Of a DNA stretch of 64,000 nucleotides, positions 1 to 64,000 are shown one piece after another. The translations under genes were made by a program, and so were the position numbers. The stretch's first letter is position 1, and every line of letters starts with the position of its first letter. The notes beneath the pieces are model-generated. The model ran no database searches, was not told the origin of the DNA, and was given only the letters and a program-made list of their open reading frames with translations. This DNA is from Antedon mediterranea (lineage: Eukaryota > Echinodermata > Crinoidea > Comatulida > Antedonidae): contig NC_092673.1 of assembly GCF_964355755.1 (NCBI RefSeq), forward strand, positions 3,911,001-3,975,000. Direction: 5' to 3'.

Positions 1-1190
1 GGATTTTAACAAATATGGTTTTCATATTTTAGTAAGCCTTCCATAAACCATTTTTACATCATTGTTATTTATTATTTTTATAACTGAGAGTACTTTGATA
101 TTTGCGTGGATATATATCAGTATACTGCAGATGATCTAGTTGTTGCAATTAATGCTAAAGACCAGGTCTTTTGGGATTTTGCACAAATAATATTTTTATA
201 TTTATTATCCAACATCAAAGGAAAACATTTTGAAAGAAAATGACAATGCCGTCACTGTGGGATGATATTTGACGATATAGATTTTTTTATATGAATTAAC
301 ATTGTCAATGTTATTCTCCTATATACTTAGTATACTGTATCTATCAGGTTCAGTGTTTGAATGATTAAAGCAGGGGTTCTGTAATCTAATAGAATTGGGG
401 TGGGGTCAAACTAGTCCATTATCAAGCCTGGGCATTTAAAGAACCCATCATATCTTTCATGAGGATTCACGAGTTTATCCAGGTATTCATTCATCCCCTC
501 ATTGTTACAGGAGTTATATGGTGCATACTGTTCTAGTTTGGTCCCTTTATTGTTTCCATAAATAGTATTTTTTTAATAAATCATACTTTTAAATCATACA
601 GCTCAATCTTGTAGAGCTAGTGATGTAGATGAATATGTACAATAGCTTTTTCTAAACTTACTAATGCACGGTGTTGTTAGTATTATCAGGAACTATAACT
701 ACATGTAGCTTCACTATCTGATTACGATCATTAATAGTGCATACTATTGCACGCCATGTGACCCATAATCATCCAATCAAATGACAAGAATTTATTATAT
801 TATATATTTTCCAATAACCAATGCTATGCATGTTCATGAAATATCCTTATGCTATACTATAAGTATTCATGAATTCTTACAAAATCATGATTTATTATGA
901 GATATAATTAGGAATAAATTGGTTGAATACTTAAGAATAACATATGATGTCATAAGTCGAAAGTTATACATCAATTTGATTATTACTATTTATCTGTTAA
1001 AGGCGGCATACTCACATGTCCCCATTGACTAATAATGTTGTCGGCAAACTGGTTAAAACATTTAATTACACATGATTTAATTTATTTGTGACTGTTTACA
1101 TAGATTTATCAGTACGGTGAATTTGATGTCTTATTATTACATAGTAGGTTAGGTGAATGTCGTTAATACGACCATTTACACGCATCATCA
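1..1190. other. AT-rich sequence, no gene recognised
   Basis: No exon with splice signals and family resemblance was found. It may be upstream sequence or an intron of the xylosyltransferase-like gene. Confidence 0.5.
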
Positions 1191-1200
1191 TCGTCATTCT

Positions 1201-1620
1201 CATGAAATCATCATGTCATAATCATCACATTTATTCTCATTAAATCATCATGTCATAATTATCACATTTATTCTCATGAAATCATCATGTCATAACGTCA
1301 CATTTATTCTTATGAAATCATCACGTCATAATCATCACATTTATGCTCATGAAATCATCATGTCATAATCATCACATTTATGCTCATGAAATCATCATTT
1401 CATAGTCTATAACGTGACTAGCTTACCTGGATGAACCGACACGGCCGATCCATCCAGGTAAGCTATCATTCATAGACTACCAACACCACTATTGGTTTGT
1501 GTAATCATCACATTTATTATCATGAAATCATCATGTCATAATCATCACATTTATTATCATGAAATCATCATGTCATAATCATCACATTTATTATCATGAA
1601 ATCATCATGTCATAATCATC
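1201..1620. repeat. 37-bp minisatellite, interrupted by a foldback element
   Basis: Tandem units of about 36-37 bases containing CATGAAATCATCATGTCATA. The array runs to about 1403, is broken by a foldback sequence, and resumes at about 1505 with the same unit. The break is best explained by insertion into an existing array. Confidence 0.8.
1404..1505. mobile_element. Foldback member of the TACCTGGATRAACCGACA repeat family
   Basis: The inverted arms AGCTTACCTGGATG and CATCCAGGTAAGCT flank a short GC-rich loop; outer arms are TAGTCTAT and ATAGACTA. Related sequence recurs at 1893, 12638 and 17945. Confidence 0.6.
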
Positions 1621-1622
1621 AC

Positions 1623-1800
1623 ATAATGAGGATGAGTGCCATAATGAGGATGAGTGCCATAATGAGGATGAGTGCCATTAATGAGGATGAGTGCCATAAT
1701 GAGGATGAGTGCCATAATGAGGATGAATGCCATAATGAGGATGAGTGCCATAATGAGGATGAGTGCCATAATGAGGATGAGTGCCATAATGATGAATCTA
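1623..1800. repeat. 18-bp minisatellite (CATAATGAGGATGAGTGC)
   Basis: About ten copies of an 18-base unit directly follow the 37-bp array. Because 18 is a multiple of three it stays open in several frames on both strands; these readings are not genes. Confidence 0.9.
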
Positions 1801-1892
1801 CAACATAATGTTCATCAATTCAAAGTGATGCAAAAAGATTTACTTTAAAAAAAAAGATACGAAATTCACTTTCACATGAACGATTAGTTTAT

Positions 1893-2050
1893 TTCGTGCC
1901 CAGCTTACCTGGATAAACCGACATTTGCCTATTCGCTCCGAGAAGAGAACTACAACTCGAATATATAAACAATTTTTTAACACCCCTGTCAGATAATGGT
2001 ACATTCCATGAACCCTGCCCTTAAGTGGGAACATCCCAACACACCACCAT
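1893..2050. mobile_element. Copy of the TACCTGGATAAACCGACA dispersed repeat
   Basis: Starts CGTGCCCAGCTTACCTGGAT and shares spaced motifs (GAGAAGAGAACTACAACTCGA-like, then CATGAACCCTGCCCTTA) with the copy at 17945-18085. Confidence 0.5.
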
Positions 2051-2812
2051 CAACATTTCTTTTCTTTGCAGAAGAACCATCAATTTTACATGGAAATTAG
2101 TATTTACTTGCTGTGTATATTCCATAATATATGTTGTTAATGTTGTACTACCTTTAATTTAATTGCTAACGTTAATAGAAAATCAATTTTGCATGTGATA
2201 ATATGCATTACAGTCATTAATACAAAAAATTAAGTTTGCAGTTGGATTATATTACACTCAAGCATCTTTTAAATTAATTTTGTCGGTACGAAATAAATCG
2301 TCATTTAATATAAGCAAGACATTCAACATCATTCTAGGTCAAGATTTTTATGCTCACAAAGTCACTAGTTCAATAAAAATAAATTAAAATAGCATTTATG
2401 AAATTGTTTAAAGGAAAAAAGTGAGAAAAACATTTAAAAATCTTGTTACTGATGTGAGAATAAATTACTTTGTTACTCCCTTAGGAAAAAATAGATATAT
2501 TCGAAACTATGTACGGTGTTAAGGTTACATCTAGGGCATGTTCAAATATCTTTATATGTTAATATTAAAATTTAAAGAATATACTGCACTGCTAGGGATT
2601 ACATCATTTTATCGACTTTTAAAGTGATTTTAAATACCAAATATCTACCTAACCCCTAGATTACAGTAAAACCCCTAAATAAATTACCTTAACCCTATAA
2701 TAATTAAACCCAACCAACTAAACTGAACCTACTGTAAGGTAACCCTAAAATTGTGCGGCAAATTGTTGGCAGCCGTAACCAATGGATCCCTTTTGGCATC
2801 ATTTTATGATCA
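2051..2812. other. AT-rich stretch, nothing recognised
   Basis: No coding signal or clear repeat structure is visible. Confidence 0.4.
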
Positions 2813-2964
2813 AGCTTAATTCCGACTAGAGATGCTATGCAAGGACGTAAACGCAAAGCCAGCAATGATGAGCGACAATTCGAATAATCCATCACCTGCG
2901 ATAGGTCAAATCACTTGCGTTGGCCTATACGTTCTTGCGTTGTGTCTCTAGTCAGAACCAAGCT
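2813..2964. mobile_element. MITE of the AGCTTGGTTCCCACTAG family (degenerate)
   Basis: The left end AGCTTAATTCCGACTAGAG and right end CTCTAGTCAGAACCAAGCTT are imperfect inverted repeats around the family core (GCAAGGACGTAAACGCAA). Right-end fragments recur at about 3060-3085 and 3190-3225. Confidence 0.6.
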
Positions 2965-3229
2965 TAAGGAGAAAAATTTAATAATTCAACAAAATTGTCT
3001 GCACCACTTTTTGTTGAGTAGAACAGATTATTTTAAGGGTTACATTAGGTTCAGTTTACGGCATCTCTAGTCATAACCAAGCTTAAGGGGGAAAATGAAA
3101 TAATTCAAAAAGGTATTCATTGGTTACAACAAAATTGGCCGCACTATTTTGTTGAGTAGAACAGATTATTTGCAGTAGGTTCAGTTTACAACCTTGTGTT
3201 GCGTCTGTAGTGGGAACTAAGCATTAAAA

Positions 3230-3836
3230 TAACCATCCAATTGTGCAACATATCAAAACTTTGTCATGTATTAAGCTTACAATTAAAAGAATTGCCTCTG
3301 GATACATATTGATTTGCTTCGTTCAAGTTATTGTTATCATTTCCTGATTTCAATTGATTGATTGTAATTTCCCAGACGAGAATGATATTTTGTGTCATTT
3401 ATATCTACCCGCGTTGCTGTTTTAACCCTTCTTTAAAAATGTCATTTTATTCTCCAAAGCGTTTTTAGACGTTTAGAAGTATGCGTGATGTATGTGCGCT
3501 ATAAATCAGCAAAATAATACAGTTGAAAAAACAGAATGTCTATTGCATCTGGCGACGTTCATCTACAGTAATTGTTATTTTATCTTGTTATTTTTCTAGT
3601 ACTGTATTTCATTTAGATAGACATGCAAGATTCAGTTTTGTGCAATTGAAATTTAATTATATTTTATTTGAAACGTTGAATTTATTGGGTTATAACTCGA
3701 AACAGTTGTGAATGATTTGCTTGAATTTTTTAATTTTTTGTTTCTTAATAATAGATTAGAATAATAGACAATAAACACAGACAGATTTTTTTAAATTTGT
3801 AATTATTTAAATAACATGTACAGGTATGCTCCATAA
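3230..3836. other. AT-rich stretch with no exon recognised
   Basis: I searched here for the missing 5' exon of the xylosyltransferase-like gene, which must end with one base of a split codon. No convincing candidate was seen. Confidence 0.4.
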
Positions 3837-3997
3837 AGCTCTGTCTACACTATCAAACTTTATGCCACAAAAAAATGTGATGTGCCCATATATGGACATG
3901 ATGATGTCATCACTACCATTATTGGGCACATAACACTTTTTTTTGCCAAACTAGTTTAATATATTATGGGATAGTTAGGGATAGTGTAGACAGGGCT
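3837..3997. mobile_element. MITE family 1, TSD TAA
   Basis: TIR AGCTCTGTCTACACTATCAA at the left and ATAGTGTAGACAGGGCT at the right, flanked by TAA on both sides. The core holds one CCATTATTGGGCACAT motif. Confidence 0.85.
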
Positions 3998-4370
3998 TAA
4001 CTGTGATTTTTACCTTTTCCATTTGTGTTATCAAATAGATACAAAAAAGACATTATAAAGAATAATTGTACACGAAATAATTTTTTTTAAAGCTTGTTAC
4101 GTATGCCTCTAACCTTGATATATTTTAGACATTTATTTTCACGACATGTGAAACTGAATTTGATAGATGTTAGGCTTTAGGAAACAGCGGATATAATTAA
4201 GGTGTTTGTGTAATTGCTTTTCTGTGTAGTACTGTATGTATGTAGGTTGGCTTATTTTGTATTAGCATTTTAAAATGTTGGTCTATTCCTGCTTTTTAAA
4301 TGTATTTATTTATTATTATCCTAATGTAACTAGTTTTAGTAGCCTCTAATAGCAAGCCCCCTAGGGTTAC

Positions 4371-4460
4371 TTAGAGGTCCCTTTCATCTTCTTTCAATTT
4401 GTTTTACTCCTATTCGTTATGTGATTGTTTTGATGAGATGAATAAAGAGATTGATTTGAA
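4371..4460 (+). mobile_element. Possible LINE 3' tail
   Basis: GATGAGATGAATAAAGAGATTG at the end resembles 3' ends of invertebrate non-LTR retrotransposons. There is no coding part, so the call is weak. Confidence 0.25.
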
Positions 4461-4558
4461 TTTACCCTTCAACAGAACAGAATTTATAGACATCTTTTAA
4501 GTTGTTTGTGTGTTTTTATATTAAAAATATTTGAACTCTTAACGTTTGTATCTTTCAG

Positions 4559-7500
4559 TTTTACAAGATTCTCATTCAGGGTTGATTCCTGCTAAATTTG
4601 GCTTCCTACTTCTTGTGCACACATGTCCTGAGTGTATTGTAAGTATCTGTGGATTTAAGCCTTGTCTACACCATTAAACTTTATGTAACAAAAAAAAAAT
4701 GCGCCTATATATGGATATGATGATCACTACCATATTTAGATATATCACTACCATATTTGGGCACATCAGACTTTTTTTGTCGAACTAATTTGATAGTGTA
4801 GATACTGTGGAGCTTTAGAAAACATGTTTCTCAAGTTGATTGACTCAGCAGCAGTAAGGCAGGGGAGCTGCAAACAGTCGCTATACAATCAGCAGAGGTT
4901 CAAAGCTGTTCTTCAACATGGTTCTGGTTGTAGAACAAGTCTTTTGAGAACTGAATCTTCTTTTCAATCATATATCCCACGTGTTACCAGAATTTGGAAT
5001 AACTTACCCAGTGAAATCTGCAACTTAAATATTTCTGTTAGTTCTTTTAAAACCAAATTACTTAATTATCTCAATATTTATTTTTTAAATAATTTTGATA
5101 TTGAAAATGTGTGTAGTTGGTCGCTTTCTTGTCGATGCTTTTATTGTAGAACGTAATTTTTTTTTTTTTCTGTTCTGGGGTGACCAACTAGCATAGGTGT
5201 TTAGCACCTGTTTGATCTTTCCGTGCCTCCTTTTATAATTGTTTTTGTCTTCATTGTTTATGTATATGGCAGAAATTGAATAAATAAAAATAAATAAAGA
5301 CAAAAAGCTGGAGATCCAGTGTACAAATTTTGATTTCTTCTTATAGATATCTATATTATCTCATTCTCAATTATTATTTTTTATTTTATTTGACTAAAAT
5401 ACTAAAGAAAAGTTTACAAGAAACAAGAAGAAATACATTAACAATACAAATAAAAATTTAACAAAAATATACATCTAAATCCCTCCTTTGAGTAGACCTA
5501 AAGTAGACGCTTTACTGTGAAGGGACACTTATATTAAGGAGCCCTATGAATTATTTATTCATTTTAATACCATTATGATTTATTTACAAACATCCTGACC
5601 TCTGTCTACAGTACAGTCGACCTTCTCATTTACATACTTCTCAATTACGAACCTTCTATTTTAGGAATGCCGTTCCAACGATGACGTCATCAGTAATATA
5701 ATAAAACTTTTACATATCTACGAATTTATTATCTTCTTAATTTATTAAACTATCCCAAAACAATTATTTCATAACTAAAGCAAAGCTTATTAAAAACGAT
5801 CCACGATTTATTTCTAGTTTAAAAGTTGCCTAGGCCGTTTAGCTAAGCCTAGGCCGTTTCATTTTCATTCAAAACTTCTCATTTACGAACTTTTTCATTT
5901 ACGAACGCCTTTCAGACCAAGGGGTACATAAATGAGAAGGTCGACTGTATACTTTAAATCATCTCTCTACCATTGACCACTTGGCTCTATTATCTTCTTG
6001 TATTCGCTAGGGACAGCCACTTTGATTTAATTCCAACAATTATTTTAATCAACGTTACAATAACGTTATCAATCAAATTAATGAATTATCTTTAGAATAA
6101 TTTAGAAGTCCACTTCAGATTCTACACTCAACGGAGGAATCGGAAGTTGTTCATTACCGTTTAATGTGTTTGGTTTATTCGTACATAACGTCATTGACAC
6201 GTTATTTCAGTTTAAAGTAAACATTTAGAGACTATGTTGCGGAGAAGAAGCTGGCTCAGATAATTGCCATTAGTTGCGATCCAATGGTTGTGTTACGTAG
6301 TTAAATACTTAAATGCTTAGTTAGACATATCAATTACAATAACCAATTTGTAAATTGAAATATTTTGTTGTTTATATGCACTCATTGGTAAGTTTGAAAA
6401 TATACACATGATTGGTGAAGTGAAATTAACAACTTGTAATACGATTGTGGGTTGGTGATAAAAAGTAGGATATTTTTAATCCAATTTTGAATCAAAGGCA
6501 CCAACAAATAAAAATACAGTTAGATCTTTAGATGCATGCAACCTGGTGGGCTTCTTCTGAGTTTTTACCCCAGCTCTCTAGATAAAACTTCGCTTATGCT
6601 TCTAAAGGAAACTGAAAAAAAAGTAAAAAGACCACCAAAAGACTGAAAGAAAATTGAATAATCCAAATAAAAACAGATTTAAGAAGAAAAAATGTAGACT
6701 TTAACACAATAAAAAAACATAAAAAATATGGAAACATGGAAAGTGTAATGTCGGAATGACGGAAAACGTTTCAAGACAAGAGAGAGAGTTTTGCTTCTGA
6801 TGCTATTCCAGAAGGAATCTCCAGGTTACAAAGAATCAATTCTTTAAGAATCCATTTGTTAACTTTAAGCAAGCTATTGTAGATGCAAGCGTCTTTAATT
6901 ATTAGTTATACTATAGACATTTCCAGAGTCACAAAATCTTACAGTTTGCTAACAAAGAATTAGTCAAACCTATTGAACAGAATATCTAAAAATTGACTTA
7001 TTATTAATGTTATCATCCTGGTATGTTGAATTCTTACATTTCCGCATTCATTTGTTTCTCTCAACAAGATAAAACTTCTTCTCACCTGTTCTCATAATCT
7101 CAATGTCATCCAGGTAAAATGCATCAATTTAATTATATAACAACCTTAATAGGCTAAATGTATCTGAGTAAGAAAGGTGTTTGTAATAGTCATTTTCTAA
7201 TGTGTATGTGTGTGTGTGTAAATGGACTATCCTTGGCCTTCCCCTTAAGCGCTGTCTAGACTATCAAACTTTGTGACAAGAAAATGTGATGTGCCCATAT
7301 ATGGACATGATGATGTCATATCACTACCATATTTGGGTATATCACTACCATATTTGAGAACATCACACTTTTTTTGTCAAACTAGTTTGATAGTGTAAAC
7401 AGAGCCTTATTTATCTCCACAAGTTAAAGAATCTCTCCAGTGGGATACTATTATTAAACACTATACAGGTGTGTTGCTAGATAGTGGGTTTAGTAGAGTA

Positions 7501-10500
7501 GGTTTTGCATTGGTTCTTAAACTACTCAAAATATGCTAAATGAACTGTGGTTAAAATTTACAATATTAAAATCTCAAAATATTCTAATAGTTTTTGTTTA
7601 GGGACGTACAGGTATAATAAAGCTTGGTTCCTACCTCATATTAACGCAATAAGCCCACCATTAAGTAATTTGACCAATCATGAGTGGTCATCCCAACTGT
7701 CGACTGAATAGTCGACTCACTTGCGTTGCGCCACCGTTGTAGGACCAAATCTTTAGTGACAGTACTACTACAGATTACAGTAGGATTTGTATAGAAATAT
7801 TCATGTAACTTTTATTAGATGGTAAGATAATTATATGCTGTATTCTAGAATTCATCGGTTTTCTCATTAGCAACAAACTTCCGCTGTAATTTGTTTGTTC
7901 ATGGTCGTCTTATTAATTACATGCTAGTTCAAAAAGACAATTTTTTTTTCAAAATTTATCTCATTGTTTCGTTGTTAAAGACCTACAATTAAAACGATCT
8001 TGAATCAATTGTTTGTCTTAAAAGCCTTTTAGCGAAGATCACGCTGACGCGCTATTTATCAAGTGTCCGTGTGTCCACCTACTTGATGCAGTCATTTAAC
8101 GCTTTTAGGTGTTCTTTGTCTTCAAGTCAAGTGTTTTTTAATTGATGATGCAAGGTTTCCATGGACTTTCTTACGGAAGGTGATACTGTGGAGGTGGCAT
8201 TTTATGAAAATAGAGAAAGCGTTTATCACTGACAGAGACGGTGTTAGGGCGAACATCCTATTTGGGTTCTATATGAAATTTTGAAAGTCTTATTTTAATT
8301 TACAATATTAAAGATGTATTGTCCCCTAAAAACATGAAAAATGAAGATTAATAAAATCAGGCTTTAATACTGTAGGCCAATTGCAGTTTTAAGGTAGTTA
8401 TTCACTTCTGAAATAAAAAAATCATTTTAAGACAAAAAAAAACCTCATTTTCTGACAACAAATTTTTGCTTTAAATTACTTATTTTTTAGGTAAACAAAT
8501 TTTTTTTTTCGATCCAGTTTTTGGTCAAAGTGAATAACTATTATGTAATATTAAAATGAAATATTCAACAAAATTATTTTTTAGGGAGACAATATATTTT
8601 TAAATGCTTTACATGGACCACATGATGGCATGGAAATGTAATTTCACATTATTTGCTGTTGGAACAATGGGTTTGTTGAAACATGTTGGAAAGAGGGTGT
8701 TGGAAAGCAAGGACCGGAGATGGAACTTAAATTGTGTCAATTACAACCTTCCCTCATAGTTATTGGTCTATATTGTTAATATTAACTTAAATATTGGGGA
8801 AGGGAGGGTAAACGAAAGAGTATATTTTTACGTAAAAGGTAAAGTTTTCCTGCTAGGAAATACTTAGTACAACACAGAAGTAGGCCTCACTGTTTGGTGG
8901 CGTGTGTAGGCCTCGACCCCATGCCTCAAGTAATATCCTGTATAAGCACCTGATGATCACACAGCTTGTGTCTAATGATGTAACTTTGTGCTATCATACA
9001 AACTGCATTGAACACATGCAATAGACTGAAATTCCAATTTACACACTTGCAAATATTAAGATGATTTCCTTTCTTTTCAATTATAAATTGTTTTTCTGTG
9101 TGTCTGCCACGCCTACTACTCGGAGACTGCCACCTTATTAAAAAGTATGACGTTATTTGGTATGCTCTTTAAACTAATATAGATTATTGATTAATGATGA
9201 CAATGCATTGCAAATGGCCTGCAGTCTCTGTTTTTCAATGCACAACACAACTCCATACTAATCTCTTTACTTCTACTGTAGCTCTTATTGTGGATTGAAA
9301 TTTATAATCCTTTATGAAATAGACGTACTGTACTAAGATTTTATGAAAAAACAGAAGTGAATGAACATTGGGTAATTGTCGGTTCTATAGCTCTACTACT
9401 TTGACTAACAAAGTGTGGTGTTCCCAAATATGGTAGTGATGTTCCCAAATATGGTAGTGATATGCCCAAATATGGTAGTGATATGCCCAAATATGGTAGT
9501 GATATGTCCAAATATGGTAGTGATATGCCAAAATATGGTAGTGATATGCCAAAATATGGTAGTGATATGCCCAAATATGGTAGTGATATGCCCAAATATG
9601 GTAGTGATATGCCAAAATATGGTAGTGATATGCCAAAATATGGTAGTGATATGCCCAAATATGGTAGTGATATGCCCAAATATGGTAGTGATATGCCAAA
9701 ATATGGTAGTGATATGCCAAAATATGGTAGTGATATGCCAAAATATGGTAGTGAGATGCCAAAATATGGTAGTGAGATGACATCATGTCCATATGGGCAC
9801 ATCACATTTTGTTGTCACATAAAGTTTGATAGTGTAGACAGAGCTTAAAGAAGCCCTCTTCATTTCACATTTTACTTCAAAAAGTAGGACTTGACAGTGA
9901 CTAAATCTCCCTGTTAAAAACCAACAGTAAAACTTGCTGGGTCATTATTTAAAGTTCATCAATACCTATTTTCAAATAGATTTTGTCGCAACAGTGAACC
10001 GTTTTTGTTCCAATATTTTGTTAGTATTTTCCCATTTAAAAGGACAATTGTTATTATTACTTCCTATCAAGGGTTCTAAATTTCTCAAGTTAAAGAATAA
10101 AAGAAATGTAATCATGTATGATATACACCATATGTTTGTGTTTTTATAAATAAAATTGGCATCACTGATCCCATTATTTAGGAAAAACAAAAATTTCAGT
10201 TCAGTCTGGAGATATATTTCAATTATTTCCATTTGAACAGAAAGCAAACTGTTATTTTCACGCTGCGACTTTAGGCAGTTATATTCCCAGAGGAGAGAAT
10301 CATTAGGAAACTGTATTAACATGAAAGGTATGTTACTACGGTTGACAGTTTTGGGAATTTGTAAACTTGACTAATTTACAGGTCCATGCTGCTCAACCCA
10401 AAGCATTTCTTGAAAAAGAGAGTCCCATTGATTGGTTGATACAAATCATTTATAACAATTTTATGGCAAATTTGAGGGCAGTAAACACTCTGGTTCCCAT

Positions 10501-13500
10501 TGGCCTCTTGTGTAAACAAAGAACATACACTCCACACTCCACAGCCAGTAATGTTATCATATTTAATGTACATTGCTGTATTTTGTATGGGAAATATAAC
10601 CTACTGTAAAGAGCATTGCCATATCCACCGTTTTTTTTTTTAAATTATTATTTTTAAATTGAAAAAAATTTGAAAAAAAAAATGATAAATTTATGATTAC
10701 ATTTCAACTTAATTCAAAGGTTAGGGGCATGTCAGATTAATATAACCGATTAATTTTGATGTCAAAATGGAAATTAATACTTTAGCATAGATATTAAATC
10801 TGAGAAATGAAAGCAGATATTAAAGGTCTCTAGCCAAATATAAATTCTTGAAATTATTCTAATAAGTACGTCATTTAGGAACCTAGGTTGTAGTGCATTG
10901 TCAATTCTAGGTATTCTAAATGGAAAGTGTTAATTAAACAATAACGATGTTTGAGAAAAGAAAACTAAAAAATGAGAATGTGACTCGAATGTGTTGGCAT
11001 TACATTTTGCTTCTTTGCATTTGTGGCTGAAAAAAAAAATTAAAACGAAATTCTTTTAAATAACATTAGAAACATGAACTTTGTTTTAATACTTGTGGGA
11101 TGTTTAATCTAAAAATTTAGTTAATTTTTTTTGTGTATGCAAGTTTCTCTTTGGAGGTTGAGATTTATTATTTAGCTCTAGATCTGAAGTAGTAAGTATC
11201 TTATCTAGCGTACGGTCTGAATGTGTCGATCATCAAGATAACACAGTACCTGGATGTACGCATGAGAGGAATTACATTTTGGTTGTAATATTTCTCATTT
11301 AACATCCTACTAACTGTAAAACATGCATTTAGGAAATTAAGATTGGTTTTCCAATTTTTAAAATAAATACATTTTTAATATCAATATTTCAATAAATTGT
11401 ACTTAAATATATGTTATTTCAATTCTCAGTCAGCAGCGGGGATTTTTATGTAATAATTTCTTATCTTTAGAGAATGAAGACATTGTGGGTTGAGTTGAAA
11501 TAAAATATATAATACGGTAACTGCTATAATTATGCATCTCTTCACCCAGGAGAATAAAGTTAGCTATATATTAAATAACATAGGTATCTTTGTTATTTGG
11601 ATTTAATTTACTTTTTATTATGCGGTATAATCATCATGCCTTTCTCCACCCAGGAGAATAAATGGGTTTTATACATAAAATTATATGTATAATTTTAAAT
11701 AAATTACAACATGATGTTTAATTTATGAACTAAACAATAATTGTTTACAGGCACATTTTTCATTTTTTTAGGTTATTTTTGTAATTTTGTGACATGGCAT
11801 AAATTCAGAGAGACTAAATACAGAATAAATAATAAACTTCTATTATTTTTTCAGCTGCAACTTTTGCGATTAATCTACAGGCCATATTTTGTATACGTCA
11901 TTCACGTTGATCAGAGGAGGGATGAAATCCGAAGTGTAAGTACCCTTCTTCGTATACAAATTTGGAATTTTTTTTTAAAGTAAAATTCTTTTTTTCCTCA
12001 TTTATTTCCAAGTGCACCTGTCTCGGTCAGGTTAAGTTGTATGTTCGATATCCACTCTTAACTGTACAGTATATCTTATCAATATATAACATTAGAGTAA
12101 AACTTAAACCTCCTCATAAATTATCTTATTGATTAAGTCGCTGTACCATATAGAATTACTATCGCTCAAGAATTATGAGCACAGGTGGGAAGAACTAACA
12201 TTTAAAATGTATTATAAATGAAATCTCCATATAAGGAGGTCAAATAACTAAAGAAATGATGATAGTTTAATAGAAACAAAACTAATGATCGCTGTTTTTT
12301 AACTATTTTTTGTGTATAATTTTTTATTTTTAAAAAAAATCTAAATTTAAAGCAACAACTGTACAACTAAGCCTAAACATTAAATAATTTATAAATGAAT
12401 CTTTAAATAAAATTTCAATTATAAGCCCAGACTGGGCTTATAGTTGCATCTCTAATATTGTAACAATTTAACAATTGTTTTAAATAGAAATTTAATTATA
12501 TTACCCAATGAGTGTGCTCTACATAAAATATCATTGGAAGAAAAAAAAGAAAAGAATATTTTTCTACGAAAACTACTTAAGAAACGATTTTTAAAATACT
12601 ACCATAATAAACTGCTAAACCAAACAGATAAGTCTATTACGTGCCTGCTTACCTGGATAAACCCGACAATAGCCCTTTTCCACGAAGTGCGAAACAATTA
12701 CGAAAAGAAGAATTCTACCCGAATTCACCTCATTAAGAATGGTACAGTCCGCTCTAGCGCCCTCTTGTGGGACCATTCCCACGTGTTACCGTCATCATTT
12801 CTTTTCGTACTGTCACGAAGACAAGTCACGGAGTTTGAGAACGTTGCAACACCATTTCTGGTTTGTGTAATTATTTGGAAGAAGAGCTACTAGTTTTATA
12901 ACAAAAGAAAACAAATCCATACTACTGGTACTATGCTCAATAATTGATGTATCTGTCTTTAGTCTTTTTAATGCCTTCTTAATACTACTGAGAAACAGAA
13001 CAATTAATTATATTGTGGAGAGTTCAGATTTCCATACAAAGACATATATTTGCATTGTATTACAAATGAAACATGATTATCACTACTGTTCAATATTTGC
13101 TATTATTACATTTTAAATATGTAAATGTAAAATAAGTTGTGATATAATTTATTCTATTTTCAAGTGTTGTACAGAAATTTAAAGATAAATTCAGGATATA
13201 ATAATATCATAATGTGAAAATTTACAATTTACCTGAATTTAGGATTATTATACTGTAATATTTAACATAAATTATAGAAATTTGATATCGCCTGAATCTA
13301 ATTTTTAATATTATAATGAATATAAAACATATGTTTTAACTGTGTGGCCAACCTCTATATGGGAACACTTTGTTGTGACTTGAAGGTTCTGATGTATTAT
13401 TATTAGGTTTTAAAAGTAGGTCATTATAAAAATCTGACTAAATCATTATTTACAAAAATTATAAAAAATACAATACTAAAAATTAAATTTAATATATCAC

Positions 13501-16500
13501 GTAAGTGATTATATTCAAATGTAGGTCATATTGAAATCTGACTGAAAACCAAAAAAAAAATTATACCCAGGTGCATCGTTGATAGGATTAAATTACGTCC
13601 CAGTGGGAAAACATTTGTTTTTCAACAAAGTAGTCTCGTAATTTTATGTTGAGAAGTTCTCCGAAAAAGAATGGCTGTCACAAAAAGAAATAACGATTGT
13701 TTTCGTAAATTCTAACTCATTAACATTTCTGAAATCAGATAATATTAAATCATGTATGATATGACGCAAAGCTTAATTGCTTGGCTGTACTATAGTAAAA
13801 GTTAAATCATGAAATTTAATGTATTTGTTGAAAGCAAAAAAAGAAAGATAAATCAAAATCATGTTGGCTTTGATGAAGCAGAAAGCAGGTTTTGAAAGAT
13901 TTGTTGCAAAGTCATTTAATCTAGACTGGCACATTTCAAACTTGATGCGACATACATACAGGCACACAATTAAATAGACAATATACAACAATATATGCAG
14001 TCATCTTAATTATAGATGGTTGAATATTAAATAAGGATTTCATTTACCGTATATCCTCTGGTATAAATCCCAACTACATAGAACACAAAATTGGGCAAAC
14101 TTTGTGGGGGTGGGGCTATACACAGGGAAACTTACTGGCTAATGAGAGGCCTACATCCACACCAAAATTCAATATTGGAACTACTGTATACCTGGGGATA
14201 TGCCTGAAATCAGACATAAAGTAGAGGGTGGGATTAAACCAGAAGTGGAATTATACCCAAGGATATTTTTAACATTCAAAATTGATTAAATTGTGTTTAA
14301 AATTATTCAAAATTTTATAATATTACAGTAAAAACAGAGGATGCACTATTGTAAAATACATAGATGTATGAGGTTTGATGTCTACGTATGTCTAAGTATG
14401 CAATTTATATTTGAAATATGATTTTATGACTCCCTCATGGAACTGGAAGTCAATATGCAATACTCCCTGAAATAGCTTATGTTCCATACTCAAAATTGAA
14501 AAGCTTAAATTGATTAAAATGCGACCACTTGACAACGAGACTCATTATTGGAATCCTTTACTTAGATGAATACTTTAGAATTGAAATCGTGATTTCTAAA
14601 TTCTAAGATTTTTCTGCGTATTGCATGGACCACGACACTTCAATTACTATTTTGAATCCTTTTATCGTTTTGTCTTTGCCTATTAGATTTATATCGAGAT
14701 ATCTCTCCATGTTTTGTCTGAAAGCTTGGATTATTCTGATCATGTGAAATGAAGAAAAGAGATTATTCTTATAGTTCATTAAAATTTCGATCAGTGACTT
14801 GCAAATAAAATAATGTTGAAAAACATATTTTATCATAATTCTGACCATAATTTAGTAATTAGACCTGCAGTTTTTAATATGCAGTAACCAAAATAATTTT
14901 AGTATTATTCCAATAAATTCAAGTCATTTTCATGTTAGTTTTTTATAGTCTATGTATTTTGTTTGGAAAGGAAGTTTTTCTTGCAATTCTTGCATTTTTA
15001 TTTCAGGATCTGTCAGTTTTTTTAGTATTTTACGATATTTTACCGTTTTAAACCTATCAAGCATTTTAACAAACCTTGTCAAAAGTTCTGCCTACACTAT
15101 CAAACTAGTTTGACAAAAAAGTGTGATGTGCACAAATATGGTAGTGATACTCCCAAACATGGTAGTGATGTGACATCATCAAGGCGCATATGGGCATGTT
15201 TTTGTCACATAAAGTTTTCTAGTGTAGACAGAGCTTAAGGATATTCCATCCCTCCCTATTAGATATGGTTCACCGATCTTGTCATAATACATTACTTTAT
15301 TTGACAAAATATTTACAAAGATATATGTTCAGTCAGCTACATACATCAGCAGCGATGGGTGAAAAGACTAAGCGCAGGATACAAACGCACTTGACTTGAT
15401 GTAATTATAAGCCGCCATTTGTAGTTAGAGTACATGCTGAAACTAGTCCCAGCGGACAAAATGCCGAACACATTACTGGCGCTCTGTAGAATTATTCCAA
15501 TTACATTGGTATGAATGTAAAACGAAGATGAGAAATTGGTTTAGAATCATGCGGTATCGAGCCTAATTAAAAACGGGTAATAGAAAAGCAGGATATTGAA
15601 AAAATAAACTTAGAAATGGACTTAAAATTTGCTGTGAATTAAAACTGTACGGTTGGTTGACATTTATATACATATTTTATCAGCAGATGAACAGACATAT
15701 TTTATAAAAATTCAAACAAGCATTGGGCCTTAGTCTATAATATTGTCATTTGATATTAAAAAAATCATGAATATTGTTTTTCCCGTGGATATATTGTACA
15801 GACTTTTTATACAATATAATGATTAATATAATATACATCTCGAGGGTTAGAAAATTAATAAATTAAATGCACTCATGGACTACAGATGTAATGTAAAAGA
15901 TAAATCCAGTATTATTGATGCTTTAGGTTTATAATCATGTAAATGTTTTAATCCGAATGATTGGAAATCTGAGACATGCATTTTTAAGCAAATGAATCTT
16001 GACTACTGTATTTGTGTTTTAACTATTTGTTTATTTTTCTTTTTAATTCAGGAATTAAATGAAAAAATGGACTCCATTACCAATGGATATGACAACATTC
16101 ATGTATTGCCGAAGGAACGGTCGTTTGTTGCGTCGTGGGGATCGTACGACATCGTTAGAGCTGAGTTAGAGGTAAATACATTTTTCAGATACAATGAAAT
16201 AATAAATAAATGTTACTGTATATTCTTATCTACAGGCATCCGTCGGAAAGTTGTTGGTCTCGTGTACATAGTGCACATTCAAGAACTTGGTACACTATTC
16301 GTAAAGAGTAGGGTATCATCTTCCGATGTGCTGATCTGGTAGGTGCTGCAATGTTGGCTGCTGTGTGTCTGAGGAGGCCCTAATCTGAATTTTTACTCGG
16401 CTTCTAGTTAAGCTTGAGGACTAATATAAATACCAAAAAAAAAATAATAATAATAATATACTAGCATCAGAGCACTTTCTGTTTGTAAAACATGCATTTT

Positions 16501-19500
16501 AAGGTAGTGTAACCAACAACTAAATGTTCCAGTCTAAAGGATGAGGCTGCCTCATTATCATCAATGTCACAGAAACAACCAAAAGGGCAACCACATTATT
16601 AATGCAACTCTACCATTTGAATACAAACAAATTCATTAATAATTTATATCCATTGAAAAGTATAGAAAGTAGTAATATTTGTTCTGTAAAATGTAAAATG
16701 ATATAGGACCCCGGAGAATTTCAGAACATAAAAACTTTTTCTAGCTTTTCTTTGCTTGTGAAAATCGATGAAGCATAAAATATTATGTACATTTTTTGCA
16801 CTCCTACAAAATAGCTAATACCTTTTTGCTTTAGCTGTAGACTTTACATGGAATGCTGTAAACATTAAGTCTGTAAGGTAATTGTCCGAAGAGTATTTAA
16901 ACGTCTTTAAGGGACCGTTATGTATTGTTTTCACAAAATTAAAATGCAATTTTTGTTGCAAGATTACTAATTTGAGATTGTCATGGTCATCTATAGATGG
17001 GACAAGTAACTAAATCTATATCTCCATACATAAATAGGGAAGATCAAGCCTATAGTGTCTGATATAAATACACAAATTGAGATAGTTATAGTTATGAACT
17101 AAAGCAAAATTAAATGTGGTTACAAAAAACATTGAATAATATATAAAAACTTTAGTAAATTTATAATTAACATTTTTTTTTTTTTAAACATGCCAAACGT
17201 TTTGCAATTTTTTAAGTAGTTTATATCAGATTCTGCTTTTACAGATTTTTTCCAAGAGCTTTTCCAACTTTCGAAAGTCCTTGATTGACACCGAGGTGTT
17301 TAAGGTGATGTCGTGAATAAATTTGCCGAACTAATTTTCTAGAAAAAATGATGTACAATGTTTCAAATTTAACATTTTGAAGCCGACGAAAATTAAATGT
17401 TCTTGTGTTGAATTGAACAATAATAATGATGATGTTTTGGAGCGAACGCACGTTATAAAACAGTAGAGAACGTTAATAGATGATAAGGCTTGCTCAGACC
17501 AATTAATCACTATAAAAGAATACTCTAAGAAACTCTATAGCTCTGCACTATGTAATAATTGAAATGGTAAGAAAAGACGATGAAAAACAAAATAAGTAAT
17601 GTTCAATTTGCTTTGCGTTTTAACTTTTACATGTGTGATGCTGATACGGCTTGTTGGTAATAGAGGATGTGTGTTCAATTTCAATCTTAAATCTTTATTG
17701 ACAACATCAAAAATGTGATCAATATCATTATCATATGCCACTATTATCAGCACAATGTATGCCAGGTTTGTCATCATTTTATTTTCATAAAAATCAATCA
17801 ATCTTTATTTCATCAAAATAGCAAAAAGTACAAATTAAGATAGCGAATGTACAACAAAGTAAAAGCCTGTAAAACTCTTTACAAAAATAAATAATATTTA
17901 ATAAATTTCTTTCCACAAGTACTGTATTACTATTATAGGATATGTCTATTTCGTGCCTAGTTTACCTGGATAAACCGACAATAGACCTTTCTCCTCGAAG
18001 AGAGAGATATAACTTGAAAAGTAGAATTCAATTTTCATTGAATACCCCTGTCCACAAATGATATAGTCCATAAACTATGCCCTTAGATATATATATATAT
18101 ATTGCCATAAATTAACTTAATCAATTAATCCTTATCATTCTCACTATAATTGGCATTATTGTCATCATATTACATCATCATTATCATAATGATTTTATGA
18201 ATTGTATACTATCTATCTATAATTATCACATTCTAATCATCTTCGTTTATCATAAATGCCACCATCATATAATTGTCCTCATCCTCCTCCAATTTCTTTA
18301 TGTTGCCATTGTTCATTTAACAAACAACTATTGGGATTATTTTTTATACATTTTTATATTCTATATCAATATACAGTATTTATAATCTTTTTTAACATTT
18401 ATTATTGGCTGGTGTCAGTCATAATATTCAATAAAAAAAAATAATCCTAAAACATCAATTTTACATTCATGACTTTTATTAATTTTTGAAATGAAAATAT
18501 TGATTCTGATAAATTAGTCTATATGTTTGTTGTAGATTTTTTTCTCTCTTGCCAAATTTGTCTGGCAGGCTAAATGGGTTTTATGCATACAAGCTATACT
18601 TGATCTCTTTCCAACAGCAAAAATCACAAATTTCTGAATTCTAGGCTTCTTGTTCGGATGGGGCTATTTGACAAAAATATACGTATTTTTGTTTCTACAG
18701 TTCTCAACATTTAATTAATTCAGTTTTTATGTTTTTGGTGACAGTTTGTTTACAATACAAATTAACACTACTACTTCTAGTTAGGTAACCTTAATCAAAT
18801 AAAATTTATTATTATTAAGTTGAAATCTTTTTGTAATTGTTTAAACTATTTCACCATAAACAATTTTTTTTGATTGATATTTTTATTTTGTAGGGGTTTG
18901 AGGAGCTAATGAGAATGGGTGCATTTGATTTTGTGATCAACTTGAGTGGTGCTGATCTTCCTATTAGAGATGTTGATGATTTGGCTGCTATGTTCTCAAC
19001 ATCAAGAGGTGAAATATTTAAACAAACATCTGTTTCTCCATGTTTATGATTTAAATACAATCTCCATCTTACTAAAGCTCTGTCTACACTATCTAACTGT
19101 AATGTGCCCATATATGGACATGATGATGTCATATCACTACCATAGTTAGGCACATCACTACCATATTTGGGCACTATAGTTTGAGAAAAAAAATGTGATG
19201 TGCCGATATATGGACATCATGATGTCATATTACTACCATATTTCGGCACATCACTACCATATTTCGGCACATCACTACCATATTTCGGCACATCACTACC
19301 ATATTTCGGCACATCACTATCATATTTGAGCACACATTTTGTTGTCACATAAAGTTTGATAGTGTAGACAGCTGAGTTTAGCTCAGGGTGTGTACATCCA
19401 AACATGGATATTGTGTACTGTAGAACAACACATTTAAGACACCTCTATCAGGGTACACTTTCCAGTTAAGGTCACTAAGGTATGGTCACTAAATAATACA

Positions 19501-22500
19501 CATAATAATAAAAAAAATAAAATAAAGACTCTCTAATCAGGGAACACCCTTTTTAAAGAGGATGCTTTAATAGTAATTATGCTTTTTTCCAGATTACGGC
19601 TATGGCAGTCTTTAAAAAAACTTTCATTTGTTGAAAACCAATTTTTTTTATTATTGAATATCTATGAAAAATTGCTTAAAACTATATTCAAGCAATCTTT
19701 AAAATGTATTTAAGTTTGATGTGCAATCTTTCAAATATTCCATCAAAATTGTGCCGAACGAAGAAGTAAATAGAGCAGCGATTTATTTATAGAAGTTACC
19801 ATTTAGCAAATTTGAAACAGAAGCAAAACTTAATTGAATCTCAGACTATATGTCATGTTGAATATTTCATTTCTAATGTATTGTGTATTACAGATTGCTT
19901 TTCAAGATGTGGTCAGTTTCAATCTAGATATATGTATATATTTCTGTAGCATACACATCTTGAATTTTTCAAACGTCTAACATTTCAAAAGTTAACTTTG
20001 TGTTGGGTTATCATGAATACCAGCGATGTTTTCTTAATCTATCGATTGAATTATTGATGTTGAAGAAACCAATCTAAACACCATCTTTTAAACTCTGTCT
20101 ACACAATCAAACTACTTTGACAAAAAAAGTGTGATGTACCTAAATATGGTAGTGATATGCTTAAATATGGTAGTGATATGACGTCATCGTATCCATATAT
20201 GAGCACATCACATCACATAAAGTTTGATAGTGTAGACAGAGCTTTAATGGTTTTGTACTGAAAAGGTCATTCAGTATAATGAAGAAATAAATTAAAATTC
20301 TAAAGCCCTGTTTACACTATCAAACTAGTTTGACAAAAAAAGTGATATGCCCAAATATGGTAGTGATATGACATCATCATAATTTGTTGTCGCCTAAAGC
20401 TAGACAGAGCTTTAGGTGTATGATAGACAAAATTGAAATGTTTGTCATACGGTTTACCTTCTTTCTTTAATGTTCATTTTATTACCTGTGTTCATTTATA
20501 CCTTTGTTCATTTTATTACCTGTGTTCATTTATACCTTTGTTCATTTTATTACCTGTGTTCATTTATACCTTTGTTCATTTTATTACCTGTGTTCATTTA
20601 TACCTTTGTTCATTTTATTACCTGTGTTCATTTATACCTTTGTTCATTTTATTACCTGTGTTCATTTATACCTTTGTTCATTTTATTACCTGTGTTCATT
20701 TATACCTTTGTTCATTTTATTACCTGTGTTCATTTATACCTTTGTTCATTTTATTACCTGTGTTCATTTATACCTTTGTTCATTTTATTACCTGTGTTCA
20801 TTTATGCCTTTGTTCATTTTATTACCTGTGTTCATTTATGCCTTTGTTCATTTTATTACCTGTGTTCATTTATACCTGTGTTCATTTATGCCTTTGTTCA
20901 TTTTATTACCTGTGTTCATTTATGCCTTTGTTCATTTTATTACCTGTGTTCATTTATACCTGTGTTCATTTATGCCTTTGTTCATTTTATTACCTGTGTT
21001 CATTTATACCTGTGTTCATTTATACCTTTGTTCATTTTATTACCTGTGTTCATTTATACCTTTGTTCATTTTATTACCTGTGTTCATTTATACCTGTGTT
21101 CATTTATGCCTTTGTTCATTTTATTACCTGTGTTCAATTTTAAAAGAAAAACAATCTGAAAACCATCTTAAAAGCACAAACTGAATAATTTATGAATTAT
21201 TAATATTTGATGACTTTTCACAATGTGTTTAATGTCTCTAGACTGAATTTCTTATCAAGTGCCATATGTTATTAATATTGCAGGTTTTAATTTTATGCGA
21301 ATCAATGGAAACTGGAACGATCGTTCACAGAAGACCACTGATACGTCAGTGTGGTATGGATGTGGCGCGCACGTTTACAACATCTCATCTCGGAGTGGCA
21401 AAGCTCCGTGGAGTGACATGCATAGCACTTCACAATGGGCTGTTTTCAGCAGGTAAAATTAATATGAAGGTTTAAACCAAATTTTCATACTATTATGGAT
21501 TTATGCAAATATATTTATTTACATAGTGGAGCTGTAGCTTGGTGGTTAACATGCTTGCTATCCAATCCCAAGGTTCAATCCTTACCTAGTGCCAGAGTTG
21601 TAACTCACGACTCTTTCAACTCCACACCCTTCAGTAAGCCTGAAATAAGATATATAGTTATATATATATATATATAGTTTATAAGCATGATACAATAGTT
21701 TATCCATCCTGTAATTGGCGAGTTTCTTGAGGTTGGATGCATACGGAAAAATAATAATATTTGGATATGAAAATTGACAGGGCTTTACTTGTTTTATATC
21801 ACATGCCCATAGAGTCCAAGACCAACTATTTTACTGTCATTAAAATTACAGAATGTATTACATAGTGTGGACAGATGAATGTTCTTAGTGGAAGTTGTAT
21901 GGCACAAATTATCTTTAGGGAAGAAGAAAATTGTATGTGTGGTCCATAATTCAGCCCAATAGGCTGCGAGTCACATCAGGCCTTGTCTTTTAAGGCGAGT
22001 GAGTGCGATCACTCACCTAACACACTCCTAAACTGCCCTTGAGGAGTGCGATTTACAACACGCCTTAATTTGGTAAACTTCTACACATAAAAATACAAAC
22101 AGCACACCTACAGCACCCCTGAATGTATTGAGGAGTGCAATTTGTAGCACACCTATGATTTTCAAAAGAGAAGGCCTGCACATGTTATCCTCAACATTTA
22201 ACCCCACATTTACACATATTAACAGTCGTCTGAGATGACTGAAGTTTATACAACAATACATGCTTCTGTTTACCCAATTTTTTAGGGCATGTAAAATATA
22301 TGCCAAACTTGCCCGACTTAACTTAAAGGAAAAAACCCAATTTGTTTTGCTAGCTGATTTGGTACAAAATAGGTTTACTTGCCCAGAGTGACTAGTCAAT
22401 ACTCGATTGTATTGCTTTTTATATGGATAGAAACATACTCCATCAAATATGTTACTCAAGCATCTGACTTTGATGAGGTTTTCATCCTCTTCACAATATC

Positions 22501-25500
22501 CCACTAAGCCAACCTTGTCAAGGTATTGCAAATTGTTTATGCTTCTTTTATCCTAGGCTATGCCATCAAAATCTTGTTCTTTAGCGGAGATATTTATCAT
22601 TTATTTATCTCATTGTCTAGATGTTCTCAAGTTTATTGCAATATCTATTACATCATTAAAGTATTGAGTTTCCTGTATAGGATCTCAAAAAAGTAATTAA
22701 GATGATATTTCTCTTCTCCTGTATTAACTTTGGGATCCTGAAATTTAGAATTGTGTACGCGTGAGTCAAAGATAAAAATAATTAAAATGCTGTTGTAGAT
22801 GAATGTCTTAAAACAGGAAGACAACTACAAACATGATTTTAATAATCTGGGTACATTTTCCTTTTATAAATAACCTAGGGGTTTAGATAGAGATAGGAAG
22901 CCACCCTAAGCTGGTAATTAAAGAAACTGTACTGTACTACTTAGTGTATGGATATTTTGGAACAGTTTTTTCTTGATATATTGGAATATACAGTATATCA
23001 TTCATTCATCTTTTATTTAGGAATACCATGATGAAATTATATATCTATAGCAACAAAAATGAATAAAAAATCATTGTACAAAAAAAATATCAAAGATAAC
23101 TTTCTGTAGACTGATTTGCTACACCTTTTCAACTCCATTTCATAGAATGTTTATTTTGCCACAATTTGACAGTAACTGTATTTATTTCAGATTCTAAATG
23201 TTACCGAAAGATATAAATTAAACAAAATGCAAGGTTACAGCGTGTATACCTCTTGATACCATTTGCGTGGGCATGACTTTAAAGATTATGTACTGTATAC
23301 TCATGTTGTCATTACAATAGGTATACATAAGTGTACATTATACACGAGAAAAATACCAACGTTTTATAGCACTGTATTTAGATCCTAAGAGAAATAAATT
23401 GAACATACGAGGCTACAGCCTGTCTACCTCTCAATACCATTTACAGAAGCATGACTTTAGAGATTATATACCCATGTTATCATTAAAAGTGGGTATACAT
23501 AAATGTACATTTATATACACTAGGAAAATACCAATGTTTTATAGCACTGTATTTAAAAGAATTAAATTGAATATAAAGCTTGGTTCCCACTAGAACGTAA
23601 CGCAAGGACGTAAACGCAACGCAAGCGTTTTAACCAATGACAAGCGAAGTTATGACAGTTAGCAATCACAAGCGAATATTAAGCCATCGCTTGTGATTGG
23701 TCAATTCACTTGCGTTGCGTTACGTCCTTGCGTTGCGTCGCTAGTGGGAACCACGCTTAAGAGGCTACAGCCTGTCTACCTCTCAATACCATTTACAGAG
23801 GCATGACTTTAGAGATTATACTAGCGTTATTATTAAAAGTGGTTATACATAAATATAATATTTGCTTCACTAGAAGAATAGCAACATTGTTTATATTGCT
23901 ACAGTCGGATTATTGAAGTAGGCAAGTTGTTGTGCAATGTTCTAAGTATGTTTTAAGTATGTGCGGTAAATCACCGGTAGTCTAAAGAGAAATGGCTATT
24001 GATATTATAGTATAGTAATACTGGTTGGTCATTACATGTTACTTATGACTTGAAAGCTTTGTGCAATTGCTGTTTTGATTGCTAATGAAGCTTAGATAAG
24101 TGTGCCAGAGTGTTTCAAATGGATTTAAGACACTTATGTTGTATATGGCTGGTAGTATTAAAACAACATTTGCTATTTATATGTAATATTCGTTTGTGTT
24201 GGTCACTATTCTTGTGTTGGTTTTAGGATTATAGTTTTTGTATTATGGAACAAGAAATGAAACAGATTAAATTTTATTAAAACATTAAGGATTTATTGTG
24301 CCCCAAAAACAATAAAAATGAAGATTAATAAAATCAGACTTTAAATAGGCCATTTTAACATCAAGTTATTCACTTCTGTAAAAAAAACTTAATTAATTAT
24401 TTCACTTCTTTTTAACGAAAAACCATTATCTGACAGTAAAGTAAATTATTTTTTTATTATTAAGTTTTTGGTCAAAAGAAATAACTATTATGTGACATTA
24501 AAATGGCATATTCAAAAAAAAAATTGGGAAAAAAAAATGTTAGGGGGACAATATATCTTTAAAAGTTTATAATCCAAGATCTTTATCATTACGACATCCA
24601 TAGTTTACTGTAAGAGAGAGAATTTCATGGTTTAGGGGGTTGGGAACAATTTCTATTTTTAACAGTGTGTTTGCTCTTTTTTTTTTTTCAGAGACTACCT
24701 GGAGATGGTTTTAAATCCTTCTGAGAGGACTGTTTATATGAACGCCCTGCAACTTTACACTCAAACGTCTATTATACCCGACGAATCATACTTTATGTCT
24801 ATGCTCAAAGTCTCACCTTTCAAGTAAGTACAACTTAAATGTTTTGTTAACTTGCATTTAAGATTTTCATCCAACTGGAAATAAATTTAGATGCTTAAGC
24901 TCTGTCTACACTATCAAACAAGTTTGACAAAACATGTTTAAATATGGTAGTGGTATGTTCAAATATGGTAGTGATTTGACATCATCATGTCCATGGGCAC
25001 ATCACATTTTTTTGTCACATCAAGTTTGATAGTGTATGTAGAGCTTTAGAAAGCACAAGTTAAATGATCCCTTCCAAGATTGAACTAAAGATACTTGATT
25101 GAAAGGCAACAAGGTGACCACCAAAATGTAATGCCACTGTAGTTTCGGGGAAAGAACAAATCACATATCTACACATAATCATAACATCGTATACTCTATC
25201 TCTAACAATTTATTCAATCTTCTATCGACTAAAGCCGAAGTATAATCGTTATCTCGGGACCGTTCTATGGCCACCACCAGGTAGGCTTACTTCATTAAGG
25301 CTTCTATGAATGGATGTACTGGTTGGGAGCAGGAACGCTAGTAGACCAAACCCAGTACCGTTTTGATTACGATCAATCGGGAAATAACCTCACGACGTTT
25401 GTAAAGATGATATTGCGCTGCTACATTGCGTAAGACTACATTTGAAAGATAGATGATTGTTGCTTATCTATTCTACACTATTGTCCTAGTTGTTATTATT

Positions 25501-28500
25501 AATATTAGTAAGTTTATAAACTGTTGAACATTTCATCTTCTGGTTCTTTTTAAAGAGGCTATAAAGAATATATGTACAAAAAAATTTAGCGAACCAACAA
25601 AACATGAAATTGAAAACATGAAATTAAAAACATGATTGCCAGCCACTATTCAAATTCATGAAAAATTGAATAGACAGCCAGGTGCTATATTTTGTTAATG
25701 TTGAAAATTGGTTTCCGTAACTTCTGTTTCAAACTTCATTTCCATGGAAGCAGCTGTTTATGGAATATTATACTTTGTAGGTGGAATTCTTAAGGGTTTA
25801 AGCTATTCTGAGATTAAAGGACCAAGCCCAGAACAAGTAATGTTAGTGCCATACTAAGTTCACACATCTGTTGTGACTCATTAGTATTGGGATAGGTAGC
25901 AGTCTATGCGGACTAGAGTTGAAAGATTGTTAATGTTTACTGTAAGTGAAATGTTATTAGAGAATAATTGTTAACAGGAGTATGCGTTACATACAGTATG
26001 TTGTCTATGTAACATGAGTGCCAACTCTCCTAAAGCTCGGTTCCCACTCGAGACGCAACGCAAGCTAGTAGACCAATGATAAGCGACTGTTTGAATAATC
26101 AATCGCTTCTCATTGGTCAACTCACTAGCATCAACATAATTAGCTAGACAGAATTGAATGTAGGTGAAATGTTTTGGAATGATTATTGCTGGGTGTAATG
26201 TTACACAAATGTTTTTAGCACAACTTTTCTAATTAACTTTATTACCCTAATCAAAACAAACATAAACATATAACTAAAATATTTTTATGAAATTAATTTT
26301 GCTGGGTGTAATGTAATATAAATGTTTTCAGCACAAAACCTTTCTAATTTACTTTATTACCCTAATCAAACATAAACATATAACTGAAATATTTTTATGA
26401 AATTATTTTTGCCTGGTGTGAACTGTGATGTAATATAAATGTTTTCAGCACAACCTTTCTAATTAACTTTATTACCCTAATCAAATATAAACATATAACT
26501 GAAATATTTTTATGAAATTATTTTTGCTGGGTGTAATGTAATATAAATGTTTTCAGCACAAAACCTTTCTAATTAACTTTATTACCCTAATCAAATATAA
26601 ACATATAACTGAAATATTTTTATGAAATTATTTTTGCTTGGTGTGAACTGTGATGTAATATAAATGTTTTCAGCACAACCTTTCTAATTTACTTTATTAC
26701 CCTAATCAAATATAAACATGTAACTGAAATATTTTTATGAAATTATTTGTATGTAATAACATTTCTTATTTATTGCCCACCACCCAACTATTTCCTCAAC
26801 ATAAATGTGTAAATTAAATATTTGTAGAAAATTTTGTTGGGTGTAATGCAATGTAATACTGTGTAACATAAATATGATTGCCAATTCTGCTAATCAGAAT
26901 ATTCCGTTGTCGTAACAAACATTTAATATGCGATGTGTACATAAAACAGCTGATTCTCACAAAACTGTAAGCAAACTCGAGTGGACGTCGACAAACAATA
27001 GTAGTAAAATTCTGCACTATATTATTTTCTTCAGCTCATAATGGTATATTCTTTTTTGTGCGCATTTTCTAACATATGTGCACATGTTTTTTTTTGTTCG
27101 GATAACTTGAACTCATCAAAGTGACGAGTTCAAATCTAGTATTATTCTTTCCTTTTCTCCCATTTTTTTTGTCTCATATATTTCTAAAATGTGTAAACAT
27201 AATATTTCATAACTTTTTCAAAACAAAATTAGTTTTGAACCAATGCACCAACATCCATAGACTTTGTAGATATTATGCAGCAAAGATGGAAAGATTAAAG
27301 AGGAAAATTGTTTTAGGTACCATCATTTCTTTATTTATTTTTTATTTTCTTTATCCACAGACTGCTGTACATTTAATTTTGGGATATGATTAGTTCTAAA
27401 TCAATCTAGTTCACATGGATTGTTATTGATTTCCCTGTCATTCTTTTAATAGTTCTTGTTTCAATCAAATCTGCTTGTTATGATATTGTTACAAATCAGC
27501 ATATTGATTTAAGTATTCTGTATTTCTATTGCATGCTACATGCTACTACCAAACTTCTATAAGTAATTAATATCGACGGACATTTAATGAATAGAACATT
27601 TTTGATTGATTATTTTGTATTGTCTGTCGTCAGAATTGTTTCCAATGGCCAGTCAAACATTTCTTGACATGTAAAAAAATGTTTGACTGTAGAAGATACA
27701 AAATCAAAATGGGAAGCATATTTAAATATGTTATTCAATTTTAATTTCTATTTTTTTTTGCTGCTTCTAATTATTCTTATTATAGATCAAAATATAGCTA
27801 AATTTCAATTTTTTCTTCGCTAGCCCAGTAGACTTGATAACTATACATTGTACTTGCCCACCACATCCTGTCATGTTAAATCTTGAACGTAACATTAAAA
27901 ACTTTATTCATGTAAAAAAAATCTTCTGACTGCAGATATATTTAAATTAATGTGTCTGCTTTTGGAAGTGAGTTCTCATTTTTTAGTAGCCAGCAGGGCA
28001 CAAAGGATGATAGATTGGCTAGCCCCAAGTGCTTTTTATACTAGACATTTACGCTGTTAGCTATAGCTTTAAATCAAGACCCAAATCCAGCAATGTTTCA
28101 GGGTTTCAAGATCGACCAATATTCAAAATAAATTTCAGAAACTTAGCAAAATACTTTAGAAAATGCAGAGTGACAGGAGGTGGCTATTTCGGCTCATTTT
28201 GAAGATTCAGAAAAGATTTTAGTAAGCCTTGGTTAACCAATGAATTGATTTTTTTGAAAATCATTATGCATGGTCTTTCACAATATCTATTTACAAACAG
28301 TTAACAAAAATCATAATTTAAAATGATTGTGGATGTTTAATATGCAAACAATTGCGTGCAAAGATAGTAATATACTTGACATTTTGCCTAGTAATAATGT
28401 GAAAAAGACATTTTTAATTTGCAAGTTTTCAGCAGGCACTAGTGTTCATATAATAAAGGTAGAGCTTTAATAAGAGCTGACTAAGATACAATTTATATTT

Positions 28501-31500
28501 TGTTTTCATAATTCCATTAACCTTCAAAAACAATTTTCTTCACACAGTTGCAATACTTAACATTAATTATTTATCAGAAGTTGTGAATTCATAGACAGAC
28601 AAGCACTTTTATACCAATTTATTTCGATGAGAATATCAAAACTTATGATTAATTCATGTATGCACATTTGAGTTTCCAAGGATATTTTTGTTGGTGGAAT
28701 ATTAAATAATGTTTTAGGCAATTATGAAATTTATGTGAATAGCATAACAGTTATTGAATTATCAAGGTTAACAAGATATTAAATAATATTAAAGGTTTAT
28801 ATTTTTTATTGAGGCTTTGATGTAATGTTTACAGTGGTTTTTGACAGAAAACTCCCTAATGATATGTCAAGCTACAACTTCATATGATTAATGTGTCCTC
28901 CCAACCTACATTCCCTCCTTTTCCCACCTTCTCTCTTCCCTCCCCACATTGTCTCCTTTCTCCCCACCTTCTTCCCTCCCCCACCTCCCTACCTTCTTTC
29001 CCCCTTCTACCTTCTCTTCTCCTTCCCATCTTCTTTCCTCCTTCCCACCTTCTCTTCCCATCCCACCTAATTTCCTTCTCCTAACCCTCTCTTTCTTCCC
29101 TGCCCACCCTCTCTTTCTTCCCTGCTCACCCTCTCTTTCTTCTTCTTCCCCAACATTTAAAATGAATTCGTATACTCATAGATGTTATTCCTGAAACAGT
29201 ATCTGTGATATTTAAAAAAAAACAAAAAAAGATATTATAACTGATGTTAGAAATATACAGTATACAAGAGGAAATTACTTAAATATTATTGAATTTAAGC
29301 CTAATGTTTATAGCATTGGTTATTACTTGCAGTCAGTTGATTGTTTCAATAAGGCTAAAAACATGTAAAGGAAATTACGATATTATTATTGCATTTGGAG
29401 TTGATGTTTTTCTTATTGTTTCAATGATCTTTCGATTTTATGAAATGCTGAAACCAATGCACAGGAAATTACTTAAAGTATTATTACATGATATTACTGA
29501 TTTAAAACATAATAAAATATCTTTTTGGTACACAGCTACTAAAGGAATTAATATTTGGTGTTATAAATGTGTATTGAAATGTATAAAGAAGGAAATCACT
29601 TGTCATTACTTGTTATTGTTTTTATACAAGGCTAGGATTCTCTGGATTTGATTGCAAATAACTACGTGTTTTGATAGTCATATTGTCGCCATAGAAAACA
29701 TTTAGTTCCTTTTAAAGAGATTGTTTTTTTAAATTCTAATGCCATCAATACATTTTCATCAATCTTTATGCTGATTTTAAAACAACTTGTTTTATGTAAA
29801 ATTAATGTATAGGCTTTATAGAGCATACATACATACATTTGTTTTGTTTTTTATATATTTAGACATAGGATAACCATAAGCGAATTCATTCACTATCCTT
29901 TTTAAAGGTAGCAATCCTGTTCATAAGACAAACATACACAAGATGCTCTACATAAACAAACTCTCATTACAAGTCTTTGGGAGTGGAGTTGTAATTTGTC
30001 CTTAGAAAAAAATCCTGACATATGACAGAACTTGAACCCAGGATTGGTAGCCAAGCATCATAACCACCAAACCACAACTCCACTCCATTTCTTGTACTGT
30101 ATATAGAAGTATTTAATCTGATGCTTGGATATAATCACACCCACTAACTTTTGGTAAATTCAGACAAGACTTCTGAATCCATTATGAGTAAAATCGCACC
30201 CCCTAAATTGCGTATCAAGTCTCCATGGGACTATATATGCTATATTCATTTTGCTCTTATAACCACTACAACATTGAGACACCATAATATGCCATAATAT
30301 GCCATAATATATAGTATTTCTCAGGTTGAATTGACATTTATTAACCTGTTTTGAATACTGTTAATTTTTCAGGAAGAAATTTGTACATATGAATTTACAT
30401 CATTTAAAGCAGTTTGCAAGGAAAGATGATCGTGGCTTTTGTCGACACACAGAAGATATTGACTTTTGTGGTCAGGTAAGATATAGATGACAATGAATAT
30501 ATAAATCCAAAATGACATATGCTGTGGGCATCAGTGACTGGATATCAATGGAGATACAAAAAAAAAAAAAAATCAAAACGATAAAGTAAAACAGCCAGAA
30601 ACAGGCACATGAATTCTAAAACGCCCTGTGATATACTGAAATTTAATTAATTAATTAATTAATTAACTTGAAACGATAAAGATGAGCAAATCTGTGAATT
30701 GTGTGTTCAGTAAAAGAACGACACACATTAAAGAAGAGAATTATTAATTGCAGAGAGATTTGTATTCCTTAATTTTATATTTTCAGTACAGTAAAATCTA
30801 ATTACTTTTTAACAGCAATGCACAATATAGTTCTCAGAAATCAAGGATAGTCATATTAACCATTAAACAAGCCTGCTTTGTGAGAATGTAGTTAGCTGCG
30901 TGCTAATTGCTATTACGGCTTTTATTTGATTAAATGTTTAACACATTCATGTGTTTATGACGCACATCACTAATTTGCACGTTTTATAACCTAAATAATC
31001 CCACTAGTGAAACGTATTAGATGTCATTACATTTCTTAATTGCAAATGCACGTAGTGTTTATGCAAAGTTTTCAATATTTTTATGGCTTGTACTTGATTG
31101 CATGCCTTTCATTGAAAACACTTGTGACAGTGTTTAGGTGTTACTTTAAACAATAATTAATACTTACTTTATAACACTGAACATTTTGTCATTCACATGT
31201 CAAAATGTGTTAATATAAAGCCTAGTCTATCCCAACAAACTTAAAGCTCTGTCTACACTATCACAAACTTTATGTGACAAAAAAATGTGATGTGCTCATG
31301 GACATGATGATGTCATATCACTACCAAATTTAGGCATATCACTACCATATTTGGGCACATTACATTTTTTTTGTCAAAATAGTTTGATAGTATAAACATA
31401 GCTATAGACCATATGCCTTTTCTTGAGCCACTAGTTGAATCTTTAAATTTATGTTTTTCATAAACTCAACCCATCAAGTCTTTGATTTTAACTTTCCAGA

Positions 31501-32257
31501 ACTTTTTTTAATACAAACTTTTTATTTAAGAAATTAAAATATGAGTCAACAATTTATTTTGTTAGGGTCCTGGTACTTTTGAGGAGTCTGACAACGAGGC
31601 GATCCAAGACCTAGCAAATAATCTGTTCTTTGCTCGCAAGTTTTCTTCAAAAGCTAATGATCCTGCCAGAGTGTTTGCTGGTAGGTTGACCAATGGCCTT
31701 TACTACAGCAATATTCAGAGCAAACAGGGCATTAGTGATTCTTTTATAAGGTAATTATTGTATTCGGTTCTCTTTTTAAATTTTAAGCAATAAACAAACA
31801 ATAATAAATAACAATAATAAACAATAATATTGTATTCTACATAGAGCAAAGTAGAGTACTAAAAGGAACAATAGTCACTCCAAACAAAACTTGACCATAG
31901 GTCTTCTGTTGCCCCTACTATTATGATGACGGTCACTTTCATCATATGCTTGACCCTCTATGTGGTATAGTTTAAAATTGGGGTTTGTTTTTTTTTTCAA
32001 TTATACACATACAAATATACATCCTGACTAAAACTACTTTAAATAGAAAACATATTTTTAAATTGTGTAGGCAACTTGCAGAATTAGCATTATCTGAACA
32101 CTATGGACAGAACTGGGAAGACACCATAATGCTGGAATCGATCGTGAAAGTGCGGATGTTCCCCCAAGTGATCCCACTTGATCCGTGCTGTAAACCAATC
32201 TACGGCACCAAGAACCAACTTAATAAGGAGATCAAATACTGGATCGATTTTTCAGCA
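4559..32257 (+). CDS. GT14 catalytic region of the xylosyltransferase-like gene (exons 1-9 of those seen)
   Basis: Nine exons encode residues 1-390 of the visible protein. Exon 4559-4638 gives the first core strand (AKFGFLLLVHTCPECI), matching the position of the family's hydrophobic strand before the IHVD motif; it is separated by a 7.2 kb intron from YVIHVDQRRDE at 11855-11935. Exon 16052-16171 gives VASWGSYDIVRAELE, equivalent to the family segment that contains a WGG. Exon 18894-19008 gives INLSGADLPIRD. Exons 21284-21452 and 24692-24823 give WAVFSR and IIPDESYFMSML. Exon 30373-30475 holds two cysteines (FCRHTEDIDFCGQ) where the family has a cysteine-rich turn, and 31566-31750 gives LFFARKFSS. 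The correspondences are from memory of family sequences, not from an alignment run. Confidence 0.85.
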
Positions 32258-35200
32258 GTAAGTATTTAAAGTATTGCTATGTCTCTGTGAACGTGTCTGC
32301 AACAGTTTAATGAGAAAGTCTACTTTAAGTATTACAAGGGATATTTTGAAAGGAGAATACATTCTGCTTGGTGTGTTGAATGGATGTGTTGCACATCCAG
32401 GTCAGTGCAATTAAAATGTTAGTTGAACTCCTCAAGTTTTGAGCATGGCCTTTTTATCCGAAACTACAGGAAATTTAAAAAATAAAATAAAGAAAAATTT
32501 TGAAACATATCTACAGTAGGATTTGTGAATTATATGGTTAATAGGAGAACTCCTCATTTTGGAAAATTTGTATGTAAAATGAACAAGTGACAGTATATGT
32601 TTTAAGAGTATGGCCAACCCCTATTCAAGGGACACCCCTATTAAGGTGACACTTCGTTTTAGTCCTGAAGATATCCCTTAACTAGATACTTTACTGTGTA
32701 TAATAGGAAAATTTAATTAAAGGTGTTATAGTCTTAGCTACTTTCAGCAGTATAGACATCTTTGATAAACCTTGTGTTCATTAAACACAAAATGCAAATG
32801 CAATCAACAGCAGACCTATGAATGTCATTCCTTGAAATTTAAATTCACACATTTTCACCCAAAATAATTTTATTCAAAACTTCATATTCTTTTACAATTT
32901 TCACATCAAACATTAACATTTCTATCACGAAATATAGAAATAGCTTAAAGACGACAAACTCATAAAATAGAGCTTTATGTTGCTGTTGCAATTTGACGAG
33001 AAAGAAATGTTCATCTTTATGATCTTGTTTCTATGCCGGGTCCATTGTGCATTGCTCAATTTCCTATTGGCCACTCCTATTTGTTTTATTTTTTACAATT
33101 TTACCGCAAATACCAAAATTAAAATTATTCAAATGTGACAGGTGATGACTAGAACCAGGTTTCTCTTTCCGTTGCGGTCAATGTGACTTGAACGCTGTAC
33201 CTTAGGGGTCTATTACTCATTTATCTTAAGTCTATCACAATGTTATTGAGAGTACCACACCTTTGTTTTATGATTGAAAACAACATAATAGTCTCGTGCC
33301 ACTTTCATTTATTCTTTGAAAGGTATAATAAATATGCTAGTTCAGGGGCAATTAATTGTAAATAAATGCCAATCTTTAAAGTAGACAATTACCGCAAAGA
33401 GAAAACAATCTCTTTCTAAACGTTTATAATAATTACAACTGATCGTTTCGTTTTGTTCGTTTATTAAACATTCTACACATATAGTATTAATCAAGTTTGA
33501 TTAACAGAAAGTATGTGTACTGTAGAATGAAGTCTAAATAAAGTTATAGAAAACTTTACTACTAGACCTCTTTTCCATCGCTATAGGGATTTTTCGATAC
33601 TTGGGAGTTTTTTATTTGTGACAGCTTAGGAATTAGGTCATGTCATTTCATAGTGTGCATGCAGACAGCAAGTAAAACTCCTTAAATAAGTTATGGAAAA
33701 CTTTACTAATAGACCACTTCTCCACCTCTATAAAGACTTATCGATACTAGAGAGTTTTTGATGCGACAACTTAGGAATAAGTTAGGTCATGTCAATTCAT
33801 TGTGTGCATGCAGTTAAGCATAGAGGAGGATATACTGTAGATACTGTACTATGATATATCTATGAGTGAAGTTTGGGACGTACTTCCATATTAGGACCGA
33901 CCGACAACGTATAAATGCTCCTTACTAATATTCACCATCGGTAAAGACTAAATAAGTTTATTTATTTATTTCAACAATATTTTACGAGGGTGGTCCATCC
34001 AGCCGAAGGTGATCATTGTGGACTCTAACAAAAATGCAATATGACGAAACATAAACATGTAACAATAACAATTAAAATAAATAAATAATAATAAATGTCT
34101 TAATAAATTCCAATTATTGAACCTCTTTTTATAGACTAATATTACACAAGAAATATTTTAATTAATTTGGTTTATTGATTTTTTTTTTATTGTCTTATTT
34201 AATCACATTATTTTATTAGATAAATAAGACCAGCCAATTCTGATTGATATAACATTATCCAGTTCAGTTCAAAATGTGGATTATTCTCCTAATGATGTCA
34301 ATGTCATTGATTTTTATTGTTTTTATATTATCAATGTCAAATTAAAATAAATATATTCACTTATAAAGTACCGTAGGTTATACTTTTATATGTACCTGCA
34401 TATTATATGATTAGCAATAATTATTGTGAAAGATCAGTGTTATCTAATCTATCGGCCTATCAATCATTTCCAACATGATTACTTATGTAATGGACGTTTA
34501 AAAATGATGGTAGTTCTTTTCTGTGTGGGAATTTGTCTTTTCCTTGTGTGGGAATTTGTCTTTTCCTTGTGTGTTATTTTGTCTTTTCCTTGTGTGGGAT
34601 TTTGTCTTTTACTTGTGTGGGATTTTGTCTTTTCCTTGTGTGGAATTTTGTCTTTTCCCTATGAGGGATTTTTTCTTTTCCCTATGTGTGATTTTGTCTT
34701 TTCCTTGTGTGGGATTTAGTCTTTTCCTTGTGTGGGATTTAGTCTTTTCCTTGTGTGGGATTTAGTCTTTTCCTTGTGTGGGATTTAGTCTTTTCCTTGT
34801 GTGGGATTTTGTCTTTTCCTTGTGTGGGATTTAGTCTTTTCCTTGTGTGGGATTTAATCTTTTCTTTCGTCTTTCCCTGTGTGAGGTTTGCAAGGATTTC
34901 AATATTGACTACTTTAAAAAAGCACGTAATATTATAAAAGGATTCTTAATTCTTTGCAGTAATTTTGAAATACTGTACTGTACTCTACAACATATGTATG
35001 TTACATAAATATTTTATAATATGTTATCATTTCCAATTTTCAAATGTTTTTCCAACATATCAAATTACAAAACAAAAATATAATAATTTTTATGGTACTT
35101 GCGCATGTGATATTATAAAAATATTCTTCATTTTTATCAGTTTGCAATTAATTTTGAAATACTGTACTTAAACATATGTATGTTGTATACATAACTACTA

Positions 35201-38200
35201 TATAAATCCAAAGGCAAATTACAGAAAATAATGAAAATGCTGTGGGTATCAGTGGCTGGATCTCAATGGAGACTCGGATACAAAATAAAATAAGCAAAAA
35301 GCTAAATCAAAACGATAAAGTAAAACAGCCAAAAAACATAGCAGAGCTCTCGGGCAACACTAGCCCTTCATCAGTGCATGTGATATATATATATATAAAT
35401 ATTATATAATAATGTTTTATGAATTGCTTGGAATTTTACTATGTGTGACAGCAACTGTAAAGGATGCAGTTATGAATAATAAAACATATCATTTCTATGT
35501 GTTCTTACCATACTCATATTATAATACGTTGTCAGCATATTAAATCAAACCCATATTTAGGAATATCTATGATGAATCAACTTTAAGAAACTGTATGACA
35601 CTCGGCCGGGTACTCGGCATATTCCTGGCAGCTAGATGATGATTTTTCCTTATTTTTTTTATTTATTTCATTTCATTTATTCTTTATTTTGTCATTTTCG
35701 TACATATAAAAATATAACATATAAAAAAATGTTGCTTTATCTTTTATAAATAATAATAATCAAAAAACAAGTAAGAAAATACAAACCATTGAATGTACCA
35801 CTTCAAATACGTAATATAATCACTGTTCTAGTTTCTTGCCAGAAAATAGTACGCAATATCAAGATTACAGAGAGAGGAAATTGATGATCTCTACATTGTA
35901 TTTGGTTTCGCATTAGGCTAGTTCTCGAGGGTGGAATAATAGATATTCGAAGGCTGATTGAAAATAATTATCTGATCTTGTTTTTTTTGTATTGCGTAAT
36001 AATAGGTTCCAGATGCGTATGGTGATCGTCTGCAGCCACTGTTCATTTTCCTTTCCCTAAGAATTTCGATATAAATAAAAAATTTAATTTGTTTGTAATA
36101 CAAATTCTTAACAAAAAGGGAGGTACAGCTCTAAACCCTATATTTGTTTGTGTCTTATTTCTATCTTAGAACCAGAAATTATATGTACACACCTCATTGG
36201 TGACAGTGATGATTTTATATTTTCTCCTTGCGTCGTGTTTGTTTAATTAGTTGATTTGTATTATATTTTGTAAAATTTATCTTTTGCCTGAATAAATAAT
36301 AATAATAATTATTATTATTAGTAATAAAATACACATATTTTATAGTACTCTTATATAATTAAAACAACAGATACCGTAGATAGATTTTTATCAGTTAGCT
36401 GAAATTAAATAATACTAGATGGCACGCTCGCTTCGCTCGCGTACCATCTAGGTCGTGCCCACAGATGGTTCTCGAATACACAGTATTTTCCAGCGAGAAA
36501 ATAATGGAGATTTCAAATGTACGTACTGCAGGACTATAATACATTGTCGTTTACAGAAACGAATAAATATACACGATGATTTATGTAGTCAGCTAAAATT
36601 AGCACCCTGGGAATTACTTCCGAGAGAGAAACAAAATGAGTCAAATTTTTTTATTTGGACTCATTTAAACAAACCCAATTTGTGTTTTGTATGTAACATT
36701 AAGGGTTGAGGGATGGGGGAAGAAGATAGGTACAAAGAGGAAACATTTTAAAATATATTCTTATCCACTCAGTAACGAAATATTGTTTTTAATGTTTTAT
36801 AGGCCTATAAATAATATACCACTAAATACAGTAAAACATTTACGTACGATTTAATACTTTGTTAAAACTCTCACTGTCATAGTCTATTGAAATAGTAAAG
36901 TACATGTAACGATACACGTACCACTACGTACGTTTATATATTTTTAAATTATTAATTAATACAAACGTTGAGAAGCAACTGTCAGTAATAACGTTTATTT
37001 ATTTGTATATTATATGTTTATAATCTAACAATACCTTAACAGTATTGTACAGCATTGCAATACTATTTATGTTTATTCTCCAAGGGGGCCCATAAATCTA
37101 AATCTATACCTCTATGGTTAAACCAAATAATTTGGAATGTTCCATTCATCACAAATCAATACATTTGTAAAAACGTATATTACATGTATCAAAATAGCAT
37201 TTTTTAAAGAAAATCGGCCTGTCTTCAACATCATGATGCTGTACTCGAACTGTTCAACCGGTTTTCAGCTATTAAAAACAATTATCGTAGGAGGAGATAG
37301 GAAAATGCGAAGCATCCTCGTATTATTGTGTGCGGGTATTTTTCAAATTGACATCCATTAGACAGTGTATACCACGATCGGAAAACACCCCTATTTGGGG
37401 CAAATCTTTGAACCTAAATTCGTTTTAATCGTCAATAACTAATTATCGAACTCAATTTAATTAGTAAACAGGGTTACATCAGGCGGTTAAAATTAGAACC
37501 GAAAGTACGAACCAACTTTATATACCATCGCGTAAACATTCTAGAAATAACGCACGATTTACCGATTTTTGCCCTTACGTAAATTTATATATAGATACAA
37601 GTAATATGATATTACAGCAATTTAAAGATAAAACATTTCAATTTTTGATTTTAATTTAATTAATTTAATACATATGCATGCTTTATGTTTTTTCTCACAT
37701 GCTAATAAAGTTCTCTTTTATAAAATTGAAAGGTTGATATTGTTATTTTTTCTATATAAATCAGTGTTTCATTTGAAGATTCCAAGTGATATTATTTCAT
37801 AAACAATATCATATACTGTAGAAAGCTTTTAAACAGTAAATGTATTAATAAGCTGGAACTCAAGACCAATCTGTGTCATGCCATTGTTTTTGCTGCGATT
37901 TCTTAACCCTAGTTATTTGCGGCAGCATCACTAATAGGCTGATTCTAGTGTTACGTCAGCATCAGACGTTTATGACGTCCATATTCGGTAAAAAAAAACT
38001 TAAGATAATCACCATGATTAAATTTACGAAGGAAATTAAGTCCCCTAAGGCTTCAATTGTGTCTTGTATGTAACTTAGATACGTTGATTAATTGTTATCT
38101 GGAAGTTTTTTTTAGATACTGATTTTTAATTTCCTTTAAATAATGATTAATTTAAAATAGATTACCGTATAGAACTTATGCAGTATCAAATGACAGATTT

Positions 38201-41200
38201 TGGTCCATCATTGGGATAAATGCTTTTTTCATTACATATCTGTAGATTAATTTAATTTAGTCATTTAGGACATCCCTGTTGAAATACTTAGTTTATAATT
38301 AAATTCTAAGTACCTAAGGAATGATTATCAAGATACAAAATTTGACATTCTTCAAATTGGTCCAACTTAATCTTGTGATGATGTTGTATAGAAGAGTAAA
38401 TATGTATGTAAAATATTAACGCCTTGCCGATCATTCAAAAGCGTTTTCGAATAAAGTTTGAATTTATAAAAAAGTTTACTTGCACATTGCATTTAAATCA
38501 GCAGCACATGTTCTTAAAATACATTACTAATTATTTACAATTCCAAAGTTATGTTAAAACAGTAAATTGAACTAAATAGAAATTAGGTAATATATTAAAA
38601 AGAATGTAACAATCAGATTCTTAACTCATAGTTGTAAAATGTACATTTCAGAAAACCTATTCCAAAGCTCTATCTACACTATTAAACTTTTTGTGTCAAA
38701 AAAATGTTATGTGCCCATATATGGACATGATAATGTCATATCACTACCATATTTAAGCATATCACTACCATATTTGGGCACATGACTAGTTTGATAGTTT
38801 AGACAGAGCTTAAGATAGTAATGATTTTCAACTATAAGATGTTTGTATTTATGTTGACGTTTTGAATTCTGTTTTTTCATTGTTTGTGTTGCTATTTTAC
38901 TAAATAAAATCGTATTTTGCAGGTTGAAGTTGTTGGTGGACAGAGAAAGTTCTTCCGAGCGTCGTTGGTATGTACAGTATTTATAAATCCTGAAATGTTT
39001 ATCTGAAAAGGAACCTAATTCTCTGCAATAGTCTACATTCTGCCAAACTTTTATCCAAATAGAAATAGGTCTCTTTTAATGCAGAACACTGTATTCTCTG
39101 TTTTTTCTTTCTCTTTTTTGATCGACAACAATGTCATTATAATAAACATCTGTCCTTGTAATGATTGTCTGATAAATAACACAGATTTCCACCTTAACAA
39201 GATTTAAATATGTTTGAAAGCTAATCAAATCTGACATTTAAATTCTGCAAATCTAAATAGTTACAGCGCTTAAATTAATTAACAATAATATTGTGTTTAT
39301 ATAGTTGTGTAGTGTGTACGGTAGTTGTGTTTAATGATTATTATGAGTTAAAGAGGTTAAAGATACTAGCTGCTTAACTTTAACTTTATTTATGGCCTAA
39401 TTACCCTGTCAATCATAGATGTAATGGTTGATGTGGGTGGGTTATTATCTATGCTATTTATCTACTAGCTCTTCAATTAAGCCCTTTAAAGTCCTTTATA
39501 ATGTCAGAGTATGAATATGTTAGGTTATTGCTTTTTTGTGTAAACACACCATTTGTATAGGTTTTCTCCAAGAAGATGGATTTTTTGAGTGTTTTTATCC
39601 TTAAGCTCTGTCTACACTATCAAACAAGTTTGACAAAAAAAGTGTGATGTGCTCAATTATGGTAGTGATATGTCATTGTGTCCATATGGACACATCACAT
39701 TTTATTGTCACATAAAGTTTGATAGTGTAGACAGTGCTTTAGAGAGATAATATGTCCTTTGAAATGTGTATGACAACCACAATTCATGCCTTCTTCTATT
39801 ATTAGTACATTATATATTAGGAGTAGTCTTCCAAAGTCTCACAACAATCCCAGAAGTTTCCAAATATGTAATCTCCTCTCTGCTGCCAAAGGTGACATTT
39901 TTCATGATTGTTTTGGATATGCAAAACATCCCATCAGTACATATACCATTAAGCATAGGTCCTTTTAATTTTTCCAAGTTGGGACCTATGATTAGGCACT
40001 TTATGTCCTAGTATAGTATAAAGGCCAATTTACACAGACAAGCGGTAATGTTAATAAAAATATAGAATCTATGTTATTCCTTATGACCATTTACACACAA
40101 CGTGGAGCGAATGGGGCGGTTTCCGCTCAGGATAGATACAGTACTGCCCGTTCACATGTTTTTATATTAGACATTTTACTTTTCTTTTTCAAACAATTTT
40201 ACAAATCAATGTTTTTATATGTGAATAAAGTGATTGGTCAAACTTTGTCAAGAAGCTATGGGATTTTCTGCTTACCGTTGTCTGAGTAAATTAGCCTTAA
40301 CAGTTACGTTTAGTTAAAAAGTATTTGTACAGTATATTCCTTATATTAATCTTGTTCCTGTTCTTATTTCTTTTGTAGCTTCCACAGAGTCGTACACAGT
40401 GTTATAGCCGAGGACATTTAAAAGGACTCCATATTACAACGATTCCGTTAAATAAGAAAAGGTTTGCATTTTATTATTAAATCAGGTTTTTACTATACTT
40501 GATGTTCAAGTAAATGTAGTGATTTTGGATATGCCGGCCCACCCCCACATTGAAAACAAAATTTCAGGGGTAAGATATGTTCAAGTACTGACCCGTGTTT
40601 TGTTGACCTATCTTAATATATATTATTTTGCATGCAAATTTAGAGATGGGTGTGGTAGTAAGAACCAACCAATTATATTAGGAAAACAAAAAAAAAAATA
40701 TAATGCAGATTTCAAAGGATAATAATAACCTGTAATATAATAAATAACATAAAATAATCATATTTCCAATAATCATTTACCATTTTAAAAGATAAAAGTA
40801 AGATATATTTTCATTTGTTTTTTAACATTAACAAATTCCAGACTATACCAGGTGGATTATGGGTTCAGAAGGTAACACAAAATGACAACAGTTTTTAGTA
40901 TTTTTACATTTTACAGTTTTTTCTGTTAATTTTATTTTCCTTTTCTAATTTTTTTGATTTTTTAATTGATGACCCATTTGGTTATTTTGGGTATTTTAAA
41001 ATTTAAATGTTAATAGATTCATTATGTCGATTTTTAAATACATTTTCAGGACTAATTTAAAAAATGATCCAGATAAGCTAAACATTGAAAACACGTAAAA
41101 TATTACCAATAACAACGATTAAAAAATTGCTATAACGAGAAATTGAGTTCAGAGGTTAACAAGTGGTAGTTTTATATTTCAAACCATTATTGTTTTACAA

Positions 41201-44200
41201 AATTATTAAAATATGATAATTCTTTTGCATTATTATTGATTGTTTATATCATTTTGTTTTATTTGTTTTGGTTTTAATTTGTTTAGGTTCTGTTTTGGGT
41301 TCTGGTTTTGTTTTCAGTTTTTTTAACATTTATTTCAGATTAAGTTTCACAATGTTGGATACTGACCATTCCATATATTTAAACCTAGCATTATTATTAA
41401 CAAATGTATATTATTTTTATGCAGGAAAACTCAAGTACAGGCAATGAACGTTGTTCCAACTGAGCAAGAGGGCGCTACTACATTGTTTTTGCGTTCTTAT
41501 TTCAACCTGAATGACAAATTTCCCGAAGCTCCACAATGTAATGAAATTGAGAATCTTCCAGGTATTAATATTTTTAGTATGGAGTTTTACATTATGTCTG
41601 CTTGATTTTGTAGCTTAGGAAAGTTCAATTGTCTTGCTTGGAACTAGTTAACTAGTGTTAAGCTCTGTCTACACTATCAAACTTTATGTGACAAAAAATT
41701 GTGATGTGCCCATATATGAACATGACGATGTCATATCACTTCCATAATTTAGCATATCACTACCATATTTGGGCACAGCACACTTCTTTGTCACATAAAG
41801 TTTGCTAGTGTAGACAGAGCATTTGATTGGATCCCAATGAAGCAGCAGGCATTGCAACAACATGATTATAATACTTGCCACTACAGAATAGCAATAATGA
41901 TCATGATTATTATTTTATTTTCAGACGAAAGTTTTGAAGGCCGTAATCCTGACAGTTTTACATTCGCAAGATATTCTTCCAAATCTCCTAGCAAAGAATC
42001 CTTGGAGTTTAACGCAACGTTAATCGATCCGGAAGGTGAAGTACGTTGTTTGGTACATGTAATTATAACGTGGAACACGCCTGGACCATTCGTTCAAGTT
42101 GTAAGTTAATCCGTTATAATACGCAATGTGTCATGTTTACTATGTTTAATAGTATCTAATTATCTAAATATAGCTTGTGTAAAGCTTTGTCCACACTATC
42201 AAACTGTGTGTGCCCAAATATGGTAGTGATATGCCCAAATATGGTAGTGATATGCCCAAATATGGTAGTGATATGCCCGAATATGGTAGTGATATGACAT
42301 GACAGGATGAGATGTACAGTCTTCTGTGTTGTACTACTACAATATTAGTATCTCATATCTTGGTACTGTATTAGTATCATCTCTTGCATTTGATAGAAAA
42401 ATCAAATTTCTTATGCGATCTAAAAAATACTGTACCTTTTAACTTAAATTGAATAACTAACTTTATAGCTTTCTTATTGGGTCCATTCTAAAGTAAATTA
42501 CATTAAATATTTGTGTACAGCCATTTAAAGGAACCTAATAGTATAAAGCTCTGTCTACACTATCAAACTTTATGTCATATCACTACCATATTTAAGCATA
42601 TCACTACCATATTTGGGCACATTGCACTGTTTTTGTTAAACTAGTTTGATAGTGTGGACAGAGCTTAATAATTATAGTTTTTGTTCATATTGGCATATTG
42701 CATTTTCTGTTTCTTGCAGTCTGACACGGTGCGATATGTAAACACATTGAATAATTGTGGAGCATTAGAAGCAGGACTTTGGACTGTTGCATTATTTCAA
42801 AGGGATGTCAAGGAACCTTTTCCCTACACCACTCAAGTATTTCTATCTAAACAAGGTAGCAAAAACTGGTTGGATTTTAAGCGTTCATCAGGTAAGTTTG
42901 CTATAAATTACTCCATGCATTTTTGTATTCCTTTAAAAAAAATTGGTACCTGATATAAAGGCTGTTTATATGTATGCAAGTTTCTTGTACTGAAGTATTC
43001 TTTTATGGATTTTATCTGAAATAAAATAATAAAGGGACCCTCATCCATTATCTCAGACAAAGTTTTACTGAACTTATTACCATACTCATGCTAGAAAATT
43101 ATCAAACTAAAAAAAGGTGGCCAATAGATTATATAACATATTGTAATTGAATATTAATATATAGATTATCATCACAACATTAAATTTCATGTTTTTTAGG
43201 AAACCTGAATAAAAATTGTGAAATGAGAGATAATTTAATTTTCTGTATACTTTTCACTAAGGTATATTGTTTCTAAAAACCTATCTGAGATTAAATAAGT
43301 AATGTTTTCTATACAGTTTTTAGAATCCCATTTTATGCAATTCTTGAATGGCAACTATATTTGTACCCAAGCTAAATGTCTAGGGATTACCAAAGTATCA
43401 CATGTATCTATAATCAAAGAAAGTTAAAATCAAAGAATGTCAGACTTATGGCCATGGCTTTATGAATGCCTTTATTTTAATAAACTGTTACTTTGTTTTA
43501 GATGATCTCAACGGTCTTTGGTTTACAGAGGACATTAAAGAACTTTCAAACGATGAATTACAAATACAATCAAAGTGGTCGCCTACAACACCGTTTGACA
43601 CCGAACTTGAAAAAATAAATGAAGATATTAAAAATATTCAGCGTCCAGGTGATAGGAACGGATATGAAAATAAAATACGGCAAAGGATTAACATGGGACA
43701 TGTGCGAGGTGCGGGAAGAGCCGACACCCAGGAGAGTCACGCGGAGATGGAGGCAGAGGAGGGGGAGATGAAGAACGTTGCGGTTGCAGACAATAAGAAT
43801 AATACGCCTGAAAAAGGCAACAGATATGCTGCGATTGGTAGTAGTGTTGGCAATCGGCCAAGAAAAGAAGAATTTAATAACCAAAAAGAAGATATGGGGA
43901 ATGAACCAATAGACAGACATATAAGGAGAGTTGAAGGATGGAATGATAGGATAGAAAGACATATAAATAAATACGAGTCTTTAAATTCTAAAGATTCGGA
44001 TAATTTAATAGGGTAAGTATAGAGTATCACGGTGTGACGTCACAACGATAGAGAGCGCTACATGGGTGCTAGCCAACCAAAAAATGCGTTCAACGCTACT
44101 ATGTTGATAAACTGTAAAGATCTGTATTTCTATCAAATTATGTATCTTAGCTGGATTTTTTAAAACTTAAACTGTAGTTGAAGAATAAATAGATTATTAA

Positions 44201-46129
44201 AAACACATATTTAGTGATCTTTTGAAATTTTAGTTTGTTTTTATTGAAAATTATTAAGTTTTAAAATGACTACTTCAATAAGACTATTCCAAACCTGACC
44301 TTGGAGTCACTCAGGCAGGTTGAACGCATTTTTGGGTGCGCTAGCAACCACGCAGCGCCACCTACTGTAGTGACGTCAGCACCGTGATACTCTATAGTTG
44401 TGTATATTAAAAACTAATAATATATATGTATTTGATTTGTAGTGGCATTATAGCTTGGCAGTTAAATTCTTAATTTCCAGACCTAGAGTTCTGTGTTCAA
44501 ATCTTCCACTATTCTTATACCCCTTTCACCTTGCCTCGTCAACACTGGAGTTTTTTTTATTTGTGCACTCCAGTGTTTGCTAGGCAATGTGAAAAGGGTA
44601 TTATAGACTTACAAATAGACTTAAATGTCAAGTTAGTTTTCTCTTCGGTATGCATAAGGAAATAATGCATAAATTAATTTATTCACAAAAAAAATATGAG
44701 ACACATTTATGAATTTTTTAAAAGTCTGCTTCTCTTACATCGATAACAAATGTTCTCAAATGTGCATTTGAAATCATTAATCTCCATTTTACATTCATAA
44801 ATTTGTAGTAGTTAAAAACTATAATGATGCATATTTGCATATAAATTATTTTGTTATTTGTTATGAATGTTTTAACGTTAATTTTTGTTCTCTCTCTCTT
44901 TCCCCAGAGGATCTCCTAACATCTTTACTTTATTACAATTTCTTCTGGTCTCTACAGTGGTATTTATATTTGTGAAAAGGTAAGAAAGATGCAATAATCA
45001 TGAATGTAATTTGTTTATAATATAATTATATAAACGCATTATGGAAGACTTTAATAGTCATAGTCATATATACTTTATTGTCCATTTAAAAAACAGAAAT
45101 GTGATTTGAAAACTGGCAAAATACAAAAATATAAAATACAATTTACAAAAACACACACAAAAAGTTAAGAGGCTAAAAATTGTTAAAATTAGATAAAAAT
45201 TATCGGTTACATTTTACCTTTGTACTCTGGAGTTATATAAGTGTATAGCATTAGTATAATTCTCCAGTTTTCAATCCAACTAATGCCAAATTCATTTACA
45301 TGATCATATTAATGGATGCATTAGAATAATAAGACCAAACTCAACACATAATGCCAGTAAAGCTTGGTTTCAACTAGTATGCAACGCAAGCATTAAACAA
45401 CAACAACATAAACCAAGTATTTTGACCAATTATGACATGAAGGATCCATTGTGTTGTGATTGGTCAACTTACTTGCCCAGTGGGAACCAAGCCATGTACA
45501 TGTTGTGCCTATCATAATTGTACAATACAACACACAATGTAGATTTTTACTTTTTAATGAGGCATTATTGAATGTTTCTCTCTGCTCTTTTTTCAGTGGT
45601 GATTTCTCTGTGAAGTGAATAGGCCTTTTAAAAGTATTAAACTTATAAAATAATTATTAAAGATGTATTGTCCCCCAAAAACATGAAATTAAATCAGACT
45701 TTGAATATGTTATTTTGTAAAAAAAAATAATGAAAAAATATAATGTTTTCACTTATAAAATGACAAAATAAATGGTTAAATTCAACCAAAAATCCATTGG
45801 CTGGCAGCCAATTTGACCATTTTTTGCTTTAAATTACATTTTTTCAGGTAAATACATTTTTTTTTTATCCAACTTTTGGTCAAAGTGGATAATTATTATG
45901 TTACATTAAAATGGAATATTCAGCAAAAATTTGTTTAAAAATTATTTTTTTCAGGAAGAAAATATATCTTTAAGGTAACACAGAATATTTTATTGTTTTT
46001 TGCAGTGTGTTGGTACCACTTCGGATAGTGAAGCGACGTGGAAACGGCATGAAGTCTTTTGTTACATTCCTAGTTATCTTCTCTGCGCTCCAGTTCGTTG
46101 TTTACATAACATTTCTGTACGTTCGATAG
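4559..46129 (+). CDS. Xylosyltransferase-like glycosyltransferase (GT14 + Xylo_C), 5'-incomplete, 17 exons
   Basis: Peptide O-xylosyltransferases start glycosaminoglycan chains by moving xylose from UDP-xylose to serine of core proteins in the Golgi. Exons: 4559-4638, 11855-11935, 16052-16171, 18894-19008, 21284-21452, 24692-24823, 30373-30475, 31566-31750, 32071-32257, 38923-38967, 40379-40461, 41425-41561, 41925-42100, 42720-42891, 43502-44012, 44908-44979, 46006-46129 (stop TAG). All introns are GT-AG and all phases join, giving 829 residues after two leading bases of a split codon. Family-like segments in order: KFGFLLLVHT, YVIHVDQRRDE, FVINLSGADLPIRD, QWAVFSRDYLEMVL, IIPDESYF and FFARKFSS, then a Xylo_C-like region with GLWTVALFQRD. 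The upstream exon or exons (N-terminal membrane anchor) were not found and may lie before the window. The family call is firm; enzymatic identity is inferred, because the protein is clearly diverged from vertebrate XYLT1/2. Confidence 0.85.
4658..4814. mobile_element. MITE family 1, TSD TTA, 19 bases after a splice donor
   Basis: Degenerate TIRs (AGCCTTGTCTACACCATTAA; GATAGTGTAGATACTGTGGA) lie between two TTA copies. It inserted just downstream of exon 4559-4638. Confidence 0.8.
4824..5303 (+). mobile_element. 3' fragment of a non-LTR retrotransposon (LINE)
   Basis: The + strand reads through 4824-5156 with the signature of a LINE reverse-transcriptase C-terminus: SYIPRVTRIWNNLPSEI followed by SVSSFKTKLLNYL, as in many Jockey/CR1-like elements. 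A 3' part and a tail of repeated AATAAA units (to about 5300) follow. It is a 5'-truncated dead copy inside the first visible intron of the xylosyltransferase-like gene. Confidence 0.65.
5304..5611. other. Intronic AT-rich sequence
   Basis: No coding or repeat structure identified. Confidence 0.4.
5614..5947. mobile_element. Tigger/pogo-like MITE, TSD TA
   Basis: Near-perfect TIRs of about 20 bases (CAGTCGACCTTCTCATTTAC and its complement) are flanked by TA. A TIR beginning CAGTNGACC with a TA duplication is typical of pogo/Tigger elements. An internal direct repeat of the CATTTACGAAC motif is present. Confidence 0.75.
5948..7247. other. Intronic AT-rich sequence
   Basis: Nothing recognised apart from a short TG run at about 7200-7220. 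Confidence 0.4.
7248..7406. mobile_element. MITE family 1, TSD TTA
   Basis: TIRs AGCGCTGTCTAGACTATCAA and GATAGTGTAAACAGAGCC between TTA copies. Two core units (TATCACTACCATATTTGGG) are present. Confidence 0.85.
7621..7752. mobile_element. MITE family 2 (AGCTTGGTTCCCAC type)
   Basis: Left AGCTTGGTTCCTACCTCAT, right GTTGTAGGACCAAATCT, flanked by TAA and TTA. The core has TTGACCAATCATGAGTGGTC and ACTTGCGTTGCG, as in the fuller copy at 23577. Confidence 0.75.
8308..8606. mobile_element. MITE family 3 (TTAAAGATGTATTGTCCCC)
   Basis: The inverted ends TTAAAGATGTATTGTCCCC and GGGAGACAATATATTTTTAA enclose about 260 bases. Two other copies lie at 24284 and 45657 with the same internal order. Confidence 0.75.
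8607..9388. other. Intronic sequence, nothing recognised
   Basis: No coding or repeat signal identified. Confidence 0.35.
9389..9845. mobile_element. MITE family 1 with a 17-unit internal 21-bp array
   Basis: The right TIR (GATAGTGTAGACAGAGCT, then TAA) is intact; the left end is degenerate (AGCTCTACTACTTTGACT). The family's 21-bp core motif (CCCAAATATGGTAGTGATATG) is repeated about 17 times at 9415-9780. The long open readings across it on both strands arise because 21 is a multiple of three. Confidence 0.85.
9846..11854. other. Remainder of the intron before exon 11855-11935
   Basis: AT-rich, with no recognised gene. Two copies of CACCCAGGAGAATAAA (about 11545 and 11649) form a small local duplication. 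Confidence 0.4.
12635..12880. mobile_element. Copy of the TACCTGGATAAACCGACA dispersed repeat
   Basis: Starts CGTGCCTGCTTACCTGGATA and ends CTGGTTTGTGTAAT, the same end motif as at about 1490-1505. It is less AT-rich than its surroundings. Confidence 0.55.
12881..15083. other. Intronic AT-rich sequence
   Basis: No exon, RNA gene or clear repeat identified. Confidence 0.4.
15084..15235. mobile_element. MITE family 1
   Basis: AGTTCTGCCTACACTATCAA at the left and AGTGTAGACAGAGCT followed by TAA at the right; two core units, one diverged. Confidence 0.8.
16172..18893. other. Intron with one dispersed repeat
   Basis: It holds a copy of the TACCTGGATAAACC repeat at about 17945-18085. A stretch at about 17795-17830 (ATCAATCTTTATTTCATC) resembles a LINE tail in minus orientation. 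The rest is featureless. Confidence 0.4.
17945..18085. mobile_element. Copy of the TACCTGGATAAACCGACA dispersed repeat
   Basis: CGTGCCTAGTTTACCTGGAT, then CGACAATAGACCTTTCTCC, matching the order of motifs in the other copies. Confidence 0.55.
19076..19380. mobile_element. MITE family 1, compound copy with five 21-bp units
   Basis: The left TIR follows TAA; the core appears twice, and at 19225-19320 the 21-bp unit CATATTTCGGCACATCACTAC is tandemly repeated. The right TIR is disturbed (GTGTAGACAGCTGAG). It starts 67 bases after exon 18894-19008. Confidence 0.75.
20092..20243. mobile_element. MITE family 1
   Basis: ACTCTGTCTACACAATCAAA ... GATAGTGTAGACAGAGCT then TTA. Two tandem core units (AAATATGGTAGTGATATG). 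Confidence 0.8.
20304..20411. mobile_element. MITE family 1, deleted right half
   Basis: AGCCCTGTTTACACTATCAA follows TAA; the right end is only AGCTAGACAGAGCT then TTA. One core unit. Confidence 0.75.
20473..21132. repeat. 34-bp minisatellite with a variant-rich second half
   Basis: Nine uniform copies of an 18+16 base unit (TTCATTTTATTACCTGTG + TTCATTTATACCTTTG) are followed by a mosaic of variants. The array ends about 150 bases before exon 21284-21452. Since 34 is not a multiple of three, the same heptad-like peptide reading appears in all three + frames; none is a gene. Confidence 0.95.
21525..21675 (+). mobile_element. tRNA-derived SINE
   Basis: It has an A-box-like TAGCTTGGTGG (21535-21545) and a B-box GGTTCAATCC (21572-21581) at tRNA-like spacing, then a tRNA-unrelated part ending in an AT dinucleotide run. 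It inserted about 70 bases after the donor of exon 21284-21452. Related copies lie at 29870, 44440, 57570 and 59045. Confidence 0.8.
21676..23576. other. Intron, no gene recognised
   Basis: It contains a minus-strand open stretch (22028-22531) without family resemblance. A motif GAGGAGTGCRATTT occurs twice (about 22039 and 22128). At 23200-23860 there are three related segments of about 190 bases (AGGCTACAGCCTGTCTACC and similar), the last two separated by a family 2 MITE. Confidence 0.4.
23577..23757. mobile_element. MITE family 2, best copy, TSD TAA
   Basis: AGCTTGGTTCCCACTAGAAC at the left and CTAGTGGGAACCACGCT at the right, flanked by TAA on both sides. The long inverted arms include GCAAGGACGTAAACGCAACG and the CAAGCGA/TCGCTTG motifs, so the whole element can fold on itself. 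Confidence 0.85.
24284..24563. mobile_element. MITE family 3
   Basis: TTAAGGATTTATTGTGCCCC ... GGGGGACAATATATCTTTAA, with the internal order shared with 8308-8606. Confidence 0.7.
24898..25045. mobile_element. MITE family 1, TSD TTA
   Basis: AGCTCTGTCTACACTATCAA ... GATAGTGTATGTAGAGCT between TTA copies, with two core units. It starts 74 bases after exon 24692-24823. Confidence 0.85.
25046..26033. other. Intronic sequence, nothing recognised
   Basis: About 25200-25440 is less AT-rich than its surroundings but shows no exon with plausible splice sites. Confidence 0.35.
26034..26130. mobile_element. MITE family 2, right end lost
   Basis: AGCTCGGTTCCCACTCGAGA after TAA, then the CCAATGATAAGCGA core and its complement TCGCTTCTCATTGG. 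The right TIR is missing. Confidence 0.6.
26188..26750. repeat. About 110-bp tandem repeat, five copies of two alternating types
   Basis: Units begin at 26188, 26301, 26411, 26526 and 26636. Type A starts GCTGGGTGTAATG; type B starts GCYTGGTGTGAACTGTGATG. The order is A A B A B. A related partial start occurs at about 26836. Confidence 0.9.
26751..28896. other. Intronic AT-rich sequence
   Basis: No recognised gene or element. Confidence 0.35.
28897..29155 (+). repeat. Polypyrimidine (C/T) tract
   Basis: About 260 bases almost purely of C and T on the + strand, built from irregular CCCACCTTCTTTCCTCC-like units. The mirror-like content could form triplex DNA. Proline/serine-rich open readings across it are compositional artefacts. 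Confidence 0.85.
29870..30090 (-). mobile_element. tRNA-derived SINE, minus orientation
   Basis: On the minus strand the head GGAGTGGAGTTGTGGTTTGG contains an A-box-like TTTGGTGG, with a B-box-like GGGTTCAAG at 30040-30029. The downstream part matches the copy at 57572-57800. Confidence 0.75.
30501..30612. repeat. Dispersed repeat (TGCTGTGGGCATCAGTGACT family)
   Basis: It shares two blocks with 35201-35385: TGCTGTGGGYATCAGTGRCT and AATCAAAACGATAAAGTAAA. It starts 25 bases after exon 30373-30475. Confidence 0.6.
31245..31403. mobile_element. MITE family 1
   Basis: AGCTCTGTCTACACTATCAC after TAA ... AGTTTGATAGTATAAACATA at the decayed right end. Confidence 0.75.
32258..34506. other. 5' part of a 6.7 kb intron
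   Basis: It holds a Tigger-like fragment at about 32606-32700 (CCCTATTAAGGTGACAC), two similar segments at about 33540 and 33690 (AAAACTTTACTAMTAGACC), and a LINE/SINE-like tail at 33957-34060. Confidence 0.4.
33957..34060 (-). mobile_element. Possible retrotransposon 3' tail
   Basis: In minus orientation, ATGATCACCTTCGGCTGGAT followed by GTAAAATATTGTTGAAATAA and TAAA repeats looks like a non-LTR element 3' end. Confidence 0.3.
34507..34875. repeat. 23-bp minisatellite (TGTGTGGGATTTTGTCTTTT)
   Basis: About 16 units of 23 bases, differing mainly at GGATTTTG/GGATTTAG and CCTTG/CCTAT. Open readings across it are repeat artefacts. Confidence 0.9.
35201..35385. repeat. Dispersed repeat with a hammerhead-like core on the minus strand
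   Basis: It shares blocks with 30501-30612 and 56829-56884. On the minus strand at 35378-35345 it reads CTGATGA, then AGGGC...GCCC (a four-pair stem), then GAGA, resembling a hammerhead ribozyme core in which the usual GAAA has become GAGA. Confidence 0.4.
36413..37610. mobile_element. Possible unclassified element starting with a GC-rich hairpin
   Basis: A near-perfect hairpin at 36417-36450 (AGATGGCACGCTCGC paired with GCTCGCGTACCATCT) begins a less AT-rich stretch that ends near TTTATATATAGATACA at about 37590-37605. An 84-codon open stretch (36455-36706, FKCTYCRTIIHC) is unassigned. Boundaries are inferred. Confidence 0.3.
38666..38810. mobile_element. MITE family 1
   Basis: AGCTCTATCTACACTATTAA ... 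GATAGTTTAGACAGAGCT then TAA; two core units. Confidence 0.8.
38923..42891 (+). CDS. Xylo_C-like C-terminal domain of the xylosyltransferase-like gene
   Basis: Exons 38923-38967, 40379-40461, 41425-41561, 41925-42100 and 42720-42891 encode residues 391-594. The most family-like stretches are GEVRCLVHVIITWNTPG and GALEAGLWTVALFQRD, which resemble the beta-rich xylosyltransferase C-terminal domain (a valine-rich strand followed by PGVWTV). The DWD acidic motif I associate with vertebrate XYLT1 is not visible, so activity on standard proteoglycan acceptors cannot be assumed. The 45-base exon (15 codons) is unusually short but has clean splice sites and sits in frame. Confidence 0.7.
39604..39738. 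mobile_element. MITE family 1, TSD TTA
   Basis: AGCTCTGTCTACACTATCAA ... GATAGTGTAGACAGTGCT flanked by TTA on both sides. Single core unit. Confidence 0.85.
40024..40298. mobile_element. MITE family 4 (AGGCCAATTTACACA), TSD TAA
   Basis: AAGGCCAATTTACACAGACA at the left and TTGTCTGAGTAAATTAGCCT at the right, each next to TAA. A related shorter copy lies at 60392-60535. Edges are within a few bases. Confidence 0.7.
40462..41424. other. Intron without recognised features
   Basis: AT-rich; nothing identified. Confidence 0.4.
41661..41821. mobile_element. MITE family 1
   Basis: AGCTCTGTCTACACTATCAA after TTA ... GCTAGTGTAGACAGAGC; the right duplication is lost. It ends about 100 bases before exon 41925-42100. 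Confidence 0.8.
42184..42305. mobile_element. MITE family 1, truncated, with four 21-bp units
   Basis: The left TIR AGCTTTGTCCACACTATCAA leads directly into four tandem copies of CCCAAATATGGTAGTGATATG. The right TIR is absent. Confidence 0.75.
42547..42665. mobile_element. MITE family 1, short copy, TSD TAA
   Basis: TIRs AGCTCTGTCTACACTATCAA and GATAGTGTGGACAGAGCT flanked by TAA. The left half of the core is deleted. It lies 54 bases before exon 42720-42891. Confidence 0.85.
43502..46129 (+). CDS. Charged linker plus two hydrophobic segments at the C-terminus of the xylosyltransferase-like protein
   Basis: Exon 43502-44012 (511 bases, the longest) encodes a hydrophilic, Glu/Asn/Arg-rich linker, residues about 596-764, with no domain I recognise. 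Exon 44908-44979 encodes a hydrophobic run, IFTLLQFLLVSTVVFIFVK (about 770-788). Exon 46006-46129 encodes a basic patch (IVKRRGNGMK) and a second hydrophobic run ending FLYVR (about 807-828), then TAG. Known XYLTs are type II proteins anchored at the N-terminus, so two C-terminal membrane-like segments are unexpected. Splice sites are GTAAGT/CCCCAG and GTAAGA/TTTGCAG. The reading is clear; membrane insertion is inferred. Confidence 0.7.
44020..44394. mobile_element. TIR element with TA duplication, inserted at +6 of an intron
   Basis: TAGAGTATCACGGTG at the left and CACCGTGATACTCTA at the right are perfect inverted repeats, flanked by TA (44018-44019 and 44395-44396). The inner arms also pair (TGACGTCAC/GTGACGTCA and AAAAATGCGTTCAACGC/GAACGCATTTTT, interrupted). 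It starts right after the donor GTAAGT at 44013. Confidence 0.85.
44440..44515 (+). mobile_element. Degenerate tRNA-derived SINE head
   Basis: TATAGCTTGGCAG (A-box like) and TGTTCAAATC (B-box, 44494-44503) at tRNA-like spacing, related to 21525-21675. Confidence 0.5.
45361..45493. mobile_element. MITE family 2, degenerate
   Basis: AGCTTGGTTTCAACTAGTAT after TAA, the TTGACCAATTATGAC core, and CCAGTGGGAACCAAGCC at the right. Confidence 0.65.
45597..45618 (+). CDS. Possible alternative last exon (ends SGDFSVK, stop TGA)
   Basis: A strong acceptor (long pyrimidine tract, TTTTTTCAG ending at 45596) is followed by a seven-codon in-phase reading and TGA. Joined to the donor at 44980 it would replace the second hydrophobic segment with a short hydrophilic tail. 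This is inference from splice signals only. Confidence 0.35.
45657..45975. mobile_element. MITE family 3, ending about 30 bases before the last coding exon
   Basis: TTAAAGATGTATTGTCCCCC at the left; AAAATATATCTTTAA at the degenerate right end. It abuts the acceptor region of exon 46006-46129. Confidence 0.7.
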
Positions 46130-46435
46130 CACATACTGTTGTGTAACTTATAAGATAAGAAGCCAAAATTATATTGGAATGTATGTTAAACAACATTCCA
46201 TCACCTGTGTTAATATGCTAATTAAGGTGTGTATTAATCAGGTGCTCTTAAGGCCCGCCACACATTATAGATGATTTAAAACCGCTATGAAACACATCTG
46301 CTACAATGTTTTCAAAATTATTTAATAATATTTATATTCCTATTTTAATAATACACATTGCATTGTATTAAACAAAATCCTTTCGCCATTACAAATTTGT
46401 TTACTTAAATTTAAAACAGTTTTTTGACAAAATAA

Positions 46436-46575
46436 AGTTCTGTCTACACTATCAAAGCTTTATGTGACAACAATTGTGATGTGCCCATATATGGACATGA
46501 TGATGTCATATCACTAGCATATTTGAGAACATCACACTTGTTTGGCCAAACTAGTTTGATAGTGTAGACAGAGCT
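46436..46575. mobile_element. MITE family 1
   Basis: AGTTCTGTCTACACTATCAA after TAA ... GATAGTGTAGACAGAGCT. One diverged core unit (CTAGCATATTTGAGAACA). Confidence 0.8.
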
Positions 46576-47649
46576 TAGCACTTATAAGGATGGCAGGCTA
46601 ATAAGTATAAGAATTCAATTGTGTGGTGGGTTTTAAACATTCATACTCCTACTACATCTAATGCTTACCATGGCTACATCATGAACAGTAGCAAAGGTCA
46701 TGGTGATATCTGTGCTTGCTTGCAGAGCTATCACAACTTGACCTGTGTGTGACTAGGAGTGGAAGTGATGGTAAATAGGTCAAACTATTTATTATTCCTT
46801 GTGTAGAAAAATGCACCTTTCTAGAAAAATCATGGCTACTGGCTTTGGTGTGTAAGCATGCAATGTTTTGTAAATGTATTGACAACATCTAGGCTGGGTA
46901 TAAAAAGAGTATGAATGCACTGTAGCTTTACACAACTAGTTGGCAGCACACTACCTTAGTACTTTCATAATTTAGGGGGAGAAAATATATTTTTGATGTA
47001 AATTTTGGTAATTATATATGTGTAACTTTTGACAAATTGTAAATTTTAATGTAGCAGTTAGAATTAAAATGCAAGGATTTGTAAATACTTGCTATCAAGC
47101 CATCATCAAAACCGCTTTGTCCGTAAAAGCCTACGGCATGGTTATTGCATCGTGATCTTTATTATACATGTATAAGTTTGGTCTTTTGTGGCATTTGATG
47201 ATCTTTGGATATTGAATATCATGTGACATGTGATGTCATATGTCGTAACCCTACTGTATCATGCTTAAAAATTCTTGAATTTGCAGTAAAAAGAACAATT
47301 TGATCAGTTTGAATAAAATCTATTATAGTAGAACATAATTTTAAAGAAATGTAATTTGAGTTGAAAGAACTCAGCTGTTGTGAATGAATAATAGTTATTT
47401 TATTATTTCATGTGACAACAGCAACCTGACATTACAAATGATAATTAATAAATATTGCGATGTTTATTTTTATTACCATACTGACCCGGATATAAGCCCA
47501 CACTGGGATACCTGCTAACTTTCATGCAAATGAATGCACTTAATATATTTGCTCGTAAGCCTTTCCCAGGTGATGGAATTTAGGAGTGGAATTTATTATG
47601 TTACCTCTAAATGTTTCTGTACTGACATTTTGTTTTCTCTTTATTTCAG

Positions 47650-47683
47650 TCCTACTAAACGAGAGCATCAAGGTAGCTTTTAA
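47650..47683 (+). CDS. Possible alternative last exon (ends SPTKREHQGSF, stop TAA)
   Basis: A good acceptor (TTTTCTCTTTATTTCAG, ending 47649) in the same phase is followed by PTKREHQGSF and TAA. It could splice to the donor at 44980, again removing the second hydrophobic segment. There is a possible internal donor at 47673 (GTAGCT). This is inferred from splice signals alone. Confidence 0.3.
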
Positions 47684-49344
47684 CTAATCTTTTCTAATTA
47701 TTTTTTTGTTTTGCTTTACTTTAAATTCTTTAAACATAATAACATAATTGGTTTTTATTTTTTTATCTATCTATCAATCAAACATAGATAATACTGTTAA
47801 ATTCAAAACTTCTGTTAAATTGTTATCGCGGTTATTTATGGACATTTTTTTCTTATTTATTTATTTTCTGTAATTTATTATTAATATATTGTAAAATGAA
47901 TTAAAATTAGTTTATGCAAAAATATAACAAAATATGGATGTTAAAAATTATGATAAAATACCAAAGAAATGGATAATTTGCATATTCTGACATTCTAGCC
48001 AATTTAAACTGTTGTTATTTGGTGCAAATTTATTTTTTTTAATTCTTGCACTATCTTATATCAATCACATCACATTCTTTATGTTCAGTATTATTTTTTC
48101 TTGAAAATATTTTTTCTTCTTTTTTTTAAATTTCTTCTCAAACTAAATTTTTTATTTTAACAATTTAAGTACAATTTTAACTATTTTATTGACATTTTAA
48201 TAACTATTTGACTATTAATTTTAACAAACTCAATTAGTATAAGTTTCATTAAAACGATTAAATAAATGCTTATTTCCCAAAATAAATATACAGTAAGGAA
48301 ATCATCATTTTCGGCAAATGTGTAATGACAATGATTTTCCGTATAAAATGCAAATTGCCATAGAGAGCAAGTTGACTTATTGTTTAGAGGTGTATGATAT
48401 AGAGGATTTTTGTAACAATATATATTTATATGAAAATGTATTTAAATGTTTTATATTTAGTTTTGTAAGTGTGTGCTGTATTGTTTATATATATAATATG
48501 GTTATTATTTTGGTGGAAAGGAAAAAGTATGTTTGACCACAAGAATAGCACAGCTTGTATACTACATCAGTTATTTTACAAATGATGTTGCCTCATCAGT
48601 TTTGAACAGCTATGGTCCTGGTTTGCATACTATACATGTAATGTTCACATGATTCACATTTTAAAGAATCCAGCACAAAGTAGAGCCCCCCCCCCCCCCC
48701 CCTGTATTATCTGTATTATGTCATCTAGGGCTTAAGTCCTCCACTTATGTACATATACAAATAAAAAATAAATACAACTCATAGGTTTCTTCTAATCGTT
48801 ATTAAGTGCAGTATTATATTATAAGTAAAAACACCTCATATTGGGACAAAATTTATTTATATTTGGCTTTTTATACTTTGCTTTTTTATTAGAAATATTT
48901 TACAGTAGCTTTTAAGTCTCATAAATTGTATTGTAGATTTATGTGTTTACTTTCTTTTAATTTTATAAAAGCTTAATTTTTTACCTGGACACGGAACAAT
49001 GATTTTGTATGCAATGCTTCCTGTATTCATATCATTTATTTTTCTACTAAAGTTCATTTTTATTTAGTTTTATTTATTTAAACAATTTGTTCTCATTTTG
49101 TGTAAAGTGTACGCATAATTTTTAGCAACCCGATATTTGTTTATATAATTGTATAACAATGATTTTTAAAATTCATTGTAATAAAATTAAGAATGGCAAG
49201 CTATTAAATGAATCAATAATTTTTACCCACCAATATTTTAAGAACGTTTTAGTCAATCATGACATGATTTTATTTTTATAAATTATTAGATATAAAACAT
49301 TTGTTTTAATGTTAAAGATTTGAAGGAAATTTAAGTAAGGAAAT

Positions 49345-49712
49345 GTATCTACCCTGAATATATTTTACCTACCCTGGATATATTTTACCCACCCTGGATG
49401 TATTTTACCTACCCAGGATATATTTTACCTACCCTGGATATATTTTACCCACCCTGGATATATTTTACCTACCCTGGATATATTTTACCCACCCTGGATA
49501 TATTTTACCTACCCTGGATACATTGTACCCACCCTGGATACATTGTACCCACCCTGGATACATTGTACCCACCCTGGATATATTTTACCTACCCTGGATA
49601 TATTTTACCCACCCTGGATATATTTTTACCTACCTTGGATATATTTAACCTACCCTGGATATATTTTACCCACCCTGGATATATTTTACCTACCCTGGAT
49701 ATATTTTACCTA
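49345..49712. repeat. 20-bp minisatellite (ACCCTGGATATATTTTACCY)
   Basis: About 18 copies of a 20-base unit, with a sub-block of three to four copies reading GATACATTGTACC. Confidence 0.95.
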
Positions 49713-50225
49713 TTACATTTATTTTGTTAAATTATATTCCACACAAAAGTGAACAGGGAGGTCTTTTATTGGAGGGGTATTTTATTGGCATTTTGAATAC
49801 TAAATTACTATCAAGATGAGTTTAATTTCAGTTTGAAATACAATTTTAGAAAATGAATAAGAACTGTACACAGAACCATATTGGTTAGATTAGAGATCTT
49901 GTACAGTTATTACTATATACATATTATGATGCACTATTTGTCAACTGTCTAATTCCAAATAACAGGGTTAAATATAAAACATAATTTATAGTGCCTTTTC
50001 TGTATAAATGATTTCTTCTTTTCAAACTTCATGTGATAAACAACTTATTCTGTCTGTAGTATAAACAATGGTACAAATTCCAGTAAAAATAGATATTTTA
50101 TTATTCTATAGATGTGTGTACATAATTTAATAATTATGGAAAGAGCAATGTTATTTTTGCAGTATATATGTATCATAATGCTGGAACGTTTTTATGTAAA
50201 AATTATTGAAATTATGTGTGCTATC

Positions 50226-50231
50226 AATAAA
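50226..50231 (+). terminator. Possible distal polyadenylation signal of the xylosyltransferase-like gene
   Basis: AATAAA followed by a TG-rich stretch (ATATGTGTGTTGTGG) fits a poly(A) site, 280 bases before the RPP30 start. Earlier candidates lie at 46431 (at the edge of a MITE) and 47312. Which is used is unknown. Confidence 0.3.
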
Positions 50232-50507
50232 TTTGAAGTAAAAAGATAAATATGTGTGTTGTGGCATTTTCATCTATTCTATTTTATGTGATAATATTGT
50301 TGTATTATTATATCATTGGCACTAGACTAGACTTTAATTTGTGCAATGAATGAAACAATAAAAAGGAGAGAAAAATATTTAAATGATTAAATAAAAATCA
50401 GTTGATTATTACAAGAAAACCTAGTCAGCATTACAGTAATATACAGTATTTGACACTTTAGGCGCGCCATACGTGTCGGAACATAAACAAGTTGAACACG
50501 TGAAAAC

Positions 50508-53500
50508 ATGGCCAAGTTTCACGATCTAAATATTCCTTTTACAACAGATAAAAAACAGCTACAGAAGCTAATTGGAAGTGCTGCGAACGGTTTGTTTATT
50601 TGAATAAAATTAAATAATATGCTATGAATAATTAACTAAAGAAAACATTGTTGTAATGATTTAATGATTTATAGAATCAAGTAGAGGCCTAGGCTACTAC
50701 GTAGCTCTACTTTTAGGGAGGCTAGCGAATCCATCCAAGGGAAGCCGGCGGTACTCCCGGCTTGTGCAGGCCTAGGCTAGGTAGGCCTTACTGGTCAACA
50801 TGTATGTTTAACCATGGAGGTAAAAATTACCTCCACCATGGTTAAACCATCTTCATTATTCTATACTTTTAGCTCAAATCCAAAAATAAATGTTGTCTCT
50901 TTTTTTATTTATATTTTATATTAATTAATATTTAATAATAATATTTAATATTTGTCTTTTTGTTCATTTTATATTATAATAGTAAAATTTAATCAATGCC
51001 TTAGAATTTTCAAATGCCAATACAACCCATCCAATCCAGAAAATCTATAAAATTTAATATAATATTTTATTATTAGGCTTATTATATATAAAATAATATT
51101 ATAATTATTAATAAATATTTTTGCAGTTGGTTATGAAGTAGTAGCTGTCAATCATGTTGTGAGAGATAAGAAAGGGGTGAGTTTAAATACTCTGATTCAG
51201 AATTGAAATTCCAGCATTGTTCTGATTGACTAAATTTTTAATCAATATTTTGTTCTTTATTTCTGCATAAAAACATTGTAAAGTTTTACTGTTATATGTA
51301 CGACATAAAATAAACAAAAACAAATATGATATTAATAATTGATTAATTTTTTGCAGTTAAAGAATGCTCCTGGACCAGTAGAACTACAGAATATTGACAT
51401 TGCAAACTTGAAGGTTGGTTATGAACTAGTTTCATTTTTTAATTCAAAGTTCAAATTGAATGCGTTGTACCTATCTCTTTTTAACATGTTTCAATTCCAC
51501 ATGTCATTTTTCTAAACTTTAAAACAACTGTCATATCAACTATTTGCAGGTTAAAGGTAGAAGTCTTCAACAGCTGTCAAGAGTTACGCTTATTTTAAAG
51601 GACAACACAACGTTTGCAAGGATGGTAATATTTGGTCTCTTAAACATGTACTAACTTTTGTAGCTTGTGGCGACTAGGACCCAGTGAAATAATAACAGTT
51701 GCCAACGCACTTATTCCTTGGTCAATATCAATGTTTCAGCTTAACTGTTATTGTCTCTACTGATAAAGTTCGGAAAATGAACTTAGCAAATTCCACTTCT
51801 AACTGTAAATTCTTTGGATATTTACCTTTTTTCTTTCTTCTACGTTGACACCTTTTTTGATTTTTATTCCTTTCTCTAAGCATTGTTAAACCATACATGG
51901 TAAAAAGCACCTTATAAATATTATACAGTCAACTCTCCCAATAGCGGACACCTATTGGCTGGCCCGATACTGTATGTCTGGAAAGTCTGGTATTTAGAAT
52001 GTGTTTTTAATGGTAAAAACACATTTGGGACCTTTTGAACCTTTCTTATAAAAAGTCTGTTTTTTGGGAGAGTTTGCCGTTTTAAGAGAGTCCGGTATTG
52101 GGAGAGTTGACTGTAATAATAATTATTATCATAAAAGATTATTATTACTTTTCTTATTATGATATTAATACTATACAGGATACCTTTCTTTAGTCAACAG
52201 ACAATGCCATTCAATCATATGATTTGCTCGCTGTTCAACCAACAACAGACAAACTGTTCTTGTTGGCATGTACCCAATTGGAAGTAGATATTATATCACT
52301 GGACTTCACACAGCGGCTTCCATTTTTTATGAAATACCATCCTGTCAGAGCTGTAAGTTCTTAACAGTCTTAATGAATGTACTGGACTACCCTTCAAACT
52401 ATAATGTAGCAATCTTTGCCAAATTTGAAATACAATTTCAATGTACAGTACAACCTACATTTTACGTATAGTACAGAACCAAAAGAATAAGGTAAGAAAT
52501 GAGATTTCTAAAATCCAAGTTGACCTTAAATTGACCCCCAAATATGTAGATTGTAGCTAAAAAGGCGGCCATGTTTGCCTACTTTACTTACAGCATGCAG
52601 CTGTCAAGAGCTAGCCCTAGACTACTAAAATTTATGCCAAGCTAGTCCTCGCATCTAGGTAGGCCTAGCATACTAGAAAAGCATATGCAGTCTTTGTGGT
52701 TTGTTGTTAAATTTTGCCCTCAATGTAAGAAAATAGTACACTACTGTATGTATTAAAATGACTAAAAACGATGACGTCATCGGTCAATTTATGCGTACGT
52801 ACAATCCAGGGATGGTAAAATCAGGGTATTGTAGTGTAGAACTATGAAATGTTTTGGTTTTGGTACAGTTGAAGGGTTGAGATTTCATTGGTACTTAAAC
52901 TATGTTTTTATTATTAGTTTTTCCACATAAATACATCACACATAAGTGATGATAAGAATGGTCTTATTTTTCTCTAGGCTCAGGATAGAGGTGTACATTT
53001 TGAGATCATCTATACACCAGCCATCAACAACACCACTGCACGGCGAAACATTATCGGCAATGCACATGCATTAGTGGCAGTTAACAACGGAAAGAATGTT
53101 ATCATTTCAAGCCAAGCTGAAAGAGTCAGTGATTTATTTTTACTATTATTATATTATTATTATTTACATTTATTTCCACTTTATTATGTGAAATAAATAT
53201 ACAGCTTTGTATACAGTATTGAGTTTTGGTCTGTAAAGCTCTGTCTTCACTATCAAACTAGTTTGACAAAAAAAGTATGGTTTGCCCAAATGTGGTAGTG
53301 ATATGCTCAAATATGGTAGTGATATGACATCATCATGTCCATAAATGGGTACATTTTTTTTTCACATAAAGTTTGATAGTGTAGACAGAGCTTAAAACTG
53401 GTAGTAATCCATAACATGCTTTCATAGATGGATGAATCTAGTGCAGGAAACATAATAGGTGTATTTTAACCTTTATTGTTACCCAGAGTATATTTTCCTG

Positions 53501-55030
53501 TCAAACTACTACCATGTGCCTATTATAATAGTAGCTTAGAAATAAATACTATTATAATTTGTTTAATCTTATTGTTACATTTTCTGCTGTAGGTAATGGA
53601 GATACGATCACCATATGATGTTGCCAACCTGTATCCTTTTTGTGCTGTAAATAGCTGCTGTATATAGCTGCTGTCTATAGCTGCTGTCTATAGCTGCTGT
53701 ATATAGCTGCTCTCTATAGCTGCTGTCTATAGCTGCTGTATATAGCTGCTCTCTATAGCTGCTGTCTAAAGCTGCTGTATATAGATGCTGTATATAGCTG
53801 CTGTCTATAGCTGCTGTATATAGCTGCTGTATATAGCTGCTGTATATAGCTGCTCTCTATAGCTGCTGTATATAGCTGCTGTATATAGCTGCTGTATATA
53901 GATGCTGTATATAGCTGCTGTATATAGCTGCTGTCTATAGCTGCTGTATATAGCTGCTGTATATAGATGCTGTATATAGCTGCTGTATATAGATGCTGTA
54001 TATAGCTGCTGTCTATAGCTGCTGTCTATAGCTGCTGTCTATAGCTGCTGTATATAGCTGCTGTATATATCTGCTGTATATAGCTGCTGTATATAGCTGA
54101 TGTATATATCTGTTGTATATAGCTGTTGTATATAGCTGCTGCATATATCTGCTGTATATAGCTGCTGTATATGGCTGCTGTATATAGCTACTGTATATGG
54201 CTGCTGTCTATAGCTGCTGTATATAGCTGCTGTCTATAGCTGCTGTCTATAGCTGCTGTATATATCTGCTGTATATTGCTGATGTATATAGCTGATGTAT
54301 ATAGCTGCTGCATATAGCTGCTGCATATAGCTGCTGTATATATAGCTGCTGTATATAGTTGCAGTATATAGCTGCTGTCTATAGCTGCTGTATATAGCTG
54401 CTGTATATAGTTGCTGTCTAAAGCTGCTGTATATATAGCTGCTGTATATATTTATATTTTCCTTCATGTGATATTCAGCGGCCTGTTGTTTGGTTTGAGT
54501 GAAAGCCAATGTAAAAATGCATTATCAAGGAACTGTAGGGCTTTACTTATGCATGCCAGTGAGTATTTTTACCTTCATTTATTTTACTACTAATTTTAGA
54601 TATATTTTGAAGTTATTGTTATTAATTTAAAGCCTAAATAACATATCTAAATGAAATGATATATAAAATGTATACTAAATGTTCTTCTGAATGTCTTATG
54701 TCCAAAAAACATATTTCATATTGAAAAGAAAAATTGGGTAGCTCTTAAGCCTGCCTCACTACACTACAATTTATCAAAACTATTTTTGTTATTGTTTTAT
54801 TCTATTCAGTTTGATAAATAATACAATTCAAAGATTTTACTCATTTATTTTATTTAGTTTCTAGAAAATCTGTTCGATCAACATTGTCAGTTAGAAGAAT
54901 TGAAGAACTAGCACCTAAAGAATGCTGGAAAGTAGAGGCCAACGACCCAGAGAATATTGTAAAACAAACGAAGACATCAGAAGAAGATGACGGCGACGTG
55001 GGAAGACCAAAAAAGAAGAGGAAAAGATGA
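50508..55030 (+). CDS. RPP30: RNase P/MRP protein subunit p30 (RPP30), complete, 9 exons
   Basis: RPP30 is a TIM-barrel-like protein of nuclear RNase P and RNase MRP, which process the 5' ends of pre-tRNA and pre-rRNA. Exons: 50508-50589, 51127-51176, 51357-51413, 51550-51624, 52194-52352, 52978-53124, 53593-53630, 54479-54558, 54858-55030. They total 861 bases (286 aa plus stop); human RPP30 is about 268 aa. Recognisable family segments: MAKFHDLNIP at the start, GYEVVAVNH, LSRVTLILKD, LLACTQLEVDIISLDFTQR, FEIIYTPAI, NVIISSQAER, then PYDVANLGLLFGLSES (nearly identical to the human segment) and NCRALLMHA. The tail PKKKRKR at the very C-terminus looks like a nuclear localisation signal. The start is the first ATG after a short leader. 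It lies downstream of, and in tandem with, the xylosyltransferase-like gene. Confidence 0.95.
50806..50848. repeat. Hairpin-forming inverted repeat in RPP30 intron 1
   Basis: GTTTAACCATGGAGGTAA and TTACCTCCACCATGGTTAAA are almost perfect complements around a three-base spacer. Confidence 0.75.
51926..52113. mobile_element. Tigger/pogo-like MITE in RPP30 intron 4, TSD TA
   Basis: CAGTCAACTCTCCCAATAG at the left and TATTGGGAGAGTTGACTG at the right, flanked by TA. This is the same TIR type as 5614-5947. Confidence 0.8.
53237..53392. mobile_element. MITE family 1 in RPP30 intron 6, TSD TAA
   Basis: AGCTCTGTCTTCACTATCAA ... GATAGTGTAGACAGAGCT flanked by TAA on both sides; two core units. Confidence 0.85.
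53631..54478 (+). other. RPP30: U12-type (minor spliceosome) intron in RPP30
   Basis: The 5' splice site reads GTATCCTTTTT, a perfect match to the U12-type GT-AG donor consensus (GTATCCTTT). The 3' end has TTTTCCTTCAT at 54457-54467, close to the U12 branch-site consensus TTTTCCTTAAC, with the presumed branch A 12 bases before the AG. The other RPP30 introns have ordinary U2-like donors. The intron splits the Leu codon in VANL|GLLFG (phase 2). Nearly all of its 848 bases are a 13-bp minisatellite. Confidence 0.85.
53645..54450. repeat. 13-bp minisatellite (AGCTGCTGTATAT) filling a U12-type intron
   Basis: Roughly 60 units of 13 bases with GTCTAT/GTATAT/CTCTAT variants and occasional 15-base units. 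It leaves only about 14 bases at the 5' end and 28 at the 3' end of the intron, the parts that carry the splice signals. Confidence 0.95.
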
Positions 55031-55323
55031 GAATAAATTGACATGTGATCGTGATATAGAAGATGATGATGATATGCAGTAAGACGACATCCGAGTAGTG
55101 GGATGTATGATTGGTGTTAGTTAGGAGGTCATTAAGGTCACCAAACCAGTCAGGTGCAACGGACATGTCTTTGGCCTTTTTTTAACATCAATTTTGCTGT
55201 TGAATGCAAACTGTATAGTTTGGTTGTATATATGTATTAAAACATCAAGAGCATTTGGTTTTATCATGGCTTTATTTTGTTTTGTAAGACTCGTATTGAT
55301 TTCAATTCATACAATATCATAAT

Positions 55324-55329
55324 AATAAA
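55324..55329 (+). terminator. RPP30: Candidate polyadenylation signal (AATAAA) for RPP30
   Basis: AATAAA about 295 bases after the stop codon, followed within 20 bases by further AATAAA-like copies. An earlier AATAAA lies at about 55033, just after the stop, and seems too close. Confidence 0.4.
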
Positions 55330-55429
55330 CTAGTTTAATAAATAAAATTGCATATAAATACAATGAAAAGTACAATACTATTTGTTGTCGAGTGATGAAC
55401 CTTGCTATGTAATATTACATGACTGAATT

Positions 55430-56085
55430 TCCAGTGAACAACACTGCAATTGGCACACTAATAGCAGAGAACAGCCGAGACAAATAACACCCAGAAAACA
55501 ACCCCATGACAACTGTAACACCCCAGGGCAACCACCAAGACAACAAACCCCAGGGAACCACAAAAAAAACAACCCCCATAACAACTGTAACACTCATACA
55601 ACAACCACCCTAGGGCAACCACCTAGACAACAACCCCCATGTCAACTGTAACACCCATACAACTCCCCCTAGGACAACTGTACCACCTAGACAACTACCC
55701 CCAGGACAACTGTACCACCTAGATAACCACCCCCTAGGACAACTGTACCACCTAGACAACTACCCCCAGGAGAACTAACACCCAGACAACTGTACCACCT
55801 AGACAACTAATCCCAGGACAACTGTACCACCTAGACAACTACCCCCTAGGACAACTGTACCACCTAGACAACTACCCCCAGGAGAACTAACACCCAGAAA
55901 ACTGTACCACCTAGGACAACTGTACCACCTAGACAACTACCCCCAGGAGAACTAACACCCAGACAACTGTACCACCTAGACAACTGTACCACCTAGACAA
56001 CTACCCCTAGGACAACTGTACCACCTAGACAACTACCCCCAGGACAACTGTACCACCTAGACGAGAACTGTAACATCCAGACAAC
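55430..56085. repeat. About 32-bp C/A-rich minisatellite
   Basis: Irregular units of the type ACAACTGTACCACCTAGA + CAACTACCCCCAGG, more regular in the 3' half. A retroelement-like tail (GCGCTCTATAAATCTTATC) follows at 56092-56140. Confidence 0.85.
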
Positions 56086-56514
56086 TACCTCCTTGAGCAC
56101 TTTGTGGATATATGCGCTCTATAAATCTTATCTTATCTACCCCAGGACAACTTTAATACCCAGAAAACTATATCCAGGACAACTAGAATACCTAATAATG
56201 TGGTCGTTCCTGGGATGGCCTGTAAATATATAATATAATACAGTAGTAAGAAAGTTCAAATTGGGATATAAACTCAGTTTTTAAAAAAAAGCTGGTATAT
56301 AGAACTTTTTGTAATGAATTTTTTAATAAAATAAATCAAAATATTTCACAGCGTACAAATTCAAACACATTATGTTGCATATTACAATACAATAATAAAA
56401 ATATCTTTATTCAACAAATAACTATTAAATTAATTGTGCTGAAAATAATCATATCAGAGCAGATTTTAAAGTGTCTTTCCATTTTTGATAAATATAAAAC
56501 TATTCAAATACACT

Positions 56515-56770
56515 ATAAACCAATGTATTACAGTGCAATATAACCATGTACAGTATTACAATGCAATATAACCATTGTTATAATACAATATTATTACCAA
56601 TGTATTTATTACAATGCAATATAACCATTGTTATAATACAATATTATTACCAATGTATTTATTACAATGCAATATAACCAATGTAATACAATAAAATATT
56701 ACCAATTTATTATAATACAGTATAACAAATATATTACAATATTACTGTACCAATGTATTACAATACAAGA
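56515..56770. repeat. AT-rich tandem repeat, unit about 53 bases
   Basis: Copies of TTACAATGCAATATAACCAT and TATTATTACCAATGTATT alternate, with shorter variants at both ends. Confidence 0.75.
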
Positions 56771-57304
56771 AAAGAGTAGACCTTTTTAAAATACATTTTA
56801 TTAAATAAATATACAATCCATATATATACAAATCCAAAGGCAAATTACTGAAAATAATGACAATGCTGTGTGTATCAGTGGCTGGTATATAAATAAGTTT
56901 TATGAATAAATATATAATCCACATATATAATTTTGCATTTATTTGGCAACTAAAGAGCATTAAATTAAAATAAAAAATTGCTTAAATAGTAGGATAGAGG
57001 TTTTGGCCTCTTATTGTTTATCGACCTAGGTCTCTTTTACGATTTACCAAATATGGTAACGATAACTAAAGTTGTATACTGAGCCTATATGGATGCATAG
57101 ATTACTTCTTTTGCATAAATTACCATCTCTTTCAGTTTACAAAACAAAAACTTGTCAAGTATTGCACAAGACACTCAAACGAGTGAATGCGCTGCTTACA
57201 CAGCATTTAAACATATAAACCAATCTGTATTGACAATATACTGATTTCCAAAACTCTCATACCCTTGTTACCCTTATGTATACGGACGTTGCCCAAACTG
57301 CCTA

Positions 57305-57310
57305 TTTATT
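57305..57310 (-). terminator. Candidate polyadenylation signal (AATAAA) for the EEP gene
   Basis: AATAAA on the minus strand, 54 bases after the stop codon. The motif is common by chance in such AT-rich DNA. Confidence 0.4.
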
Positions 57311-57363
57311 TCAACCACAGTACGCATTCAGTGTGAAAACCAAGCAATTATAGTTAGTCTTCA

Positions 57364-60300
57364 TTAACCTGGACTAGCTTCCTTTATCGTTGCTTGTACT
57401 GCAACATGGTCTGAGCTAGCCTTGCGATTCCATTGCTCATCGTTTAACAGAGAAATGTCTTTTATTTCAAGATGTTTTGGTAAACGAACAAATATATAAT
57501 CAATCTGTAAAAAAAGTTTTGGTATTAATTATATACGTAGCAAGCATTATAACTTTTTTTGATAGATGAGTGGAGTTATGGCTTGGTGGTTATGATGCTT
57601 GGCTACAAATCCAAGGGTCCTGTCATGTCAGGATTTTTTTAAATGACAAATTACAACTCCACTCCCAAAGACTTGTAATAAGACTTTGTTTATGTAGAGC
57701 ATCTTGTGTGTTTGTCTTCTGAACCAGATTGCCACCTCTAGGAAGGATAGTGAATGAATTTGCTTATGGTTATCTTTGGCAATTTGCCTAAATAAATAAA
57801 AAGAACAAAATGTACTTACACGTTTCCTAAGATGTTTATCAAGTCTGTTAAATGTAAGACCATCATCCCTTTTCTCATTTCCTTGGTATACACCAGGGGT
57901 ATCAGGCCTAAAGAAAAAATATGCAAGTTCAAATAATGTTCAAAATGTTACCTTGCCCATGCACAGTTATGATTTGATCGAACTGCTCCCACAATTTCTT
58001 GTGATAGTACTGTGGTAATTAATTCTATTGTGTTTTAAAAAGCCTTGGGTGTGATATGCCAATGATGTTGTGATCGTGTGGTAAAATGGTAGCTCAAATG
58101 TACAATATTTTTATGGCCTAAAGCTCTGTCTACACTATCGAACTTTATGTGGCAAAAAAGTGTGATGTGCTCATATATGGAGGTGGTATGCCCAAATATG
58201 GTAGTGATATGACATCATCATGTCCATTATGGGCACATCACATTTTTTTTGTCACATAAAGTTTGATAGTGTGGACAAAGCTTAATAATGGTTAACAAAT
58301 TACCTTGGTTCCTTGTAGAACACTCTCCATGCGTCTTTCAATTCACTTGTCCACACACCATTAATATCAGTTTTACCAGATAAAAACCTGAAAGACATTT
58401 GATTGATTGTATTCATTTGGTTCACATCAAATCCTCAAGTATAACAAACAAATGATAATATCTTAACAAGTACTACAATATCCATATGGCTAGGGCCTAT
58501 TTAAAGGGTTCTGTCTGTATGTATGGCTCTAACTTGAATTGCACTATGTAATTACTTTAATGCTTACTGTATAGGCTTGCTGTGTGGTTCATCATTGAAA
58601 TCTCCTAATAGGATAGCAGGTCCTTTAACTGCACTAATATAATTCCAGATTTCCAAGACAGATCTCAGCCTAGCAGATGCACTGAGTGAAAGGTGGGTCA
58701 CAAACACATGAACCTAAACATTATAAAAGGGTGTAAGAAAATAGATATCGATCATCCATATTAAAAGGTTAAACATTTTTCAACACGAAAGAGAAAGAAG
58801 GAACAGATTATGTATTAACAATTGCCAAGTGTATAATGTAAAAATGCTGTATTGTAAATAAACGTGGGGCACAAGAGGTAAGGGGAAAATGTTTTTGAAT
58901 TTTATGGCATCAATTATCATAGTAGACTGTTCTAAAACTTTGTGTCAAAAAGACTTTTAAGCAGACACAGGATTTTGAATGTTTAACTATTTAAGTAAGA
59001 TCATGGATAAACTAGAATCATACAGGAGGAATTACATTTTTTCTTAGTGGAGTTAAGAGTTGCGAGTTACAACCCTGGCACTAGGTAAGGATTGAACCCC
59101 AGACCTTGGGATTAGAAAGCAAGCATGTTAACCACCAAGCTACAGCTCTACATTAACTTACAGCACCAATATCAGGAATAATAATCTCAGCTCGGAGACA
59201 GATTCTTTGATGGACAGAATCATCGGCATCTGAAAAATTCCTTAAAAAAAGGAAACTTTATGTGAAAAAAAAATTTGATGTGCCCATATATGGACAAGAT
59301 GTCATACCACTACCATTTAAGCATCACTACCATACCATCACTACACAAATTTCAACCCAGCCTAATTGCGCCACCCTAGCTACATCTTTGAATTAATAAT
59401 AAAAAATTAAATACAAAGTTTGGGAATGGATTTTATACATCTCGGTAAATTGAGGTAACTATTATTGACATATTTAGTACCTTGATAATAGGATATAGTC
59501 ATGTGCTACAATAGGATGTTTGGAAAATATCGCTAAACCTTCTTCAACTCTTACTAGATCCTGTGAGAAATAGGAAACGGCGGGTTGGTACACAAACTGT
59601 AGTAAAATAAAGTGAATTTTAAAATTACTGTAAGATTACTGTAAATTTGATTTTTTGGTTTTTGTCACCAACTATAACATTAATGACCACAACCTCTATC
59701 CCATACTTTGGGATACATCAATTCAGGGAACATCCCTATTAAGGGTTATTCACATCTGTTCCAGCGCCGGCAAATCAAATTGAATGCAAATGTTTCGTTT
59801 TCACAATGCTCCATGAGGCCATGCGCCAAACGATATGCGAGTAGCCGCGTGAAAACAACACCTTGACGTTCAATTTTATTTGGACCGAAAATGTGACAAA
59901 CTAAAAAAGGTAATATAATAAAGTGCAATGAAATATAGTCTTGTCGAAATGATGGTGATGATTGTAACACCTGATATGTAAATTCCATTTACTTACCTGG
60001 TAGCCAGGTAAATAGTTAGCAAGGTGTTGCACCTGAGCGGGTCCAAGTTCCTTCCCATTTAATTGGTCAAATCGAACTTCCTGAAACCCTATAATATCAC
60101 TTTGACTGCCTGCAACCAACTGTACAGTAATATAAGTAATATATTTATATAATAATAGTTTTAATATATAACTGTATAGCATTATAACATACTGTATTTA
60201 AAAAGAAATTGGAACATTTTTATTTAATTTAATAATTTCAGTTGTCCTTGTTCTTACTACAATAGAACCCCTTATTTAGGATATTCTTAATATGGGCCAC

Positions 60301-62965
60301 TTTTTTGGGTCCTGGGGGTGTGACCTCAAATGACATTTTCAAAATATGACCGTACAAAATGGTTATTGTTGATATTTGTAATCAATGTGGAGGCCAATTA
60401 ACACACACGCAGTAACAGTATGCGGAAAACAGTTGTCCCATGTAGAATCTGTATCTATCCCAAGCGGAAATTACCCGTCTGCTAGACGTTGTGTGTAAAT
60501 GGTTTATTACGTTACTGCTCGTGTGTAAATTGGCCTTTATGCCATAGAGACATTATATTTTTCACTATAATAGGGGGTTTTCGCAACCTTACGAATACAT
60601 TAACGAAAATGGATACGTCACGCACAAGTATTCGTTTTTCGTAAGCCAGTAAAAATCTGTTTCGCATGGCAACGAAATGACTGCGGTAAATTGCAGGTAC
60701 GTGCTGCTTGGTGCTTTGCTGCCTAGGCCTAGCGTAACATCAAAGCGAGTGAGGACTTTAAAAACTGTTATTTATCAAAATTGACCTGGCATTTTAGTAA
60801 ATTACTTTAGTAAATTACTTTCAACAAAAGTATAATTATATTATAATCATGAATCATTCCTGATTCAAATGCAAAATAGATCAAAAACTATACTCGTTTT
60901 GTAGTCACGAATATGGCTGGTGATATTTGTCAACACGAATACGCTTTACGAATATGAAATGGGGATCAGCTCAAAAGTTTCACAAATGTGTGACGTATCT
61001 GTTTTCGTTATCGTATTCGTAAGGTTGCGAAAACTCCCTATTATCTCTATGCCAAAACATATCATAACTATAGATTATACTCACAATGCCTAGTTGATTC
61101 ATTCTTCTGACATAATAGTTAGGATTATTTTCAAAACTATTAAAATTCCAAATGTTATACGATAAAATTTGTAAATGTCTTTGCGCTTCAGTTGACGGAA
61201 CTTTCCAATGAGAATTCAAATAACTTTCCGATTTGTGACATCCATCCCCTAAAGATAATGGATTCTTCCTGAGAATACTTGAAAACGATTTGCTAGATGG
61301 AACCACATGACCATCACCCAAGCTACTTGATTGGTCAATAATAGTAATATGATCATCAGTAGTTTTACTAGCCTTGTTTATTTCCGAACTGGAATTTATG
61401 CATATCCTTGAGTTTGTTTCATAAAATGTGTGTTGAAAAATAAATAAACGGTGAGCACGATCTTTTGTTATTAATAATTCATGAAAGTAAGAACTGTTGC
61501 TCCATGACAGAGCAAGTCTATAATTAAGTCCAACTATTGCACGTTTTGTTTGTATTTTCTGTTTTCCTTTTTCAATGAGGTATTCCTTCTTGACATAGCG
61601 AGTAGCACCATTTACTGTGTAATGCAACTTCTATGAAGAGCAGAATTAATAACTAGCATAAATAAACAAACAGATTATATTGTGTTTTGAGACCAATCTT
61701 AATATGGCTCTTATAGGTTTGTTTCTTATAGGTCTGCTGTTGTAAATAAGTCATTTTCTCAAAAAAAGCTTGGAAATTCCGGAAAAGCTACAGAATACAA
61801 GTTTATCCATCAAGAGATGGCATCGGAAGATATAGCTGAATGTAAAATTCAATCTATTCATGGATTTAAACAAATGTATGTCAAGAAAGAAAGGCATCTA
61901 TGAATAATAAATAAACTGGCTCTTACTTCTTTATGTATACCAAGAATATCAGGTTCCGAGTTCAAACCATTGTTTGCTACTAAAGACTCATATTTTCTTG
62001 CTTTCTCTTTGGCAAACTGAAATAAGACAAATTATATAACAATATATAGTATATACAGTATATCTATCAATGAATTTCTATATTTTACTGCTATTAGTAG
62101 CCTAATATTGGGAATAGACTGTATTACTATTAATAGGTTTTTTGCAGGATGAGCTCTCAAAAAATTTTGCTGCAGTATCTCAGGGTTTTTACTTAATGTT
62201 ACTTAAATGTAATAGTCACATACTTGAATAACCTCTGCAACATCAGGGTGATTGTGGTCCACTTCATCTATATGCTCTCCAAGAATTCCTCCATATAAAA
62301 TGCTGCTTTGCATAACTGAAATACAATGAGATATAATTAAACAAAAAGTTACAATATTAAAATAATTGAAACAAGAAAAAAAAAACATTATTTAGGCCTA
62401 GGCCTAGGCTATAATGACAATGTGGATGTAAAGTTTCCTATCAGCACAGACTTCACTGTTTTATGTTGGCACTAATGATTGTGGGCATCCAATTTATATC
62501 ATAGTACTGTACTATAATAATTGAATAATTGATATATGATTAACCATGATTGTTCAAATTTCAAATTGCGCAAATCGTTCAACAATCCATTTGCAACAAA
62601 CAAAAGCATTATCCATCACAAACAATACATAATATAGGCTACACTCAATCTATTTACCGTACTTACATAGTCAGTTAGGCCGAGGCCTGAGCTTAGTTGT
62701 TGGATAGCTTACCTACTAATCAGATACTAGGGTAGGCCTCGGACACTCAAGATTACCGCTAGTATATTAGGTCTAGGCCCTGGCATATACTAGGAAAAAT
62801 TATAAGGAAGTGATCCAAGAAGTTACAGTACTTCTTTTCTAGACTTAATTAATATTCTATAATGACACTTAGTGGATACAAAAAAATCACAACTTGTTAA
62901 TTACCTCTAAATAATGAACACAACAAATAAATAATGAGGTTATGCCTCAAATAGGTAATAAACAT
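57364..62965 (-). CDS. Endonuclease/exonuclease/phosphatase (EEP) superfamily protein, complete, 11 exons, 521 aa
   Basis: Exons in transcript order (+ coordinates): 62965-62905, 62315-62224, 62016-61927, 61630-61085, 60119-59997, 59596-59481, 59240-59162, 58713-58568, 58387-58304, 57907-57820, 57504-57364. They total 1566 bases and every phase joins. The EEP fold spans residues about 234-515. Catalytic motifs of the superfamily (DNase I, APE1, CCR4 type) are present: SYN (N240), GFQEV (E277), EEGLAIFSKH (322-331), THLS (H376), LLGDFND (D407, N409), RIDYIFV (D477), SSDHVAV (D507, H508). These are metal-dependent phosphodiesterase residues, so it is probably active; the substrate (nucleic acid, phosphoinositide or sphingomyelin) cannot be told. 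The N-terminus (MFITYLRHNLIIYLLCSLFR) is hydrophobic, with no acidic residue before E33: signal peptide, anchor or mitochondrial presequence. Residues about 22-230 match nothing I know. Met22 is an alternative start. Confidence 0.88.
57572..57800 (+). mobile_element. tRNA-derived SINE in the last intron of the EEP gene (antisense to it)
   Basis: GTGGAGTTATGGCTTGGTGG head (A-box like at 57579-57589), a decayed B-box, then a body matching the complement of 29870-30090 and an AAATAAATAAAAA tail. Confidence 0.75.
58122..58282. mobile_element. MITE family 1, TSD TAA
   Basis: AGCTCTGTCTACACTATCGA ... GATAGTGTGGACAAAGCT flanked by TAA. It ends 22 bases from exon 58304-58387 of the EEP gene. Confidence 0.85.
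59045..59155 (-). mobile_element. tRNA-derived SINE, sense to the EEP gene, next to a splice donor
   Basis: On the minus strand: TGTAGAGCTGTAGCTTGGTGG-type head (A-box at 59142-59132) and GGGGTTCAATCC-type B-box (59098-59087). Its head begins within about 10 bases of the donor of exon 59240-59162. Confidence 0.75.
59250..59345. mobile_element. MITE family 1 remnant without terminal repeats
   Basis: It keeps the inner motif order (CTTTATGTGAAAA, GATGTGCCCATATATGGACA, CACTACCATTTAAGCATCAC) but no outer TIR. Confidence 0.6.
60392..60535. mobile_element. MITE family 4, short copy
   Basis: GGCCAATTAACACACACGCA at the left and GCTCGTGTGTAAATTGGCC at the right, with inner arms GTAAC.../...GTTACTG. 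Confidence 0.7.
60541..61053. mobile_element. Long-TIR element beside EEP exon 4
   Basis: ATAATAGGGGGTTTTCGCAA and TTGCGAAAACTCCCTATTAT head inverted arms that continue inward (CTTACGAATAC, GGATACGTCACGCA / TGTGACGTATC). The element lies about 30-40 bases into the intron after exon 61630-61085. The outermost edges are uncertain. Confidence 0.7.
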
Positions 62966-64000
62966 CTTATATAAGCATGATCTGCCAGGCTCTAGGCCTA
63001 GTTTTTTGGATGAATGTACTGGTATAAATGAATTGCTGACATATTGAGGGCGCTTTATAAAGTAACTTCTATCCCATAATTCCTACCAAAATGTTACACA
63101 TATTTTGCCAAAGTGGTTACATTGCTAACATATTGAGGGCGCCTTTTCTCTGACTCAATTGTCGTATTCGATTGGAGAACTTTCCTCGTCACAACGTAAA
63201 GATTCGTTGAGTACTTTTTGTATTCGAATTGTAAATTTGTGCTCAACAGAAAGTCATTCGAATAGAAAACGTTGACAACGAAAGCTTTTTCGTTAAGAAC
63301 AATCTCAACGCTCAAAATACTCCGTTAAAGAAGTACTCAACGGAAAAACTACTCAACGGTACACTCGAATACGACGAATTATATCTATGAATTTCAAAAT
63401 GTTACACAGTTTTAGACGGAGAGGTATAGGTTTAGGTTTTTTATATTTTTTATATTATAGTAAAGATTCGTTGAGTACTTTTTGTATTCGAATTGTAAAT
63501 TTGTGCTCAACAGAAAGTCATTCGAATAGGAAACGTTGACAACGAAAGCTTTTTCGTTAAGAACAATCTCAACGCTCAAAATACTCCGTTAAAGAAGTAC
63601 TCAACGGCAAAACTGTACTCAACGGTGAAAGTCTAAATCGAATACGACAATATAAATGCGACTACAAGAACTATTCAGTGACAAAAAAGATTACTCTCAT
63701 TTTATGCAGTTAAAATATTTTATTCAATTTAAAGCATACTTTTGTTATTACTGTATTTTATTTACAAAATATATAGTTACCTTTCATTATTCACAAATTA
63801 TCTTACCAATGTTTTAAAAGTGTATTGTATAAAAGCAAGGAGCATCTTTATTTGCCTTTTTCTAGAAACTGCCTGTTAAAAAAGTAATGTATGCTGAGAG
63901 GTCCAAGTCTGCATCTGTTTCAAGGCTGGCCTAACTTTGTAGAGTACATAAACTTATACTGACCCAGATCGTAAGTGTAAATTGGGTCAAAGTGAGCCGC
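62966..64000. other. 5' flank of the EEP gene
   Basis: It contains a duplicated ATTGCTRACATATTGAGGGC motif (63032 and 63121) and the large foldback element 63159-63650. No other gene is recognised to the window end; the promoter was not located. Confidence 0.5.
63159..63650. mobile_element. Foldback element with an internal direct duplication
   Basis: Outer inverted ends TTGTCGTATTCGATT and AATCGAATACGACAA. Inside, a segment of about 149 bases starting GTAAAGATTCGTTGAGTAC occurs at 63196 and again at 63460, nearly identical, and each copy itself has inverted ends (CGTTGAGTAC / GTACTCAACG). Confidence 0.8.

Follow-up and report, generated by a model that had tools for sequence, protein, structure and literature searches.

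How much sequence of its own does an intron of the minor class need, if nearly all of its interior can be given over to a tandem repeat? This question is raised by intron 7 of the RPP30 gene of the crinoid Antedon mediterranea, which an earlier note had described as a U12-type intron made almost wholly of a 13-bp minisatellite. Here, we analysed the 64-kb stretch of DNA that contains this gene (the window), together with the 354-Mb genome assembly (G000). The gene and the elements of its seventh intron are arranged as follows.

50508..55030, + strand: RPP30 coding region, from start to stop codon, with nine exons and eight introns (p30 similarity; predicted splice model)
53593..53630, + strand: RPP30 exon 7, ending ...YDVANL (predicted splice model)
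53631..54478, + strand: RPP30 intron 7, GT-AG, phase 2, 848 nt, very probably U12-type (sequence and splice model)
53631..53639, + strand: U12-type donor GTATCCTTT (motif match; potential U11 pairing together with the next two T)
53643..54450, + strand: 13-bp minisatellite, 62 units, consensus TGCTGTATATAGC (Tandem Repeats Finder and unit split)
54457..54467, + strand: branch-site motif TTTTCCTTCAT, with the branch A, assigned by motif, at 54466
54477..54478, + strand: acceptor AG, the first AG downstream of the branch A
54479..54558, + strand: RPP30 exon 8, beginning GLLFGLSES... (predicted splice model)

The spliced reading frame matches subunit p30 of human RNase P (6ahr_I, E 1.7e-61), with no gap at the intron 7 junction, as well as yeast RPP1 (6agb_I, E 1.5e-22), and all six matches of the RPP30 protein in the genome assembly lie at this locus (eight candidates scored). 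In the predicted model, the eight introns of the gene span 136-848 nt, with intron 7 being the longest and the sole phase 2 intron; minor introns are biased away from phase 0 (PMC10639083). Joining 53630 to 54479 in this model preserves both the frame and a conserved motif, splitting YDVANL|GLLFGLSES such that the CT of a Leu codon remains in exon 7 and exon 8 opens with C|GGC CTG. No Rfam family reached its gathering score within the 64-kb window, and nothing relevant to RPP30 and minor splicing was present among the matches listed from the open-licence PMC literature.

The coordinates given for the intron in the earlier note proved exact, with GTATCCTTT at 53631-53639 and the AG at 54477-54478. 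The intron starts with GTATCCTTTTTG and ends with TTTATATTTTCCTTCATGTGATATTCAG, and the minisatellite that fills 53643-54450 between them accounts for 808 of the 848 bases (95.3%), against a previous estimate of about 800. As had also been noted, only the intron ends are unique, namely 12 bases on one side (53631-53642) and 28 on the other (54451-54478), holding the donor and the branch motif. It is these merely 40 unique bases that are the unusual part of intron 7.

U12-type donors follow the consensus [A/G]TATCCTTT, and U12-type branch sites the consensus TTCCTTRAY. The intron 7 donor GTATCCTTT agrees with the former in nine of nine letters, upholding its description as a perfect minor-spliceosome consensus, while the branch site TTCCTTCAT agrees with the latter in eight of nine, having a C at the R position. 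In intron 7, the last base of the AG lies 12 nt beyond the branch A, the right distance for a branch-like motif, as had been claimed, and within the published optimum of 11-13 nt for U12-type introns (PMC3584512). Over both strands of the window (128 kb), GTATCCTTT occurs once, at intron 7, with ~0.8 occurrences expected by base composition, and TTTTCCTTNAY likewise occurs once, also at intron 7. Calculated from the base frequencies of the window, the remainder of the 9-mer given a GT donor has p ~1.2e-4 and TTTTCCTTNAY at one of three spacings has p ~2e-5, which by simple arithmetic on these frequencies puts the chance of finding both at ~2e-9 per intron. A pattern search for short U12-type introns returned one match versus seven in a reversed control, and so did not reveal further U12 introns.

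The four minor-spliceosome snRNAs are present in the genome assembly, each scoring above its Rfam cut-off: U12 (one match, 125.7 bits), U11 (two, 88.6 and 82.9 bits), U4atac (one, 97.6 bits) and U6atac (two, 136.6 and 33.7 bits, with a cut-off of 33). The lower-scoring U6atac-like copy (L003 1501-1602; G000:C7:8523554-8523655) is diverged relative to the main gene and is perhaps a pseudogene. The U11 of this genome opens with AAAAAGGG, which could pair with UCCUUUUU of the intron 7 donor (one wobble), and its U12 contains AAGGAAAA, complementary to UUUUCCUU of the branch site. From this arrangement, we infer that the donor would pair with U11 and then with U6atac, that U12 would pair with UUUUCCUU, and that the first AG, 12 nt beyond the branch A, would serve as the acceptor. 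We propose that the minisatellite took over the interior of a minor intron, and that it could spread because such an intron would require little beyond its two ends; the array RNA would then fold mostly on itself, shortening the path between the intron ends.

A basis for such folding can be seen in the sequence, where unit positions 2-13 pair with positions 2-13 of another unit through ten Watson-Crick and two G.U pairs. Because the unit is self-complementary in RNA via these two G.U pairs, the sense transcript is predicted to fold strongly, with a minimum free energy (MFE) of -416 kcal/mol for intron 7, compared with -316 +/- 5.6 for 20 dinucleotide shuffles (z -17.9) and -212 kcal/mol for the antisense strand. 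Per base, without correction for GC content, the intron 7 array has the strongest MFE among the nine arrays of the window that were folded on both strands (-0.513, the next being -0.304). Along the predicted fold, donor and branch site are ~29 steps apart, as opposed to 817 along the linear sequence, and this path remains at 17-34 steps in 25 constructs of 2-62 units (24 of them shortened, some identical) and at 11-36 steps across 23 constructs whose linear distances span 61-1313. Full-length mononucleotide shuffles (n=12) gave paths of 39-85 steps; in further shuffles (n=25), the path was 18 steps in one and at least 34 in the rest.

These predictions would suit an array that has been selected as an RNA clamp, folding away and holding the donor and the branch site together at any copy number, a hypothesis that we formed after the fold had been seen and that we judge very improbable. 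When columns of the array were permuted, the donor (+5 to +10) was as open as observed in 3/80 cases, the branch-site core in 3/80 and both in 0/80 (30-nt flanks, 100 sampled structures each, with borderline ranks being noisy), the last of these being in keeping with a clamp; an equally short path, however, was found in 10/24 and 28/80 column permutations. The observed energy was reached in 4/160 permuted arrays, or 0/80 with flanks. Among 18 circular orderings of identical dinucleotide content, the consensus unit ranks second. Against selection, random placement of the observed unit variants gives arrays that fold at least as well as the real one in 116/120 trials (same original base) and 119/120 trials (any base), indicating that the variants eroded rather than protected the fold, such that selection on it is unsupported and the fold is probably a by-product of the repeat's founding unit.

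The predicted accessibility of the splice signals also bears on this reading. When the intron is folded with 30 nt of exon on either side, the probability of being unpaired is at least 0.92 for donor positions +6 to +10 and at least 0.94 for the branch-site UUUCCUUC, but only 0.41-0.60 for donor positions +1 to +5, 0.12 for the branch A and no more than 0.09 for the AG. In this prediction, 54457 and the branch A are paired in a small hairpin whose loop is the branch-site core; the main partners of the spacer and the AG are the array and the unique bases at the 3' end. Extending the flanks to 100 nt leaves the branch-site loop open (0.99), but most of the donor becomes paired (+1 to +7 except +3 at 0.04-0.14, and +8 at 0.24). 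The predicted openness of the donor is thus dependent on the length of exon folded along with it, which lowers the odds of a clamp. A self-zipping spacer, of which any copy number would fold away since the unit's self-complementarity is confined to the sense RNA, leaving the ends ~30 steps apart and the U12-pairing core in a loop, accordingly stands little chance of being the right description. If it were right, minor-intron splicing would be insensitive to array length, and it is arrays of this sort that minor introns could tolerate. Predicted self-folding provides an inexpensive way to ask whether RNA structure aids introns in bearing long repeats.

An alternative that we regard as highly improbable concerns the class of the intron, which could be U2-type with U12-like ends arising by chance, or a hybrid taken out by the major spliceosome. 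Compared across the eight RPP30 introns, the predicted U12 duplex of intron 7 is the best (-10.1, others -4.5 to -8.4) and its U1 duplex the weakest (-1.3, others -3.1 to -10.4, scored with what we take to be the U1 end sequence), both of which count against removal by the major spliceosome, as does the ~2e-9 chance of the two motifs occurring together. More accommodating to this alternative are the GT-AG ends and the U11 duplex, in which intron 7 comes second (-6.7) and is matched by the RPP30 intron at 52353 (-6.9, the best). Likewise, although U12-type introns are without a distinct polypyrimidine tract (PMC3584512), intron 7 has 10 pyrimidines in the 15 bases before the AG, partly contributed by the branch site, with 8 to 12 in the other RPP30 introns, and its pyrimidine content does not set it apart from these seven. 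Together, the donor, the branch site, their spacing to the acceptor, the best U12 and weakest U1 duplexes and the presence of all four minor snRNAs sustain the earlier U12-type call, and on this sequence evidence intron 7 is very probably a genuine U12-type GT-AG minor-class intron with a minisatellite-filled interior.

Tandem Repeats Finder reports the array with period 13, 61.8 copies and 89% matches, and splitting it into units yields 62, comprising 59 of 13 nt, two of 15 and one of 11. There are 19 unit types, with TGCTGTATATAGC making up 21/62 and TGCTGTCTATAGC 12/62; the main variant, A7C, is carried by 17 of the 59 units of 13 nt. Uniformity is highest in units 11-30, with a mean of 0.5 differences from the consensus versus 1.3 in units 51-60, and no run of at least four units recurs within the array. 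The suggestion that the array is probably length-variable is therefore unsupported in this one assembly. That assembly error created the array or distorted its length is extremely unlikely, since, although assemblies are error-prone at tandem arrays, its 19 unit types follow an irregular order without a repeated run of at least four units and clean in-frame exons flank the intron. The array contains 60 GT and 55 AG dinucleotides; neither GTATCCTTT nor TTCCTTNAY is found inside it, and consequently the minor spliceosome meets no decoy of full strength there.

We also considered whether the array has relatives elsewhere. All five exact occurrences of the double unit (26 bases) in the 354-Mb assembly lie within intron 7, which speaks against a dispersed family at the level of exact copies; diverged copies may exist, the DNA search being one that skips simple repeats. 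A 14-bp array on another contig (G000:C2:26593002-26593551) shows 79% identity to part of the intron 7 array but differs in period and unit; a common origin was ruled out by its 14-bp unit, and the likeness is probably a chance resemblance between AT-rich units.

The earlier note had treated an array in a minor intron as remarkable, a view that fares poorly against the genomic background. At a score of at least 300 and a period of at least 10, the 64-kb window holds nine arrays covering 6.2% of its bases, and twelve 8-kb samples of the assembly hold 12, covering 15.1% of 96 kb and found in 5/12 samples, with more than half of these array bases coming from one 8-kb satellite stretch. Across species, median minor-intron length tracks that of major introns (rho 0.903), with the minor introns of Hermetia illucens having a median of 4,019 bp (PMC10639083). 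Given this correlation and the commonness of arrays in the genome, an array-bearing minor intron is to be expected now and then.

Several other repeats were observed in the course of this survey. Among the samples, L013 1-8000 (G000:C4:15000001-15008000) consists entirely of one 215-bp satellite, and L014 (G000:C5:8000001-8008000) has six arrays with a score of at least 300 and periods of 45-298 bp in 8 kb. Just 3' of RPP30 lies a complex array (55520-56062) with periods of ~32, 65 and 112 bp, with a GC content of 0.51 over 55673-56062 versus 31% for the window. The window also contains a dispersed short element that has 23-bp inverted ends (AGCTCTGTCTACACTATCAAACT), is often flanked by TTA or TAA repeats and carries one to seven copies of a 21-bp repeat in its interior. 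It gave 14 paired-end rows, one nested in another, including the following.

7248-7406, 15084-15235, 20091-20243, 58122-58282 and others: element with 23-bp inverted ends (paired inverted ends)
53237-53392: element with 23-bp inverted ends, inside RPP30 intron 6 (paired inverted ends)

A 21-bp array of 17 copies lies at 9423-9779 and has one element end at 9823; it resembles a runaway copy of this element, a MITE seeding minisatellites.

As a positive control, we turned to prospero, whose genes carry a U12 intron. A homeo-prospero family search of the assembly gave two matches, both on contig C10, and upstream of the domain (reverse complement of L020) we found an AT-AC U12-like intron of 1,419 nt bounded by ATATCCTTTG and AATCCTTAACCAAAGTGTAC, removal of which joins the frame into the prospero domain. 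Like intron 7, it combines a U12 donor (ATATCCTTTG) with an TCCTTAAC branch motif and an in-frame junction, its branch A lying 11-12 nt from the last base; in contrast to intron 7, it has AT-AC ends and harbours inside just a 2.1-copy 17-bp repeat with a Tandem Repeats Finder score of 56. Separately, a 17-bp minisatellite of 17.4 copies (GACACTCCTATTAAGGG) lies downstream of the homeo-prospero exons (L020 31-326).

Among the titles and abstract starts listed from the open-licence PMC literature, no comparable minor intron consisting nearly entirely of tandem repeat was found, and matches for U12-type introns with minisatellites in that literature concerned growth-hormone introns; in the part of PMC3584512 drawn upon here, the tandem repeat treated is that of U12 donors within a splicing enhancer. 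Intron 7 shows a minor intron pared down to unique stretches of 12 and 28 bases at its two ends and, if spliced normally, would delimit what the minor spliceosome requires of an intron. It is a tidy real example of a minor-class intron that is nearly all minisatellite, and not a novel kind of thing. Its tandem units of 13 bp in 61.8 copies fall within the ~10-100 bp that characterise minisatellites, and like intronic minisatellites generally the array is built head-to-tail from imperfect units, 62 in number, differing from them in its location within a minor intron and in a unit whose sense RNA is self-complementary with G.U pairs. With U12-type GT-AG introns, intron 7 shares the donor, the branch motif, the 12-nt spacing, a phase other than 0 and the snRNAs in the genome, and it differs from them in that all but 40 of its 848 bases are tandem repeat.
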